Source of the DNA: a bacterium
GTDB taxonomy: Bacteria > Zixibacteria > MSB-5A5 > WJJR01
Length of the DNA: 64,000 bases
Direction of reading: 5' to 3'
Assembly (NCBI GenBank): GCA_021813505.1
Contig: JAKAKI010000008.1
Location: 1 to 64,000 of the forward strand
Under the pieces are notes generated by a model. It was not told the origin of the DNA, made no database searches, and saw only the letters and a program-made list of their open reading frames with translations. A program made the translations under genes and the position numbers. Position 1 is the stretch's first letter, and each line of letters begins with the position of its first letter. Below are positions 1 to 64,000 of this stretch, piece by piece.

Positions 1-106
1 AACGCAGCCGAGGGCGGCCGCGCCACACGGGAGCGTGTCGAACGCGAGAATTTTTCTCCCCTCCCCGTACAGGGATAGATACGTTTCGCGACGGTGGGTA
101 GGCGCT

Positions 107-217
107 GTGGCGCGGGCGCCCTCGCCGCGTGCGAGCGGAGCGCGCACCATCCGGCACAACTCACGCAAGAGAGGTTCACCGCTTCGCGTTGAACGCAGCC
201 GAGGGCGGCCGCTCCAC
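107..217. repeat. Dispersed palindromic element, family GTGGCGCGGGCGCCCTCG...CGAGGGCG(C/G)CCGC(G/T)CCAC
   Basis: Inverted ends GTGGCGCGGGCGCCCTCG / CGAGGGCGGCCGCTCCAC (2 mismatches). The end of another copy lies at 1-27, and a second complete copy is at 63136-63247. Confidence 0.8.
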
Positions 218-373
218 ATCGAAGCGTGCCTGTTGCGTGTGTTTTCTCCCCTCTCCCTCCGGGAGAGGGGTCGGGGGTGAGGGCGCTTCTGCACTCCACG
301 CTGAACGCTCTATAGTACAGCGCCGGCAAACGCAGATTCGTTTGCCGGCGCAGAAACGAGAGTGTGTGGGGAA

Positions 374-763
374 CTAACCGCGGCGTTTGACGCCGGTCAG
401 GAGTCCTTTGACCAGCGTTCTTTTCAACTTCTCGCGTCCCGGGCCCTTCCGGTCGCCAATCGCCATCTTGCTGCCGACGCGATCCAGGAAAGTTTCAACT
501 TCGTTTTCGATGGTGCTGCGGGCCATCTCTGGATGTGCGCTGAAAATCTGCGTGTGCAAAGCCTGCCGGATGATCCCGGCGACTGAGGTTCCCTGCTGGC
601 GGGCCATTTTCTTCAGCAGATTGAGTTCGTCCGGATTGAGGATCAGCGAGAACGGCTGCTTGGGTGTCGGGCGCTGTCCCGGCAATCTCCGGTATCCGGG
701 TCTGGGCCCCCGGCGTTTGGGCTCAGCCATCGCGGATGCGGTGGTTTTTTTGGGCCTGGGCAT
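374..763 (-). CDS. Small basic protein, possible ribbon-helix-helix/CopG-like DNA-binding protein
   Basis: 129 aa; 'PFSLILNPDELNLLKKMARQQGTSVAGIIRQAL' resembles an RHH strand-helix-helix; basic termini. Confidence 0.6.
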   Translation of the reverse strand: MPRPKKTTASAMAEPKRRGPRPGYRRLPGQRPTPKQPFSLILNPDELNLLKKMARQQGTSVAGIIRQALHTQIFSAHPEMARSTIENEVETFLDRVGSKMAIGDRKGPGREKLKRTLVKGLLTGVKRRG

Positions 764-1087
764 GGTACATCCTTTCGTAAGGCGTTACAGACTATATTAC
801 TCTCACCGATGCCTAGTACGTAAGCCAAAAGCGTGAAGTCAACATCAAACATGCAAATTGATGTCAATTTCGGAAATTCTTTCCTTCGCATTGCCTTTGG
901 AGAACTCCTAATGCACGCTTGTGGGAGTTGGCCAAGTAGCCGTTCTAACTTTGGCGGGCATGTGGTTCGCTCTATGGACCCCGGTCGCAACCTTGATCCT
1001 ATCGGCCGCGTATATCCAGCGGGGTACTCGCCCAAGGTCGTCAGTATTTCATAGAGACCAGTCAATTAGTCATGACGGGCGTTAATT

Positions 1088-3433
1088 CTACGGCTCGCTG
1101 ACGACCTTCTCCCGGCACAAAATCGTGCTGTAATCATTGAATATCACGTCCTTCGGCCGATCCGCCAGGGGCGGCGTGGAGAATTCGGTATGGCCGGACG
1201 TAATCTCTTGTACGAAAGTACGCCGTCCGCCTTCGAACTCCAAGGTCACCGGAATAAACACCCGAAAGGGGGGATCGGTGTCGAATTGGTCGATCGAGCC
1301 TCTGACGACCCAGCGCCCATCCGGCTGTCGCAGCCGGTCCCAACGATATTCGAATCGCGGAATCTGCGTGCCATACACCCACTGATCGAAGAACCACGCC
1401 ATCGGCATCTGCAGGTGCCGCTCGGTGATGAAGCGGAAATCCTCGGTCGTCGCGTCAAGCCCCTTGAAACTCGTGATATAGTCGCGCATCATCGCCGTAA
1501 ACCGGCCATCGGACCCGGTTCGATAGTCATACAGTTGATTGCGGAGCATGTGCAGAATGTAGGCTCCTTTGGCGTATATCAGGTTTTGATACGACGCGGG
1601 AGATTCAAATGAAGAGCATCGGTATCCCAGCCAGATCGGAGCGACCTGGGGGCCTTCATGCCAGCCCCCGAAGACCCCTTTGTCCAGGATCTGCCCCCGT
1701 AGCTGCTTCATAAAGTTGAGAAATTCATCACTCTTCTTGTGCCGTGCCTGCAAATACAACGCACCGGCATACTCGGCGAAACCCTCCGAGAGCCACTGAT
1801 CGTGATACGACTTCCATCCTACGATATGCCCAAACCACTGGTGAGCCACCTCGTGGGCGCGGAATTCGTCCGTGACGCCTTTCACTTCCTGGTCAAATGA
1901 AAACCAGGCCAGATGCAGAAGCTGCGGGAACCCCTGGCCATGTTCCCCGGGGATCTCCGTGACCGCCAGATGGGACCAGGGATATGGACCGAAAAGCGTG
2001 CCGAACAAGTTTAGCGTTGCCTTAATTTCTTCCGCGACTCTCTTCTTGAAGTCCTTCGTGAAAAGCCCATCGAGGTGATTCGTTCCCCGGTAAATCTCGA
2101 TTAATGGGCCTCCGGGGATGGTATCTGTCAGCCGCTCAAAGCTCCCGAAATTGAAGGAAATGAACGCCACAGGTCCCAATGTCCGCCAAGTGGACCAGTG
2201 CAGGTCGCCGCTCACCGAATCCGCCACAAGCTCGCCCACCGAGACGACGTTGTAGTACTTGGGAAACTCAAATGTTGTGGTGTAGGTGGCGCGATGCCGA
2301 TCAGCCGATGCCGGCAGCCATCGCGTCGTGTAATGGATGTAGAAATCCCCCCAGGGGAACTTGTCGAGAAGCTCCTTCCCATTGTACCAGAAGCGGACCG
2401 ACAGGGTATCGTCAGCCACCAACGCCTGAGGTGCGCGCACCAGGATCCATCCGGCCTCGTCATCATAGATGAATTGCGTCTTCTGGTTTCCAATCATAAC
2501 TGAGTCGAACTTCAATTTCGGCGCGACCGTGAATGGCAGGACTTCCTGCCGGTCGTTGCGGGCCAGGCATGTCAGTCCGACGTCCAGATGCATCGTGCCA
2601 CCGCCATCGATCTTAATCTTGGACTCATAGTGCCGGACATCGAGCCCGCCATCAAGGTGAGTCACCCGCGCCCGGACCTCATCATTGGACCGGTTGCGGT
2701 CGTAGGAGCAGACAAGGTCGACAACTCCGGTACTGGTAACCCCCGCCGGTCTTTGCAGCAACTGGATCGCTTCCGTCTCTGTGTCATCGAGAAAGAAGTG
2801 AAGCGGACGCTGATCGTCCAGTGTCGCCCGTGCATAAAGAAAAGGCGGCTTCCATCCCTGGTCGCAGGCCATCCGCCATCCCCGCGCCGCCAGATCGAAT
2901 TCCGCGTCCCGGTTCACTTCTTTGTCGTACTTCTTGATCACGCCATCAAGCGGCGGCTTGGCGGGAGTTGTACTCGCGACGGCATTAGCCAACCCTGAAG
3001 CGATCGAGGTATCGAAGAAGCGGAAGAATGCCTGATCGAATGTGGCGTCGAGGATCGTGTCTTCGCAGAACCGCCTCAGTTGTGTGCGCTCGATCGCACT
3101 CGGAGGCCGGTAGACCAGCCGTCCTTTACCCCGGAACAAGCATCCGGTTGGGCTTCCTGCGACCGGAACGAAGAAGCACAGAATCCCCGACTGGAACTCG
3201 TATTCTCCAATATCCGTGTGCCAGCGCGCCCCGGGGCGCACTTTGAAGCTGGTGGTGGTATCGAATTGAGGGTCGGCGATCGAGTCGTAAATCGCCCGGT
3301 CCCGGCCCACTAATTCATTTTGGACTTTTGCCTGTGATGCTGACGGTTTGACTAGAGGAAGTATCAGGAACGCAACCAGGAATGGCAGCCACTCAAGGAT
3401 AGGCTTCCGTCGCACTGGGAGTGGCTGGCGCAT
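1088..3433 (-). CDS. Secreted M1-family (gluzincin) aminopeptidase-like protein
   Basis: HEVAHQWFGH zinc motif followed by WLSEGFAEYAGALY. The signal-like N-terminus MRQPLPVRRKPILEWLPFLVAFLILPLVKPSASQA suggests a start at 3433. The upstream ORF extension is intergenic repeat translation. Confidence 0.88.
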   Translation of the reverse strand: MRQPLPVRRKPILEWLPFLVAFLILPLVKPSASQAKVQNELVGRDRAIYDSIADPQFDTTTSFKVRPGARWHTDIGEYEFQSGILCFFVPVAGSPTGCLFRGKGRLVYRPPSAIERTQLRRFCEDTILDATFDQAFFRFFDTSIASGLANAVASTTPAKPPLDGVIKKYDKEVNRDAEFDLAARGWRMACDQGWKPPFLYARATLDDQRPLHFFLDDTETEAIQLLQRPAGVTSTGVVDLVCSYDRNRSNDEVRARVTHLDGGLDVRHYESKIKIDGGGTMHLDVGLTCLARNDRQEVLPFTVAPKLKFDSVMIGNQKTQFIYDDEAGWILVRAPQALVADDTLSVRFWYNGKELLDKFPWGDFYIHYTTRWLPASADRHRATYTTTFEFPKYYNVVSVGELVADSVSGDLHWSTWRTLGPVAFISFNFGSFERLTDTIPGGPLIEIYRGTNHLDGLFTKDFKKRVAEEIKATLNLFGTLFGPYPWSHLAVTEIPGEHGQGFPQLLHLAWFSFDQEVKGVTDEFRAHEVAHQWFGHIVGWKSYHDQWLSEGFAEYAGALYLQARHKKSDEFLNFMKQLRGQILDKGVFGGWHEGPQVAPIWLGYRCSSFESPASYQNLIYAKGAYILHMLRNQLYDYRTGSDGRFTAMMRDYITSFKGLDATTEDFRFITERHLQMPMAWFFDQWVYGTQIPRFEYRWDRLRQPDGRWVVRGSIDQFDTDPPFRVFIPVTLEFEGGRRTFVQEITSGHTEFSTPPLADRPKDVIFNDYSTILCREKVVSEP

Positions 3434-3534
3434 ATTGAAACTTAGGTGCGCGGATAAGGTAGTCGCAAGGAGTTTTACGACGCCACAAACTTGGCGGGAC
3501 CGAGTCCAAAGCGTGGCTGCGATCTCTGGGGCGC

Positions 3535-3653
3535 GTTGAAAAACCCCCGCATCTGGAGGCGAGACCGCGGACAAGAGTGTCCGCGCCACCGAGAGACAAG
3601 AACTTCCAAGACCAGGAGTGGGGCAGACACTCTTGTCTGCCCGGTTTTTCAAC
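3535..3653. repeat. 119-nt dispersed inverted-repeat element (copy A)
   Basis: Ends GTTGAAAAACC / GGTTTTTCAAC with internal GACAAGAGTGTC / GACACTCTTGTC. By-eye alignment to 63510-63628 gives about 109/119 identical with no gaps. Confidence 0.92.
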
Positions 3654-3682
3654 AATCCCCTCTGACCGCGGACGGCTTACTT

Positions 3683-3819
3683 GGGTGCCACGGACAAGGA
3701 AGACCGAGCGGTTCTTCTGCTCGGTCTTCCTTGTCCGTGTCTTTCTTCGGATAGCGAGAAAAGGACACGGACAAGCAGATTCTCCAAAGAGCCGGAGAGT
3801 CTGCTTGTCCGTGGCACCC
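3683..3819. repeat. Nested double-hairpin palindrome
   Basis: Outer GGGTGCCACGGACAAG / CTTGTCCGTGGCACCC. Inner hairpins at 3689-3739 (21-bp perfect arms) and 3766-3813 (20-bp arms, 1 mismatch). Confidence 0.9.
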
Positions 3820-3892
3820 GGCCGGGAAACTCGGTTTTTCAAAAGGTCCCAGGGATCGCTGTCAAGCGCGACCTTCCCTCCGCCAATAACGC

Positions 3893-3920
3893 AGCAGCCC
3901 CACCCGGAAGGGCGGGGCTG
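3893..3920 (-). terminator. Putative terminator hairpin downstream of the M14 peptidase
   Basis: GCAGCCCC...GGGGCTGC stem about 30 nt after the stop; no strong T-tract. Confidence 0.4.
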
Positions 3921-3948
3921 CGATGATTCACTTGATGCTGGGCCCATG

Positions 3949-6192
3949 TTATGGGCAGTTCGGTTCCGGACCGCCGCGGAAGACGTTGTCGATCAGCATC
4001 ACCAGGTCCATAACGTCCACACCCGGCACGCAATTGCATTCCTCGGCGCCGGGAATCACAGGTCCCGGACCATTGCTGAAGATGTAATCGATGAGCCCGA
4101 CGACGTCCATGATGTCGCGCGCGCCGTCGTTGTTCATGTCACCCCTGGTGACAGACATAACGGTCACCTCTTTTGGTGAGGTCACTTTGCTCTTTTGTCC
4201 CTGCGCGTCGGTGGAAGTGAGACGATAGCGGTAGCTCCCATTGGGCTTGCCGGTTACCGGGAATGTCGTGGCGGATAGCGCCGCGGCGCGCGTCAGTACC
4301 GAGTCGTACACTTGAACGGGGGAGACGTCATCGAAATAGACCCCGACGCCGGTCGTAAACTCGTCGGTCTCATACGACAACCGGAACAGCACGTCCTGGC
4401 CTGCGAGTGCATTGAGCGGGAACACTGCATTTGTAAACGCGCCGCCGGACGTCCCGGTGATGCCATTGCCCCGATTGTTCCCGTGCGGATTCGTTCCGGT
4501 CGTAACGTTTCCGTTTAGCGGTGTGAAGTGGGCGCCGCCGTCTGTCGAGGCTTCGACGTACGCGTAATCCCAATCGGTCTCGATGTCCCACCAGATCTTC
4601 GCTTTCAACGTGTCGTTCGGTTTTACGTGGTAGTAGAAGTTCGCGGTCATGCTGTTGTTCAGTCCGTCGGCGTTGCCGCCATAGAAGCTGTGCGAGAATG
4701 AGCTGTACTGTGCCGTGGACAAGGCGAATCCCTGCGAAATCCAATTACCCATTCCGGACTCGGCACTGTCGATCTTGACCTGTCCGCCGTAGAGCTCTTC
4801 CAGCTTATACGATACCGCACCGTTGAGCCCTCCGGGATCGGACCAGCCGAGGGTGTAGTCACCGCCGGTAACTGTGTCTGATGGGGCTGTCCACGTCGGC
4901 ATGACCGGCGGATAGATGCGCTCCGGGGTATCGGCCAGATCGATGATCACCATGTTCGATCCCTGGCACTTGGCGATTTGAAGCGGTATGTACGGTAACT
5001 GCGGCCAGAAACCATTGCCACTGGTGCCTTCTGCGGAGGTGCCCACTTCCGGCGTGAAAGAGTACATCTTCGGATGCTCGCTTGTCGCGCCGTAGCCCCA
5101 ATCGTCCGCGTCACCATTGGTGACGTAGAGCCTCCAGCCGATCTGTGGTACAAAGCCGTTGAAACTTACGAAAGAGTCACCGACGGCCGTAAAGAACGCA
5201 TCGTCCGGAGAATATATCTGGGCGTACCCCCACGGCCACAAGAAGAGGTTGGAATATGAATGGTAGTTGATGTCGAAGACGAACTGATGCGCATTGATAA
5301 AGGCGCGCATGATCTGGGTTTCCAGTTCCGAGAATGCTGCAACGCCCCGATACGTGTCGTCCGCGGGAGTGGGCGATGACCCGTTGTTGTCGAAGCCCCA
5401 GTTGTAACCGTAATTCCGATTGAGATCGACACCGAACGTCCCGTTGGAATTCTCAAAGCGGTTCTTGCGCCACATCCCATACCCGTTGGGGTAATTCAGG
5501 TAATTGTATGCGTACCCGTCCGGATTCACCACCGGGACAAAATAGATCTGCCGCTCGTTCACCAGGCGCGTCAGCATCGTATCGGTTCCGTACCCGTCGG
5601 TGAGCCGTTTCATCGTTTCCAGACAGATTTCCATGCCGATCGGCTCGCGGGCATGGTGCATCCCGGTAAAGAGGACTTCCGGCTCACTCTCGTTGACGTC
5701 CGGATTGTCCGAGATCTTCATTGCGTACAGGAAGCGCCCCTCATAGGTCATAGTCGGGCCAAGCGCAAACCTCGCCGTCGTGATGGTCGGATGGGCGGTA
5801 TGGATCGAATCCATCAGGGCGCTGCACTGCTCCCAAGTGCGGAAACCGCCATTGGGGACGAGCGCCTGAACTTGAAGTGACTGGTAGTAGTCCGGGTTGG
5901 TGACTTCGAGATTGTACCCGGCTTGCCGCAGTGAAACCAACTGCGAGTCGGTAATCATCACCGTGAAAAAGCCGGCCTGGGGATTAAGGTGCTCTTCCCA
6001 GACGTCCAAACCGAGACGGTGCGCCTCCTCGAACTGGCCGTGACCGTTGATATGCCAACGCGCGACGACGCGTCGTTCCTCAAGCAACTGCTTTTCTGTC
6101 TTTCGCGCGGCCTGAGCCGGTACTGCGAGCATGGAACAGAACGCTAGCAGACCTAATAGCCCAACCAGCCAGACCTTGCGGGTACTGCGCAT
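3949..6192 (-). CDS. Secreted M14 zinc carboxypeptidase with C-terminal dockerin-like repeats
   Basis: 'FTGMHHAREPIGMEICLE', 'VDLNRNYGYNWG', 'SFTPEVG' M14 signatures; signal peptide MRSTRKVWLVGLLGLLAFCSMLAVPAQA; C-terminus GDMNNDGARDIMDVVGLIDYIF...VDVMDLVMLIDNVF. Confidence 0.93.
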   Translation of the reverse strand: MRSTRKVWLVGLLGLLAFCSMLAVPAQAARKTEKQLLEERRVVARWHINGHGQFEEAHRLGLDVWEEHLNPQAGFFTVMITDSQLVSLRQAGYNLEVTNPDYYQSLQVQALVPNGGFRTWEQCSALMDSIHTAHPTITTARFALGPTMTYEGRFLYAMKISDNPDVNESEPEVLFTGMHHAREPIGMEICLETMKRLTDGYGTDTMLTRLVNERQIYFVPVVNPDGYAYNYLNYPNGYGMWRKNRFENSNGTFGVDLNRNYGYNWGFDNNGSSPTPADDTYRGVAAFSELETQIMRAFINAHQFVFDINYHSYSNLFLWPWGYAQIYSPDDAFFTAVGDSFVSFNGFVPQIGWRLYVTNGDADDWGYGATSEHPKMYSFTPEVGTSAEGTSGNGFWPQLPYIPLQIAKCQGSNMVIIDLADTPERIYPPVMPTWTAPSDTVTGGDYTLGWSDPGGLNGAVSYKLEELYGGQVKIDSAESGMGNWISQGFALSTAQYSSFSHSFYGGNADGLNNSMTANFYYHVKPNDTLKAKIWWDIETDWDYAYVEASTDGGAHFTPLNGNVTTGTNPHGNNRGNGITGTSGGAFTNAVFPLNALAGQDVLFRLSYETDEFTTGVGVYFDDVSPVQVYDSVLTRAAALSATTFPVTGKPNGSYRYRLTSTDAQGQKSKVTSPKEVTVMSVTRGDMNNDGARDIMDVVGLIDYIFSNGPGPVIPGAEECNCVPGVDVMDLVMLIDNVFRGGPEPNCP

Positions 6193-6393
6193 ACACCCTC
6201 CCAAGATGATATCCACAACTCTGTAATTCGTACTCAATCCTGACGTACTTTAATGTGGGGTGTGAGGACCCCGGACTTTCGATAAGACCTGGAGGCACAG
6301 CGACCTGCCAACGGGCGGCGAAAACTCACCATGCTTCGAAGATAAGATAAATCCGGGTTTTGACAACGGCTTTCGTGTCACAGATCACAAGCA

Positions 6394-6420
6394 CGGGGCG
6401 CCATTGCGTATGGTGCCCCG
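6394..6420. other. Hairpin in the moaC 5' region
   Basis: CGGGGCGCCAT-tgcgt-ATGGTGCCCCG (one G:T pair), ending 33 nt before the moaC ATG. Confidence 0.45.
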
Positions 6421-6453
6421 CTGAGTTAGATTGAAAGGGAGAGAGGTAACCTA

Positions 6454-6954
6454 ATGCCGCATCCGAGCTTCAGCCACTACGACGAACAGGGTCGCGCCCA
6501 CATGGTCGACATCGGTGATAAAAGTGTGACAACTCGCCGGGCGGTGGCGGGAGGACGCATCACACTTCAGGCGGCGACCCTCGAGACAATCGCGCAGGGC
6601 CTTGTGCCTAAGGGCCCACCCTTCGAAATCGCCCGCATTGCCGGTATTGCCGCCGCGAAGAAGACCGCCGATCTGATTCCGCTGTGCCATCCACTGCGCC
6701 TGACATTCATCGATGTGAGCATCAATCCCGGTGAAGACGGACAATCCATACTCGTCACCGCGACCGCGAGCGCCGAGGAGAAGACGGGTGTCGAGATGGA
6801 GGCGCTGGTTGCTTGCACAACGGCCCTCCTGACGATCTACGACATGCTCAAAGCGGTGGACAAGACCATGTCCATTTCAGAGGTTCATCTCATCGAAAAA
6901 TCGGGTGGCCGTTCGAACACACTGCCACCTGATCTCACGCGCAAGTTCGTTTGA
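6454..6954 (+). CDS. moaC: Cyclic pyranopterin monophosphate synthase MoaC
   Basis: 166 aa; 'HMVDIGDKSVTTRRAVAGG', 'IAGIAAAKKTADLIPLCHPL', 'GVEMEALVACTTALLTIYDMLKAVDK'. Confidence 0.97.
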   Translation: MPHPSFSHYDEQGRAHMVDIGDKSVTTRRAVAGGRITLQAATLETIAQGLVPKGPPFEIARIAGIAAAKKTADLIPLCHPLRLTFIDVSINPGEDGQSILVTATASAEEKTGVEMEALVACTTALLTIYDMLKAVDKTMSISEVHLIEKSGGRSNTLPPDLTRKFV

Positions 6955-6957
6955 TGG

Positions 6958-6981
6958 TGGCACGGGCATCCTGCCCGTGCG
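6958..6981. repeat. Short palindrome of the GGCACGGGCATCCTGCCCGTGC type
   Basis: Near-perfect hairpin in the moaC/6982 intergenic gap; reverse translation reads '...HGQDARAT'. Confidence 0.75.
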
Positions 6982-7545
6982 TCATTGCGGCTTGTTTTCC
7001 CGCCCGCTCACGGTCTTGACCTGAAATACGGGATAGACCGAGGCGACATCGGGTGTCACCATCTGCAGGACATTGTGGGGAGAGATAAACGTGGTATCGA
7101 GTACGAGCGATTTTGAGGCTGGCTTGAGCTTCGTGAAGTACAACCGGGTGATTGGACCATTGCCGGGCGGCAACGGCGGCAGTCCCCGGCCGATATCCGA
7201 TATCAGTCCGATCAGAATCGTTTCTTTCAGCGAATCGGGGTGAAATGTCTTGACGGCGAATTTGGCGGTCCGGGTGCGCACGTACGAGGCCGAGTCCAGC
7301 CGGTAGAAGCCATGGCGCGGCGCCCAACGGAACGGTAGCGTCATCGCGGCCAGATTCTCGTCGTTGTTCAAGAAGACGGTTGCGAGCCAGTGTTGATCGT
7401 TGACCGGTTCGATCTCGACGCGAATCGTGTCCACACGGCCATAAGCGTCCGACGGACGCACCGGCTCGGTGGCCGAGGCCGTTCGAATCGCCATCACTAG
7501 CAGTGCCGAAATGAACCCAATCGCAATCCGAATAACGCCTCGCAT
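6982..7545 (-). CDS. Secreted protein, possible single cohesin-like domain
   Basis: 187 aa with signal peptide; 'DTIRVEIEPVNDQHWLATVFLNNDENLAAMTLPFRW...LPPGNGPITRLYFTK' matches a cohesin-like beta-sandwich pattern. Confidence 0.6.
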   Translation of the reverse strand: MRGVIRIAIGFISALLVMAIRTASATEPVRPSDAYGRVDTIRVEIEPVNDQHWLATVFLNNDENLAAMTLPFRWAPRHGFYRLDSASYVRTRTAKFAVKTFHPDSLKETILIGLISDIGRGLPPLPPGNGPITRLYFTKLKPASKSLVLDTTFISPHNVLQMVTPDVASVYPVFQVKTVSGRENKPQ

Positions 7546-7737
7546 TCACTTCCCCCAGAGCACTACCGGCAGGCGACTTTGAATCTCGCCTGATCTCCGT
7601 TCGTCAATGATACACCCATTTGTGGGAATCGCTGAAGTGCAGATGTGAGGAAATGATCAGATTGAGCGATCCGGGTGGAGGTTCTCTGACCACCCCGGCT
7701 ATCGTACCATGCCGGCAGGAGGTGAAGTTTGAGTTCA

Positions 7738-7783
7738 CCATCCCCGTCCTGTGGATGCCATGCACCCGGCATGGCGGGGATGG
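7738..7783. repeat. Intergenic hairpin
   Basis: CCATCCCC...GGGGATGG outer arms and GCCATGC-acccg-GCATGGC inner arms. Confidence 0.6.
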
Positions 7784-7804
7784 TATGAAGACTCCGGCCC
7801 GCGG

Positions 7805-9736
7805 TCAAGGCGTGGGGAGGACATTACCCTGTTTCGCCGGATCAGTCAGATCCTGGCGGAGGATGAAAGCGAAGCCACGGTCAGGTGCGACACGCACATA
7901 GGCCGCCAGCACCGTCTCATCCATCGGTGCCACCGAGAGTGCGCGCTGATATAGCTCCTTGGCGCGACCCAGCAAACCACGGGACTCGTAGTACATGCCC
8001 GCGCGGTAGAGGTTCATTACCCAGACCATCTTCGCATCGTAATCGTAGGGAACTCTGGCCGCTGCTGCGTAAAACTGGGAATTTCGTTCGAAATTCTCCT
8101 GCTCGTTCAGAAGTGACGTCGCCAGAACATCGACAGGCTTCGCGGCCACCTCGAAAAGGTGCCCCGCCGGCACCAGTTGGCCGACCAGGTCCATGTCGAT
8201 TTCAGTGAACTCCCAATAGACCGGGAAGCCCGCCGCCGCCAGATTCCTGGCCCACTGCCTGGGACGCAGCTTGATCGAATCCGATGGGATCGGATAACCG
8301 ACAAGTTCGGGATGCTTCGACAACAGCCAGCTTCGGTACCAGCCCGCTGGGAGCAGATCTCGATTAATCACGGTCAAATCCGGACGCCACCCGTCGACGT
8401 ACCGAAGTCCACGCAGCACGAAATCCCAATTGGTTCCAGCCAGAAACACAATGCCGTTGGGCCGGAGTCCGGCGATCGACTCGACGCCGAGGTCGTGTGC
8501 CAGCCGATTGTGGGACAGGTTGCAGTAGGGACTGTAGATAATCCCGGGCGCGAGGGCCAGGAGCAGCACCATCGTAATCGTCGAAACCCAGAGCACCGTG
8601 CGAATCGAAGGCGACGGGAGATAGCGCTTCGCCACCGACGCCAGCAGCCGCCCGAAAGTGTAGACACCGCCGCAGACGAGAAACGCCATGCTCACAATCG
8701 TGGGTAACAGATACCCGTGGATGTCGGCGTTCGTCTCCGCCACATCGCTGACCAAAAGGGCGGTCACGAATATGTTGGTGATCACAATTCCCAGTGCCAT
8801 CAGCATCCATGCGCGCGCCTTGCGCCACCATTGCCAGAGTCCGGTGATGGCGAAAAGGAGCAGTCCCCAATGAAGTTGTTCGATCACAATCTGAGTGACA
8901 GCCCAGGCGCGACTTAACAGAGCCGCGAGACTGGTCTTGGCAAGTTCTGCGTACGCGTCAGTCCCCGCGACCGCCGTCCAGCCCAGCGCCTTGGCGCCGC
9001 GAGTCCATCCCCAGTTCAACTCGGGATCCTGCAGCGCCCGAATCGGAAGATAGAGGTAGACACTGAGTCCCAACGCGAACAGCGCGGTGGCGATCACCCA
9101 CGCGTTGCGTCCCCAGCGATTGCGATTGCTGGCCACAAGGAAGAAGAGGAAGAAGGCCGGTAGTACGGAGGCAAATGTGGCATGGTGCAGCGCCATTCCC
9201 AGGCCACCCACCAGCGACGCCGCCCAGAACCAGCGCACGCCGGAAGATTCCCCCGATTCGCCGTGACCGCTCTGCCAGGCGCATCCCCATAGTATCGCGA
9301 TGGCTACAATGTTCGCGGCGTAGACCTCGGTTCGCACTGCTTGAATCCAAAATGTGTAGGTGCCGCCAATTGCAATCAACGCCAGGGTCACGGGAATCAA
9401 TCCCTCCAGAAGTGAGGAGGGCCGCAACCGCCCGAATACGAGCTGCCACCAAACGAATCCCACCAGTCCCAGTGTGGCTGCGGCGCTCAGAGCCGACAGG
9501 AAGTTGATCCGGTAGAAGTATTCTCCGAATGGGAACATCCCGAATACATGGCCCAGGAGGATATACAGAGGGAATCCGGGACGGTGGGCGATTCCCAGAA
9601 CCCTTGCGTTCGCCGCCAACTCGCCTGAATCCCACCAGAATACCGTGTGGGACATGGTCGTCACATAGAACGCCAGCGCGGTGATGAAGACGCATACCGA
9701 ATACAGCCAGGCGTCGCTCATCCGTCCGGTGGTCAT
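7805..9736 (-). CDS. DUF2723-family multi-spanning membrane protein
   Basis: 'TVFWWDSGELAANARVLGIAHRPGFPLYILLGH' DUF2723-type motif, multiple TM segments, TPR-like C-terminus. The ORF extends to 9811; start at 9736 is a guess. Confidence 0.88.
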   Translation of the reverse strand: MTTGRMSDAWLYSVCVFITALAFYVTTMSHTVFWWDSGELAANARVLGIAHRPGFPLYILLGHVFGMFPFGEYFYRINFLSALSAAATLGLVGFVWWQLVFGRLRPSSLLEGLIPVTLALIAIGGTYTFWIQAVRTEVYAANIVAIAILWGCAWQSGHGESGESSGVRWFWAASLVGGLGMALHHATFASVLPAFFLFFLVASNRNRWGRNAWVIATALFALGLSVYLYLPIRALQDPELNWGWTRGAKALGWTAVAGTDAYAELAKTSLAALLSRAWAVTQIVIEQLHWGLLLFAITGLWQWWRKARAWMLMALGIVITNIFVTALLVSDVAETNADIHGYLLPTIVSMAFLVCGGVYTFGRLLASVAKRYLPSPSIRTVLWVSTITMVLLLALAPGIIYSPYCNLSHNRLAHDLGVESIAGLRPNGIVFLAGTNWDFVLRGLRYVDGWRPDLTVINRDLLPAGWYRSWLLSKHPELVGYPIPSDSIKLRPRQWARNLAAAGFPVYWEFTEIDMDLVGQLVPAGHLFEVAAKPVDVLATSLLNEQENFERNSQFYAAAARVPYDYDAKMVWVMNLYRAGMYYESRGLLGRAKELYQRALSVAPMDETVLAAYVRVAPDRGFAFILRQDLTDPAKQGNVLPTP

Positions 9737-9996
9737 GACTTCAGTGTTGGATTCCGTTTTGGGTGTCACGTCAAGTGAATCCACTCCGCCTTCCCTTCGT
9801 TGTACGGACAACGCCCCTGGCCGGTGGGCCTTTTGGCCCGCATAGTATGGTTATCGGCAATCCGGCCTATTTCATTGCGTGGCATACAACAACAGCCAGC
9901 CCCGAATACGGGCGATTCCGGCGGGTAATTCGAATTGACGCCCCCATGCTGGTGCGGTTGATTGATTTGTCGCCCCCAATTGGACGGCCGCATTCG

Positions 9997-12087
9997 ATGA
10001 AGAAGACCACTGCCAGGGATCACCCACTTTGGGAGCCAGGGATGGAGCACCCGAGGCTGGGGCGCACGGTGGTGACCATCGCTGCTGCGACCGGAATTCT
10101 GGCGGTCGTGTTCCTCCTTTACGCCTTCTGGGGAGTCAATCGCATCAAGCATGCCCTAATCGATGAGACCCGGCGCAACGGTGTAGCTTTGCTCGAATCG
10201 TTCTCGCTGGCGGCGCAATACTCGGTGGCGGCCAGCGCGCTCACCGATCGTTTGGAGTGGGACAACCTGGCCGCCCGGTCACGCCTGGCCGGGGCCGTGG
10301 CGCGCCCCAGCTCGACGACGCCGGATGAACTGGCCCAACTGGCTGAGGTCAGCGAGGCGGATGGAATCTCTCTTTGGGAGCACGGCGGTTCGCCCGTTTC
10401 GTACCCGGTGAGTCTGCATCTGTTGATTGCCGCGCAAAGTTCCTCGATCACGGCCATCTGGGAATCCGGCGAGGCCTTGCTGACGCCCTTTCGGCTGATT
10501 GACAGCGTGGCGGATTGTGAGTGGGTGGGTGCCGGCGCTCCGACACAGTGGGGAGCGGTCATCGCGTGGGAGCGCCAGTTGCGCTCCGAAAGCAAGCCGT
10601 CATGGAGCGGCGTCGGAACGCTGATTCAGGAAATCGGCCGGCGAGCGGACATCACGTACATCATGCTGCAGTCTCCCGACGGGATTGTCTTTTCCTCCCG
10701 CCCGCTGCCACCGATACTGCGGCTGGCTGCGGATTCGTTTCTTGTGAACGCTCTGGACGACACCACCGCCGCCACCCGTGAAATCGTCTTCGAGGGCAAA
10801 CCGGTGATGGAAGTGGTGCGGCCGTTCCTGTCCACCGATCTTCCTTCGGGAATGCTGCGCGTCGGTATCAGCCTGGCCGGCGTGGATATTGCCCGAAGAC
10901 GGCTGGTTTTTCAGCTTGGTCTGTCGGCACTGCTGTTCTTCCTGCTGACCGCCGTCGCACTGGCATTTGTTGTCGTGCGACGGTCATACTCAGACCTTGA
11001 TCGCTCGTACCACAGGGTGGAAACACTCACACGGCGGATCCTTGATTCAATGGATCAGGCAGTGATTGCGACCGATCGGGATGGCCGGGTGACCCTGTCC
11101 AATCGGGCCGCCGAAACCATCTTTGGACACGGCAGAGTTGAGTCGAAGACATCGGCACCAGGCGAAGATTCCATCCCCGAAATTCTTGGTCTGCCGCCGG
11201 TCTCCAAGGGTGGTGACCCCATCCATGAAGGGGAGCACATTCTTGAATCAGACGGGAAGGCGCGCTACCTGGTTTACTCGACCACTCCCGTGACGTCCAA
11301 GTCGGGCCAGCCGGAGGGCGCGGTCGCCGTGGTTCGCGACGAGACCCACGCCCGCGAGATGGCCGAGGAGATGCAGCGGTCTAAGCGACTCAGCGAAATG
11401 GGTGATCTGGCGGCGGGCGTGGCGCACGAGATTCGCAATCCGCTCAATGCCATCGCCATGGCTGCGCAGCGCTTGCGGCTGGAACTGGCCGACCCGGAGG
11501 CGGCGGCGCTCGCGGGAACCGTGCTTGAGGAAACGCAGCGACTCAATGCCATTGTTGAGGACTTCCTCAGCCTCGCACGCTCGTCATCGCGCCCGAAGTC
11601 ACGCCTTGATCTGTCACAACTGGTCGTCTCCGTCATGTCGATGGCACGATTCTCCGCGGATCGTGGCAACATTCGGCTAGAGTCCGACGTCCGAGAGGGA
11701 ATCATGCTGTTTGCTTCCGCCGATGAGTTGCGCAAGGCGATTTGGAACTTGTTCTCCAATGCCATTGCGGCTACTCCCTCGGGAGGGACAATCCTGGTCC
11801 GGCTGGACTCGGTGGACAGCCGGGTGCGGCTTGTTATGCAGGATGACGGAACCGGGATCAGCAAGGCGGATTTGGCGCGGATCTTCCAGCCGTATTTCAC
11901 CACCAAGGATCACGGCACGGGTATTGGCCTGACTATCACGCACCGGATCATCACCGAACACGGAGGTACGATCAAAGTCGAGTCTCCGGCACCAGAGTCC
12001 GACAAAGGTACCAGAGTGACGATTGATCTTCCCAGTGAAAGCGCCGGGACATCCGAGTCCGCCGGCCAGGGGGCAAACAGGGGATAG
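9997..12087 (+). CDS. Membrane sensor histidine kinase (PAS + HisKA + HATPase)
   Basis: 'GVAHEIRNPLNAIAMAAQRL' H-box, 'LWNLFSNAIAATPSGGTI'-type N-box, 'GTGIGLTITHRIITEHGGTI' G-box; PAS-like 'ILDSMDQAVIATDRDGRV'. Confidence 0.93.
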   Translation: MKKTTARDHPLWEPGMEHPRLGRTVVTIAAATGILAVVFLLYAFWGVNRIKHALIDETRRNGVALLESFSLAAQYSVAASALTDRLEWDNLAARSRLAGAVARPSSTTPDELAQLAEVSEADGISLWEHGGSPVSYPVSLHLLIAAQSSSITAIWESGEALLTPFRLIDSVADCEWVGAGAPTQWGAVIAWERQLRSESKPSWSGVGTLIQEIGRRADITYIMLQSPDGIVFSSRPLPPILRLAADSFLVNALDDTTAATREIVFEGKPVMEVVRPFLSTDLPSGMLRVGISLAGVDIARRRLVFQLGLSALLFFLLTAVALAFVVVRRSYSDLDRSYHRVETLTRRILDSMDQAVIATDRDGRVTLSNRAAETIFGHGRVESKTSAPGEDSIPEILGLPPVSKGGDPIHEGEHILESDGKARYLVYSTTPVTSKSGQPEGAVAVVRDETHAREMAEEMQRSKRLSEMGDLAAGVAHEIRNPLNAIAMAAQRLRLELADPEAAALAGTVLEETQRLNAIVEDFLSLARSSSRPKSRLDLSQLVVSVMSMARFSADRGNIRLESDVREGIMLFASADELRKAIWNLFSNAIAATPSGGTILVRLDSVDSRVRLVMQDDGTGISKADLARIFQPYFTTKDHGTGIGLTITHRIITEHGGTIKVESPAPESDKGTRVTIDLPSESAGTSESAGQGANRG

Positions 12088-12092
12088 GGTTG

Positions 12093-13304
12093 ATGAAGCA
12101 TTTAATCTTTCACACGGCCGGTGAATCACACGGTCCGCAACTGACCGGCTTTCTGCAGGGGATCCCCGCAGGGTTGAGTATTGACTTCGGACGGATCGAC
12201 GCCGCTCTCGCCGAGCGCCAAAAGGGATTCGGCCGGGGCGGGCGGATGAAGATCGAGCATGATCGATGCCAGGTGACCGGCGGCGTCCGCCACGGGGTGA
12301 CGCTGGGTTCGCCGATTGCGTTCGTGATCGAGAACCGTGACTGGGAGAATTGGCGCTCGGTGATGTCGGTGCAGGCGGACAAGCCCGCGCCGGCCAGCGA
12401 CCGCGAGCGGCAGATGAGTGTCCCGCGCACTGTGCCCCGTCCCGGCCATGCCGATCTGGCCGGTGCGCAGAAAAACGATTTCGAGGATCTCCGAAACGTG
12501 CTGGAACGGGCGTCGGCCCGTGAAACCGCCGCGCGCGTGGCCGCTGGTGCCGTGGCCGGCGTATTCCTCTCGCGATTCGGTGTCGAGACTGCCTGCCACG
12601 TCGTGCGGATCGGTGCGGCGGTAGCGCCAAACAAGGCGCTGACTGTTGCGGAGATCAGGACGGCGACCGCGGATTCGGATGTCCGCTGCGCCGACCCGGC
12701 TGTTGCCGCAGCCATGCATGACGAGATTCGCGCGGCCGCTGCCGCCGGCGACACGCTAGGCGGAATCGTCGAAGTGGTGGCCTCCGGTGTCGTGGCCGGA
12801 TTGGGTGACCACATTCAATGGGATACGAAACTTGATGGCCGCCTGGCCCAGGCGCTGATGTCAGTCCCTTCGGTCAAAGCCGTCGAAATCGGCGATGGAT
12901 TCGGGCAGGCCGCTCGGCGCGGATCGACTGTGCATGATGAGATTCACTACGATTCCACGCGTAGGCAAACGGGGAGCCGTTTCTACCGCAAAACCAACCG
13001 CGCCGGCGGGTTGGAGGGCGGCCTGACCAACGGCATGGACCTCGTTGTGCGGGCTGCCGCCAAGCCGATTTCCACTCTGAACAAACCGTTGGCGTCGGTC
13101 GATATTCATACGAAGGAGGCACAATCCGCGTTCGTGGAACGGTCCGACGTTTGCAGTGTTCCGGCAGCAGCGGTGGTCTGTGAGGCGATGGTATCGCTGG
13201 TGCTGGCGGATGCGTATCTTGGTGCTTTCGGTGGCGGGGCGATGAATGACGTGCTCGAACGGTTCCACGCGTACGCCGCGCGTCTCGATCACTTTGGGCG
13301 GTAG
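12093..13304 (+). CDS. aroC: Chorismate synthase
   Basis: 'FHTAGESHGPQLTGFLQGIPAGL', 'KGFGRGGRMKIE', 'GLEGGLTNGMDLVVRAAAKPISTL'. Confidence 0.97.
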   Translation: MKHLIFHTAGESHGPQLTGFLQGIPAGLSIDFGRIDAALAERQKGFGRGGRMKIEHDRCQVTGGVRHGVTLGSPIAFVIENRDWENWRSVMSVQADKPAPASDRERQMSVPRTVPRPGHADLAGAQKNDFEDLRNVLERASARETAARVAAGAVAGVFLSRFGVETACHVVRIGAAVAPNKALTVAEIRTATADSDVRCADPAVAAAMHDEIRAAAAAGDTLGGIVEVVASGVVAGLGDHIQWDTKLDGRLAQALMSVPSVKAVEIGDGFGQAARRGSTVHDEIHYDSTRRQTGSRFYRKTNRAGGLEGGLTNGMDLVVRAAAKPISTLNKPLASVDIHTKEAQSAFVERSDVCSVPAAAVVCEAMVSLVLADAYLGAFGGGAMNDVLERFHAYAARLDHFGR

Positions 13305-13406
13305 GGGAACAATCTGATACCGCCGGCGCAGATTTGCCATTGCCTGTGACTCGAACAAGACCATATTAGTCCTTAAGTGTATCATTGACCATGGCAGGGA
13401 GGAACG

Positions 13407-14399
13407 GTGTTTGAACGGACAGTTGTCGGAAATCAGCCGAAGATCAGCGAGGTCCCGGGGCGTGCGAATTTGCGCAACGCCCGCAATCGGTTTGACAGCG
13501 GCAAGATCGACGCCGCCGCGCTCGAGGAATGCGTGCAGGCCACGATCCGCGACACGGTCGCCGATCAGATCGATGCCGGCATGGCGCGGGTCACCGATGG
13601 CCGTATTCGCTGGGATGATCCGGTCTCTCCATTCGCGTCTGCCCACGATGGCTTTGCCGTCGGCGGCCTGATTCGCTTCTTCGACAACAACGTCTATTAT
13701 CGCCGCCCGTCAATCGTCGGCCCGGTCCGTTACGTGCGGTCAGCGGTGGTCGATGATTTCCGGCTGCTGCGCGCCATGACCGACCGTCCGATTCTGGCAT
13801 CGGTGTGCGGGCCGTTTTCACTGGCCAAGTTCTGCGTCGACGATAACTACAGAGATTCCAACACGCTGTATCATGAGTGCGCCCGCCTGGTGCGCGCCGA
13901 AATCGAAGCGCTGGCGCATGCCGGTGCCGACTGGGTGCAAATCGACGAACCATGGCTGGGATTTTGTCCGGGTGAGATCGGCCCGGCCACCGAGGCGATT
14001 GCGACGGCGGTGCGGGGAATCCGCGTCAAGACTTTAGTCTTCGTGTATTTCGCGCCGATTGGAGCGATTGCCCGTCATCTGTGGGAATTGCCAGTCGACA
14101 TGATCGGTGCGGACTGTGTGACCGAGCCCGGCAATCTCAAAGTCCTGCTCGATGGACCCGCGACCAAGGCACGCGCCTTTGGACTTGTGGACGCGCGCAA
14201 CACACGCCTCGAACCTGTCGGCAGTTTGGCGAAGCAACTGAATACGATTGTCAAGCGTGGGGGAGAGAGATGGCCCGAATGCTGGCTGACCCCATCCGCC
14301 GCGCTCGAGTTTCTGCCGCATCGCAACGCGGTTGCCAAGATGAAGCTGCTGTCGCAGGCGGTGGCGCAGTTGGCCGATGTGCCGGTAACCGCAATGTGA
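13407..14399 (+). CDS. MetE-like (methionine synthase/UROD-type barrel) protein lacking recognisable Zn ligands
   Basis: 330 aa, GTG start with RBS; 'DWVQIDEPWLGFCP'. Lacks the HxC and DCGLKT motifs found in its neighbour. Confidence 0.75.
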   Translation: MFERTVVGNQPKISEVPGRANLRNARNRFDSGKIDAAALEECVQATIRDTVADQIDAGMARVTDGRIRWDDPVSPFASAHDGFAVGGLIRFFDNNVYYRRPSIVGPVRYVRSAVVDDFRLLRAMTDRPILASVCGPFSLAKFCVDDNYRDSNTLYHECARLVRAEIEALAHAGADWVQIDEPWLGFCPGEIGPATEAIATAVRGIRVKTLVFVYFAPIGAIARHLWELPVDMIGADCVTEPGNLKVLLDGPATKARAFGLVDARNTRLEPVGSLAKQLNTIVKRGGERWPECWLTPSAALEFLPHRNAVAKMKLLSQAVAQLADVPVTAM

Positions 14400-14456
14400 C
14401 GTTGCATCGGCGCCGGCTGGAATCCGACCTGGTCATTGATTCTCCGGGGGTATAGA

Positions 14457-15422
14457 ATGCTGGAAACCACAAGTGTTGGCTCGTTCCCGAAACCGCCGTA
14501 TCTCACCAAGGCCAGAAACGCGTTCACTCGCGGGGATATGACCGCCGACGAGCTCGGCGCGCTGGAGCGCCGTGCCACCGAGGAGTGGATCCGATGCCAG
14601 GAGGATATCGGCATCGACATTCTCGTCCACGGCGAGATGGAGCGCGGCGACATGACGACCTACTTCGCCGAGCAGCTCACCGGGTACGGTATTTCCGGGC
14701 TCGTGCGCTCCTACGGCAATCGTTACTACCGTAAGCCGATCATCGAGGGTGTGCTGGAGCGCAGCAAACCGATGGCAGTGGAGGCGTATCAATTCGCGCA
14801 ATCACTGACCCGCCTGCCCGTCAAAGGCATGCTCACTGGTCCCTACACGATGTGCGACTGGTCATTCGACGAGCACTATGGCTCCCGTCATGATGCTGTG
14901 ATGGCGCTGGCTGAAATCATTCGCGACGAGGCCCGCGATCTGGAACGGGCCGGCGCCCGTTTCATTCAAATCGATGAGCCGGCGATTTCCACCCGGCCGG
15001 CGGAGATTGATCTGGCGATTGAAGCAATGGGTGTCATCACCGAGGGCTTGAAAGCGATGACGATCAGCCATATCTGCTATGGCGATTTCAAAACGATCTA
15101 TCCGCATATTCTGAAGCTGCCGGTCGACCAGCTCGATCTGGAGTTCGCCAATTCCCATTTCGCAAACCTCGAGATCTTTCGTTCCCCGAAGTTCACGAAG
15201 AAAGTGGCCGTCGGCGTGATCGACGTCCACTCACACATCCTGGAAACGAAGAGTCAGATCAAAGAGGGTATACGCCGGGCGCTCACGGTGTTCGAGCCGG
15301 AGCAAATCATGATCGATCCCGACTGCGGTCTGAAAACCCGCACAGTCGAGGAGGCCACGGACAAATTGAAAGTCATGGTCGATGCGGTCGGGGAGATCAA
15401 ACAGGAGATGGGCTGGGAATAG
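14457..15422 (+). CDS. MetE C-terminal-like (core-MetE type) methyltransferase
   Basis: 'FIQIDEPAIS', 'HICYGDF', 'LEFANSHF', 'GVIDVHSH', 'MIDPDCGLKTR' are the catalytic zinc and substrate motifs of the MetE C-terminal domain. Confidence 0.9.
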   Translation: MLETTSVGSFPKPPYLTKARNAFTRGDMTADELGALERRATEEWIRCQEDIGIDILVHGEMERGDMTTYFAEQLTGYGISGLVRSYGNRYYRKPIIEGVLERSKPMAVEAYQFAQSLTRLPVKGMLTGPYTMCDWSFDEHYGSRHDAVMALAEIIRDEARDLERAGARFIQIDEPAISTRPAEIDLAIEAMGVITEGLKAMTISHICYGDFKTIYPHILKLPVDQLDLEFANSHFANLEIFRSPKFTKKVAVGVIDVHSHILETKSQIKEGIRRALTVFEPEQIMIDPDCGLKTRTVEEATDKLKVMVDAVGEIKQEMGWE

Positions 15423-15458
15423 GGGATCTGCATTCTTCCCATTTCTCCCACAACTCCC

Positions 15459-17363
15459 ATGCCGTATGCAGATAGCCATCCTCTTTTCGAGCGCCTCCGC
15501 CGCGGGCCGATCCTCGCTGATGGGGGCATGGGGACGATGCTGTACCGCCGGGGCGTGCCGTTCGACCGATGCTTCGATGAGCTGAATCTCTCCGATCCCA
15601 AACTCGTTCAACGCATCCACCTGGACTACCTCCACGCCGGTGCCCAACTGATCGAAACGAATACCTTTGGCGGAAACTGTATTCGGCTGTCCTCCCACGG
15701 ATTCGAAGGTAAAGTCCGCGAGATCAACCTTCATGGCGTGAAGGTGGCGCGTGAGGCGCGTGAGATCGAAGGCACCGATGCCCTTGTCGCTGGTGCGATT
15801 GGTCCCTTGGGCAAATCACTGGCTCCGCTGGGGTCGGTGACTCCGGACGAAGCGCGGGCACTGTTCGCCGAGCAGGCTGCCGCACTCCTTGAAGGCGGTG
15901 TCGACCTCTTTATCATCGAGACCATGTCCGACCAGAGGGAGATGGCTGAGGCGATTGCCGCGGTTCGGTCGGTCAGCCGCCTGCCGATCATCGCACTGAT
16001 GACATTCACCGATGAAGGCGTGACCCTGGCTGGGAAAGGGCCTGAGGAGACAGGCCGCTTTCTCGAGTCGACCGATGCCGACGTGATCGGCGCCAATTGT
16101 TCGGTCGGTCCGCAAGGAATGCTGGAGTGGATCTACCGACTTGCGAGGGTCGTGCGCAAGCCCGTTACGGCCATGCCCAACGCCGGCATGCCGCGGCTGG
16201 TCGATGGCCGGTTTGTGTACTCGGCCTCGCCGGAATATTTCGCCAGTGTCGCGAGCGCGTTTCTGGCCAACGGGGCGCAGATCATCGGCGGGTGTTGCGG
16301 GACTACGCCCGATCACATCGCCGCCATGGCCGCGGTCCTGCGCAGTGCTCCGCCGGTCAAACCCGCGCCGACGGTGACTGTGTCGCCTGCCGCCGAGACC
16401 GCTGTCCCGCCGGCAGAGCCCGATGAAAAGGGCGGCTCACGTTTTGCGCAGAATCTCAGGAAGACGTTTCAGATCTCAGTCGAACTTGATCCGCCCAAGG
16501 GAACAAATCCGGCCAAGCTCCTCGAGGGTGCCCGTCTGTGCCGCCGTCATGGGGTCAATGCCGTAAACATCGCCGATTCCCCCATGGCACGAGTGCGGAT
16601 GAGCGCGATGGCGGTGGCCGCGCTGATTGAGCGCGACATCGGCATCGAAACCGTCCTGCACTTCACCTGCCGTGACCGCAATTTGATGGGGATTCAGTCC
16701 GATCTGATCGGCGCCCACGCGCTCGGTATTCGCAACATCCTGGCGATCACCGGTGATCCTCCCTCGGTGGGCGATTACCCCCACGCCACCGGTGTCTACG
16801 ACATCGATGCCATCGGCCTCACCCGCGTCGTTGCCGGATTGAATGCCGGCAAAGACTACGCCGGGGCATCCATCGGACAGGCCACGAACTTCGCCATCGG
16901 GGTCGCACTCAATCCCACGGCACTCGACTGGGAGAAGGAGGAAGCGCGCTTCCGCCGCAAGGTTGAAGCCGGCGCACACTTCGCCTTCACCCAACCCCTT
17001 TATGACCTTGACCCACTTTGGCGATGCCTGGAGGCAATCTCAAGGATTCGCATTCCTGTCTTCCTCGGACTCCTGCCGCTCATGTCGTATCGCCATGCGC
17101 TCTATCTGAACAACGAGGTGCCGGGAATCAGCGTGCCCGCAGCGATTCTTCAGCGCATGGAGAAGGCGGGGGATCAAGGCGCTGAGGTAGGAATCGAAGC
17201 CGCCCGGAATCTCCTGGAGAGAGCGCGACCTTCCGTGCAGGGCACTTACCTGATGCCGTCCTTCGGCCGGTACGAGACCTGCCTGCGCGTCATCGAGGGA
17301 ATGAACCCAGCATCGGATCATCCAGTAGCCTTACCTGACTCAGAGCACTTGCGCGTGTGTTGA
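15459..17363 (+). CDS. Bifunctional homocysteine S-methyltransferase / methylenetetrahydrofolate reductase
   Basis: N-terminal Hcy-binding barrel ('LADGGMGTMLYRRG', 'IGANCSVGPQGML', 'IIGGCCGTTPDHIAAM') fused to an MTHFR barrel ('VELDPPKGTNP', 'HFTCRDRNLMGIQSDLIGAHALGIRNILAITGDPP'). Confidence 0.95.
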   Translation: MPYADSHPLFERLRRGPILADGGMGTMLYRRGVPFDRCFDELNLSDPKLVQRIHLDYLHAGAQLIETNTFGGNCIRLSSHGFEGKVREINLHGVKVAREAREIEGTDALVAGAIGPLGKSLAPLGSVTPDEARALFAEQAAALLEGGVDLFIIETMSDQREMAEAIAAVRSVSRLPIIALMTFTDEGVTLAGKGPEETGRFLESTDADVIGANCSVGPQGMLEWIYRLARVVRKPVTAMPNAGMPRLVDGRFVYSASPEYFASVASAFLANGAQIIGGCCGTTPDHIAAMAAVLRSAPPVKPAPTVTVSPAAETAVPPAEPDEKGGSRFAQNLRKTFQISVELDPPKGTNPAKLLEGARLCRRHGVNAVNIADSPMARVRMSAMAVAALIERDIGIETVLHFTCRDRNLMGIQSDLIGAHALGIRNILAITGDPPSVGDYPHATGVYDIDAIGLTRVVAGLNAGKDYAGASIGQATNFAIGVALNPTALDWEKEEARFRRKVEAGAHFAFTQPLYDLDPLWRCLEAISRIRIPVFLGLLPLMSYRHALYLNNEVPGISVPAAILQRMEKAGDQGAEVGIEAARNLLERARPSVQGTYLMPSFGRYETCLRVIEGMNPASDHPVALPDSEHLRVC

Positions 17364-17393
17364 AATACCGCCGTTGAGTTGTTCCCGCGAGTA

Positions 17394-17457
17394 CCGGTGG
17401 GCGGAGCCCACCCTACGAATTCCGTTTGCTGTGAGTAGGGTGGGCTCTGCCCACCTA
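17394..17457. repeat. Palindromic repeat pair of the GGTGGGC(G/A)GAGCCCACC type
   Basis: GGTGGGCGGAGCCCACCCTAC ... GTAGGGTGGGCTCTGCCCACC; related element at 56285-56347. Confidence 0.8.
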
Positions 17458-17861
17458 CTTTCTTCTCCGTTCGCGGACCTACGGGTTTTTCGCCACGCGC
17501 TTGGAAGTCGGCCTCTAAGCTCTTCTTGCCTGTGACCTCTACAAACCGCCTCATCGGTGCGTCGACAATCGTCGCAAAGAGAATGAACTCAGCGCACCGG
17601 AACGGTGTCGCATGGAGCTACCGGACCCGTGTGCGGACCGAACGGCGTCGAAAAAAGGACTTTTGAACTCCTGATTTTAGTGCGTTACCCCGTTCAGCCG
17701 ACCGCGCATATTGCAAGTACAAGCCTGGCAGGTGGTTACGCCGGCCGCCCGTCCGGGCCGGTCAGGCGCGGTTATTCGAATTGATCTTGACAATCACCAC
17801 GATGATGGCATCTTACAGTGAGGGGAGAAGTATCGTGGAATTCAATCGGGGCAAATATCCC

Positions 17862-18683
17862 ATGGTGCGTCGCTACGCTCACATCGCAATCGTTGCCGTC
17901 GTTCTTGGACTCGCGGGCTGCAGTTCTAATCCGACTGCGCCGGCTCCCACAAGCCGGCTCAAACTGGGTTTCACACTCCAATCGCCCGAGTTGGCGTCGC
18001 TGGTAACCTCGGTGACTCTGACCATGCAGTACCCGGACACGGTCATCGTACAGACACTGACGCTGGTCGATGGCGGCATTCACGATACACTCGTCGTGAA
18101 TCCATCGGAATCGATTGTCTTCACGTTGCGGGCATTCGACAGCCAGGAGCGCCTGCTCTATATTGGGAGTGCCACGCGGAGTGTTGCGGCGGGCCAGCGG
18201 CTGGAAGTCCAGATTCTCCTGGTTCCGAATCCGGACCTGCTCATGTTGAGAGCGGGACCGCTCTTTCAATCATCTGCCCTCGCGACCGATGATTTGGTTT
18301 CCGTCTTTGTGGATATCTACAACGTCGACTCTCTGGTCGGTGCCTCATTCCGAATTCAATATGACACGTTGTCCCTGCGTTTCGCCCAGGCCATCGAAGG
18401 AAGTTTCCTGCACGGCACAACGGCTGACACGACGATCTTCGGGTGGGTTCGAGAAGGGCCCGGATTTGTCGCGTTCACCGGTGCGCGTGTAGGGACACCA
18501 GGGGCAGCATACGTCGGCGTTTCCGGATCGGGACGACTGGTGACCTTTCTGTTCAGCAAACAGTCCGCGGGGACATCCTCCATTGTCATTCGTCGCGAAA
18601 CGGTCAAGCTCGAGAAGCCGAACGGGCTGGTAAATCACTTCGGGGAACTGGTGCTGGAGTCCGCTACAATCCAAATCAGGTAA
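17862..18683 (+). CDS. Lipoprotein with cohesin-like domain
   Basis: Lipobox 'VVLGLAGCSSNP'; 'DDLVSVFVDIYNVDSLVGASFRIQYDTLSLRFAQAIEGSFLHG...GVSGSGRLVTFLFSKQSAGTSSIVI' is a cohesin-type pattern. Confidence 0.8.
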   Translation: MVRRYAHIAIVAVVLGLAGCSSNPTAPAPTSRLKLGFTLQSPELASLVTSVTLTMQYPDTVIVQTLTLVDGGIHDTLVVNPSESIVFTLRAFDSQERLLYIGSATRSVAAGQRLEVQILLVPNPDLLMLRAGPLFQSSALATDDLVSVFVDIYNVDSLVGASFRIQYDTLSLRFAQAIEGSFLHGTTADTTIFGWVREGPGFVAFTGARVGTPGAAYVGVSGSGRLVTFLFSKQSAGTSSIVIRRETVKLEKPNGLVNHFGELVLESATIQIR

Positions 18684-18710
18684 CTCCGTTCTCCGGTTTT
18701 AGACTCTCTT

Positions 18711-21700
18711 ATGGATGCATCACAAAGAATGCTCAGGCCCGTGCGCGGGCATAAGTGGCTCGTTTTTCTCGCGATCGCGATCGTTTTGAGTGCGACCGTG
18801 GCGACGCGCAGTGCGCTGGCGCAGTCACCGCCCGATACATTCTTCGTGAGCGTTGATGCCATGGTGCCCGGAGGCGCTCCGGGCAACGATGTGACCGGCG
18901 TCGGGTCGCGCTCCGCCCCTTTTCGGAAGATCACCAAAGCCGTTTCACTGGCCGTGGCCAATAATAAGCATGTGATTGTCGCCGGGCCGACTCGTGGAAA
19001 CGTCTACGCGGGAAACATCTACACTCCTTCTAACTGGGGATTGAAGATTGTTTCCGAAAAGGGTCCCGACTCAACGTACATCGGGAACGCCAGTGGGGAT
19101 GGGGTCGTCAATCTCTATGCGGATACGGTTCTACAGATTCTCGAAGGATTCACCATCGCCGATAACGTCGTCGGCGGCTGCGAAGGCGTTTGCGTCGGCG
19201 GAGTCTCGGCCTATGGGCGCGTCTGGATCATCAACAACAAGATTCTCCGCAACGTTGGGAACGGCGGTGGCGGAGGCATCAACTACTATGGTGTTCTTGG
19301 ATATGGCGGCATCATCGCCGGGAACTGGATCGCGGACAATCATGACGTCGGCAGCCCCGCCGCCGGCGGCATCGAGGTGAGCCACGCTTGGTCGCTGCAG
19401 ATCGTTAACAATACCATTATCGGAAATACAGCGATAGATGGCGCCGGCATCGGGATTGGACCCGACACCCAGGCCGTGACAATCGCCAACAACATCATCG
19501 CTTACAATCTCAGCGGATTCGGGATTTTCAACGCCGGCGGTGGCGTGGTTGCGGCGAATAACTTGTTCTACCTGAACGAATCCGGCGACGCATTTGGATT
19601 GGGGACACTCGACGCATCCAACATCACGGGCCCCGGCGCCGATCCCTTGCTGGCCGGGCTCGGCGTATTCAACTACCATCAGACGTGCAATTCGCCGGGA
19701 CGTGATCTGGGTTCCAACGCATTCCTGCCAGCCGAACTGACCAGTTCCGGTTCATTTGAATTCGATATCGATGGCCCACCGCAGGCTCGCGTGGCTTACG
19801 CCTCGGTCGATATCGGTGGCGACGAGTTCTGGGACGCCGACAAACACGCGGCATTCACGGCAACCATCACATCCGGCTGCGATACGCTCTGGACGCAATT
19901 CGTGAATACGTCGGGTTGCGTCGACGAGCAATGGTTTTGGGATTTCGGTGATGGGAATACATCCAACAATCGGGATCCAGTTCACAAGTATGCAGCTCCT
20001 GGTACCTACAATGTGCGCCTGATCGCCAATGGACCTCTGGACGCCGACACGCTGGTCCGGCCGGGCTACATCAAGGTCGCTCCGGCATTGGACGTCATTA
20101 ATCTTGCGGCCGACACGACGGTGGGAATCGACACGCTGGCCGTCGTGTTTACGGCCTCAACCAATGTTCCCCCTGACAGTCTGCACTGGCTGTTTGGTGA
20201 CGGTGGCACGGCCAAGGGCAATCCCATCACGCACATGTATGTGAAGCCCGGGATATTTACAGTCGAAGTGCGGGGCTACAACTCCTGTGGGGCGGATTCT
20301 GTCGTGAAGCCCGCGATGATTCTCATTGGCTCCAAATCAGCTCCCCCCGCAGAAACGCTCTTCGTCGGTATCGATCCCATGATGGCCGGCGGGCTGCCCG
20401 GAAATGACTCGACCGGTAACGGCACCCGTTTCGCACCGTATCGTGAGATCCGCCACGCGGCGAGGCAAATCTATAACCAGAACTCACACGTGATCTTCGT
20501 TGGTCCGTCACGCCTGGGCTTCTATTCGGGCCCGATTTCGACGCTCTATGACTGGCGGATCAAGATCATCTCCGAAAAGGGCGCGGATTCGACGCTCATA
20601 ATCGGCGGCGATGGATTCGAAGTGGTCGATCTCTATGCCGATACCGCGCTGCAGGTATTCCAGGGTTTCACCGTCGCCAACAACGTGATCGGTGGCTGCG
20701 AAGGTGTCTGCGTCGGCGGTATCTACATGTATGGTCGGGCCTGGGTCATCAACAATAAGATCTTTAACAATGTCGGCGGCGGTGGCGGCGGAGGGATCAA
20801 CTATTACGGCGTTGCGGGATATGGGGGAATTATCGCCGGCAATTGGATCGGTGGCAATCGTGATGCCGGAGGCGTGGCCGGCGGCGGTATCCAGGTGGAC
20901 TACTCCAGCTCACTTAGCATCGTCAACAATACGATCATCGAAAATACGGCACAAACCGGGGCGGGGATCAATCTGAGCCCGGTCGCCTCCGGTGTGACCA
21001 TTGCCAACAACATCATTGCCTACAACCTCACCGGATACGGCATCTACCGGCAGTCGTCTTCCTTCACACCGACCGTGGTGTACAATCTGTTTCACCTGAA
21101 TGCCCTTGGGAACACGTTTAATCTGCCCATTCTGTACCCGACGAATCTGAACGCCAATCCCTTCCTGTACGATTATAACAAGAAGAACTATCACCTGACC
21201 TGTGGCTCACCGGGCAAGAATCATGGATCCAATGGCTGGGTACCGACCATCCTGACCAGCTCCGGCGATTTTGCCTGGGACGGCGATCTCAACCCATCCG
21301 GGTCGCGTCAGGGTCGAATTTTCCAGACCACCATCGATATGGGTGGCGACGAATTTTGGGATACCGAGAAGCACGCCAGTTTCGACGCGACACCGAAGGT
21401 GGGCTGTAACACGCTGCAGGTGTCATTCGCCAACTTCTCAACCTGCATTGACGAACACTGGAGTTGGGACTTCGGCGATGGAAGTGGTCAGACGATTGAT
21501 GTGGAGAACCCTGTGCACACTTATAAGTCACCAGGTAGCTACACGGTCCGCCTCATCGCCCGCGGGGATCTTGACGCCGATACGATGACAATCGCCGACT
21601 TCATCAAGGTTGTTCAGCCGCTGGAAGTCAGCTTCACGGCTGACACCTTGCAGGGTTGCGATTCGCTCACAGCGAACTTCACGGCGCAGACCAATGTCAC

Positions 21701-24299
21701 CGCCGACAGCCTTCGCTGGATCTTCGGCGATGGCGGCACGGCCACCGGCAATCCTGTCACACGCAAGTTCACCAAAGTCGGCGTATTCGATGTTGAACTG
21801 CGCGCGTACAACCCATGCGGGATGGTCTCTTCCTCCAAGCCGGCATACATCACGGTCGGCGCCAAGCCGGAAGTGATCATCACGTCCTCCTCCGATTCGT
21901 CTGCTGCTCCCAAGTGCATTCCCTACGAGGTCCGGCTCCACACCCTCAGCGATCAGCCCTTGAGCAATTGGGAATGGGATTTTGGCGACAGCGATACCAC
22001 CGGGGCACATCTGCCGAACCCGGTCCATACTTACACGCGCACCGGATCGTTCAGCGTGCGTTTGATCTCGACGGCAAACTGTGGCAGCGACACGACGATT
22101 CGGCGCGACTACTTGAATATCCTGACGCGGCCCACCGCGTTGATGGACGCCAATCCCAAGGCGGTGTGCGCGTCCGGCCAGTCCGTCAATTTCACCGCCA
22201 CCTATCAGGGCACGGTCGATTCCTCGCGCTGGCTGTTCGGTGATGGCGGGACCGCTCCCGGCCCGAACACGAGCCATCTCTATCCCGGCGCGGGTGTCTA
22301 CCAGCCGTTGCTGATCCTGTTCCATCCCTGCGCGACGGATACGCTGCCTTTGAATTCGACGGTGGGAGTCGGGACTCCGCCACAGGCATCGTTCTCCGGT
22401 ACGCCCAGGACAGGGTTTGAGCCGGTGGCTACCCAATTCGCCGACAGCTCGCGAAACCTCCCGACATCGTGGCAGTGGCTATTCGGCGACGGGGCTACCT
22501 CAACAGAGCAGAACCCGCTGCACAATTATGGTCCTGGAGTCTGGGATGTCTCCCTGACCGCCTCCAACGTGTGCGGTACATCCCAAAGTGCCGTGTCCCA
22601 GTATGTCCGCGTCGGCGGTTTCCTCCCGTCGTTCGATTCCACAGGATCGAATGGCGATACGATCCACTTCGACGTCCTGGTTGATTCGCTGGTCATGCAC
22701 TATGACCGGCCGATCACCCTCAATGCATCACTGACCACTGCGCCACGCCGAGGGTCCGCGACCTTTGTTTTCGGCACCTCGACCGGTACGCCGCGTTTTG
22801 CGACCACCATGACCATGATCCCGTCGGGGGATCTGCCGTCGGGCGATTACGTGGTTCGGCTGTCGGCGATTGATCCGCGCATCACCAAAACCTCCGAGCG
22901 AACCATCCATTACACTGGGCATCAGTTCGTCGACATCACGCCGGAGTCGCTGGACTTCGGGAGGCAGGTATTTGGCGGGCCCTATGGCAAACATGCCTAC
23001 GTGCACAACCGGGCGCCCGCTGGCAGCGGTCTGACTCTGACATTTACCGCCAGCGACTCCGGCGGAGGATACAGCGCCCGCGCCAGCGGCACGATCAATC
23101 CGCAGGAGAGCACGCTCGTTTCGGTTTCGTTCCTGCCAACACGGAAGGGCGAATACAACGGCGCCCTGATCGTCACGTCGAATGATCCGGTGCTGACACG
23201 CGACCGGATTCCTCTGCGGGGCAAGGGCACACCGGATTTGATCCTCCCGCGTGTGGCTGCCACTGTGCCGGCACTGCCGTTTGGCGAGGTTCGCATTGAT
23301 TCGATGATCCGGTTCTTGTTCAGCGAAGCTGTCATCGCGCCGGGTTCCGACTCGGCTGTGACAGTCACCGCCAAACGGTTCCTGCAGCCGGTCCCCGGGC
23401 ATCTTATCTACTCCAGCGGGTCACCGACCCGCCCGTTTACTTGGGTCGGATTTGCGCCCGACTCTTGCATCTGGTTTCCAGCCGATGACACATTGCGCTT
23501 CCGCATTCGCGCCACGATCACAGACACGTCGGAGAACAGGCTCGACGGAGACTCGGATGGAAACGATGAGGGATCGCCCGCCGACGATTACCTGTTTTCG
23601 GTGAGCACCGGTCCGGGAGTTCGTCCAGGTGACGCCGATCAGGACCGGCGTGTCGATGAGCGCGATATTCTTCCGTTGGCGCGGTATTGGGGGCTGACCG
23701 GTCCTCCCCGAGAAAATCTCTGCGATGGATTCGTCGTGCAGGCCGCATCCGCTTGGAATCCACGCGCGGCCACGCATGCCGACGCCGACGGGAACGGCGT
23801 GATCGACTCGGCCGATATTTGTCCCATCGCCGAGTATTTCGACATGGTTGTCGCCGCGCCGAAGTTGGAGGTTGAGAGCTGGATGAATGAAGCACGGACC
23901 TGGGATAAGGGTATCGTGCGAGCGTTGCTCAACGGATTGATTGATTGTCCGAATCCCGGGCTGGGGCAGTCGGTATTGCACCGCTTTCTTGAGAATGTGC
24001 AATCCGAGTCGCCCGTTCCCGAGGAATACTCTCTGGGCCAGAACTACCCGAATCCGTTCAATCCTTCGACGGTGATCGAGTACTCGCTGAAGTCGCAAAC
24101 CAAGGTTCGCCTGGAGATCTTCGACGTCACGGGCCGCCTGGTGACCGTGCTGGAAGACAGCGAGCAATCCGCGGGACATCACACCCGCATTTGGGATGGC
24201 ACCGACAATAAGAACCGCGCCGTGGCCTCCGGCATCTATTTCTATCGCCTGGTCACGCCCGAATTCCGCCTGGCGCGGAAAATGGTGCTGATGAAGTAG
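18711..24299 (+). CDS. Giant secreted protein: duplicated beta-helix + PKD modules, dockerin-like Ca motifs, FlgD-like C-terminal sorting-type domain
   Basis: 1862 aa; signal peptide; two homologous parallel beta-helix blocks; repeated 'W.FGDG.....NP.H.Y...G.Y.V.L' PKD domains; 'PGDADQDRRVDERDILPLARYW...DADGNGVIDSADICPIAEYF'; C-terminal 'LGQNYPNPFNPSTVIEYSL...GIYFYRLVTPEFRLARKMVLMK'. Confidence 0.92.
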   Translation: MDASQRMLRPVRGHKWLVFLAIAIVLSATVATRSALAQSPPDTFFVSVDAMVPGGAPGNDVTGVGSRSAPFRKITKAVSLAVANNKHVIVAGPTRGNVYAGNIYTPSNWGLKIVSEKGPDSTYIGNASGDGVVNLYADTVLQILEGFTIADNVVGGCEGVCVGGVSAYGRVWIINNKILRNVGNGGGGGINYYGVLGYGGIIAGNWIADNHDVGSPAAGGIEVSHAWSLQIVNNTIIGNTAIDGAGIGIGPDTQAVTIANNIIAYNLSGFGIFNAGGGVVAANNLFYLNESGDAFGLGTLDASNITGPGADPLLAGLGVFNYHQTCNSPGRDLGSNAFLPAELTSSGSFEFDIDGPPQARVAYASVDIGGDEFWDADKHAAFTATITSGCDTLWTQFVNTSGCVDEQWFWDFGDGNTSNNRDPVHKYAAPGTYNVRLIANGPLDADTLVRPGYIKVAPALDVINLAADTTVGIDTLAVVFTASTNVPPDSLHWLFGDGGTAKGNPITHMYVKPGIFTVEVRGYNSCGADSVVKPAMILIGSKSAPPAETLFVGIDPMMAGGLPGNDSTGNGTRFAPYREIRHAARQIYNQNSHVIFVGPSRLGFYSGPISTLYDWRIKIISEKGADSTLIIGGDGFEVVDLYADTALQVFQGFTVANNVIGGCEGVCVGGIYMYGRAWVINNKIFNNVGGGGGGGINYYGVAGYGGIIAGNWIGGNRDAGGVAGGGIQVDYSSSLSIVNNTIIENTAQTGAGINLSPVASGVTIANNIIAYNLTGYGIYRQSSSFTPTVVYNLFHLNALGNTFNLPILYPTNLNANPFLYDYNKKNYHLTCGSPGKNHGSNGWVPTILTSSGDFAWDGDLNPSGSRQGRIFQTTIDMGGDEFWDTEKHASFDATPKVGCNTLQVSFANFSTCIDEHWSWDFGDGSGQTIDVENPVHTYKSPGSYTVRLIARGDLDADTMTIADFIKVVQPLEVSFTADTLQGCDSLTANFTAQTNVTADSLRWIFGDGGTATGNPVTRKFTKVGVFDVELRAYNPCGMVSSSKPAYITVGAKPEVIITSSSDSSAAPKCIPYEVRLHTLSDQPLSNWEWDFGDSDTTGAHLPNPVHTYTRTGSFSVRLISTANCGSDTTIRRDYLNILTRPTALMDANPKAVCASGQSVNFTATYQGTVDSSRWLFGDGGTAPGPNTSHLYPGAGVYQPLLILFHPCATDTLPLNSTVGVGTPPQASFSGTPRTGFEPVATQFADSSRNLPTSWQWLFGDGATSTEQNPLHNYGPGVWDVSLTASNVCGTSQSAVSQYVRVGGFLPSFDSTGSNGDTIHFDVLVDSLVMHYDRPITLNASLTTAPRRGSATFVFGTSTGTPRFATTMTMIPSGDLPSGDYVVRLSAIDPRITKTSERTIHYTGHQFVDITPESLDFGRQVFGGPYGKHAYVHNRAPAGSGLTLTFTASDSGGGYSARASGTINPQESTLVSVSFLPTRKGEYNGALIVTSNDPVLTRDRIPLRGKGTPDLILPRVAATVPALPFGEVRIDSMIRFLFSEAVIAPGSDSAVTVTAKRFLQPVPGHLIYSSGSPTRPFTWVGFAPDSCIWFPADDTLRFRIRATITDTSENRLDGDSDGNDEGSPADDYLFSVSTGPGVRPGDADQDRRVDERDILPLARYWGLTGPPRENLCDGFVVQAASAWNPRAATHADADGNGVIDSADICPIAEYFDMVVAAPKLEVESWMNEARTWDKGIVRALLNGLIDCPNPGLGQSVLHRFLENVQSESPVPEEYSLGQNYPNPFNPSTVIEYSLKSQTKVRLEIFDVTGRLVTVLEDSEQSAGHHTRIWDGTDNKNRAVASGIYFYRLVTPEFRLARKMVLMK

Positions 24300-24340
24300 A
24301 AAAGGATAGGTCCTACAGGTCCCATAGGACCTATCCTTTT
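24300..24340 (+). terminator. Strong, possibly bidirectional terminator hairpin
   Basis: AAAAGGATAGGTCCTA-caggtccca-TAGGACCTATCCTTTT, a perfect 16-bp stem immediately after the stop codon at 24299. Confidence 0.85.
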
Positions 24341-24448
24341 CATCGCGTCCGCTGCCCCCTGAAACCACACCACCCGCGCCAACGTACACCTTATGTTGGC
24401 CGCGTGCGGGTAGCCACGAATCCCGCCGCCACTTGAAAGGAAGAGTGC

Positions 24449-25501
24449 ATGTCGAATCCGTTCGGACGCCGGTGGATCTTCCGCTTCGTAATTGTGTCGG
24501 GGTGTCTTCTGTTCACATTGTTGGGGAGCACCGTGGCCTGGTCGGAGACGCCCGAGATCAATCCCGTGGACCGCGTTCGCCTGGCGGAATCGTTTCGGCT
24601 GAATCGCGTGATGGGCGACCGCTGCTGGCCGGGATGGACGATGGGGCCGGATGCCGTCATCCTGGTTTATGATGACGCCGAATTCCTGATCCGCCATCCG
24701 GAGCCCAGTCCGGATTTCCAATTGATTGGTTATGATGCCGACCTGGGCAGCAACATCTACTGGCGGCCGCGAACATTTGCCGCCAATCTCCAGGCGACGT
24801 TCCCCGCCGTTGGCGGAGTTGTCAGTGTCGTGATCGGGCGGGCGGAAGCCACGGCCGCGAAGACCTCCACTCCCTGGGTTGCGATGCTGGCCCACGAGCA
24901 CTTTCACCAGTGGCAGATGTCGCAGTCGTGGTACAACAATGCAGTCGACTCGCTGGACTTGAAGGGCGGCGACAACACGGGGATGTGGATGCTCAACTAC
25001 AATTTTCCGTATGACTCCACTCGTATCATCGGCCAATTCTCCGCGCTGCAAAAACAACTCATCGAGATGCTCGACACGAAGAAGCCCGAATCGCTGCGGG
25101 CGCGTCTGCAGACTTACCTCGCCGATCGGGCGCAGTTCCTCAACGACGTCGGCGCCGGTCCGGCGCGCTATTTCTCGTTCCAGATCTGGCAGGAGGGAAT
25201 CGCGCGCTATGTCGAGATACGCGCGGCACAACTCGTGGCCAAGCGAGTCAAACTCAGCAACGCCTTCCGAAGCCTGACCGATTACGAACCGTTCGATTCC
25301 GTCGCACAGCAGCTCCGCGAGGCGGTCCTCAAGGAGCTTTCCACCCTCAAGCTCAACTCAGACCGTCGCATCTGCTTCTACGCCTACGGCGCCGCGGAAG
25401 GGATGATCCTGGACCGCCTGTTGCCCAACTGGCAGGTGCTTTACGCGCAGCAGCGGTTCCGCATCGAGCGATTGTTGGAAATCGCGCTGACAACCAAGTA
25501 G
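24449..25501 (+). CDS. Secreted protein, candidate HExxH metallopeptidase
   Basis: 350 aa with signal peptide; 'MLAHEHFHQWQMSQ' (HExxH) and downstream 'WQEGIARYVEIRA'; family not recognised. Confidence 0.6.
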   Translation: MSNPFGRRWIFRFVIVSGCLLFTLLGSTVAWSETPEINPVDRVRLAESFRLNRVMGDRCWPGWTMGPDAVILVYDDAEFLIRHPEPSPDFQLIGYDADLGSNIYWRPRTFAANLQATFPAVGGVVSVVIGRAEATAAKTSTPWVAMLAHEHFHQWQMSQSWYNNAVDSLDLKGGDNTGMWMLNYNFPYDSTRIIGQFSALQKQLIEMLDTKKPESLRARLQTYLADRAQFLNDVGAGPARYFSFQIWQEGIARYVEIRAAQLVAKRVKLSNAFRSLTDYEPFDSVAQQLREAVLKELSTLKLNSDRRICFYAYGAAEGMILDRLLPNWQVLYAQQRFRIERLLEIALTTK

Positions 25502-25560
25502 GCAAGGTGGACAATAGAAATCTTGAGCAATCGATCAGGAGACATCAAGATCAGGTCGGC

Positions 25561-26568
25561 TCACTTAGAATTTCGCCTCCGGTCGAGAAACTGCTCAGAG
25601 TAGATAATTCCAAATGAGTGGTCTGCACGCCACGCAGTCTTTTTCTCGATTGCTCCTAACAGTCGATGGGGGAAGACCTCGATGGTCACCAGCGAATCGT
25701 GCTTTAGCTGCTGTTTGAATGCGTCCACTCCGAATATGACCTGCCGGTCGTATTGCAATCTTGGCCCCAAGATCGTCAAATGCACCCATTGGCAGCCTTC
25801 ACTAGCTAAAAAGAACTTGTTCAGAGCAGGGCCTTCAAAATCGAAATACGACGAATAGAGATCGATCTGAGTGGAATCTCTGAGACGACATGTGAACGAG
25901 AATCTGTGCCTTCGGCGGTCCTCGCTCTTCACGATTTCCTGAGGATGAAAGCTCAGCAGCGTAGAAGAATTCGGCGCCACTGAGTCGCGGATCTCCTGCA
26001 AGATTCCGGCCGTCCAACCGTGATAATGCTCATACGACATGCCCCATTTGCCCGTGGCTAACGTGTACTTCAGGACGGGATAGATTCTTCCGCCGCCGAG
26101 TGCGTCAGTGAGCATCCGGGCTGTATTGTCCCTCCAGCGGCCATATGCGAGTCCGAGCGTAGCCCCCTGATGGAAATCGCCTCGATTCGCGAAGTAGGAA
26201 CCACACACCTCAACTTGTGGGCTGCTAGCCAGGCAGAAGATCTCATTGAAATGCGCCGACGCTGCCCAGTAATCGCCACCCTTTGCATGGAAGTACTTAA
26301 TCGGTGATACGTGAGTGATAAACAGCGGTACCTGGTATCCCAGGCCAATGTTGTATCCCTTCCCCAGTCCGCCGTAGAAATTGATGTCAGGGATGATCGA
26401 GGGGATCGACGGGCCGCCGAGCTCGTAACTCCAAACGAAGGAGTACCGCCATTTCCCTTCAGGCAATGGCGCGGTTGGCGTAAACTGATGGGTGACTCCG
26501 CAACCGTGGCAAAGCAGCAAGCTGCTCGCAAGGATGAGTGTCTTGAGTTGTTGCGAGTAGCTCATCAT
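25561..26568 (-). CDS. Hypothetical lipoprotein
   Basis: 335 aa; 'LILASSLLLCHGCGVTHQF' lipoprotein-like N-terminus; no recognised family. Confidence 0.6.
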   Translation of the reverse strand: MMSYSQQLKTLILASSLLLCHGCGVTHQFTPTAPLPEGKWRYSFVWSYELGGPSIPSIIPDINFYGGLGKGYNIGLGYQVPLFITHVSPIKYFHAKGGDYWAASAHFNEIFCLASSPQVEVCGSYFANRGDFHQGATLGLAYGRWRDNTARMLTDALGGGRIYPVLKYTLATGKWGMSYEHYHGWTAGILQEIRDSVAPNSSTLLSFHPQEIVKSEDRRRHRFSFTCRLRDSTQIDLYSSYFDFEGPALNKFFLASEGCQWVHLTILGPRLQYDRQVIFGVDAFKQQLKHDSLVTIEVFPHRLLGAIEKKTAWRADHSFGIIYSEQFLDRRRNSK

Positions 26569-27242
26569 CTCAGGAGCCTCGTTCGAATCCCCTCAACTTT
26601 CTGCGTCACCACATCCGCCGGCCCAAAATCCATCCCCCGCGTGGTCGAGTTCGGAAACGCGATCACCGTCATCCCAGCGGCCTTGGCGGCGCGCACACCC
26701 ACGTCGGTGTCTTCAATCGCAACGCATCGCGCGGGATCGATGGCCAGACGCCGCGCCGCTTCGAGATAGATGTCCGGAGCCGGCTTCGGCGTGGGAACAT
26801 CGTCCCCGGTGACCACGACCTCGAACAGGTGGCGGATATTGCCAGCCTTCAGCGTCGGCTCGACAATCCGGGTCAACCCCGATGTCGCCACCCCCAGCCG
26901 GTATCCCGATTCCGACAGGTCGGCAATCAGGTCGCGAATGCCATCGCGCCAGGGGAGACCGTCCCGTTCCAAGAGGTCCATGTAGAGCGCCTTGCGCCGG
27001 GAAATGATCTCCTCGAGCGGTGGCTGGAGCTGGTGGCGGGCTTTCAAAGTCTCGAACATGCACCGGTCGGTCGACCCCAGAAACTCGGTATTCGCCGATT
27101 CGGGGAAGGGAATCCCGAATTCGTCCTCAAAGAGAATCCGGGTCGATTCATAATGAACCGGCTCTGAATCGATCAGAACCCCATCCATATCGAACACCAC
27201 AGCTTCGAACTGCCTTTGTCCACCGTTGTCCATTAAGTCCAT
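26565..27242 (-). CDS. HAD-family hydrolase (beta-phosphoglucomutase-like)
   Basis: 'VVFDMDGVLIDSEPVHYE', 'LGVATSG', 'KPAPDIYLEAARRL', 'AIEDTDVGVRAAKAAGM'. Confidence 0.93.
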   Translation of the reverse strand: MDLMDNGGQRQFEAVVFDMDGVLIDSEPVHYESTRILFEDEFGIPFPESANTEFLGSTDRCMFETLKARHQLQPPLEEIISRRKALYMDLLERDGLPWRDGIRDLIADLSESGYRLGVATSGLTRIVEPTLKAGNIRHLFEVVVTGDDVPTPKPAPDIYLEAARRLAIDPARCVAIEDTDVGVRAAKAAGMTVIAFPNSTTRGMDFGPADVVTQKVEGIRTRLLR

Positions 27243-27496
27243 TCTCTTGCCCACCAATAAGTTGCCCTGTTGGGGCAGGCTCAGTTCCAATCTGTGCCGA
27301 ATGCGCGGTTTTTTCAAGTCAGAATTGGTATTCCATTGACAGACCATGGTCGTACGTAATTACTTAACCATTAGGATGGGGGTTTACACCCCGGAGGGGA
27401 GGGCCACTATCCATCGTCAAACGGATGTTGAGTATTGGGAGGGGTTGAACACTTTTACCGGGGAGTCACCCTTACGGGAAGGATGTGAATTCATAA

Positions 27497-27688
27497 ATGA
27501 CCGGCGTTCGCGTACGCGACGACGAGAGTTTCGAAAAGGCGCTGAAGCGCTTCAACAAATCGTGTGAAAAAGCGGGTATTTTATCGGACATCAAGAAGCA
27601 CCAGTACTTTGAGAAACCGTCCGATCGCAAAAAACGGAAATTGAATCAGGCCAGACGGCGCAGTCGCAAGAGATATACGACCGATTGA
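27497..27688 (+). CDS. rpsU: 30S ribosomal protein S21
   Basis: '[46 protein letters not shown]'. Confidence 0.95.
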
Positions 27689-28155
27689 TGGACACCGACC
27701 TGACCACCCGCATCACCACGGACATGACCGCTGCGATGAAAAGTCGCAACGCGCTCCGTACCGAAGTGTTGCGAGGGCTCAAATCGGAACTCAAGTATCG
27801 GCAGATTGAGCTGGGGCACCCATTGGATGAGGCCGAATGCCAGGCGGTTCTGCGTTCGGCCCAGAAGAAGCGCCGGGATGCCATCGAGCTCTACCAGAAA
27901 GGCGGCCGCGAGGACCTCTGGCGGAAAGAGGAATCCGAACTGGCCATCATCAGCGAGTACCTTCCCGCCGCAATGGGGGATGACGAGCTGAAGGGAATTG
28001 TCGATACGGTAATTGGGGAAACACACGCCTCGGCGCCTGGGGATTTGGGACGGGTGATGAAGGCGGTGATGGGGAAAGTGGCCGGACGCGCGGATGGGAA
28101 TCGCGTGCGTCAGGCGGTGGCCGAACGGCTCAACAGCATGGCTGCCAGCAAGTAG
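27688..28155 (+). CDS. yqeY: GatB/YqeY domain protein
   Basis: '[41 protein letters not shown]...DLGRVMKAVMGKVAGRADGNRVRQAVAERL'; stop/start overlap with rpsU. Confidence 0.92.
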   Translation: MDTDLTTRITTDMTAAMKSRNALRTEVLRGLKSELKYRQIELGHPLDEAECQAVLRSAQKKRRDAIELYQKGGREDLWRKEESELAIISEYLPAAMGDDELKGIVDTVIGETHASAPGDLGRVMKAVMGKVAGRADGNRVRQAVAERLNSMAASK

Positions 28156-28293
28156 ATTCCCGCAACGTTAGACCGGCACCGACGGTTCGGCAAGGGGCAG
28201 GTTCCGCGAGACTTTCGCGGAACGAATCCGACGGTGGTCAATTCGACGCATCGTACCCCTTGCTCCTCCGGCGTCCAAAAAGGGGAGGGCAGG

Positions 28294-28944
28294 ATGAACT
28301 TCTTGGACCTGTTGCTACTGGTCGGCGTGGGTGCATGCGCCGTCTGGGGGGCAAAACGCGGCTTCATCCGCATGATCATGATCACCCTCGGTCTCATGGG
28401 GGCGATCGTCATCGCGGTCCACTACAATGACGCATTCACGCGCGAACTGTCGGGCTTCGTGCGCGCCTCACCGCTTTGGGTCACGATGATCGCGTTTATC
28501 CTGTCGTCGATGATCCTGTTTGCGTTGTTCCGGCTCGGGGCAATGCTCTTCTGGCGGGTAGCGAATCTCCAGAAACTCGGCAAGACCGACCAGTTCGGCG
28601 GCGCGCTCATCGGGCTGATCTTCGGCTGGATCATGATGGGATATGTCATCTTCCTCATGGTCTTCCTGCCGCTGCCGGCCGGCTTCCAAACCAAGGTGGA
28701 GGAATCGGTCTTCGCCCTGCGCATGGGATCATCCGTGCCGCTGCTGTATGAGTCCACCGAGCGATTCCATCCTTCGCAGCCGGACTTCATGGGCAAGATG
28801 GAGGAGACACTGCAGGGAGCGATGCTCTACGCCAAAGCGCCCAAATCGCAGATGGGCAAGAAACGGCATATCACCGCCATCGACGAAGCGCGTGTCTCCG
28901 ACTTCCTCGACCGGCTCGACCGATATTTCATTGCCAGTTCGTAG
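28294..28944 (+). CDS. cvpA: CvpA family membrane protein
   Basis: 'MNFLDLLLLVGVGACAVWGAKRGFIRMIMITLGLMGAIVIAVHY', 4 TM segments. Confidence 0.82.
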   Translation: MNFLDLLLLVGVGACAVWGAKRGFIRMIMITLGLMGAIVIAVHYNDAFTRELSGFVRASPLWVTMIAFILSSMILFALFRLGAMLFWRVANLQKLGKTDQFGGALIGLIFGWIMMGYVIFLMVFLPLPAGFQTKVEESVFALRMGSSVPLLYESTERFHPSQPDFMGKMEETLQGAMLYAKAPKSQMGKKRHITAIDEARVSDFLDRLDRYFIASS

Positions 28945-28979
28945 TACCTCTTCCACCGACAACTCGCGCAGCACATCAT

Positions 28980-29003
28980 AGCCCCCGGCAACGGGGGCTT
29001 TCT
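28980..29003 (+). terminator. Rho-independent-like terminator
   Basis: AGCCCCCG-gcaa-CGGGGGCT followed by TTCTGTT, downstream of the CvpA gene. Confidence 0.7.
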
Positions 29004-29050
29004 GTTGATTGACAGGCGATCCTGCAATTGTGATATTTGAAGTTGCCGCT

Positions 29051-29674
29051 ATGAGACAGGATGGGAATTATGGGAAGAATGCGAAGAATGGGAATCATAC
29101 TTCCCATAGCTCCCATCCCCCCGAACGCCTCCTCCCCCCAAGAGGCGACTACCGCACACTTCTCTCCTTCCAGAAGGCCGAGGTGGTCTACGACGTCACA
29201 TTCCGTTTCGCGCACAAGTTCCTTTCTAAGGGCGACCGCACTATCGACCAGATGATCCAGTCGGCGCGATCCGGCAAGAAGAACATCCTCGAAGGCAGCA
29301 AGGCCGGTCTGACTTCCAAGGAAACCGAAATCAAGCTGACAAACGTCGCGCGAGCCAGCCTGGAGGAGCTGTTGGACGACTACCGGGACTTCCTGCGTGC
29401 ACGCGACCTGCGGATTTGGGATATGAACTCACGGGAGGCCCGCTACGTTCGCGCACTAGGCCGCAATACGCCGCAGACGTTCGAGCTCTACCGCGAGTTT
29501 GTGGAATCACGTCCCCCCGAAGTCGTCGCGAATATCGCCCTCTGCTTGATCCACCAAACGAATTACCTGCTTGATCAGCAGCTTCGCCGCCTCGAGCAGG
29601 ACTTCGTCAAACAAGGCGGCCTCCGCGAGCGCATGACCCGAGTCCGCTTACAGCACCGCTCCTGCCACTCATGA
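29051..29674 (+). CDS. Four-helix-bundle (S23/IVS-protein-like) protein
   Basis: 'YRTLLSFQKAEVVYDVTFRFAHKFLSKGDRTIDQMIQSARSGKKNILEGSKAGLTSKETEIKLTNVARASLEELLDDYRDFLRAR'; true start uncertain. Confidence 0.78.
   Translation: MRQDGNYGKNAKNGNHTSHSSHPPERLLPPRGDYRTLLSFQKAEVVYDVTFRFAHKFLSKGDRTIDQMIQSARSGKKNILEGSKAGLTSKETEIKLTNVARASLEELLDDYRDFLRARDLRIWDMNSREARYVRALGRNTPQTFELYREFVESRPPEVVANIALCLIHQTNYLLDQQLRRLEQDFVKQGGLRERMTRVRLQHRSCHS
29059..29098. repeat. Left 40-bp inverted repeat flanking the four-helix-bundle gene
   Basis: GGATGGGAATTATGGGAAGAATGCGAAGAATGGGAATCAT; its reverse complement matches 29671-29710 at 36/40. Confidence 0.9.
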
Positions 29675-29710
29675 TTCCCATCCTTCCCATCCTTCCCATA
29701 ATTCCCATTC
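29671..29710. repeat. Right 40-bp inverted repeat flanking the four-helix-bundle gene
   Basis: ATGATTCCCATCCTTCCCATCCTTCCCATAATTCCCATTC; 36/40 to the reverse complement of 29059-29098. Confidence 0.9.
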
Positions 29711-29736
29711 TTCGGCGGTCGCACCTCCGCGACACC

Positions 29737-30249
29737 ATGCACGCCCTGGCCGTAGTCGTCGCTGTGCTCGCGCTTCAGCTCGACGGCTGCACACTCATCG
29801 GCTTCGGCATCGGCCTGAACCACGATGCCCACAAACCAAAGTCCGGGCCGATTCCAGGCGAGATGTGGGACTCGATTCCCATCGGCGCCCAAGTCATCGT
29901 CCAGTTCGCCGATGGCGCTCAAAGCAAAGGGCTGTTCTTTGGCAGCGAACCTCTCACCAGAGAGGGGTATGATTCCGTCGACGTGCTCTGGCTCGAAAAG
30001 CATAGCTTGCCGCCAATGACAGTCGCGCCTGGCGAAACTCCTTCTCTGACAGTCTTGACTCTCCAGACCAAGACATCGTTGGAGTATATTCCGAAAAACC
30101 GCATTGCCGGCATCTCATACCCAGGCAAGCATGGTGCCTTGGTGGGACTGGCCATTGGCTTTGGGGTTGACCTCGTGTGCCTCGGTCTAACGTATCTATT
30201 CCTGACGCTGCTCGAGGATTCCTGGGGGGATGAATCCTGGGGAATCTGA
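29737..30249 (+). CDS. Hypothetical protein, possible lipoprotein
   Basis: 'MHALAVVVAVLALQLDGCTLIGFGIG' signal-like start. The ORF-track start at 29671 lies inside the inverted repeat and is probably not the real start. Confidence 0.5.
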   Translation: MHALAVVVAVLALQLDGCTLIGFGIGLNHDAHKPKSGPIPGEMWDSIPIGAQVIVQFADGAQSKGLFFGSEPLTREGYDSVDVLWLEKHSLPPMTVAPGETPSLTVLTLQTKTSLEYIPKNRIAGISYPGKHGALVGLAIGFGVDLVCLGLTYLFLTLLEDSWGDESWGI

Positions 30250-30401
30250 GTCTACACAAGCGCAGTACCTGGTGCACGTCAACGCACGATTACACGATGC
30301 ATTCAGTTGACATCGTGCCTTTAGTGCTGCTAATTTCAGCGAAACAAGTGTCGGCCCATCCATACCGGGGCCGGGCGAATTAGAACGCGGAGGGTTTGGC
30401 G

Positions 30402-31838
30402 ATGAAAAAGGCAATCATGGTCATGCTATTGTTACTGTGTTTCAGCGCGACGATTCATGAGACTGCGATTGCCGCGCCGATGCACTTCAACCAGGAATCC
30501 ACGCTGTTGCAGAAGTGTCTGCAGTATCAAAGAGTGCTGACCACCCCGGTGAACTGCCCGCCCTCACAGCGTACGTTGCTGGCGTTAACGCTCGCCGCCG
30601 CCGAGGTCGCACCGGTTGATCCGGTGGAATACCTGCAGGTGTACGAGCAAGCCGGGATACTGGTCTTCTACCGGAAGACTTCAGATACGGGATTCACCTG
30701 GAGCGGGACTGAGTGGGCAAACGATAATCGGACCACCTATTCCTACGTGAGTGGCAGCCGCGTTTCCGAACAGGTCAGCCAGACGTGGAGCGGCACGCAG
30801 TGGGACAATGCCTCCAGGATGACGTTCACGTACGACGGGAGCAGCCGGCTGAGCACGATGACCTCCCAGACCTGGGTGGCAAGCGCCTGGGCGAATCAAA
30901 CCATGAGCACGTACACGTATGACGGGAGTGGGAACGCGATAGAGCTGTTGACCCAGCAGTGGCAGTCCAGCGCCTGGGTGAACTTCGCCAAGACGACGAT
31001 GACCTATTCCGGTGGCCGCATTGCGACATCCACGTCGCAGTCGTGGGTCTCCTCCGCCTGGGTGAACGCGAGCAAGACCACGTTCACATATGATGGCGGC
31101 GGCCACCTGACTGAAACGCTGATGCAGAACTGGCAGTCCAGCGCCTGGGTGAACAGTATGCGATTCACCTCGACTTTTGACGGCAGCGGCCGGGAGACCT
31201 CGAGCATAACCCAAATGTGGTCCGGGTCCGTCTGGAACAACACATATAAGGACGATTACTCCTACGACGGCAGCAATCATGAGATCCTCCAAGTCACCTC
31301 CATGTGGGCCGGATCCATGTGGCTGGCCACCGACGCGGACACTTCGAAATACTCTGGCGAGGATCTGACCGAATCAGTCCGCTGCAATCTGATGTCCTTC
31401 ATGCTGAATCGTACCCGATTTACGTATGACGGTTTCAGCAATCTGATTGAGGACATCAGCGACAATGCGACGTCGGGCGATCCATGGAACAATGTCTCCC
31501 GCAACGTCTACGTTTACGATTCATATGTCGATGTGGCCGATGAAGCCGCACCGGGAACTCCTGAGACCTTCACCGTCCAGAACTACCCGAATCCCTTCAA
31601 TGCCGGCACCGTGATCAGCTACTCACTTGAGAAAGATGCTCACGTCCGCGTGACGATTTGCAATATGCTGGGGCAAACCGTGGCCACCGTGGTTGACGCC
31701 GACCAGACCCTGGGAGTCCACCGCGTTGTCTGGAACGGCTTGGACGACCGCGGGGACCAACTTGCCAGCGGGATCTACCTGTTCCGTGTCCAGGCCGGAG
31801 TTGCGACCCAGGTTCGAAAAATGGTCTTGTTGAGGTGA
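30402..31838 (+). CDS. Secreted tandem-repeat (W/YD-type) protein with FlgD-like C-terminal domain
   Basis: At least 7 units of about 28-30 aa, consensus 'QxWxxSAWxNxxxTTxTYDGSGxxxExxT'; C-terminal 'NYPNPFNAGTVISYSLEKDAHVRVTICNMLGQTV...GIYLFRVQAGVATQVRKMVLLR'. Confidence 0.88.
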   Translation: MKKAIMVMLLLLCFSATIHETAIAAPMHFNQESTLLQKCLQYQRVLTTPVNCPPSQRTLLALTLAAAEVAPVDPVEYLQVYEQAGILVFYRKTSDTGFTWSGTEWANDNRTTYSYVSGSRVSEQVSQTWSGTQWDNASRMTFTYDGSSRLSTMTSQTWVASAWANQTMSTYTYDGSGNAIELLTQQWQSSAWVNFAKTTMTYSGGRIATSTSQSWVSSAWVNASKTTFTYDGGGHLTETLMQNWQSSAWVNSMRFTSTFDGSGRETSSITQMWSGSVWNNTYKDDYSYDGSNHEILQVTSMWAGSMWLATDADTSKYSGEDLTESVRCNLMSFMLNRTRFTYDGFSNLIEDISDNATSGDPWNNVSRNVYVYDSYVDVADEAAPGTPETFTVQNYPNPFNAGTVISYSLEKDAHVRVTICNMLGQTVATVVDADQTLGVHRVVWNGLDDRGDQLASGIYLFRVQAGVATQVRKMVLLR

Positions 31839-31892
31839 TTGGCGCCGACACCGTCGGCGCACTATCGCTCAAACGACCAGATCGCCTCATTT

Positions 31893-31921
31893 AAAGGCCG
31901 GTGATTGCCTCACCGGCCTTT
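31893..31921 (+). terminator. Terminator hairpin
   Basis: AAAGGCCGGTGA-ttgcc-TCACCGGCCTTT downstream of the 30402 gene. Confidence 0.7.
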
Positions 31922-31938
31922 CCTGCTATATTCCACCC

Positions 31939-34362
31939 ATGAGCGTTTCGTCCATTGCGACATCGCAGGTGCAGTCGATCCTGGAATTCGACAAGATCGT
32001 GAATGCGACGATCGGGCTATGCCTCACCCCCATGGGACCCGACCGCATCGCGGACTGGCAGCCGACCGATGACATCCCGCTTCTCGACCGGCGGCGGGAG
32101 GAAGTCACCGAGATGCTGACCGTCCTGCGGTCGGCCGGATTCCCCCTCGTTCGTGTGCCCGATATCCGAGCGCACATTGAAAAGTCCGGACTCGAGGGAT
32201 CATTCCTCGAACCCGGGGCGTTTCTCGAAGTCGGTGATTTCCTGGCGGCGGTAGACGGGCTGTTGAAATTCTCGAAGGTTTCGACCGAGGCGTTCCCGCG
32301 ACTTGAGGCGTACCTCGAAGGACTCTCGGAGGTGTATCCGTTGCGTGCGGCGATTGCGCGCAGCATCACGCCCGAGGGGGATGTCAATGACCAGGCGTCG
32401 CCCGAATTGGCACGCCTTCGGCGGGAGAAACGCGGCGCCCGCGATGCGATTGTCGTGCGTCTCGAACGGATTCTTGCCAAGAGGCCCAGTTCCGATCCGA
32501 GCCGCATGGATGATTTGGTAACGCTGCGCAATGACCGTTTCGTCATTCCCATGCGTGAAGGGGATCCGGCGGCCAACGATGGTGTCATCCAGGATCGTTC
32601 ATCCTCCGGCATGACGATTTTCGTCGAACCGATGTCGGTCGTCGAATTGAACAATCGGCTAAGGCGTATCGGCATGGAAGAATCGCGCGAAGTCGAACGG
32701 ATTCTGCGCGAACTCACCGATTTGGTGCGTGAGAATCGCTATGCGCTCACCGACGATGTTGCTATTGTCGGTGACCTCGATGCAATTCACTCTGTTGCCA
32801 GATTCGGCATTCAAACCAATGGCACTGTGGCGGCACGGCTCGATGGGGCCGAGCTGAGTTTGGTCGAAGCGCGGCATCCGTTGCTGGTCCTCAAATCACG
32901 CAAATCCGCTGACGGTTTACCGGCGTTCACCGTCGTGCCGATGACGGTTGCCCTCGGCAACGCGGTGACAAGCATCATCGTGACCGGCCCCAACACCGGC
33001 GGCAAGACCGTGGCCCTGAAAACGGTCGGACTGTTGACCCTGATGGCGCAGGCGGGCTGGCCGGTGCCGGCGCACCCGACTACGAAGATTGGTGTCTTCG
33101 GGCATGTCTTCGCCGATATCGGCGACGAACAATCGATCGAGTCATCGCTCTCGACATTTTCCTCGCATCTGACGCGCATCAACGATGCCATGGCTTTTGC
33201 CGATGATCATTCGCTGGTGCTCCTCGACGAGCTTGGGGCGGGCACCGATCCCAAGGAGGGCGGCGCTCTGGGCGAGGCGATTATCGGTGTACTTACCGAT
33301 CGAGGGACACGTCTGGTCGTGACGACGCACCACACCGCACTCAAGACACTGGCGCAGCATGACACCCGCATTGAAAACGCGGCTGTCCTGTTCGATCCCA
33401 AGACGCTTTCACCGACCTACCATTTCCGCCTCGGTCTGCCCGGGGGCTCGTATGCGATCGATATCGCGCGCCGGTTGGGCCTGCCCGAATCGGTGACACG
33501 CCGCGCCGACGCGCTGGTCGACGAGCAGGAGAAAGACCTGTCGCGCCTGTTGCTCGAACTGGACGAACGGCTGGAGGCAGTGCGGAAGAGCCAGGAGGAC
33601 GCTGAGAATCGCCAGCATGCCGCCGAGGCGCTGGAGGACTTATTCCGCGCCCGCCTCGCGAAACTTGAGCAACTCGAATCCAAACGCAAATCGGAGGCGC
33701 TCGCCCAGGCAGAGGAAATCGTCAAGTCCACCCGGCAGGAGATGGAGCGCCTCGTTCGCGAGATTCGCGAATCCCAAGCCGAACACCAGCGCGTTAAGGA
33801 ATCACATCACGCGATTGACGAACGCCTGCAGGACATCAAGAAGCAGCAAGCGGTGATCAAGCCGGCGAAGCCACCACGCGAGCCGAGCCCGTTGGCGGTG
33901 GGCGACCGTGTCTGGATCGAGGCGTTCAAACGGGAGGGAGAAATTCTTTCCATTGACGACCGGCGCGACCAGGTGAAAGTCCAGTTGGGCGATTTCATCT
34001 ACACGATCGACCGCACCGCCGCCGAACGGGTTGCCTCAGAGGATTCCACCGACCGTTCCGGCGGCAAACCCCGCAAGATCGTTTCGGGAGGCTACATCAA
34101 TTTATCAAGCGCGGTCGGCCCGGAAGTCTCTCTGCGCGGGTTGTCCGCGGAGGATGCGCTTGAAATGCTCGACCGGTATCTCGATGAAGCGCGCCTCGCC
34201 GGCTGGCAGGAGGTTCGCATTGTGCACGGTAAGGGAGAGGGCATTCTGCGCCGCGCGGTCGGCGAATTCCTCAGCAAAGATAAACGCGTGATGTCCAAGC
34301 GCCTTGGCCAGTGGAACGAAGGCGCCGATGGCGTCACCATCGCCTCCCTCCGCCCCGAGTGA
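31939..34362 (+). CDS. mutS2: Endonuclease MutS2
   Basis: 807 aa; Walker A 'TGPNTGGKTVALKT', 'LLDELGAGTDPKEGGALGEAI', C-terminal Smr-like 'VSLRGLSAEDALEMLDRYLDEARLAGWQEVRIVHGKGEGILR'. Confidence 0.97.
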   Translation: MSVSSIATSQVQSILEFDKIVNATIGLCLTPMGPDRIADWQPTDDIPLLDRRREEVTEMLTVLRSAGFPLVRVPDIRAHIEKSGLEGSFLEPGAFLEVGDFLAAVDGLLKFSKVSTEAFPRLEAYLEGLSEVYPLRAAIARSITPEGDVNDQASPELARLRREKRGARDAIVVRLERILAKRPSSDPSRMDDLVTLRNDRFVIPMREGDPAANDGVIQDRSSSGMTIFVEPMSVVELNNRLRRIGMEESREVERILRELTDLVRENRYALTDDVAIVGDLDAIHSVARFGIQTNGTVAARLDGAELSLVEARHPLLVLKSRKSADGLPAFTVVPMTVALGNAVTSIIVTGPNTGGKTVALKTVGLLTLMAQAGWPVPAHPTTKIGVFGHVFADIGDEQSIESSLSTFSSHLTRINDAMAFADDHSLVLLDELGAGTDPKEGGALGEAIIGVLTDRGTRLVVTTHHTALKTLAQHDTRIENAAVLFDPKTLSPTYHFRLGLPGGSYAIDIARRLGLPESVTRRADALVDEQEKDLSRLLLELDERLEAVRKSQEDAENRQHAAEALEDLFRARLAKLEQLESKRKSEALAQAEEIVKSTRQEMERLVREIRESQAEHQRVKESHHAIDERLQDIKKQQAVIKPAKPPREPSPLAVGDRVWIEAFKREGEILSIDDRRDQVKVQLGDFIYTIDRTAAERVASEDSTDRSGGKPRKIVSGGYINLSSAVGPEVSLRGLSAEDALEMLDRYLDEARLAGWQEVRIVHGKGEGILRRAVGEFLSKDKRVMSKRLGQWNEGADGVTIASLRPE

Positions 34363-34394
34363 GGTCCACTTCGTCCACTAGGTCCACTTAGTCC

Positions 34395-36176
34395 ATGCCC
34401 GACGACGCGATCAAAGAACAAGTCAAGGAAGCCACCGACATCGTGGCGGTCATCGGCCAGTTCATCACGCTCCGGAAACGCGGCAACAATCACATCGGCC
34501 TCTGCCCGTTTCACACCGAGAAGACGCCGTCGTTCAATGTCCACGGTGATCGCGGCTTCTTCCACTGTTTCGGATGCGGCAAGGGCGGCGACGTCTTCAC
34601 CTTCCTCATGGAACATGAGGGATGGACATTCCCCGAAGCGCTCAAGTACTGCGCCGATCGCGCGGGTATCCGGCTGCCGGAGCGCTCGCATGATGATGAC
34701 GCGCAGGGGAAACGCCGCCAGGAAGTCTACGATGCCCTGGCCCTCGCCGATGAAGTCTATCGACGAGCCCTCTTTGCCACGTCCGGTAAGGTGGCGTTGG
34801 ATTATCTCACGAATCGAGGCTTCAAGGAAGAGACACTGCGGCGCATCGGGATTGGATACGCGCCACCGCCCTTCGATACGCTGACCAAAACCGCCCGCGC
34901 CCGCGGCCTGAGATCTCAGCCGTTCCTGTCAGCGGGCCTGATGTTGGAATCGAAGCATGGGGAGCAGCCGTATGATCGTTTCCGGCACCGGGTGACCTTC
35001 CCGATTCACAATTTGTCAGGGAAAGTGGTGGGTTTCGGAGCCCGCGCGATCTCTCCCGATGACCAGCCGAAATACCTGAATTCCCCGGAAACCGAGGTCT
35101 ACCACAAAGGCCGGATTCTCTACGGACTGTGGACCGCCCGCGAGGCGATTCGCAAGGCCGATCGCGCGTTCGTTGTGGAGGGGTATCTCGACTGGCTGAC
35201 GATGGTCGAATTCGGTGTCGACAATGTCGTCGCCGTCTCGGGAACCGCATTCACGATAGAACAGGCCACTCTACTGGGTCGCTTCTGCAAGCGCATGACA
35301 CTGATCTTCGATGCTGATTCGGCCGGACAGCGCGCCACTCTGCGTGGGATTGATATCGCGTTCAACGCCGGTATCGGCGTCGATCTGGCGGTCCTCCCCG
35401 CCGGCGATGACCCGGACACCTACCTGCGCCGCGAGGGCAGAGCCCGCTTCGATGCGCTCGTCGCCGCTGCGCCTGGAATCATCGAGTATCGAGTGAACAT
35501 GGCAAGATCCGGCTCCGCCCCATTCGATTTCCTGGCCAAAGAGCGGCTTGCCAAAGAATTCGTGGAGCTGGCGGATAAGATTGCCGACCCCGCCCGGCGT
35601 TCCGTCTTCTTAAGCGAGGCCGCTGCTCAAATTGGCTTGGCGGAAGATCAACTCAAGCGGATGGCACGTGGGACGCCTGCCACGGCGTCCGCGCCCCGCA
35701 AGTCAACAGGGCCGCCACGGTCGATTCTCTCCAAGGAAGAAGGGCTCCTGCGCTTGCTGATCGAGAAGCAGCAGTACGCCGCCAAGGCAAAAGTGGAGCT
35801 TGAGCTTGGTGACTTTACGAATCCATTGAATCGGAAAATGTTCGCCTCACTGATGGAGCGCGTGGAGCAAGACGCCTGGGTGACATCACCGCAGGAGTTG
35901 GGGCAGACTCCGGAGGAAGTGACCAGATGGGCGCACCTGCTCTCCTTCTCCGTGGATACGATCATCTCCGAACGCGCTGTGGATGATGCCATCCGTCTGC
36001 TGACCTCCCGCCGGCAGCGGTTTCAGGCCCGCGAGCACTATAAGGCCCTCATCGCGAAGGCGCAGCAAGAGGGCGATCACGATGCCCAGGTGCGGCTCCT
36101 GAAAGAGTACTCTGAACTGGTCGGTGTCCCGCGGTCGGAAGAGGAAGACACCGACCTCCCGGCAATTCTTGAATAG
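34395..36176 (+). CDS. dnaG: DNA primase
   Basis: Zinc finger 'CPFHTEKTPSFNVHGDRGFFHCFGCGKGGDVFTF'; TOPRIM 'VEGYLDWLTMVEFGVDNVVAVSGTAFT', 'LIFDADSAGQRATLRGID'. Confidence 0.97.
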   Translation: MPDDAIKEQVKEATDIVAVIGQFITLRKRGNNHIGLCPFHTEKTPSFNVHGDRGFFHCFGCGKGGDVFTFLMEHEGWTFPEALKYCADRAGIRLPERSHDDDAQGKRRQEVYDALALADEVYRRALFATSGKVALDYLTNRGFKEETLRRIGIGYAPPPFDTLTKTARARGLRSQPFLSAGLMLESKHGEQPYDRFRHRVTFPIHNLSGKVVGFGARAISPDDQPKYLNSPETEVYHKGRILYGLWTAREAIRKADRAFVVEGYLDWLTMVEFGVDNVVAVSGTAFTIEQATLLGRFCKRMTLIFDADSAGQRATLRGIDIAFNAGIGVDLAVLPAGDDPDTYLRREGRARFDALVAAAPGIIEYRVNMARSGSAPFDFLAKERLAKEFVELADKIADPARRSVFLSEAAAQIGLAEDQLKRMARGTPATASAPRKSTGPPRSILSKEEGLLRLLIEKQQYAAKAKVELELGDFTNPLNRKMFASLMERVEQDAWVTSPQELGQTPEEVTRWAHLLSFSVDTIISERAVDDAIRLLTSRRQRFQAREHYKALIAKAQQEGDHDAQVRLLKEYSELVGVPRSEEEDTDLPAILE

Positions 36177-36738
36177 CCTGCACTTCCAAGACAGCCGACA
36201 ATTTGGCCCCACAAATCCTATTGCCCCAGCATCCGCTCTGGCCTTGCTTGGGGCCGTGCACGAACGCGGACCATTGATCGCGGTATGTGGGGCAGCCTCC
36301 CCGGATGACCAGACTCTGGCCCTGGCCGATGCGGTCGGGTACGAGATCGCGAAGGCTGGTGGTATCCTGGTTTGCGGCGGACTCGGCGGGGTGATGGAAA
36401 GCGCCTGCTCCGGTGCCAAACGTGGCGGCGGTCTGACTGTCGGGATTGTTCCGGGCTCTCACATCTCGGCAGCGAATCCCTTTGTCGATGTCCCGATTGC
36501 CACTGGTATGGCCGATGGACGTAATGCCATCATTACGCACACGGCCGAAGCAGTCATCGCTTTACGCGGTTCATACGGCACCCTCTCGGAGGTCGCCTTG
36601 GCACTCAAGATGGGGAAACCGGTCTGCACGGTCGGTGATTGGTGTCCGATCGATCACGTGACCGTTTATCAAACGCCTCATGATGCTGTTCAGGGTACCT
36701 TGGCGATCTTGCGCACAAGGAGCAGAAAGCGGGAATAG
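36124..36738 (+). CDS. TIGR00725-like / LOG-like protein
   Basis: 'IAVCGAASPDDQTLALADAVGYEIAKAGGILVCGGLGGVMESACSGAK...GRNAIITHTAEAVIALRGSYGTLSEVALALKMGKPV'. Overlaps the dnaG 3' end; GTG at 36256 is an alternative start. Confidence 0.82.
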   Translation: MSRGRKRKTPTSRQFLNSLHFQDSRQFGPTNPIAPASALALLGAVHERGPLIAVCGAASPDDQTLALADAVGYEIAKAGGILVCGGLGGVMESACSGAKRGGGLTVGIVPGSHISAANPFVDVPIATGMADGRNAIITHTAEAVIALRGSYGTLSEVALALKMGKPVCTVGDWCPIDHVTVYQTPHDAVQGTLAILRTRSRKRE

Positions 36739-36742
36739 GGCC

Positions 36743-37015
36743 ATGAAGCGCGTTCGCATCCGTGTGGCAGGAGTTGTTCAGGGAGTCGGTTTTCGATATT
36801 ATGTCGTCCGCCGGGCGCGTGAGTTTGGCCTTGCGGGGTGGACGCGGAATAACCCGGATGGGTCGGTGGAAATCGAGGCGGTGGGCAACGAGCGGACCTT
36901 AAAGGGATTCGTTGACGATGTCCGCATCGGCCCGCCCGGCGCCCATGTCGCCGGTCTCACGGTGGAACAATTCAATGACGATCCCGGCTACGACGGATTC
37001 GAAATTCGCTTCTGA
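36743..37015 (+). CDS. acyP: Acylphosphatase
   Basis: 'VRIRVAGVVQGVGFRYYVVRRAREFGLAGWTRNNPDGSVEIEAVG'. Confidence 0.95.
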   Translation: MKRVRIRVAGVVQGVGFRYYVVRRAREFGLAGWTRNNPDGSVEIEAVGNERTLKGFVDDVRIGPPGAHVAGLTVEQFNDDPGYDGFEIRF

Positions 37016-37041
37016 TGCGTCGCCATCAACGAGAGGACATT

Positions 37042-37572
37042 ATGTCATTCGACTCTTTGAAGAAGAAAATCCGCGACGTTCGCGACTACCCCAAGCCGGG
37101 TATCGTTTTCCGCGATATCACAACCCTGCTCAAGGACCGGGGAGCATTCCGGGAAGTTCTCAATATTCTCGTCGATCGCTACCGTGACCGGCCGATTGAC
37201 CTGATCGCCGGCATTGAGGCGCGCGGATTCATCTTCGGCGGTGCGTTGGCCAGCGACTTAAATGTGGGTTTTATCCCTATGCGCAAGCCCGGGAAGCTCC
37301 CCGCCCCCACGATGACCGAGACTTACGCGCTCGAATACGGCGAGGACAAGATCCAGATGCATGTCGATGCCGTTGCCCCCGGACAAAAGGTCCTGTTGAT
37401 CGACGATCTCATCGCAACCGGCGGCACGTTGGCGGCTGCAGCCCGCCTGGTGGAGAAGGCCAAGGGCGAAGTTTTCGGCATCGGCTGTGTGATCGAGCTG
37501 GCGTTTCTCAATGGACGCGAGAAATTGAAACCGTACGACGTGTTTTCGGTGCTCACGTACGATTCGGAATGA
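37042..37572 (+). CDS. apt: Adenine phosphoribosyltransferase
   Basis: 'VRDYPKPGIVFRDITTLLKD', 'GIEARGFIFGGALA', 'VLLIDDLIATGGTLAAAARL'. Confidence 0.96.
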   Translation: MSFDSLKKKIRDVRDYPKPGIVFRDITTLLKDRGAFREVLNILVDRYRDRPIDLIAGIEARGFIFGGALASDLNVGFIPMRKPGKLPAPTMTETYALEYGEDKIQMHVDAVAPGQKVLLIDDLIATGGTLAAAARLVEKAKGEVFGIGCVIELAFLNGREKLKPYDVFSVLTYDSE

Positions 37573-37604
37573 CAGTATCAGAGTTGGCAGGCAAGCTGCC
37601 CTTT

Positions 37605-37680
37605 GCCCCCGTAGCTCAGTAATGGATAGAGCAGCGGTTTCCTAAACCGCGTGTCGGCGGTTCGATCCCGCCCGGGGGTA
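37605..37680 (+). tRNA. tRNA-Arg (anticodon CCT)
   Basis: GCCCCCG...CGGGGGT acceptor stem, TAGCTCAGT D-arm, GCGGT-TTCCTAA-ACCGC anticodon arm, GGCGG-TTCGATC-CCGCC T-arm. Confidence 0.95.
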
Positions 37681-37863
37681 TTTTCGAGAGATTGGCCAAT
37701 TCAGGAAGCTGCAAGACTCCGCAGTCGTGTGTCAGATGGAAACGTCGTCCTGAGCGGAGCGAAGGACCTGCTTTTCCCACCCGTGAAGATACAGCAGATG
37801 CTTCCCTTCGCTCAGCATGTCAATTGGGATCTTGGGCGACTGGCGTACCTTCTCAGCAACCTG

Positions 37864-40467
37864 CTATGTAGGCCTCGACCTGTCCAAGCCGGGTACAGAG
37901 CCGGAACATCCCCACGCCGCCGCATAGCAGACCGCCCCGATCACGATCACCACGCTGTATCCCCAAATCATCGCCAGGCAAATCGCGGCCACCGACCCCA
38001 GCACCGACGCCGCGCAATTCAAACCCCAAGCCCAGGGGATGATTGGCCGGTTCACCTGATCGAGCCGTTTCAATCCAAGAGGGAACGGCTGCCCCAGGAG
38101 GAATCCCAACGGAGCCAGAGCGATCAGACTGACCGCAATTCTGACCGGCAGGGGAGAGGCCAGAGTCGTCTGGAAGATCAAAGGCAGAAGCAGAAGCTCG
38201 ACAATCGAAAGTCCCAGAATCCCGCCGAACAACCAGCGCTGGTGATGCGCTGCCGACTTCAGATTCACACGTTGCGTGTACAACGACCCGGCGCCGGCAC
38301 TCACCAACAGCGACGCCAGTACGACGACCAGCGCATAAATGGGGTGGCCTAGGTACAGCACGAATTTCTGCATCAGTGCAATCTCGATCAGAATAAAGCC
38401 AAGGCCGATGGCGACGAAGTAGCTTAGGTCCCGGAAGCCGCCTGGTGTGCGCCAAACAACTCGTCCCTGCTTCGAAAACACGAGGGGGCCAATGAAGAAG
38501 ATCACAACCAGCACCAGCGAGATGATCGCAACTGCGAGCAGATTGAGAATCCCCAGGTTGTTCTTCCGCGATTCCGGCTCGAGCGTCATGATCCGTCCGA
38601 GTTGAGCGGCGCGGACCACGTTGAAGAAGAAGGGACGGTCGTCGGTGGTCGGTGCAATCGCGTACTCGTACGTCGATGTGAACTGATCGGTATTCCCCGC
38701 CTGGGCGCAGGCATCAAAGGCATTCCCGCTCTTCTCGAATGGCGAGTAGACCATTCGACCGGAGCCCATGGCGACACGACTTTTGATCACGTCGATATCA
38801 CGGGTTGTCAGCGCCGATCTCTTGAACATGAAACTGGCCAGTTCGAGTTGTGTGCCGGGCAGCGTGACCGCCGCGATGGCGATGTGTTGCGCGGGATCCG
38901 TGATGCCCAGGCGCTGCGCGGCGGCAAATGCCGTCGTCATCAGCCGCAGGGTTTCGCGTGGCTTGGCAAAGATCCACCGCGTGACCGCCAGCACCCCATC
39001 ATCGGCCAGATGATTGATGTAGTCACAAAACGCTTCTGTCGTGTACAGATGATTCTCGCTCAGGCTGAATGCCCCCGCCGCGCTCGCAGCCCAGGTGTCG
39101 ACCAGGGTCAGTTGAATCAGATCGTAGCGGGAATCGGAGCGGCGGACAAAGGACCGTCCCTCGTCCACGATCAGGCTCACGTCCGGCCGCTGGTACAGTC
39201 CGCCCGAGAAATCACGGTAACGCTCCGACATGATCTCGTGGGAGATGATCGGGTTCAGTTCAACCGCGTCCACATGCCGGGCACCCCAGGCCAGCGCGAA
39301 GTTGACATCCATGCCGCCGCCCGGCCCGATCACCAGCACCCGTCCCGAACCGGCGAGCGCGTTGGGAATCGACGACGCCCAGCCCGGCGCGACCGCATCA
39401 CGCAGTTGCTGCGCACCGATCTGGTGCAACGGATCGCGCAGAATGTACGTCCCGGCATCGCCGTCGATCTCAATCAAGGCCATGTCCGCCTGGCCGGGAA
39501 TCTTGCTGACTGTGATAAACGACAGCGCGTTCCACTTCTCGAAAACCGTTTCTCTGCGGACTTGGCCTTTCAAGTAGCGGAGCGGCAGCACATGCTGAGT
39601 CGCATCGGCCACCAGGAAGACAGCGGTGCCAGCGACAGCCACCCAGGCGCCCCAACGCACGCGGGATTTCAGGGGAGAGGCAACAGTTACTGCTGCTCCT
39701 GCGAATAGTACTGAGGCCGCCAGGCAGGCATCGACTCCGCCAAGAAGATTCAAGATCGGCACCGTGGCCAGCGCTCCGATCGCCGCGCCGGTCAGATCCC
39801 AGGCATAGAGCCGCGACGCGTCTGCCGAGCGGAAGTACAATATCATCGAAATCGCCAGCCCCGCGCTGAAGAACGGAATCAGAAGCAACAGATAGATTCC
39901 AAAGAGGTGCCGGATATTCGCCAGCGAATACCCCAGCGAGATCGGTATGCGCAATGCGAGCGCGATGGCGAGGACCGTTCCGGCACCGGCGGCGATACAA
40001 CTCAGCGCCACATACCGATTCATCCCAGTCTCCGGCAGCCGTGCCCTGTTGCTGAACAGGAACAATCCGGAAGCGCCGAGACCAAACATGGCCAGCGAGA
40101 TCGCCATGAACCCGAAGTGGTAGAACATCAACGCCGAGAACAAACGGGTGACGGAAAGCTCCAGGAGAAGGACCCCTGCCGACAGCAGGCCGATCGCGAT
40201 TCGGAACGATCCGCCGCTGCCGGATGATGAGGATGTGCTCTGGTGTCGTTGGGTCACTGCGGCCGGACCTTTGGGCTTGTCTTCTTCTTCCCACGATGCT
40301 GTCGCGCGCGCGCGCGGGCGAAGGTACAAACCACTCGAATGCAAAATACTCTTCCCTAAGGTGGCGCGGCAACCGCATTTGGCGCGGTGCGCATCAGACT
40401 TCAACCATGTGAATGGGATGGATTCCCCGGCGAATGTGCCAAGAAATTCGACGTTCAGGCTTGACAA
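37864..40467 (-). CDS. Membrane-integrated spermidine synthase-like (SAM-dependent) protein
   Basis: 867 aa; multi-TM at both ends around 'RVLVIGPGGGMDVNFALAWGARHVDAVELNPII'...'YDLIQLTLVDTWAAS'; N-terminal start uncertain. Confidence 0.82.
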   Translation of the reverse strand: MSSLNVEFLGTFAGESIPFTWLKSDAHRAKCGCRATLGKSILHSSGLYLRPRARATASWEEEDKPKGPAAVTQRHQSTSSSSGSGGSFRIAIGLLSAGVLLLELSVTRLFSALMFYHFGFMAISLAMFGLGASGLFLFSNRARLPETGMNRYVALSCIAAGAGTVLAIALALRIPISLGYSLANIRHLFGIYLLLLIPFFSAGLAISMILYFRSADASRLYAWDLTGAAIGALATVPILNLLGGVDACLAASVLFAGAAVTVASPLKSRVRWGAWVAVAGTAVFLVADATQHVLPLRYLKGQVRRETVFEKWNALSFITVSKIPGQADMALIEIDGDAGTYILRDPLHQIGAQQLRDAVAPGWASSIPNALAGSGRVLVIGPGGGMDVNFALAWGARHVDAVELNPIISHEIMSERYRDFSGGLYQRPDVSLIVDEGRSFVRRSDSRYDLIQLTLVDTWAASAAGAFSLSENHLYTTEAFCDYINHLADDGVLAVTRWIFAKPRETLRLMTTAFAAAQRLGITDPAQHIAIAAVTLPGTQLELASFMFKRSALTTRDIDVIKSRVAMGSGRMVYSPFEKSGNAFDACAQAGNTDQFTSTYEYAIAPTTDDRPFFFNVVRAAQLGRIMTLEPESRKNNLGILNLLAVAIISLVLVVIFFIGPLVFSKQGRVVWRTPGGFRDLSYFVAIGLGFILIEIALMQKFVLYLGHPIYALVVVLASLLVSAGAGSLYTQRVNLKSAAHHQRWLFGGILGLSIVELLLLPLIFQTTLASPLPVRIAVSLIALAPLGFLLGQPFPLGLKRLDQVNRPIIPWAWGLNCAASVLGSVAAICLAMIWGYSVVIVIGAVCYAAAWGCSGSVPGLDRSRPT

Positions 40468-40577
40468 CTCATTCGCAATTGCGATCTTAGATTAGTCGTG
40501 TTGATCGTACCACCGGCTGAATGAACGAGGCGTTAGAGAATGTCCACGGTCGGCTCCACGATCCAAACCCGGAGGGG

Positions 40578-42284
40578 ATGAATATGGGACGGCATTTGTT
40601 GCGAGCGGTGCTGGCACTGGCAGTGCTCGGTTGCGGTACGGTTGTGGCATGGGGTGCCAATAGCATCGAGATTGAAAGCAAGACAGTCAACAAAGGGCAG
40701 ACCGGCGTCACCATCTCCATCAAGCTGACCAACGACGTCATCATCCGCAACATTGTCCTTCCGATAGCACTGCGCTCCATCACGCCGGGTGCGTTCGTCA
40801 CATCCCTGCAGCCGGTTTTTGGGGATCGCCTGCCGACGGCGTCGGGATCCCCGATCGCCGAGATCATCATCACCAATCAGTACGCGGATGAAAACGGAAA
40901 CTGCAAAACATCCCAGCCCGGTGGATTCGGTCTGATCACCTTCGCCGATGGCGCCAGCCATCCCGTGGCGGCGGAACCCGAGGGTGTCCTGTTCGTACGT
41001 GGCAAGATTCTTGGCGCAACCCTGCCTCCCGGCACCGACGCCACCGGGTCCATGGGGTTGCTGGTTGACGTGACAACCAGCCAGGGCCAGTTTGAGATCG
41101 ATACGACATGTTCAGACCCGGCCAACCACAGCGTGTTTGTGCAGGATGGGACCAACGCCAAGATCATTCCGACACTGACCAAGGGGACGATCTCGATCGG
41201 CCATCCGCCAGTCGCGCGTGATACGTCATGGACCACGCCCGAGGACTCGCCCAAGAACGTCAGCTATCTCCCGGCCTCCGATCCCGACTTGGACGCCCTA
41301 ACGTTTTCCATTATCACTCCGCCGCAACATGGTGTGACTAATGGGTTTAATCCAAGCACGGGGGCCTTCAGCTACGTACCTGATCCCAACTACCACGGGC
41401 CGGACTCGCTGGAGTTTAGGGCAACCGATGGTGGGTTTCTATCCAACATCGCCAAAGTCCGCATCACGGTGATCTCGCTCAACGATCCGCCTGTCGCCCG
41501 GGATACCGTCATCTTGACCATTGAGGATACACCGGTGTCGGGCCAGCTCCAGGCGTTCGATGTCGATGGCGACGCTCTGACCTTCTCGAAGCTGACCGGT
41601 CCGTTCCACGGCGTTTTCTCAGCGTTCAACGCCTCCACCGGGACATTCCTGTACACACCGGCAGCGAATTACTCAGGACCCGACTCGATAACTTATCGGG
41701 CTCGTGATGGTGTCGCCAACTCCAATACCGCGACTGTCCGCATCACGGTAGCTGCGGTTAATGACCCGCCGGTGGCGCGCGACACCTCGGTCAACTTGTC
41801 CATGAACGCTACGGCGGCGCTCCGGTTCCATTCGTATGATGTTGACGGCGGCCCTCCTACGTACTCCAACATCGCTGGCCCGTTCAATGGGACATTCTCC
41901 GGTTTCGACCCATCGACGGGTGTGTTCACATACCAGGCCGGCACAGGCTACACGGGCCGCGATTCGATCATGTTCCAGGTGAATGACGGACTGGATAATT
42001 CTAACGTCGGGACCGTGCGCATTCTGATCTCCGAGATTGTGTGTAATTGTCCTTTCAATGGCGATCCGACCATGGATGGTGTGACGGATGTTTTCGATCT
42101 CCTCTATGAAATCGACGTCATATTTGAGTCCACTCCGTACCCGATCATTCCTCCGTGTAAGCGCTCGTATGTGGAGATGAATTGCGACTGCGTCCTGGAC
42201 GTCTTCGACGTCATTTACCTCATTGACTTTCTTTTTTCCAGTGGCCCGCCTCCGTGTAAGCTCTGTGACGCGGTCTGCCCATAG
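40578..42284 (+). CDS. Secreted cohesin-like + tandem cadherin-like (VCBS/tandem-95) protein with dockerin-like C-terminus
   Basis: 'NSIEIESKTVNKGQTGVTISIKLTND' N-domain; repeats 'NDPPVARDT...DVDGDALTFSKLTGPFHGVFSAFNASTGTFLYTPAANYSGPDSITYRARDG'; C-term 'FNGDPTMDGVTDVFDLLYEIDVIF...DVFDVIYLIDFLFSSGPPP'. Confidence 0.88.
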   Translation: MNMGRHLLRAVLALAVLGCGTVVAWGANSIEIESKTVNKGQTGVTISIKLTNDVIIRNIVLPIALRSITPGAFVTSLQPVFGDRLPTASGSPIAEIIITNQYADENGNCKTSQPGGFGLITFADGASHPVAAEPEGVLFVRGKILGATLPPGTDATGSMGLLVDVTTSQGQFEIDTTCSDPANHSVFVQDGTNAKIIPTLTKGTISIGHPPVARDTSWTTPEDSPKNVSYLPASDPDLDALTFSIITPPQHGVTNGFNPSTGAFSYVPDPNYHGPDSLEFRATDGGFLSNIAKVRITVISLNDPPVARDTVILTIEDTPVSGQLQAFDVDGDALTFSKLTGPFHGVFSAFNASTGTFLYTPAANYSGPDSITYRARDGVANSNTATVRITVAAVNDPPVARDTSVNLSMNATAALRFHSYDVDGGPPTYSNIAGPFNGTFSGFDPSTGVFTYQAGTGYTGRDSIMFQVNDGLDNSNVGTVRILISEIVCNCPFNGDPTMDGVTDVFDLLYEIDVIFESTPYPIIPPCKRSYVEMNCDCVLDVFDVIYLIDFLFSSGPPPCKLCDAVCP

Positions 42285-42306
42285 GCCAGTGGCTGCTTGA
42301 TGCTTG

Positions 42307-42346
42307 GGCCTCCCGCCCCGTCTCACGGGTGCGGGAGGCCTTTTTT
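42307..42346 (+). terminator. Rho-independent terminator
   Basis: GGCCTCCCGC-ccc..ggt-GCGGGAGGCC-TTTTTT. Confidence 0.9.
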
Positions 42347-42681
42347 CGGGACCAGTCCGGCCGCAGCCTCGGAATCAATCCGTCCCATTCCATGCCTTCA
42401 CTCCGAAGTTCCTGACAAGTGACAGAATAAGACCCCCTTTGTCCGGGAATACCATGGACTGTAATGGGTAATACACCGTGAGGCCACGGGTACGCCGGGG
42501 CCGGAAGCGGACGACAGCAAACGGGAAGAATCAGTTGACAATTGGCAGGCGTTGAGGTAAAATTTTGGCTTCGTTTCCGTCGCCGGCAGCGACGGGACGG
42601 GTCGGGTGGCTTTGGGGGTTCTCAGCCGGGGGCACCAGGCGCGAGTCAAAGCGGAGTGAACTCAGGGAAGGACGGACACCG

Positions 42682-44214
42682 ATGAAGAAACAGTGGCTGG
42701 TTACAATTCTGGCTGGAATCGCCATCGCTTTGTGTCTCATGACTCCTGTCGCCGAGGCGCAGGGCTTGGTCGGCAATACGTTTCAGAATTGGAACCTGCT
42801 GCCCGGAGGGGCTCGGGCACGGGGCATGGGCGGGGCTTTCCTCGGTGTTTCCAACGACGCCACCGCGGCCACATGGAATCCTGCCGGCTTGATCTACAAT
42901 GAAGGGGTTTCGCTAACGACGAATTACAGCTTGTCCCATGTGGGCTTGGATCTCAACCGGACGGCGCCGGGCCAGGGATTGCAGCCGCGTTCGCAGAACG
43001 CGAACCTGTCCAATCTGTCGGCGGCGGCCTTTCTGGCGCCCTTGACTCTGCAGGAGCATGAATTCGTCCTCTCGGTCTACTACGATCGCGTTCAGGATCT
43101 CTTCGCGAGGGGTGAGTTTGTGACCGATCAGCCCAGCGGCGATCTGGGGACGAGCAGACCGTTCCTGGCGAATTTTGACATGACGGGGAATCTGGCCATG
43201 GTCGGACTCGGATTCGGCACCGTCCTCAAGGGTCCGCTCACCGGCGGCCTCACACTGAATCTGGCGACCGGTGACGGCAGTGAGCGCCATCGCGAGCATA
43301 TTGACTACAGCGCATTCACTGGAGCTGAATACGATTCCATCAACTGGACTGACAAATCGAATCTGGATTACTCCGGCCTCAACGTGAAGCTCGGATTGCT
43401 CTACAAAAAAGAGCGCTGGACTGCTGCCATGATTTTCGTGCCGGGTTGGACTCTGACCCAGACGCTCCGCTACGAGGCTCAGTACTTCCGCTATCACAAC
43501 GAGATCGAGCAGCCGTCATCGGTCATGCTGACCGGCCCTCAGGGTACCAAGCGGCGGATCTCGATTCCGTATACCGTGGGATTGGGCGGAACGTATCGTC
43601 TGACAGACAACGTCATGCTGGCTGCCGATTACCAATTCCGGCCGTTTAAGCGTGAGGGTTCCTATCAGTTCCAGATGGATCCACATGCTCCTGATTCCGC
43701 GTACGAGACCATGCAGACGGACTGGTACAATCTCCAGCAGGTTCGGTTGGGCGTCGAGTACATGAAGGAAACCAAATATGGTATCGTTCCCCTCCGGATG
43801 GGCGTCCGCAACGAGCCGATGTTGATTGGAAACACATCGGGTGCGCGGACGATCTTCGACGAGCGCTCCGACCCGGTCAAAGGCGAACTTCGTTCGACTT
43901 ACTTTATTCCAATCACGACTCCCGGCAGTGAGGGCGACCAAATTATGGGGTGGACCCTGGCGCTAGGATCGGGGATCCACTGGTCCCAGGTCCATCTTGA
44001 TCTCTCGCTTGAGTTCACCGGCTATTCTTACAAAGAGGATAACGCCAGCATTCGGATGATCCGCCAGTGTCCGAGCTGCCCCGACCTCGGTCCCGAAGAC
44101 AACGTGGCTACCGATGAATGGGGACGCCGCGTCACCGACGAGTTGGGCACCTATTCCCGGGAGTACAAGGACAATCGGATGAGGTTCTCTCTCAACTTCA
44201 CGGGGTACTTCTAG
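42682..44214 (+). CDS. Outer-membrane beta-barrel, OmpP1/FadL-like
   Basis: Signal peptide; 'GARARGMGGAFLGVSNDATAATWNPAGL'; alternating beta-strand pattern; terminal aromatic residues '...MRFSLNFTGYF'. Confidence 0.87.
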   Translation: MKKQWLVTILAGIAIALCLMTPVAEAQGLVGNTFQNWNLLPGGARARGMGGAFLGVSNDATAATWNPAGLIYNEGVSLTTNYSLSHVGLDLNRTAPGQGLQPRSQNANLSNLSAAAFLAPLTLQEHEFVLSVYYDRVQDLFARGEFVTDQPSGDLGTSRPFLANFDMTGNLAMVGLGFGTVLKGPLTGGLTLNLATGDGSERHREHIDYSAFTGAEYDSINWTDKSNLDYSGLNVKLGLLYKKERWTAAMIFVPGWTLTQTLRYEAQYFRYHNEIEQPSSVMLTGPQGTKRRISIPYTVGLGGTYRLTDNVMLAADYQFRPFKREGSYQFQMDPHAPDSAYETMQTDWYNLQQVRLGVEYMKETKYGIVPLRMGVRNEPMLIGNTSGARTIFDERSDPVKGELRSTYFIPITTPGSEGDQIMGWTLALGSGIHWSQVHLDLSLEFTGYSYKEDNASIRMIRQCPSCPDLGPEDNVATDEWGRRVTDELGTYSREYKDNRMRFSLNFTGYF

Positions 44215-44287
44215 GAATCGGCCACGGCCCGGTCAAGTTCTGGAGGACCCGGCCGACGATATAAGGGCAACAGAGTAGAAAGGTCCA

Positions 44288-44992
44288 ATGGCGACAACGC
44301 AAGCCACTTCCAAGCGACTCACGAAGCACCAGTTGAAGCAGGATGCCTTCACGACGGCGATCTTTGCCGGGCGCGAGTGGATCCAGCAAAATCTCCGAAT
44401 TGCCCTCATGGGCCTCGGCGGTATCGTGGCCATCCTCGCAATCGTCTGGGGAATCAACTACTACCGCACCAGCCAGGCCGCACAGGCGAATTCGCTGTTT
44501 GGCCAGGCCGGCGTAGATATCCGGGGTGGAAACCTCGCTGCCGGTATCATCAGCCTGCGCAAACTGGTTGATGAGCACTCCGGAGCGACGGTGGCCGGGA
44601 TCGCCTGTGTTCAACTGGCGGACGCCTATTTCCAGCAACGGACTTTCGACGACGCCAAGAAGTACTTTCAGAAATACATCGATTCGTATGGGAACGACCC
44701 GACCATGAGCGCTGCCGCGTGGAGCGGGCTGGCCGCCATCGACGAACAAGCCTCTGCCAATGCCGACGCGGCGCAAAAATTCATGAAGGCGGCGGGGTTC
44801 ATTCCTAAGACCTTTCAGGCCGCGGAGTATCTGCGAGGAGCGCTCCGTTGTGCCTTCGCCGCCAAGGACTCTGCTCTGGCCACTCAGATCTTCTCGGCCC
44901 TCGAGAAGGACTACGGTCCCAACGATCAGAATGTCCGTCTGGCCCGCCAGGACATGATTGAGAACAAGTTTCTCGAAACCCAGGTCAACTGA
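44288..44992 (+). CDS. TPR-type, YfgM-like membrane-anchored protein
   Basis: 234 aa; single TM 'IALMGLGGIVAILAIVWGINYYR'; 'AGIACVQLADAYFQQRTFDDAKKYFQKYIDSYG' TPR. Confidence 0.7.
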   Translation: MATTQATSKRLTKHQLKQDAFTTAIFAGREWIQQNLRIALMGLGGIVAILAIVWGINYYRTSQAAQANSLFGQAGVDIRGGNLAAGIISLRKLVDEHSGATVAGIACVQLADAYFQQRTFDDAKKYFQKYIDSYGNDPTMSAAAWSGLAAIDEQASANADAAQKFMKAAGFIPKTFQAAEYLRGALRCAFAAKDSALATQIFSALEKDYGPNDQNVRLARQDMIENKFLETQVN

Positions 44993-45014
44993 GGCAGATT
45001 TCCCCAAAGTCAGC

Positions 45015-45082
45015 TTGTGGCACGGGTCGAAAGACCCGTGTTTCATTTGGGCCCTCCAGCCCTTGAAACAATTGTTGCCACC
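45015..45082. repeat. Palindromic intergenic element (GGCACGGGTCgaaaGACCCGTG type)
   Basis: CACGGGTC-gaaa-GACCCGTG plus TTTCA...TGAAA and GTGGCA/TGCCAC flanks. Confidence 0.6.
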
Positions 45083-45111
45083 CGGGAACGCCTCAGGTAT
45101 TTTCAACCCAG

Positions 45112-45528
45112 ATGAGTGAACAGGGTACCATCGATCCGGCACCGGAATCGCCTCGCATTCCGGTGGAAGAGCCTGCAGGGGAGCGGCTTTTTCCAGGATT
45201 CGCCGAACCCGTGCCACTCTCCGAGGAAATCGAAGAGGGGCGCGCCCCCGCGATCATGGCCTATATCCCGTTCGGCTGCTTTGTTGCCCTGGTGCGCTAC
45301 CGCCACAATGCCTTCGCGGTGCGTCACGGCAAGCAGGGTCTCTTTCTCACGTTTTGTGAAATGCTGGCCGGGCTGTTCCTGATTCCCCGCTTGTCGGAAT
45401 ACTTCTGGGTAACAGTCGTGTTCGCGTCGCTCGCCTCCACGGTCACCGGCGTGTATTACGCACTTCAGGGCCGTGAGTGGACCATTCCAATCATTGGGAA
45501 GTGGTTCGACGAACACATGAAGATCTGA
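45112..45528 (+). CDS. Small membrane protein, hypothetical
   Basis: 138 aa; 'APAIMAYIPFGCFVALVRYRHNAFAVRHGKQGLFLTFCEMLAGLFLIP'. Confidence 0.65.
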   Translation: MSEQGTIDPAPESPRIPVEEPAGERLFPGFAEPVPLSEEIEEGRAPAIMAYIPFGCFVALVRYRHNAFAVRHGKQGLFLTFCEMLAGLFLIPRLSEYFWVTVVFASLASTVTGVYYALQGREWTIPIIGKWFDEHMKI

Positions 45529-45660
45529 AGAATCCACTCAATGATTTGGGAAAGATCAGGAACATGGCGCTGCCGTGACGGCCGGGCGCGGAACTCTCAC
45601 AATGGCCGCATTGTTCGCACGGCTGTCCCAGAACTTCCTTCAGAGATCGGATAACCGAAA

Positions 45661-47148
45661 ATGTCTGTAACTCCAAAACCACTTCTCGTTGCCAAAAGTC
45701 AGCGAGATCTATGTCTCTTGCCGCAGATGGCCAATCGCCACGGGCTGATCGCCGGCGCCACCGGGACCGGGAAGACGGTCACGCTGCAGGTGATGGCGGA
45801 GAGTTTCAGCCGTATTGGCGTGCCGGTGTTCCTGGCGGACGTCAAGGGAGACCTGGCCGGTATCAGCCAGCCTGGCAGCGATACGCCCAAGGTCAGCGAA
45901 CGCCGCAAGCTGCTCGATCTCGGCGGCGTGCCATTTGCCGGATGTCCTGTCGTGCTTTGGGATCTATTCGGCGACGCAGGGCACCCGGTACGGGCCACCA
46001 CATCGGAGATGGGGCCGCTGCTTTTATCCCGCCTGTTGAATCTCAACGAGACGCAAAGTGGCGTGCTCACACTCGTGTTCAAGATCGCCGACGACAGTGG
46101 CCTTTTGCTGCTCGATGCCAAGGATCTTCGCGCCATGCTGCAGTATGTTGGCGACCACGCCTCAGAGTTCACGACCGAGTATGGACGCATCTCCGCCGCC
46201 AGCATCGGGACAATCCAACGCGGTCTGCTGACGCTGGATGAGCAGGGGGGAGACAAGTTTTTCGGGGAGCCGGCGCTCAATTTGGATGATCTGATTCAGA
46301 CCGATTCGAACGGACACGGCGTAGTCAATATCCTCGCCGCAGATCGTCTGATGCAGTCGCCGCGCATCTATGCGACATTCCTTCTCTGGCTCCTCTCGGA
46401 ACTATTCGAGCAGCTTCCCGAAACCGGCGACCCGGCCAAACCGAAGCTCGTGTTCTTCTTCGATGAGGCGCATCTGATCTTCAACGATGCTCCCCAGGCG
46501 CTCCTGGAGAAAGTCGAACAGGTGGTTCGGCTGATCCGCTCCAAAGGTGTCGGTGTCTACTTCGTATCGCAGAATCCGCTCGACATCCCGGATGTCGTGC
46601 TTGGCCAGTTGGGTAATCGCGTGCAGCACGCGTTGCGCGCATTTACCCCCCGTGACCAGAAAGCCGTGCGTGCCGCCGCCGAAACATTCCGAAGCAATCC
46701 GGCTCTCGACGTCGAGAAAGTGATCGGCGAACTGGGTGTCGGGGAGGCACTCGTTTCGTTCCTGGATGAAAAGGGCTCGCCGGGCATCGTGGAACGGGCC
46801 TTCGTTTGTCCTCCGGCAAGCCAGATCGGCCCGATCACACCGCCTCAGCGCCAGCAATTGATTCGTGGCTCGGTGCTCTTCGGCCAGTATGAAAATGTGA
46901 TCGACCGTGAATCGGCTTTCGAGCGGCTCAAAGCCCAGCGGCCGATCGGCGTCGAGACGCGTGCTCCTGAGATCGAGGCGCAGCGACCGGTCGAACGGCC
47001 GATGAGCACCGGGCGCCCGGGACGGCCGCGCGAGGACATGATGACCGCCATGGCCAAGAGTGCCGCCCGCGCCGTGGGCAGCCAGCTTGGCCGGCAGATT
47101 ATCCGGGGTGTGCTTGGTTCCATCCTGGGTGGCCGCGGGAGGATATGA
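45661..47148 (+). CDS. HerA-like helicase / DUF853 ATPase (YjgR type)
   Basis: Walker A '[16 protein letters not shown]', '[14 protein letters not shown]', '[49 protein letters not shown]'. Confidence 0.95.
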
Positions 47149-47206
47149 TTGACGCGGTGTGACCCCGTCCGTATCAATCCCGACCGGGCTCATGGGAGGA
47201 CTGCTT

Positions 47207-47818
47207 ATGCCGGCGGGACAAGCGAACACTTCAAAACTGAGTTTCCACCCTCTGACACCGGATCGATGGAGTGATCTGGAGTTGTTGTTCGGTTTACGCG
47301 GCGCCTGCGGTGGATGCTGGTGTATGTCCCCGCGCGTCCCCAGATCGATCTTTATTCGCAGCCAGGGTGACGGCAACAAGCGCGCGTTCAAGCGCATCGT
47401 TCGTGCGGGCGAGGAACCGGGGATTCTGGCGTACTCCGGCAAAACACCGGTCGGATGGTGTGCGCTCGCTCCGCGCGAGGTGTTCAAACGGCTCGAAAAG
47501 TCCCGTGTGCTGAAACCGGTCGACGATGCGCCGGTTTGGTCCGTCGTCTGTTTCTTCGTGGCCCGGCCGTATCGGCGCACGGGGATCAGCGTCCGGTTGC
47601 TTGAGGCCGCTGTGGCGTATGCGAAACGGCGCGGGGCGCGCATTGTCGAGGGATACCCATTCGATTACGAGTCGAAGAAGACTCCCGATGCCTTCGTGTG
47701 GACCGGGCTGGTCGGGACATTCCGAGATGCCGGATTCACCGAGGTTGCTCGGCGCTCCGCAACCCGGCCCATCATGCGCTACTCCATCGCCCCTGTGAAA
47801 CGAGGACGCAAGGAATGA
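47207..47818 (+). CDS. GNAT-family N-acetyltransferase
   Basis: 'VVCFFVARPYRRTGISVRLLEAAVAYAKRRGARIVEGYP'; RBS GGGAGGA upstream of ATG 47207. Confidence 0.85.
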   Translation: MPAGQANTSKLSFHPLTPDRWSDLELLFGLRGACGGCWCMSPRVPRSIFIRSQGDGNKRAFKRIVRAGEEPGILAYSGKTPVGWCALAPREVFKRLEKSRVLKPVDDAPVWSVVCFFVARPYRRTGISVRLLEAAVAYAKRRGARIVEGYPFDYESKKTPDAFVWTGLVGTFRDAGFTEVARRSATRPIMRYSIAPVKRGRKE

Positions 47819-48417
47819 GTCCCAAAAAGAAAGCGAAGCGAACGACTGCCGCGAATCTCCTTGGCCGTTGCCCCTGGCCCGCCGATGATCCGCTGATGAT
47901 CGCCTACCATGACACCGAGTGGGGAACGCCGTTGCACGATGATCAACGTCTGTTCGAATTCATGATTCTCGATGCCTTTCAGGCAGGCTTAAGCTGGTCC
48001 ACTATTCTGCGCAAACGCGAGAACTTCCGGCGTGCCCTGGCCGGATTCGACCCGCTCAAAGTCGCCCGGTTCGATGCGGCGGATGTCCGCCGGCTTCTCG
48101 CTGACGCCGGGATCATTCGCAATCGGCTCAAGGTCGCAGCCGCCATCTCCAATGCGCAGGCGTTCCTTCAGACCCAGAAAGAATTCGGCACATTCGATCG
48201 CTACATCTGGAGTTTCGTCGGCGGCAAACCGATCAAGAACCGCCGGAGAACTCTCAAACAGATTCCCCCACAGTCCCAAGAAGCCGAAGCCATGAGCCGC
48301 GATTTGCGCGACCGGGGATTCAAATTCGTCGGACCGACGATCTGCTACGCCTTCATGCAGGCAGCCGGGATGGTCAACGACCACCTCGTCAGTTGCTTTC
48401 GGCACTGTCAGGTTTGA
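47815..48417 (+). CDS. tag: DNA-3-methyladenine glycosylase I
   Basis: 'RCPWPADDPLMIAYHDTEWGTPLHDDQRLFEFMILDAFQAGLSWSTILRKRENFRRAL...FKFVGPTICYAFMQAAGMVNDH'. Confidence 0.95.
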   Translation: MSPKKKAKRTTAANLLGRCPWPADDPLMIAYHDTEWGTPLHDDQRLFEFMILDAFQAGLSWSTILRKRENFRRALAGFDPLKVARFDAADVRRLLADAGIIRNRLKVAAAISNAQAFLQTQKEFGTFDRYIWSFVGGKPIKNRRRTLKQIPPQSQEAEAMSRDLRDRGFKFVGPTICYAFMQAAGMVNDHLVSCFRHCQV

Positions 48418-48668
48418 ATTCAGTTCATCGCTGGATACTTTGGAGCAAGAGTGCAAGAAAATGCCGCCCCGCCTCTTGACAAAGTGCCTACCACACGCCA
48501 CATTGTAAATAGTGGGACAAGCGGCATCTATGGCGCTGCTACCGATGGTGTCGGATCGGTCCCGCTGGCACACTCAACTGAGTCTTTGAATACGTTGTGA
48601 TTGAGGTCGTGGCCCTGCTCAAATTCCTGGGAGTAGAACGGACTTGCATTTCAAAGGGAGGATGTAAC

Positions 48669-51059
48669 ATGAGCAAGCGTTACATGGTTCGTTGGTCCAT
48701 TGCCATGGTTGTGGCATGGCTCGGAATCCTGACAGCTATCTGCCATGCTCAGAGCTTCTGCTTCGTGCGAGACAAGTATTCAGTTGGATCCGGTCCACGC
48801 TCGATCTTTGCTGGCCATTTAAACGCCGACGGTTACCAGGACCTAATAGTTGCGAATTCGGGTAGCAACAACATCTCGATTCTCCTCAACAATGCAAATG
48901 GGAGTTTCGGCGGTCCAACGAATTATGCGGTGGGGATTGAACCCTTCTCTGTCTATTCCGGTGACGTTGACAATGACAACGATGTTGATGTGGTGGTCGC
49001 GAACAAAGGAGGAAACAGTATTTCGATCCTGAAGAACAACGGAAGCGGAAGCTTTGGCGCTCCAGCAAACTATGGGACAGGCGACGGCCCGCTGTCGGTT
49101 ATTCTTGCCAGGCTCAACGGCGACGCTTGGTTGGACATTGCGGTGGCTTGTTCTACAAGCAGCTGCGTGTCAGTCCTCTTGAATAATGGAAACGGGAATT
49201 TCGCTTCAAAGGTGGACTACTCCGTTGGATCCTCGCCGAGCTCAATGACAGTCTGCGATGCTAACAATGACGGCAGACTCGACCTAGTCGTAGGCCATAG
49301 CCTTCGAAGCTTCTCCTTGCTGTACAACAATGGGGGAGGCGGTTTCTCCCTCTGGGGTCCCTATACCGCCGCTCTGGAACCGATCAGTGGAATTGCTTCG
49401 GCGAATTTCGATTCGGATGCTTATGCCGATCTTGCACTTGTGAGCAAGAGTGCAGGGTACATATGGGTTGAGTTTGGCTTGGGCGGCGCATCCTACGCGC
49501 AATGGGAAAGACGAAGCTCGTTTGGCCCAAGTGCGGTTGTTGCTGCCCCTCTTTGCGAATTTCAGAATTCGGCACCGGATCTTGTGGTCGCCAACTTCGA
49601 CAGTAATAGCGTCTCGGTCTACCGGAACTTCGCAGCCGCGGAGCAACGCTTCTATGAACGAGTAAACTACGGTGTGGGTACTCACCCATCCTCGGTCGTA
49701 GCAAGCGATATGGACGGTGACGGTGATAGGGAACTGGCGGTCGCGAACTTCGGCAGTAATGACGTTACGATTCTGCGGGGCAATGGGAACTGGACCTTTG
49801 GACCTATTCCCACGGACTCCTTTCCAAACGCGGTATGTGCTGTCGATATTGATGGGGATGGCGATCTCGACCTGGCGGTTGCCAATTGGGGGAGCAACAC
49901 TGTGACAATAGTGAAGAACAACGGCCAAAAGAACGTCGTATGGGGGGGAGGCTATGGCGTTGGAGCTCATCCAAACTCAATCGCTTCCACGGATTTGAAT
50001 GGGGACGGCCATTCCGATTTGGTGATTGCCAATCAGGGGAGCAATAATATTTCGGTCCTGATGAACCTAGGGGATGGAACGCTCGCGCCCGCCGTCAACT
50101 ACTCGGCGGGAGTTTCGCCCCGGTCGATCTGCGCCTCCGATCTTGACCACGATGGGGACTTCGATCTAGCTGTTGTTGCCAACGGCAATGGTATCTTGGT
50201 GCTGAAGAACAATGGGAACGGAACCATTGCCGGCCCCACGGCGTATTCTGTAAGCTATGTTGTTTCCCTGGTTGCAGCAGATCTGGACGGCGATGGGTAT
50301 GACGATCTTGCTGGGGCAGGGGGGGACTTCTATTCCAGCGTTTCGGTTCTGAAAAACAATGGGAACGGAACCTTCGCTCTCACTGGAAGCTACGACTCTT
50401 ACAACGGGCCAGTGGCCATTGCTGCCGCTGACCTCGACGGGGACGGCGATCGCGATCTGGTGGTTGCTAACAACGGTTCGGGAACGATCTCGGTACTAAG
50501 GAACAATGGGAGCGGCACATTTGCAGCCGCCGAATACACTCACACGGGATCGAAGCCGACGTCAGTTTATGTCAGGGATTTGAATGGGGACCGGTACAGG
50601 GACGTAATCTTCACCGAAGGGGCGTTAGCAGGGTTAGGCGTCAATGTCCTCGTCTTGGGGAACGATGGAACAGCGCATTTCACATCCCAAGAGAGCTACG
50701 GCGTCGGCTACAATCCTACGAGCGTGATTGCAACCGACTTGGACGGTAATGGTAGTCCGGATCTGGCAGTGGCCAACTATTTTAGCAACAACATCTCCCT
50801 CGTTTTCAATTGCGGCCCGTCATGTATCTGTCCTGACCAGGGGGATGTCGCCAATAACGATGGAATTCTCGACGTGTCTGATGTCAATCAGTTGATTGCC
50901 ATTGCGTACAGTGGGGGCCCTGACGTCCAGGATCCCGACTGTCCTAGCACACGTGGTGATGTTAACGTCGATGGCACGGTGGATACATTCGACGTGGTCT
51001 ATCTAATTGGGACCGTGTTTCAAGGTGGCGAGGATCCCATCGACCCTTGTGGGCCCTAG
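48669..51059 (+). CDS. Secreted FG-GAP/VCBS beta-propeller protein with dockerin-like C-terminus
   Basis: Many repeats 'D.DGDGD.DLAVAN.GSN.I.IL.NNGNGTF'; C-term 'GDVANNDGILDVSDVNQLIAIAYSGG...GDVNVDGTVDTFDVVYLIGTVFQGG'. Confidence 0.92.
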   Translation: MSKRYMVRWSIAMVVAWLGILTAICHAQSFCFVRDKYSVGSGPRSIFAGHLNADGYQDLIVANSGSNNISILLNNANGSFGGPTNYAVGIEPFSVYSGDVDNDNDVDVVVANKGGNSISILKNNGSGSFGAPANYGTGDGPLSVILARLNGDAWLDIAVACSTSSCVSVLLNNGNGNFASKVDYSVGSSPSSMTVCDANNDGRLDLVVGHSLRSFSLLYNNGGGGFSLWGPYTAALEPISGIASANFDSDAYADLALVSKSAGYIWVEFGLGGASYAQWERRSSFGPSAVVAAPLCEFQNSAPDLVVANFDSNSVSVYRNFAAAEQRFYERVNYGVGTHPSSVVASDMDGDGDRELAVANFGSNDVTILRGNGNWTFGPIPTDSFPNAVCAVDIDGDGDLDLAVANWGSNTVTIVKNNGQKNVVWGGGYGVGAHPNSIASTDLNGDGHSDLVIANQGSNNISVLMNLGDGTLAPAVNYSAGVSPRSICASDLDHDGDFDLAVVANGNGILVLKNNGNGTIAGPTAYSVSYVVSLVAADLDGDGYDDLAGAGGDFYSSVSVLKNNGNGTFALTGSYDSYNGPVAIAAADLDGDGDRDLVVANNGSGTISVLRNNGSGTFAAAEYTHTGSKPTSVYVRDLNGDRYRDVIFTEGALAGLGVNVLVLGNDGTAHFTSQESYGVGYNPTSVIATDLDGNGSPDLAVANYFSNNISLVFNCGPSCICPDQGDVANNDGILDVSDVNQLIAIAYSGGPDVQDPDCPSTRGDVNVDGTVDTFDVVYLIGTVFQGGEDPIDPCGP

Positions 51060-51127
51060 CCATCTTGACTGAGACGTCCCCTTCTGCTGACGAGGGAGCA
51101 CACACGGTAGCGCCCTCGAAAGTTGCC

Positions 51128-51155
51128 GGGCGCCCACACACAGGGGCGCCCCTAC
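51128..51155. repeat. GGGCGCCCACAC(A)CAGGGGCGCCCCTAC palindrome
   Basis: Same family as 55631-55673 and 55743-55786. Confidence 0.75.
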
Positions 51156-51190
51156 TGATGAAACCCGTTTCGCTGCGTGAAATCGGTCAC

Positions 51191-51589
51191 TTACAACACC
51201 GACGCGACCGCCTCAAACTGCTCCGCGAGGCGTCCGGCGAGCTGGTCGAGCCGGAATGGCTTTGCCAGAAGGTCGATGGCGCCGAGGCGCATGACTTCCT
51301 GACGGAGAGCATCAGAAGCGTAGCTTGAGATCGCGAATGTCGGCACCGGATGCGGGCTTTCATGCGCCTTCATCAGGAGGGGAATGGAGTTCCCGTCGTC
51401 GAGCTCGATGTCGGCGATGATGGCGTCGATGTCCCGCGACGAAAACGAGGCTAGAGCCCCCTTGAGCGATGTGGCGGAGACCGGCTCCCAGCCTCTCTCG
51501 GCAATCATGTCGCCGAGCAGTTCCAGGACCTGCGGGTTGTTCTCAACAACCAGCACCACCCGGCTCTTTTCGGTCATCGTACGCATCAT
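51191..51589 (-). CDS. Response-regulator receiver-domain protein
   Basis: 'RVVLVVENNPQVLELLGDMIAERGWE', 'IDAIIADIELDDGNSIPLL', 'FAISSYASD', 'LLAKPFRLDQL'. Confidence 0.88.
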   Translation of the reverse strand: MMRTMTEKSRVVLVVENNPQVLELLGDMIAERGWEPVSATSLKGALASFSSRDIDAIIADIELDDGNSIPLLMKAHESPHPVPTFAISSYASDALRQEVMRLGAIDLLAKPFRLDQLAGRLAEQFEAVASVL

Positions 51590-51634
51590 TTCAAGAATCG
51601 GCAGTTCGGGTCGATCCTAAAGCACCAAAAGAGT

Positions 51635-51668
51635 GTGGCGCTTCGCTGGAGGAGGTGCGAAGCGCCAC
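51635..51668 (-). terminator. Hairpin, possible terminator of the small 51712 gene
   Basis: GTGGCGCTTCGC-tggaggaggt-GCGAAGCGCCAC perfect 12-bp stem; minus-strand trailer ACTCTTTT. Confidence 0.55.
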
Positions 51669-51711
51669 GGGGAGGAGGAGACGAGAGGTCGAGCAGGGTG
51701 CTTGGTAGTAG

Positions 51712-51873
51712 TTAGATGGCGCCCCAGGGCAGTTGGGCGCCGTGGGCATCCGAGAACGTCAGGGCTATGACCAGTGCCGCCACGACCAGAAGCAGAAGCC
51801 ACAGGGTTGTGCGATCGGCCTGAGCGGTCGAGTAATTGGCTTTGCGATACGGATTACTGATTTGAGGCGACAT
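51712..51873 (-). CDS. Small single-TM protein
   Basis: 53 aa 'MSPQISNPYRKANYSTAQADRTTLWLLLLVVAALVIALTFSDAHGAQLPWGAI'; upstream GAGGAGCC RBS. Confidence 0.5.
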   Translation of the reverse strand: MSPQISNPYRKANYSTAQADRTTLWLLLLVVAALVIALTFSDAHGAQLPWGAI

Positions 51874-52093
51874 CTTTGGCTCCTCGTTTGGCGGCTCATC
51901 ATCGAGCCAACACCATGTCACGCAACCCGCGTGCCTGAGAGATCACTTGAAGAACAGGTCGCATCTCATTGTCATGCAATGACTAACAAATTCGCGCGCG
52001 GAGCAGGTACCCCAGTATGGTGAGACGGGCGCAAAGAATATGAAGAGAGTTGCACCTGCTTCCCTACGCCGCTAGACTTTGGCGGTCCCCAAG

Positions 52094-52122
52094 CAAAAGG
52101 GCCCACAAACATCTGTGGGCCC
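52094..52122 (-). terminator. Rho-independent terminator of the 52155 lipoprotein gene
   Basis: Minus strand GGGCCCACA-gatgtt-TGTGGGCCC-TTTTG. Confidence 0.8.
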
Positions 52123-52154
52123 AAGGAATGCGGACGGCGATCAGGATTGATCAG

Positions 52155-53873
52155 CTATTTCAGTGGATGCCGTATCTCGACTCTCATCTTGGGGAAATTG
52201 TGCCCCTCGTTGAGGGCGCTGGTCGAAGCGCTGACCTCCTGGCACTTAAGCGGCCTCATGTATACGGGGGGGGCTGCAACGCCTCCGGCGCCACGCAGTG
52301 CACAGGCCTCTTGGAATAGCGCTAACGACGTATCCGGGAACAGATCGCCGGAGTACAGGATCAATTGACGATTGGGTTCGTCTGGGGCCCAGTCGTTTCG
52401 AATCGGCTCCAGCGTGATCCAAACCTTCACGCGGGAACGGTCAAGCAGACTGAGGAGGTCTAGATTACTGCTCGGCAAACCCGGCCGATTGATTGCGTGA
52501 AGCAGGTCTTCGCCAGGGTAGTGGAAGCTCGGCGAAAGGTCCTGAACATTGAAGTGCGAGTTGTCATCGTCTAGTTGGTTGGTCTTCAGGAACCGGCCCA
52601 GTGGGATCGGCTTTATGGCGCCATTCGAACTGTCGATGACCACCCAAGCTTCATACTCCAATCCAAGGAATTGCGCGAGGAAGTTGGAACCACCGATGAA
52701 CTCCGGCGGCTGGGCAAGCTTGGTGAGTGTCGATGTATAGGTCGTCTCGGCCCACGTGGAGAGGAATGTCCGGACAATCACGCTGGTGTCATTGAACGGT
52801 GCATACTGGAAAGAGTCGCTCGTGCAATGCGTGCTCTCGGGAATGTCAATCCGCAGGAAGCATGTATCCACCAACCCCGTAGTGTCGGACCGGAAGTACA
52901 TGTAGCCGACCGTCTCGCCATTGCGGAGGATCGGGTCTTCGCCCAAAGGCATCTGGGGACCGACGTTTCCGCCCAAGTGTTCCGGTACGCTGTCACGGAT
53001 GCGCAAGTCCGGCTCCTGATTGGCGAATATGGTGTCGAAATTGCAGAAGGACTGGGAAGGTTCACTGGGGAAGATCCACAGATGGTATCCCGGACCGCGC
53101 AGGTTCTTCTTCCCTTGGACGAACTTCATCCCGAAATGCGTACCGTACGCTTGTCCGGTATCCGGACCGCAGGCGTTCTCTCGGCAAGTATTGCGTGCCG
53201 CCCCCGGCGGGCAAAGATCGGCCATGCAAAGGGCGACGGTGTCGCTCAGCTCACGATCTGCCACGGTCGGCGCGCCGAACCAAATCCCCATTCCCTCAAC
53301 AGCGTCACGCCAGCAGTGGCCCGGCAGATTCTTCATATACGAAGGCGCCGCAATCATGTACCCACAGTTCGTACCGAACGTGTCAATTGGCACGACCATC
53401 TGCAGGGATTGATTAGCTCTCGCGAAGACTGACAATTCGCCAACGAGGAGAATCGGTCCATCGATGGAATCCGGATGTGCGTCAACGAGTGGTTCCACTG
53501 AAAGGGCCAGGGCGGTGTGATCGAAGATGTTTTGACCCAATTCCAAACCCCTGTCGGTCGTGATACCCAGAGTCTCTCCTGAATCGCTCACCGCGAAGTA
53601 GTACTCAGAATTCCACTGAAAGCGCGTGAGCGGGACGACGCCCAACAGAGTAATCGTCGATTCGGTTGGAGAGTAGCCATAGTCCAGAAACCAGAATTGG
53701 TAAATGCGTCCCTCTGGTGCGGGCTCCAGCGAATAGGGGGGACGGCTGTTGGATTCTGGGAATATTCTAATATTGGAGTAATATTCCGGCACCGGCTCCG
53801 GCCCTTTGATCAAACAACCGGCCGCGATAATACCGACAAGGATGGCCCCGACCAGCGCTTTTGTTCGTGTCAT
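52155..53873 (-). CDS. Large hypothetical lipoprotein
   Basis: 'MTRTKALVGAILVGIIAAGCLIKGPEPVPEYYSN' lipobox; about 572 aa with no recognised family. Confidence 0.7.
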   Translation of the reverse strand: MTRTKALVGAILVGIIAAGCLIKGPEPVPEYYSNIRIFPESNSRPPYSLEPAPEGRIYQFWFLDYGYSPTESTITLLGVVPLTRFQWNSEYYFAVSDSGETLGITTDRGLELGQNIFDHTALALSVEPLVDAHPDSIDGPILLVGELSVFARANQSLQMVVPIDTFGTNCGYMIAAPSYMKNLPGHCWRDAVEGMGIWFGAPTVADRELSDTVALCMADLCPPGAARNTCRENACGPDTGQAYGTHFGMKFVQGKKNLRGPGYHLWIFPSEPSQSFCNFDTIFANQEPDLRIRDSVPEHLGGNVGPQMPLGEDPILRNGETVGYMYFRSDTTGLVDTCFLRIDIPESTHCTSDSFQYAPFNDTSVIVRTFLSTWAETTYTSTLTKLAQPPEFIGGSNFLAQFLGLEYEAWVVIDSSNGAIKPIPLGRFLKTNQLDDDNSHFNVQDLSPSFHYPGEDLLHAINRPGLPSSNLDLLSLLDRSRVKVWITLEPIRNDWAPDEPNRQLILYSGDLFPDTSLALFQEACALRGAGGVAAPPVYMRPLKCQEVSASTSALNEGHNFPKMRVEIRHPLK

Positions 53874-54203
53874 CGACGTTTGTCCTCCATGATATGGTCT
53901 TGTCAGGCCGTCACTTGGCGGCACGTAAAGAGACTGGAATGATACCAAGGCCAACGTTGCCACGTCAAGCGAAAACCGCCGGACGGTATCCGGGGCATGG
54001 TCGGCCCGCTGGCATTACTCGCCAGAAGCCCGATTATTCCCAAGCGGTTGGAGAGGCACTGTCAAAGAGTCGCCGACTCCGGCGGGCTTGCCTGTAGCCG
54101 ACGCGCCATGTGGCCCACTGTTCCATGGCCTCTCCGTACTGACCCAAGCGCAATTCATCCTTGCGCCTCAGACCAGCCCTGATATGTTGCCGCCGGAGAA
54201 TCG

Positions 54204-54989
54204 ATGGTGGCAGCGAGCGCCGATGACAAACGTGCGAGAGACGCCGGTTTTGGGCGTTCCCGTACCGATGTGACCGAGAACGCCCCAATTGAGGCAGACG
54301 AATTGCCGCGAAAGATTTGTCAGTTTGCCGCCCTGTCTCCCGCCGACCGTGTTCTGGATGTCCCCTGCAGCGATGGGGCGCTGGTGTTCGAAATGGCGCC
54401 GTCCTGCGGGTACGCCGTGGGAGTCGACAGCTCCGAGGCTAAAATCGCCGATGCCGCCACGCGTAACGTTGAAGAAGGACTCGACAACACCTCGTTTCAA
54501 GTTGGGAGCGCCGAAACACTGGAATTCGATGATGGCACGTTTGACCGGGTTGTCTGCTGGGATGGCCTGCACCATTTCGCCGAACCGGCCCTGGCACTGG
54601 GCGAGCTGACCCGGGTCCTACGTTCGCCGGGGTACCTGACGGTTGTCGATATTGACGCTTCCGAGGACCGGGGCTGGCGTGAAACGCACGACCGCATCGA
54701 ACGATCCCGCGATCCGGGACACGGCCGCCTGTTAACCCGAGTCGAGGTGCGCGAACTGCTGGAAGATCGGGGGCTGTCCATCGAACGGGAGAGACGCTGG
54801 CGGGTCCACCGGACATTCGAAGAGTGGATGGAGACGATCACACCCGACGAAGGAACTCTCGAGCGCACCCATCGGATGCTGACCGAGGCGGCGCGCAAGA
54901 AGTCCACCGGCCTGGAGATTTCGGTCAAGGGGAGGAATATTGATGTCATCCACCGGATGGCAGGATGGATGGCCCTGAAGATTTCCTAA
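54204..54989 (+). CDS. Class I SAM-dependent methyltransferase
   Basis: 'DRVLDVPCSDGALVFEMAPSCGYAVGVDSSEAKIADAA', 'FDRVVCWDGLHHFAEPALALGELTRVLRSPGYLTVVD'. Confidence 0.9.
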   Translation: MVAASADDKRARDAGFGRSRTDVTENAPIEADELPRKICQFAALSPADRVLDVPCSDGALVFEMAPSCGYAVGVDSSEAKIADAATRNVEEGLDNTSFQVGSAETLEFDDGTFDRVVCWDGLHHFAEPALALGELTRVLRSPGYLTVVDIDASEDRGWRETHDRIERSRDPGHGRLLTRVEVRELLEDRGLSIERERRWRVHRTFEEWMETITPDEGTLERTHRMLTEAARKKSTGLEISVKGRNIDVIHRMAGWMALKIS

Positions 54990-55031
54990 TATTCGCTGAT
55001 GATTGGTTGAACGTCCTGGGGGAGGATTCCG

Positions 55032-55553
55032 TTGAAGACACGCGACATACTGATCTTGCTGGGTTTGGTTCTTCTGATACTGGGCCTGACAATCGCCGAG
55101 AAGTACGCCGATCGTCAGCGAGAACTTCGGGTGGCCCAGGATGCCGCGACCGACCGCGCCTTGTGGCAGCAGCGGATGAACAACGCCTTGGACAAACGTT
55201 GGGAGGATCTCTCCTCGGGGTTGCGCAAGGCGCTCGATTCAATGGCGACAGATGTCGTCGCGGGAGGCGTGCCCCGGGATTCTCTTGCGGCGGTGATTCT
55301 CGACTCGACCTTTGCCGGTCCGCCGGCACCGAAGTCCAGCCAATCGGCGGCTCGCAAGCCAGCACCCTCTGATACCCTGGCCCGCGCCGTTCTCCGTGAA
55401 TACGACAAGGGAATCACGGCGCTCCCTGCCGATCTGACAGCCTATGAGCGCCGTGTCGCCGTCAATGAGGTCGTATCCATGGTCCGCGCCCGCTTTGGAC
55501 TGACGCCCGGCCAGTTCGATTCGCTCCTGAAACAGGGCCAGGCGAAGATATAG
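55032..55553 (+). CDS. Hypothetical single-TM protein
   Basis: TTG start with upstream GGGGGAGG; N-terminal TM 'ILILLGLVLLILGLTIAEKY', coiled-coil-like remainder. Confidence 0.5.
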   Translation: MKTRDILILLGLVLLILGLTIAEKYADRQRELRVAQDAATDRALWQQRMNNALDKRWEDLSSGLRKALDSMATDVVAGGVPRDSLAAVILDSTFAGPPAPKSSQSAARKPAPSDTLARAVLREYDKGITALPADLTAYERRVAVNEVVSMVRARFGLTPGQFDSLLKQGQAKI

Positions 55554-55630
55554 TGTCGTTCTCCGGTCCGTACGGGCGGCCCTACGTGGCTGCCCGTGTT
55601 ACGACAGACGACACGCCAGCGCATCCCCCG

Positions 55631-55673
55631 AGGCGCCCACACGGGGGCGCCGCTACGAACGGCGGCACCCCGA
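55631..55673. repeat. GGCGCCCACACGGGGGCGCCGCTACGAACGGCG repeat, copy 1
   Basis: Direct repeat of 55743-55786, itself palindromic. Confidence 0.85.
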
Positions 55674-55742
55674 TCCTTGGCGGACAAGGGGCTTTCAGCC
55701 CCTTGGCGAAGTGCACAACAGGATTGTTCGCCCCACACCGCC

Positions 55743-55786
55743 AGGGCGCCCACACAGGGGCGCCGCTACGAACGGCGACATCCCGA
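55743..55786. repeat. GGCGCCCACACAGGGGCGCCGCTACGAACGGCG repeat, copy 2
   Basis: Direct repeat of 55631-55673. Confidence 0.85.
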
Positions 55787-56284
55787 GCATTGGCGTCCCC
55801 AAGGCACTCCCAATCGAATCAAATCCCTAACGCGATTGCGCACACGTCCGTATTTCAATTGAGAGATGACGCTTGGGCCGTCACCTCACAGAATTCCCGA
55901 CGGCCCGGCGAGTACCGCCCAAATCCCCAAGAACCGCCTTGACCCTCTTGTTGGCGTCGTGATTGCGATTTCACGCCGTGCTCACGGCATTGGATTTCGA
56001 CCATGATGCGCGTCCCCTACACCTCACGGTTCACAGCCTCGGCAGGAGAATGGTCATGCCAAAACGAAAAGTGGTCCCGTTCGTGCGCGAGTCCGAGAAG
56101 ACTTGCTGGAATCTCTACGGCCTTCAGGTTCTGGCACCGGAACGGTTTCAGCGGGTCGTCCAGGAAGTGATCAACGGACGATATCTGCTCTTCCGCACTG
56201 AATTGACGACACGATTCTGGAGTTGAGTAGCCGCGCCCTGCTGGGCGCACGATGAGCGTGGCAAGTCATTGTCCGGGAGACTGA

Positions 56285-56347
56285 CGGGCGGGGGAAGCCC
56301 ACCCTTCTTGCACCGTACGCACGTGAATCGGGTGGGCTGCGCCCACC
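56285..56347. repeat. GGTGGGC/GCCCACC palindromic element
   Basis: GGGCGGGGGAAGCCCACCC ... GGGTGGGCTGCGCCCACC; related to 17394-17457. Confidence 0.7.
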
Positions 56348-56678
56348 AAAACTCGTGGGAAAGCTACTCAGCGTCTGGCCCGTCCCCATCAATAGCCGGC
56401 CACGGCGAATATCCGGTGGCGTGTCGCCTATGAGCGTGCGGCGATTACGATCCTCCAGCGATCCCCTAGTGATATTGCGACAATTATTGTGACTTTAGGG
56501 AATTGTGATCTTCCCGGATTGTATTAGATTGTGTCGGGCAGGTGCGGGGCGTGCTGTAATTTGATTCCGCGTTAAGCGTGCCTTCACCCGATCGATTGTT
56601 ACCCACCCCGGCCACTGTTTGACGACGGCCGGGCCGATTCTTACCCGCACCATCGGGTGCGCCGCAGACGGAGGATGG

Positions 56679-59435
56679 ATGTACCGACGTGCGACAGTTC
56701 TCGTGGCTTCGCTTCTTTTGCTCCTTTTTTCACAAACAGGCGTGGCCAGTGTGGGTCCCGACTTCCTGTTGCGGGTTGACCTGAATGATCGGCCGGTGTT
56801 TGACCGTGCCGAGAAACTGGGCCTCGAGCCGGTGTTCCGGTGGGGAAACGAGTTTTACGTGGTTGTGGATGGCCTGATGCTGGACAAGCTCAATCAGGCC
56901 CGTATCGCCTGCCAGGTTGTTGAGTCGAACCCCTTTGCCGAGGGATTCTACTTCGTAGACTCCCAGACTCCGTTTACCGAGCCCGGAGGGCTGGCCAAGC
57001 TCGGTGCGCAGCCGATTGACCTGTTTACCGGCGGGGCGCTTTGGAAATCGGAACATCCGCTTCTCTGGCGCGCCCGCATGGCCGGTGAAGCCCCGGTCGC
57101 GATCACGGGGGAGAGGATCCCCTTGATTTACACGCCGCCGATGACGGCAGCCGGTTTGATCGGTACCGATCCGTGGATCGACTCAGTGGCGGCGCGCGTC
57201 AACCAAGACTCGGTCGTTGCCTACGACCGGCGGCTGATGAACTTCCGGACACGATACACCTATACAGATTCGTGTCTGGCGGCTGTTGAATACCTGCGGC
57301 AAAAGTTACTCTCGTTCGGTTACACTGACGTCAAAACCGACACGTTCGGCATCGGCTACGGCTGGAATGCCCACAATGTCATCTGCAAAAAGCTCGGAAC
57401 CATTGAGCCGAACAAGTTCATCATTCTGGGCGCGCACTACGATTCGTACAACACGCAGTCCGACCCGATGGTGTATGCACCAGGCGCCGATGACAACGCC
57501 TCCGGCACAGCCGCCGTGATGGAGATCGCCCGGGTGCTGGCGGATATCCCGACCCGAAAGACGATCATCTTTGTTCCCTTCGGCGCCGAGGAGATCGGAT
57601 TGGTCGGCAGCAACTACTACTCCGGTGTGGCGCTGGCGAATGGCTGGGACATCGAACTCATGCTCAACTTCGATATGATCGGATGGAATCCCGATGAGAC
57701 CCCGAATGTCTGGGTGAAGACAGACCCGGCGTCGTATGCCTACGCCGAACTCGCATCTCAGCTCGGCTCGTCGCGCACGACTCTTCTCCCGTACATCAAC
57801 ACCAGCGCGGGCGGAGGGTCGGATCACTACTACTTCGGCCAGCGAGGATACCACTTCATCTACGCCGAAGAAGGCAACTTTGACACGCCCGGCTGGCACA
57901 CCAACGCCGACACGTTGTCCCGATTGAACTATCCATACTGGACCGACATCGTGCGCATGATGGGCATGACGGCGTACTACGTGTCCAAGGCTCCCGCGGG
58001 TGTCGCTTCGGTGCAATTGTGGGACATGGGCGATGGCCAGTCTCTCGAGGTGCAGTGGCAGAAAGTGCTGGGCGGCGACATTGTCAAGTACCGTGTGTAC
58101 TACGGCACCATCCCGGGAAATTACCCCTCGTACGTTGAAGTCGCCGCCAGCGACCCCAGTACGCAATTGCTGACTGGGTTAACCGAAGGGCAGATGTATT
58201 ACGCGACCGTCACCGCGCTCGATTCCTCCGGTGCGGAGTCGATCGCGCGGACGGAGGCAAGCCTCGCGCCATACCTCGCGCCCCGCGCCCCGGGAAACAT
58301 CCTGGCGAATGTCGAGTTCCAACGGATCGATCTGAGTTGGGATCCCACAGTTGAATTGGACTTCGATCACTACACCCTTTACCGCGGCACCGATTCGACA
58401 ACGCTGTCCGTCTACATTCCGTCATTGGCAGTAAGCTCATACAGCGATGTGGCCGTGGCCGGCAACACCCGCTATTACTACCGGGCGCTGGCCTACGATC
58501 ATAACGGAAACGCGAGCGCCTATTCGAATCTCGTGAGCGGCATTCCGGCGACATTCGATCAGGGAACATTACTGGCCGACCTGACCGGATCGACGTCGAA
58601 CGATCCACCGGAGTCTAGCCAATGGATGGTGTACAACACGATCTTCGCGGGTTACCCGCACGGGTACTACCGCTACGACGACTACAACCAGCCGGTCGAC
58701 AAATCGGAAGTTGGACAGTATGGGACCCTGTACTGGCTTGACGACGACTATGCGTGGGAGAAATGGCCGGCCGACCATTGGGCCAAGCTGAACTGGTTCC
58801 TGTCATACGGGAATAATCTGGTCATCACCGGGTGGGCCACACCCAACGAGGTCAATTCCGCGGGCCTCCTCTACGATCTGTGTCACATATCATCAATCGC
58901 CAGAGTCAGTTCCATGGATTGCATCGGCGGTTGGGGGGCGGCGGGATTCCCGGATGTCGTCATCGATTCGGTCAAGTCGTATCCACCCTGGTCCGGAAAG
59001 CTCAACAACATCTATACGATGGTTCCCGCGGACGCGTCGGCCGAGGTGATTCTCAATTACCGTTCCTCATCTGGCGCGAATCCGGCCGTGCCGGTGGCCG
59101 TCCGGCGGGACTCCGGTACGAACAAATTCGCGCTCATTGGCCTGCCGCTGTATTTCATCCGCAATCAGGACGCCATCGCCCTGATAACCAAGCTCAATGA
59201 CTGGTTCGGAATCGCGCATGGCGGTTCCTATGGTGACCTCAATGGTGATAATGCCGTCGACATATCGGATATCATTCTGCTGATCAGCGCAGCCTTCCAG
59301 GGAGAAACGCCTCCGGGCGGTATGGCCTCCGCCGATCTTAACGGCGATTGCAAGGTCGATGTCATGGACGTGATCTACCTGATCGACCATGTCTTTAGCG
59401 GCGGCGCGGCGCCAGGGCCGGGGTGTGCAAGTTGA
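56679..59435 (+). CDS. Secreted M28-family peptidase with Fn3-like region and dockerin-like C-terminus
   Basis: 'FIILGAHYDSYN...YAPGADDNASGTAAVMEIARVL', 'IIFVPFGAEEIGLVGSNYY'; C-term 'GDLNGDNAVDISDIILLISAAFQGE...DLNGDCKVDVMDVIYLIDHVFSGG'. Confidence 0.93.
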   Translation: MYRRATVLVASLLLLLFSQTGVASVGPDFLLRVDLNDRPVFDRAEKLGLEPVFRWGNEFYVVVDGLMLDKLNQARIACQVVESNPFAEGFYFVDSQTPFTEPGGLAKLGAQPIDLFTGGALWKSEHPLLWRARMAGEAPVAITGERIPLIYTPPMTAAGLIGTDPWIDSVAARVNQDSVVAYDRRLMNFRTRYTYTDSCLAAVEYLRQKLLSFGYTDVKTDTFGIGYGWNAHNVICKKLGTIEPNKFIILGAHYDSYNTQSDPMVYAPGADDNASGTAAVMEIARVLADIPTRKTIIFVPFGAEEIGLVGSNYYSGVALANGWDIELMLNFDMIGWNPDETPNVWVKTDPASYAYAELASQLGSSRTTLLPYINTSAGGGSDHYYFGQRGYHFIYAEEGNFDTPGWHTNADTLSRLNYPYWTDIVRMMGMTAYYVSKAPAGVASVQLWDMGDGQSLEVQWQKVLGGDIVKYRVYYGTIPGNYPSYVEVAASDPSTQLLTGLTEGQMYYATVTALDSSGAESIARTEASLAPYLAPRAPGNILANVEFQRIDLSWDPTVELDFDHYTLYRGTDSTTLSVYIPSLAVSSYSDVAVAGNTRYYYRALAYDHNGNASAYSNLVSGIPATFDQGTLLADLTGSTSNDPPESSQWMVYNTIFAGYPHGYYRYDDYNQPVDKSEVGQYGTLYWLDDDYAWEKWPADHWAKLNWFLSYGNNLVITGWATPNEVNSAGLLYDLCHISSIARVSSMDCIGGWGAAGFPDVVIDSVKSYPPWSGKLNNIYTMVPADASAEVILNYRSSSGANPAVPVAVRRDSGTNKFALIGLPLYFIRNQDAIALITKLNDWFGIAHGGSYGDLNGDNAVDISDIILLISAAFQGETPPGGMASADLNGDCKVDVMDVIYLIDHVFSGGAAPGPGCAS

Positions 59436-59458
59436 GTTTGAGTCAATCGGCTGATCGC

Positions 59459-59734
59459 TTAGCGTAGTAACCACATCGCCAACTTGCGGGCGGCGAGCAC
59501 GGCCAACACGATGACCGCGATGTGCCAGCCACCGAAGTGATGCGTTCTGGCCGCATCCCCCAAATCCCGCCCGGCCGACACGAGCTTGCCGGGCGCGGCG
59601 CTGATCCCGCTGTCGTCTAATGCAGTCGCCACTGCTCCCAAGACCGGGAGGGAAGTTCCGATCTGAGGGTAGTAGAAGGCCACGACACCCCACACGGCCA
59701 CGATCATGATGGTGAAGATTATCAGGATCTTCAT
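59459..59734 (-). CDS. Small membrane protein, hypothetical
   Basis: 91 aa with N- and C-terminal hydrophobic helices. Confidence 0.5.
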   Translation of the reverse strand: MKILIIFTIMIVAVWGVVAFYYPQIGTSLPVLGAVATALDDSGISAAPGKLVSAGRDLGDAARTHHFGGWHIAVIVLAVLAARKLAMWLLR

Positions 59735-60057
59735 CGTGCCCTCATCGCGTCATTGACTCGCCAGATATTGCCTCTTACGCCGAATTAGTCCGTAGGATCA
59801 TCACGAGTTTCTCACAAAGCTCTCCCTTCGAAGAAGCACTTCATGTGCCGATGAAACTCCCCCGCACGTCAACCTGGGCGAGCTCAATCGATCTCTCGAT
59901 GGGGTTGTGCAGTGCGGACGTCTGTTAAAGTGTTACTTGAGGAGAGCGGGTGGATAGCGCGTGCTCGTTCTTGCAGATTCCTGCAAGGAGTTGCGCTCAC
60001 CCTGTAGGGACCGGTGTTAGTCCAATGACGGCGAATCTCGACACGCCGCGCGCCTGC

Positions 60058-62718
60058 TTAGCTCACGGCCCACCAGTAGCTGAACTTGAGGGCGAGGAAG
60101 TTGGCGCCTTTGCTCTGCCAGGCATCCCATAGTGACCCAGGCCGCACTGAACGTCCCGGGTACTTGTCACCCGTTCGGTTCTGCTGCCACACAAGGTATA
60201 CGGTGCTGCCGGGATGGAATTCCCAGCGCAGCACGACATTGCTGCGGTAGGAAAGATAGCCGTAGTCCTGATTCGGAATCGACAGCGTGTACGCGCCATC
60301 GGTGACCTCGTACGAGCCATCCTCCTTCTTCGTGATCGTCGTGCCGTCAGCGCCGTAATTGCGCAGGCCCATGTCCCGTGGCGCGCGCATCTCGCCAAAG
60401 TTGTAATAGCGACCGCTCGAGGCGAACGGCTCGACATACGCTTCCAGGCTCATATTCGGCGTGAAGAAGTAATTCACCCGGAATTGGGCTGACAGAGTGC
60501 TGTAGCCAAGGCCGGAGAAGATGTAGCGGGTGCCATAGGTAATCGCGGGATGCCCGGTTGTATCCGTGCCGACATACTGGCGCGTGGTTGCTCCCCGCAC
60601 GTAATGCGGGGCGACCGAGAATCCCCAGCGCGTTCCCGGACGAGCGCGGCAGTTCGGGTCGAAGCCGTACTCCCAGCCACCCAATTCACTGCGCGCAACC
60701 CAGGCATTCAGGCCGTACTGGAGTGGCGCCGAGTAGTTGTTTCCGACATAGGCCCAGGCATTCCATGACATCGGTATTCCCATGGATGGCCCGCCCCGCG
60801 TCACGTTGTCGCTTTGCGCACGGAATGATGTTTCCTCTCCGAATCGCAGTGACCAGTAGTTCTTCAGTGTCATTTCGCCCGAAAAGTTGAAGGCGTTGTA
60901 CTGTTTGACGCCGCCGTAATTCCAGGTGTTGTCTCCTTCAAGGCGGAAGCTGTACGAACGGAAGACCGGCCCCGGCTCGTTATCACGGTAAGCGATCGCT
61001 ACGATCTGGCTGATCCGGTCGGCGTTCTGTTTGTATCCGGCGTCGTTGATCTCGAAGCCCGGCGAGTCGAAACTAAGTTTCGCGCCCCACAGCCAATGGA
61101 CGGCGTTGCGCTTGTTGATCGTCACCGACGTTGCGTATCCGGAGAGAGACGTGCGATTCGAGTCCAGGTGCACGTAGCTGATATCGGGACGCTGGAAATA
61201 GCGGGCGCTCGATTTCTGGGTCGCCAGAATCGCGCCGCGCTCGCCGCTGACATGGCTGAATCCGGCGTAACCATCCAACTCATATTCGCCGCCGTTGATT
61301 CGCCATCGCCAGTCGGTCCCACCCGTGATCGCATTCTTGCGCAGGGAGCCCGACAGCGCATCGTGCGCGTTCAAATCGCGGGTGACGCCGGTCAGCACCA
61401 GTCCAACTGTCGATTTGCTCTTGCCGAATTCCTGCAGTACCCGGGCGACCGCGTAGCCGGCGCGCGGTTCGACGAGGGTCCGAGAGACGGGCTGCGACGC
61501 CGAATCACACGAGCGCGCAATCTCGCGGTCGGTGACCGCGGTCAAGAACCCGATCGACGTGCCGGAGGGGAGTCGGCCGGAGACTTTGCCGGCGCCAAGG
61601 ATCGTCGTCGTGCCGGGGAAATCGACAAAGTTGTCATCGGGACGCGGACCATGCGGGGCGCCGCCCACGCGTCGCGAGTAGAAATAGGTTGGTCCCTGCG
61701 TCTGCAGAAGCTTGTTCCCCTCGGTGAAGAAGGGCCGGCGCTCGGTGTATTGGGTTTCATAGGCGCTCAAATTCACCACAGCGGGATCGGCTTCGACCTG
61801 GCCGAAGTCGGGATTGATCGTGGCATCCAGGGTGAGGTTGGGTCCCAGCCCCATCTTCAAATCACCGCCCACGTTCGATTTGAGTTCGTGACCGTTGTTG
61901 AACGGATTCCCCTCCTGGGGTTCGTCGTCGAACTGGCCGTTACCAGTGATATAGGGGAGAAGCTCCAGACGCCGCGACGGTTTGACGTTCTCGATGCCGA
62001 CCAATTCGCCGAACCGCGAGGCCCAGCCCGACTCGTTGCGTGGAGTGTAGATCCAGAAATTATCTTCGTTGCGCGCTGGGATCCAGCGGTTCCAATTGAT
62101 GCCCCATGTCTGCTGTGCTGCCGCATTGAAACGAAGTTGCGAAAACGGAATTCGCATCTCGGCACACCAGCCCAGCGAGTCGACGCTCGCCGCCGCTTCC
62201 CAGACCGGATCGAAAGAGAAGTCGGTTTCGTGCTCGACGTCGACCGGATGGTAACGGTCGAACCGCCCGCCAGCGGCGGTCACTCCGAAGTCGTACGACG
62301 TACGATGGTCGTGGTATGTGTCCAATGACAGGATCATTTGCTCGGCATTCCCCTGATTGTCTCGCCGATCCAGGTCGGTGCGGATCAGATCGGGCCGCTG
62401 GGAATACATCCGGGCGCCGATATAGAGCGCGTCGTCATCATAGACTACGGCGACTCGGCTGCTCTCGGCGGGCACGGTCCCCTGATTCGGTTCCTTTTGC
62501 AGGAAGTCGGAGACGAATTCGGCATACTGCCAAGCTGCGTCATCGAGACGGCCGTCCACGCTGGGTGAGGGGCTCTTCACATGGATCGCGCGCATCTGCT
62601 TGTGGATGCCCGATGCCAGAGGTTGCGGTACTGCGGAGCGGCTGAACCCGAATACGATTGCGAAAGTCAAAATCAAGAGGGGGAGGGACCGTTTGATCAT
62701 CATCGCTATCTGCTGCAC
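60058..62718 (-). CDS. DUF5916-like protein with N-terminal CBM9-like domain
   Basis: 'SPSVDGRLDDAAWQYAEFVSDFLQKEPNQGTVPAESSRVAVVYDDDALYIGARMY', 'EMRIPFSQLRF', 'NPDFGQVEADPAVVNLSAYETQYTERRPFFTEG'; signal peptide. Confidence 0.9.
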   Translation of the reverse strand: MQQIAMMIKRSLPLLILTFAIVFGFSRSAVPQPLASGIHKQMRAIHVKSPSPSVDGRLDDAAWQYAEFVSDFLQKEPNQGTVPAESSRVAVVYDDDALYIGARMYSQRPDLIRTDLDRRDNQGNAEQMILSLDTYHDHRTSYDFGVTAAGGRFDRYHPVDVEHETDFSFDPVWEAAASVDSLGWCAEMRIPFSQLRFNAAAQQTWGINWNRWIPARNEDNFWIYTPRNESGWASRFGELVGIENVKPSRRLELLPYITGNGQFDDEPQEGNPFNNGHELKSNVGGDLKMGLGPNLTLDATINPDFGQVEADPAVVNLSAYETQYTERRPFFTEGNKLLQTQGPTYFYSRRVGGAPHGPRPDDNFVDFPGTTTILGAGKVSGRLPSGTSIGFLTAVTDREIARSCDSASQPVSRTLVEPRAGYAVARVLQEFGKSKSTVGLVLTGVTRDLNAHDALSGSLRKNAITGGTDWRWRINGGEYELDGYAGFSHVSGERGAILATQKSSARYFQRPDISYVHLDSNRTSLSGYATSVTINKRNAVHWLWGAKLSFDSPGFEINDAGYKQNADRISQIVAIAYRDNEPGPVFRSYSFRLEGDNTWNYGGVKQYNAFNFSGEMTLKNYWSLRFGEETSFRAQSDNVTRGGPSMGIPMSWNAWAYVGNNYSAPLQYGLNAWVARSELGGWEYGFDPNCRARPGTRWGFSVAPHYVRGATTRQYVGTDTTGHPAITYGTRYIFSGLGYSTLSAQFRVNYFFTPNMSLEAYVEPFASSGRYYNFGEMRAPRDMGLRNYGADGTTITKKEDGSYEVTDGAYTLSIPNQDYGYLSYRSNVVLRWEFHPGSTVYLVWQQNRTGDKYPGRSVRPGSLWDAWQSKGANFLALKFSYWWAVS

Positions 62719-62933
62719 AAGACGCTCCTTCGAATCACAAGTGCAATCTCATGGGGGTGCGTGGTTCATTCAAGCGGTAATCCATCGTATGATGCGCAAT
62801 TTGCCACGGCACGCCAGCTGCGCCATGTGCCTTGGCGACAACCTTGTACAACGAGGCCTGGGGTGGGAAAGTTGCGTCGCCGGCCGCGAGCGTGCGAGCG
62901 GCTCGTGCGCGAGGGCACCCTGCCGTGAAGGAC

Positions 62934-63088
62934 CCCACCATCCGTCCAGCCCGCTTCACGGGCTGGACTCCTGGTGGGCCACCACGAGCAAAAGTTAGCA
63001 GCGTGGCTGGCCCACCAAGAACAAGAGAGAGCAGCGTAGGTGGCCCACCAGGAGCGGAGTCGCCGAAGGCGACGGAGCGGATGGTGGG
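62934..63088. repeat. Nested composite palindrome
   Basis: Outer CCCACCATCCG/CGGATGGTGGG; middle CTCCTGGTGGGCCA/TGGCCCACCAGGAG; inner GTCCAGCCCG-cttca-CGGGCTGGAC and GTCGCC-gaa-GGCGAC. Confidence 0.9.
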
Positions 63089-63135
63089 ATTCTTCGCGGC
63101 AGCGCCCCTCATTCCCCGTTGCGCATCCTCAAAGT

Positions 63136-63247
63136 GTGGCGCGGGCGCCCTCGCCCGCGTTCACCGCGAAGCGGTGAACCCTGTCGGCAGCGTGCCTCCC
63201 AGAAGATGCGCGCTCCGCGCGCACGCGGCCGAGGGCGCCCGCGCCAC
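63136..63247. repeat. Second copy of the GTGGCGCGGGCGCCCTCG element
   Basis: Perfect 18-bp terminal inverted repeat GTGGCGCGGGCGCCCTCG / CGAGGGCGCCCGCGCCAC; internal GTTCACCGC-gaa-GCGGTGAAC. Confidence 0.9.
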
Positions 63248-63316
63248 ACCGCTCCCTGCGCGTGATCGCCGAGCCGGTTCGGATCTGTATCCCTCGATTT
63301 CAAGAGGAGGCGGCTG

Positions 63317-63407
63317 AGGGAGGGCGAGGCTCCCGCCGAGCCTTGTCTCCGCGCGCGAGACTATCGTCCGCGCGCGGAGACAAGGCTCGGCGGGAGCCTC
63401 GCCCTCC
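63317..63407. repeat. Perfect 40-bp-arm inverted repeat (11-nt loop)
   Basis: GGGAGGGCGAGGCTCCCGCCGAGCCTTGTCTCCGCGCGCG-agactatcgtc-CGCGCGCGGAGACAAGGCTCGGCGGGAGCCTCGCCCTCCC. Confidence 0.97.
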
Positions 63408-63462
63408 CCCTCGCATCTCCGTCAGGTGGATGAATCTGCATCCCGTCGACGACTGGCCACGA

Positions 63463-63484
63463 CTCCAGCCCCGTAGGGGCGACA
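63463..63484. repeat. CTCCAGCCCCGTAGGGGCGACA 22-mer, copy 1
   Basis: Identical to 63664-63685. Confidence 0.85.
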
Positions 63485-63509
63485 TAACGTAGCCCAGGGC
63501 GAAGGGTGT

Positions 63510-63628
63510 GTTGGAAAACCCCAGCATTTGGAAACGAGAGCGCGGACAAGAGTGTCCGCGCCACTGAGAGACAAGAACTTCCATGGCCAAGAGTGGGGCA
63601 GACACTCTTGTCTGCCCGGTTTTTCAAC
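63510..63628. repeat. 119-nt dispersed inverted-repeat element (copy B)
   Basis: About 109/119 identical to 3535-3653, same orientation and length. Confidence 0.92.
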
Positions 63629-63663
63629 AATCCCCGAAGCCCTGGGTTCGATCCACCCAAACT

Positions 63664-63685
63664 CTCCAGCCCCGTAGGGGCGACA
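63664..63685. repeat. CTCCAGCCCCGTAGGGGCGACA 22-mer, copy 2
   Basis: Identical to 63463-63484. Confidence 0.85.
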
Positions 63686-63793
63686 GAAACTATCTGTTCC
63701 AGTCGGAAAATGATTGAACGTTGCGGCCGATCCTTGCTACATTCCCGTACCGCCATGGGCTAGGGCTAGTGAGTGGCGGTAAAGGAGATACAT

Positions 63794-64000
63794 AATGCTC
63801 GCGAAGGTGGTTTCCGCCGCGGTGTTGGGTATTGATGCCTACCTGGTTGAGGTCGAGGCTGACATCTCGCAGGTGTTGCCCGCGTTTGTGACCGTAGGGC
63901 TTCCCGACGGTGCGGTACGAGAGGCACGTGAACGGGTCCAAGCGGCGATCAAGAATTCGGACTTTCTGTTCCCAAACAAGAAAATCACGGTCAATCTCGC
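63794..64000 (+). CDS. YifB/ComM-family Mg-chelatase-like ATPase, 5' end (truncated by window)
   Basis: My translation: [80 protein letters not shown] upstream. Confidence 0.9.

Follow-up and report, generated by a model that had tools for sequence, protein, structure and literature searches.

A four-helix-bundle gene at positions 29051-29674 of the window (the whole stretch of DNA analysed, 64 kb in length) is flanked by inverted tandem arrays of a 9-bp unit, and the locus is best called a free-standing, intervening-sequence-like element. On balance, it is probably a selfish element composed of the four-helix-bundle gene and its own cognate short-unit array. This reading follows from an array period that depends on the protein subfamily (7 vs 9 bp), the inverted arms around genes of the canonical branch, the solitary arrays dispersed through genomes, and the empty sites at which arrays are left over. 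The features concerned are:

29058-29098, minus strand: 5' arm of four 9-bp units, TTCCCATNN on the minus strand and thus ATGGGAANN on the plus strand
29096-29118, plus strand: short inner array that faces the 5' arm, the pair forming a local hairpin
29051-29674, plus strand: four-helix-bundle "suffix" gene, assigned from family matches and the open reading frame (ORF)
29671-29711, plus strand: 3' arm of four (TTCCCATNN) units, the first of which overlaps the stop codon of the gene
15431-15460, plus strand: degenerate solitary array with the same unit as the window arms

The arms are 41 nt each, 90% complementary and 572 nt apart, which confirms the inverted repeat originally predicted at 29059-29098 and 29671-29710. 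Both are 9-bp tandem arrays, (ATGGGAANN)n upstream of the gene and (TTCCCATNN)n downstream of it; with the inner array as the second arrow, the layout of the locus is <- -> gene ->. Exactly two strong arrays, the two arms, emerge when the window is scanned for periods 5-12, and shuffles of the window contain no strong period-9 array. When up to 2 mismatches are allowed, TTCCCATNNTTCCCAT occurs 9 times in the window vs 0.36 times in shuffles. The one ORF between the arms is open from 29009 to 29674, with a plausible ATG at 29051 and a stop codon (29672-29674) on which the 3' array starts. The conserved core of the protein begins at 29129, and the 5' arrays supply the coding sequence of its N-terminal extension. 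In RNA folding, a stem that encloses the entire ORF is predicted for the whole element (z=-4.5), and the 5' hairpin of arm and inner array gives z=-4.4 in the window and z=-8.4 in the sister species. The gene is placed between a CvpA gene and a lipoprotein-like gene, not inside an rRNA gene, and 29058/29711, the positions at which the original prediction would have a target-site duplication sought, show none. The downstream lipoprotein-like ORF (29671-30249) is itself open through the 3' array (MIPILPILPIIPIL...); its true start is likely ATG 29738, and thus automatic start calling would prepend a spurious peptide encoded by the array. As at the window 3' arm, a host-gene stop codon directly precedes several solitary arrays (L375, L378, L117).

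The protein belongs to the suffix-type branch of its family. It passes the cut-offs of the NCBIfam models TIGR04258 (four helix bundle suffix; E=5e-25, 87.1 bits, cut-off 40) and TIGR02436 (four helix bundle protein; 2.5e-6, 27.6 bits, cut-off 24), and falls below the gathering score of PF05635 (23S_rRNA_IVP; 24.3 bits vs 33.8). Thus the lone four-helix-bundle gene predicted between the repeats is indeed present, and inverted bounding of such genes recurs across the family. Relatives of the protein form ring-shaped pentamers or, as Avd, serve retroelements as an accessory protein. The structural model is a confident helical bundle (pLDDT 88.9). Foldseek gives no match at E=0.001 or better; its best matches include the family structure Xcc0516 (2gsc; probability 1.00, TM 0.81 relative to the target), 2rld from the S23 family, and a retroelement Avd (8ub7_B; probability 0.97). 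A sequence search of solved structures gives no meaningful match, and neither the defence-system nor the phage-protein libraries contain one for the window protein; the canonical paralogue matches the PHROG family "Avd protein of DGR". The only domain matches of the window protein are to four-helix bundles, with no Y1 transposase domain, and no reverse transcriptase is present among the scanned neighbours (YqeY, CvpA, a FlgD-type secreted protein, MutS2, DnaG and HAD).

The genome from which the window is taken (G000) contains four four-helix-bundle genes, each with a different array. On both sides of the window gene the unit is TTCCCATNN; C70 is likewise enclosed by TATAGGTCC arrays, with one further set on the far side of its region; the arrays of the canonical gene C89 are inverted and consist of the 7-bp unit GGACNAA; and C55 has a short inverted repeat within the gene. 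Exact copies of TTCCCATNNTTCCCAT number 16 in this genome vs 0 for the reversed pattern. It had been proposed to test whether the arm repeat also flanks other four-helix-bundle genes, and this is not the case: the other copies of the window unit are solitary arrays, ten in all, and a fixed 40-mer as a genome-wide flank was therefore rejected. The similar motif noted at 15431-15460 is real, though degenerate. A 9-bp array of another unit, GTCCACTTN, fills the gap between the MutS2 stop and the DnaG start (34363-34394 of the window); this is the unit of a four-helix-bundle gene present only in the sister species.

In that sister species (G001, the sole congener compared), the window gene occupies the same place, with recognisable arms and a protein that is 82% identical, so that the window copy is fixed and syntenic in both congeners. 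In three other relatives (G003, G007 and G008) the CvpA-MutS2 distance is just ~140-170 bp; in G002 the corresponding site is a 1.6-kb gap without a four-helix-bundle gene. Given the short gap in the former three, the arrival of the window gene, together with the two genes downstream of it, most likely predates the split of the two congeners. Most solitary TTCCCAT arrays lie at identical sites in both congeners and differ in length, and one (G000:C4) is absent from the sister species; in general, array copy number differs between the sister genomes. Close homologues of the protein, up to 82% identical, are found in several phyla.

The association of arrays with these genes is a property of the family. 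It was assessed in 51 non-redundant canonical (TIGR02436) loci from the phylum of the window, 81 non-redundant suffix-type (TIGR04258) loci from many phyla, and 19 separate plasmid loci, mostly cyanobacterial. Beside canonical genes, self-match at period 7 reaches 0.42 (background 0.255), and beside suffix genes, self-match at period 9 reaches 0.38 (background 0.285). Both signals peak within 100 bp of either gene end, are symmetrical, and are lost by ~150 bp; periods 6 and 12 show no rise near the genes, and thus the periodicity is not codon structure. An array or inverted repeat is found at 47/50 canonical and 34/76 suffix loci, and almost never in control segments 600-900 bp away. Inverted arms are present at 40/50 canonical loci, vs 1.7% in a null that pairs arms across loci. 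Fewer than half of the suffix loci have arms, which are inverted at 20 and direct at 24 of the 76. Since the array thresholds were chosen while the first sets were in view, the plasmid set is the cleaner test, and in it inverted arms occur at 15/19 loci and period 7 stands at 0.449 vs 0.264. Canonical arrays are polarised by strand, with a purine fraction of 0.70 upstream vs 0.37 downstream, where they are pyrimidine-rich; suffix arrays show no strand polarity.

The unit sequence varies from locus to locus at a constant period. Among suffix loci, arrays become more alike as protein identity rises (rho 0.38, 0/2000 permutations), also when only cross-phylum pairs are considered (rho 0.39, 0/2000 permutations). 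TCCCAT units accompany 9 of the 14 relatives that share 70% identity or more with the window protein, which come from seven phylum-level groups, and CCTAT units accompany 16 of the 27 that are 55-70% identical. The canonical set shows a weak relation of this kind, and compensatory change between the arms of close orthologues is not significant.

Many copies sit between the genes of operons. Several families of the class have a canonical copy with a tRNA gene on one side and the SRP RNA gene on the other (L265, L249, L253, L259, L241 and L067, also L226); the units of these copies differ, and the 7-bp arms are still recognisable. A 23S rRNA gene had been considered as this recurrent site and was rejected, since Rfam identifies tRNA and SRP RNA. 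On cyanobacterial plasmids (L336, L337, L346, L334), canonical genes with arrays separate cas6 from cas4, cas10 from cmr3, and the subunit genes of ribonucleotide reductase from one another.

Genes of the family can be present or absent at conserved sites, and arrays may remain where the gene is absent. The canonical gene L217 is absent at its conserved site in same-genus genomes, of which G029 retains a solitary hairpin of the L217 unit and G114 has a different palindrome. That unit, GTAGACAGTAGACAG, occurs 19 times in G029 and 22 times in G075, never reversed. At the site of L267, both G075 and G029 lack the gene and keep a solitary GTAGACA array and part of the right arm; at the site of L238, G015 lacks the gene and has about half an array. 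A suffix-type gene of the sister species (G001:C142) is absent at the matching site in G000, where the flanks align on both sides. Its array is inside the gene, and thus the ends of an array need not coincide with those of the element. The neighbour of this copy is a RAYT-like gene (Y1_Tnp; L086, 3679-4263, minus strand) accompanied by REP-like palindromes (GGCCCTGACCCCCGGTCAGGGC). Empty sites, suggested as something to look for in sister genomes, are thus found for other genes of the family; the window copy is syntenic in the congener.

The congeners also allow the abundance of a unit to be compared with the presence of its cognate gene. The sister species yielded neither the canonical gene of the window's genome (L001) nor an orthologous site for it. 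The unit of this gene, GGACNAA, has 38 matches at ~12 places in G000 and 2 matches in G001, whereas TTCCCAT, whose cognate gene is in both, has 16 and 12. The contrast gives a Fisher p of 0.0004 by matches, although matches within one array are not independent; counted by loci (12 vs 2), p=0.13, which is not significant. At nine aligned GGACNAA sites the arrays of G001 are shorter, degenerate or absent, a comparison that is biased one way, as the sites were picked from strong G000 arrays, and that sets a genome of 93% completeness (G001) against one of 97%. At one of the nine, G001 has a 9-bp GTCCACTTN array, the unit of its own suffix gene.

Several known systems resemble the window locus in part. 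Some 23S rRNA intervening sequences (Coxiella, Leptospira; PMC4990558) likewise carry an S23/IVP four-helix-bundle ORF inside complementary, stem-forming ends, and they are sporadic and horizontally spread; in Coxiella, the ends pair over 28 bp, and RNase III cleaves the resulting stem in vitro (PMC4990558). The window copy differs from these in its position between protein genes, in arms built of short tandem units, and in the dispersal of its unit through the genome as solitary arrays. RAYT/REPIN systems (PMC3116915) share a single-copy gene beside a repeat with dispersed relatives, each gene having its own repeat type. However, RAYT is a Y1 transposase and its repeat is the REP palindrome, whereas the window locus has a four-helix-bundle protein without a transposase domain and a tandem array of fixed period. 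The orphan heptamer families, GGGAATC in Xanthomonas, GGGGA(C/T)T in Nostoc and TAACTGA in Beggiatoaceae, are also 7-bp tandem units that are intergenic and dispersed, with 70 inverted pairs in X. campestris; no partner protein is named for them (PMC4692102, PMC4679880), and Xcc0516 is not mentioned in PMC4692102. The connection with four-helix-bundle genes drawn here concerns genomes other than those of these species, and nothing that ties heptamer arrays to such genes was found in the searched open-access papers. Avd of diversity-generating retroelements (DGRs) has the same fold (8ub7_B, 0.97), but the scanned neighbours of the window gene include no reverse transcriptase. DGRs are not known to include tandem arrays.

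As a selfish element, the locus would work through binding of the four-helix-bundle protein to its own repeated unit, with a spacing that depends on the subfamily (7 nt for canonical, 9 nt for suffix proteins). Such binding may allow the gene and its arms to spread jointly to new intergenic sites, and may sustain solitary arrays of the unit at other places in the genome. In the transcript, the inverted arms would pair into a stem that encloses the ORF, like that of the 23S rRNA intervening sequences, and this stem, together with RNA processing, could make the insert tolerable between host genes. The arms, the subfamily-specific period, the co-variation of unit and protein in the suffix branch, the solitary arrays and the presence or absence of genes at conserved sites support this model, as do the tracking of array abundance with the cognate gene in one species pair, the predicted RNA fold around the entire ORF, and the structural resemblance to Xcc0516/S23 and Avd. 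Against it are the lack of a target-site duplication, the fixation of the window copy in both congeners, the low share of suffix loci with arms and their nearly equal division into inverted and direct, the weak unit-protein relation of the canonical set, the non-significant compensatory change and locus-level contrast, the choice of strong G000 arrays as the starting point of the site comparison, and the fact that no movement enzyme is encoded.

It is conceivable, but unlikely, that the element acts at the level of RNA only, with arms selected as a transcript stem for RNase III-type processing or mRNA autoregulation, a protein that binds its own RNA, and no DNA mobility beyond ordinary horizontal transfer. 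The predicted folds of the whole element and the 5' hairpin, the strand polarity of canonical arms, the long-kept copy between tRNA and SRP RNA genes, the many copies between operon genes and the in vitro cleavage of the Coxiella sequence (PMC4990558) all favour a role in the transcript. Against it, gene-less solitary arrays are dispersed in dozens of copies, suffix arrays lack polarity and are often direct repeats, and the covariation of arms in close orthologues is not significant. Improbable, and already disfavoured, is the proposal that arrays are intergenic by-products of polymerase slippage, in or near which the genes merely sit or to which they are attracted, with a protein unrelated to the arrays. 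Slippage has been discussed as the origin of heptamer arrays (PMC4692102, PMC4679880) and would suit the copy-number differences between the sister genomes; yet the period is set by the protein subfamily, the arms are inverted far above the null, the unit tracks the protein across phyla, and control segments are almost free of arrays.

The original prediction that TIR-like, precise ends mark a gene that moves as a cassette is partly supported. Genes of the family are present or absent at conserved sites, and the window protein has close homologues in several phyla, but the arms are tandem arrays, a target-site duplication is lacking and the window copy is fixed. It is very improbable that the arms serve as terminal inverted repeats for an ordinary transposase acting in trans. 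The inverted boundaries and the presence or absence of genes would fit, as would the Y1-type transposase gene and REP-like palindromes beside one sister-species copy; however, arm sequence changes at nearly every locus while the period stays constant, and some arms are direct or within the gene. A classical TIR cassette was rejected because of the variable arms and the lack of a target-site duplication.

Beyond the selfish element favoured here, the four-helix-bundle proteins may, more tentatively, actively write, lengthen or seed arrays with the period of their subfamily (7 or 9), and would then represent a class of mobile DNA without a recognisable recombinase. If true, array writing would account for the orphan heptamer repeats of Xanthomonas, cyanobacteria and Beggiatoaceae as well. 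The results suggest that the protein and its repeats are one selfish genetic partnership. Although many bacteria carry four-helix-bundle (S23/IVP) proteins, the function of the family is not settled, and short heptamer arrays have for years been described with no protein partner; a rule that joins protein subfamily to period and, in the suffix branch, unit to protein opens both the family and the arrays to direct tests.
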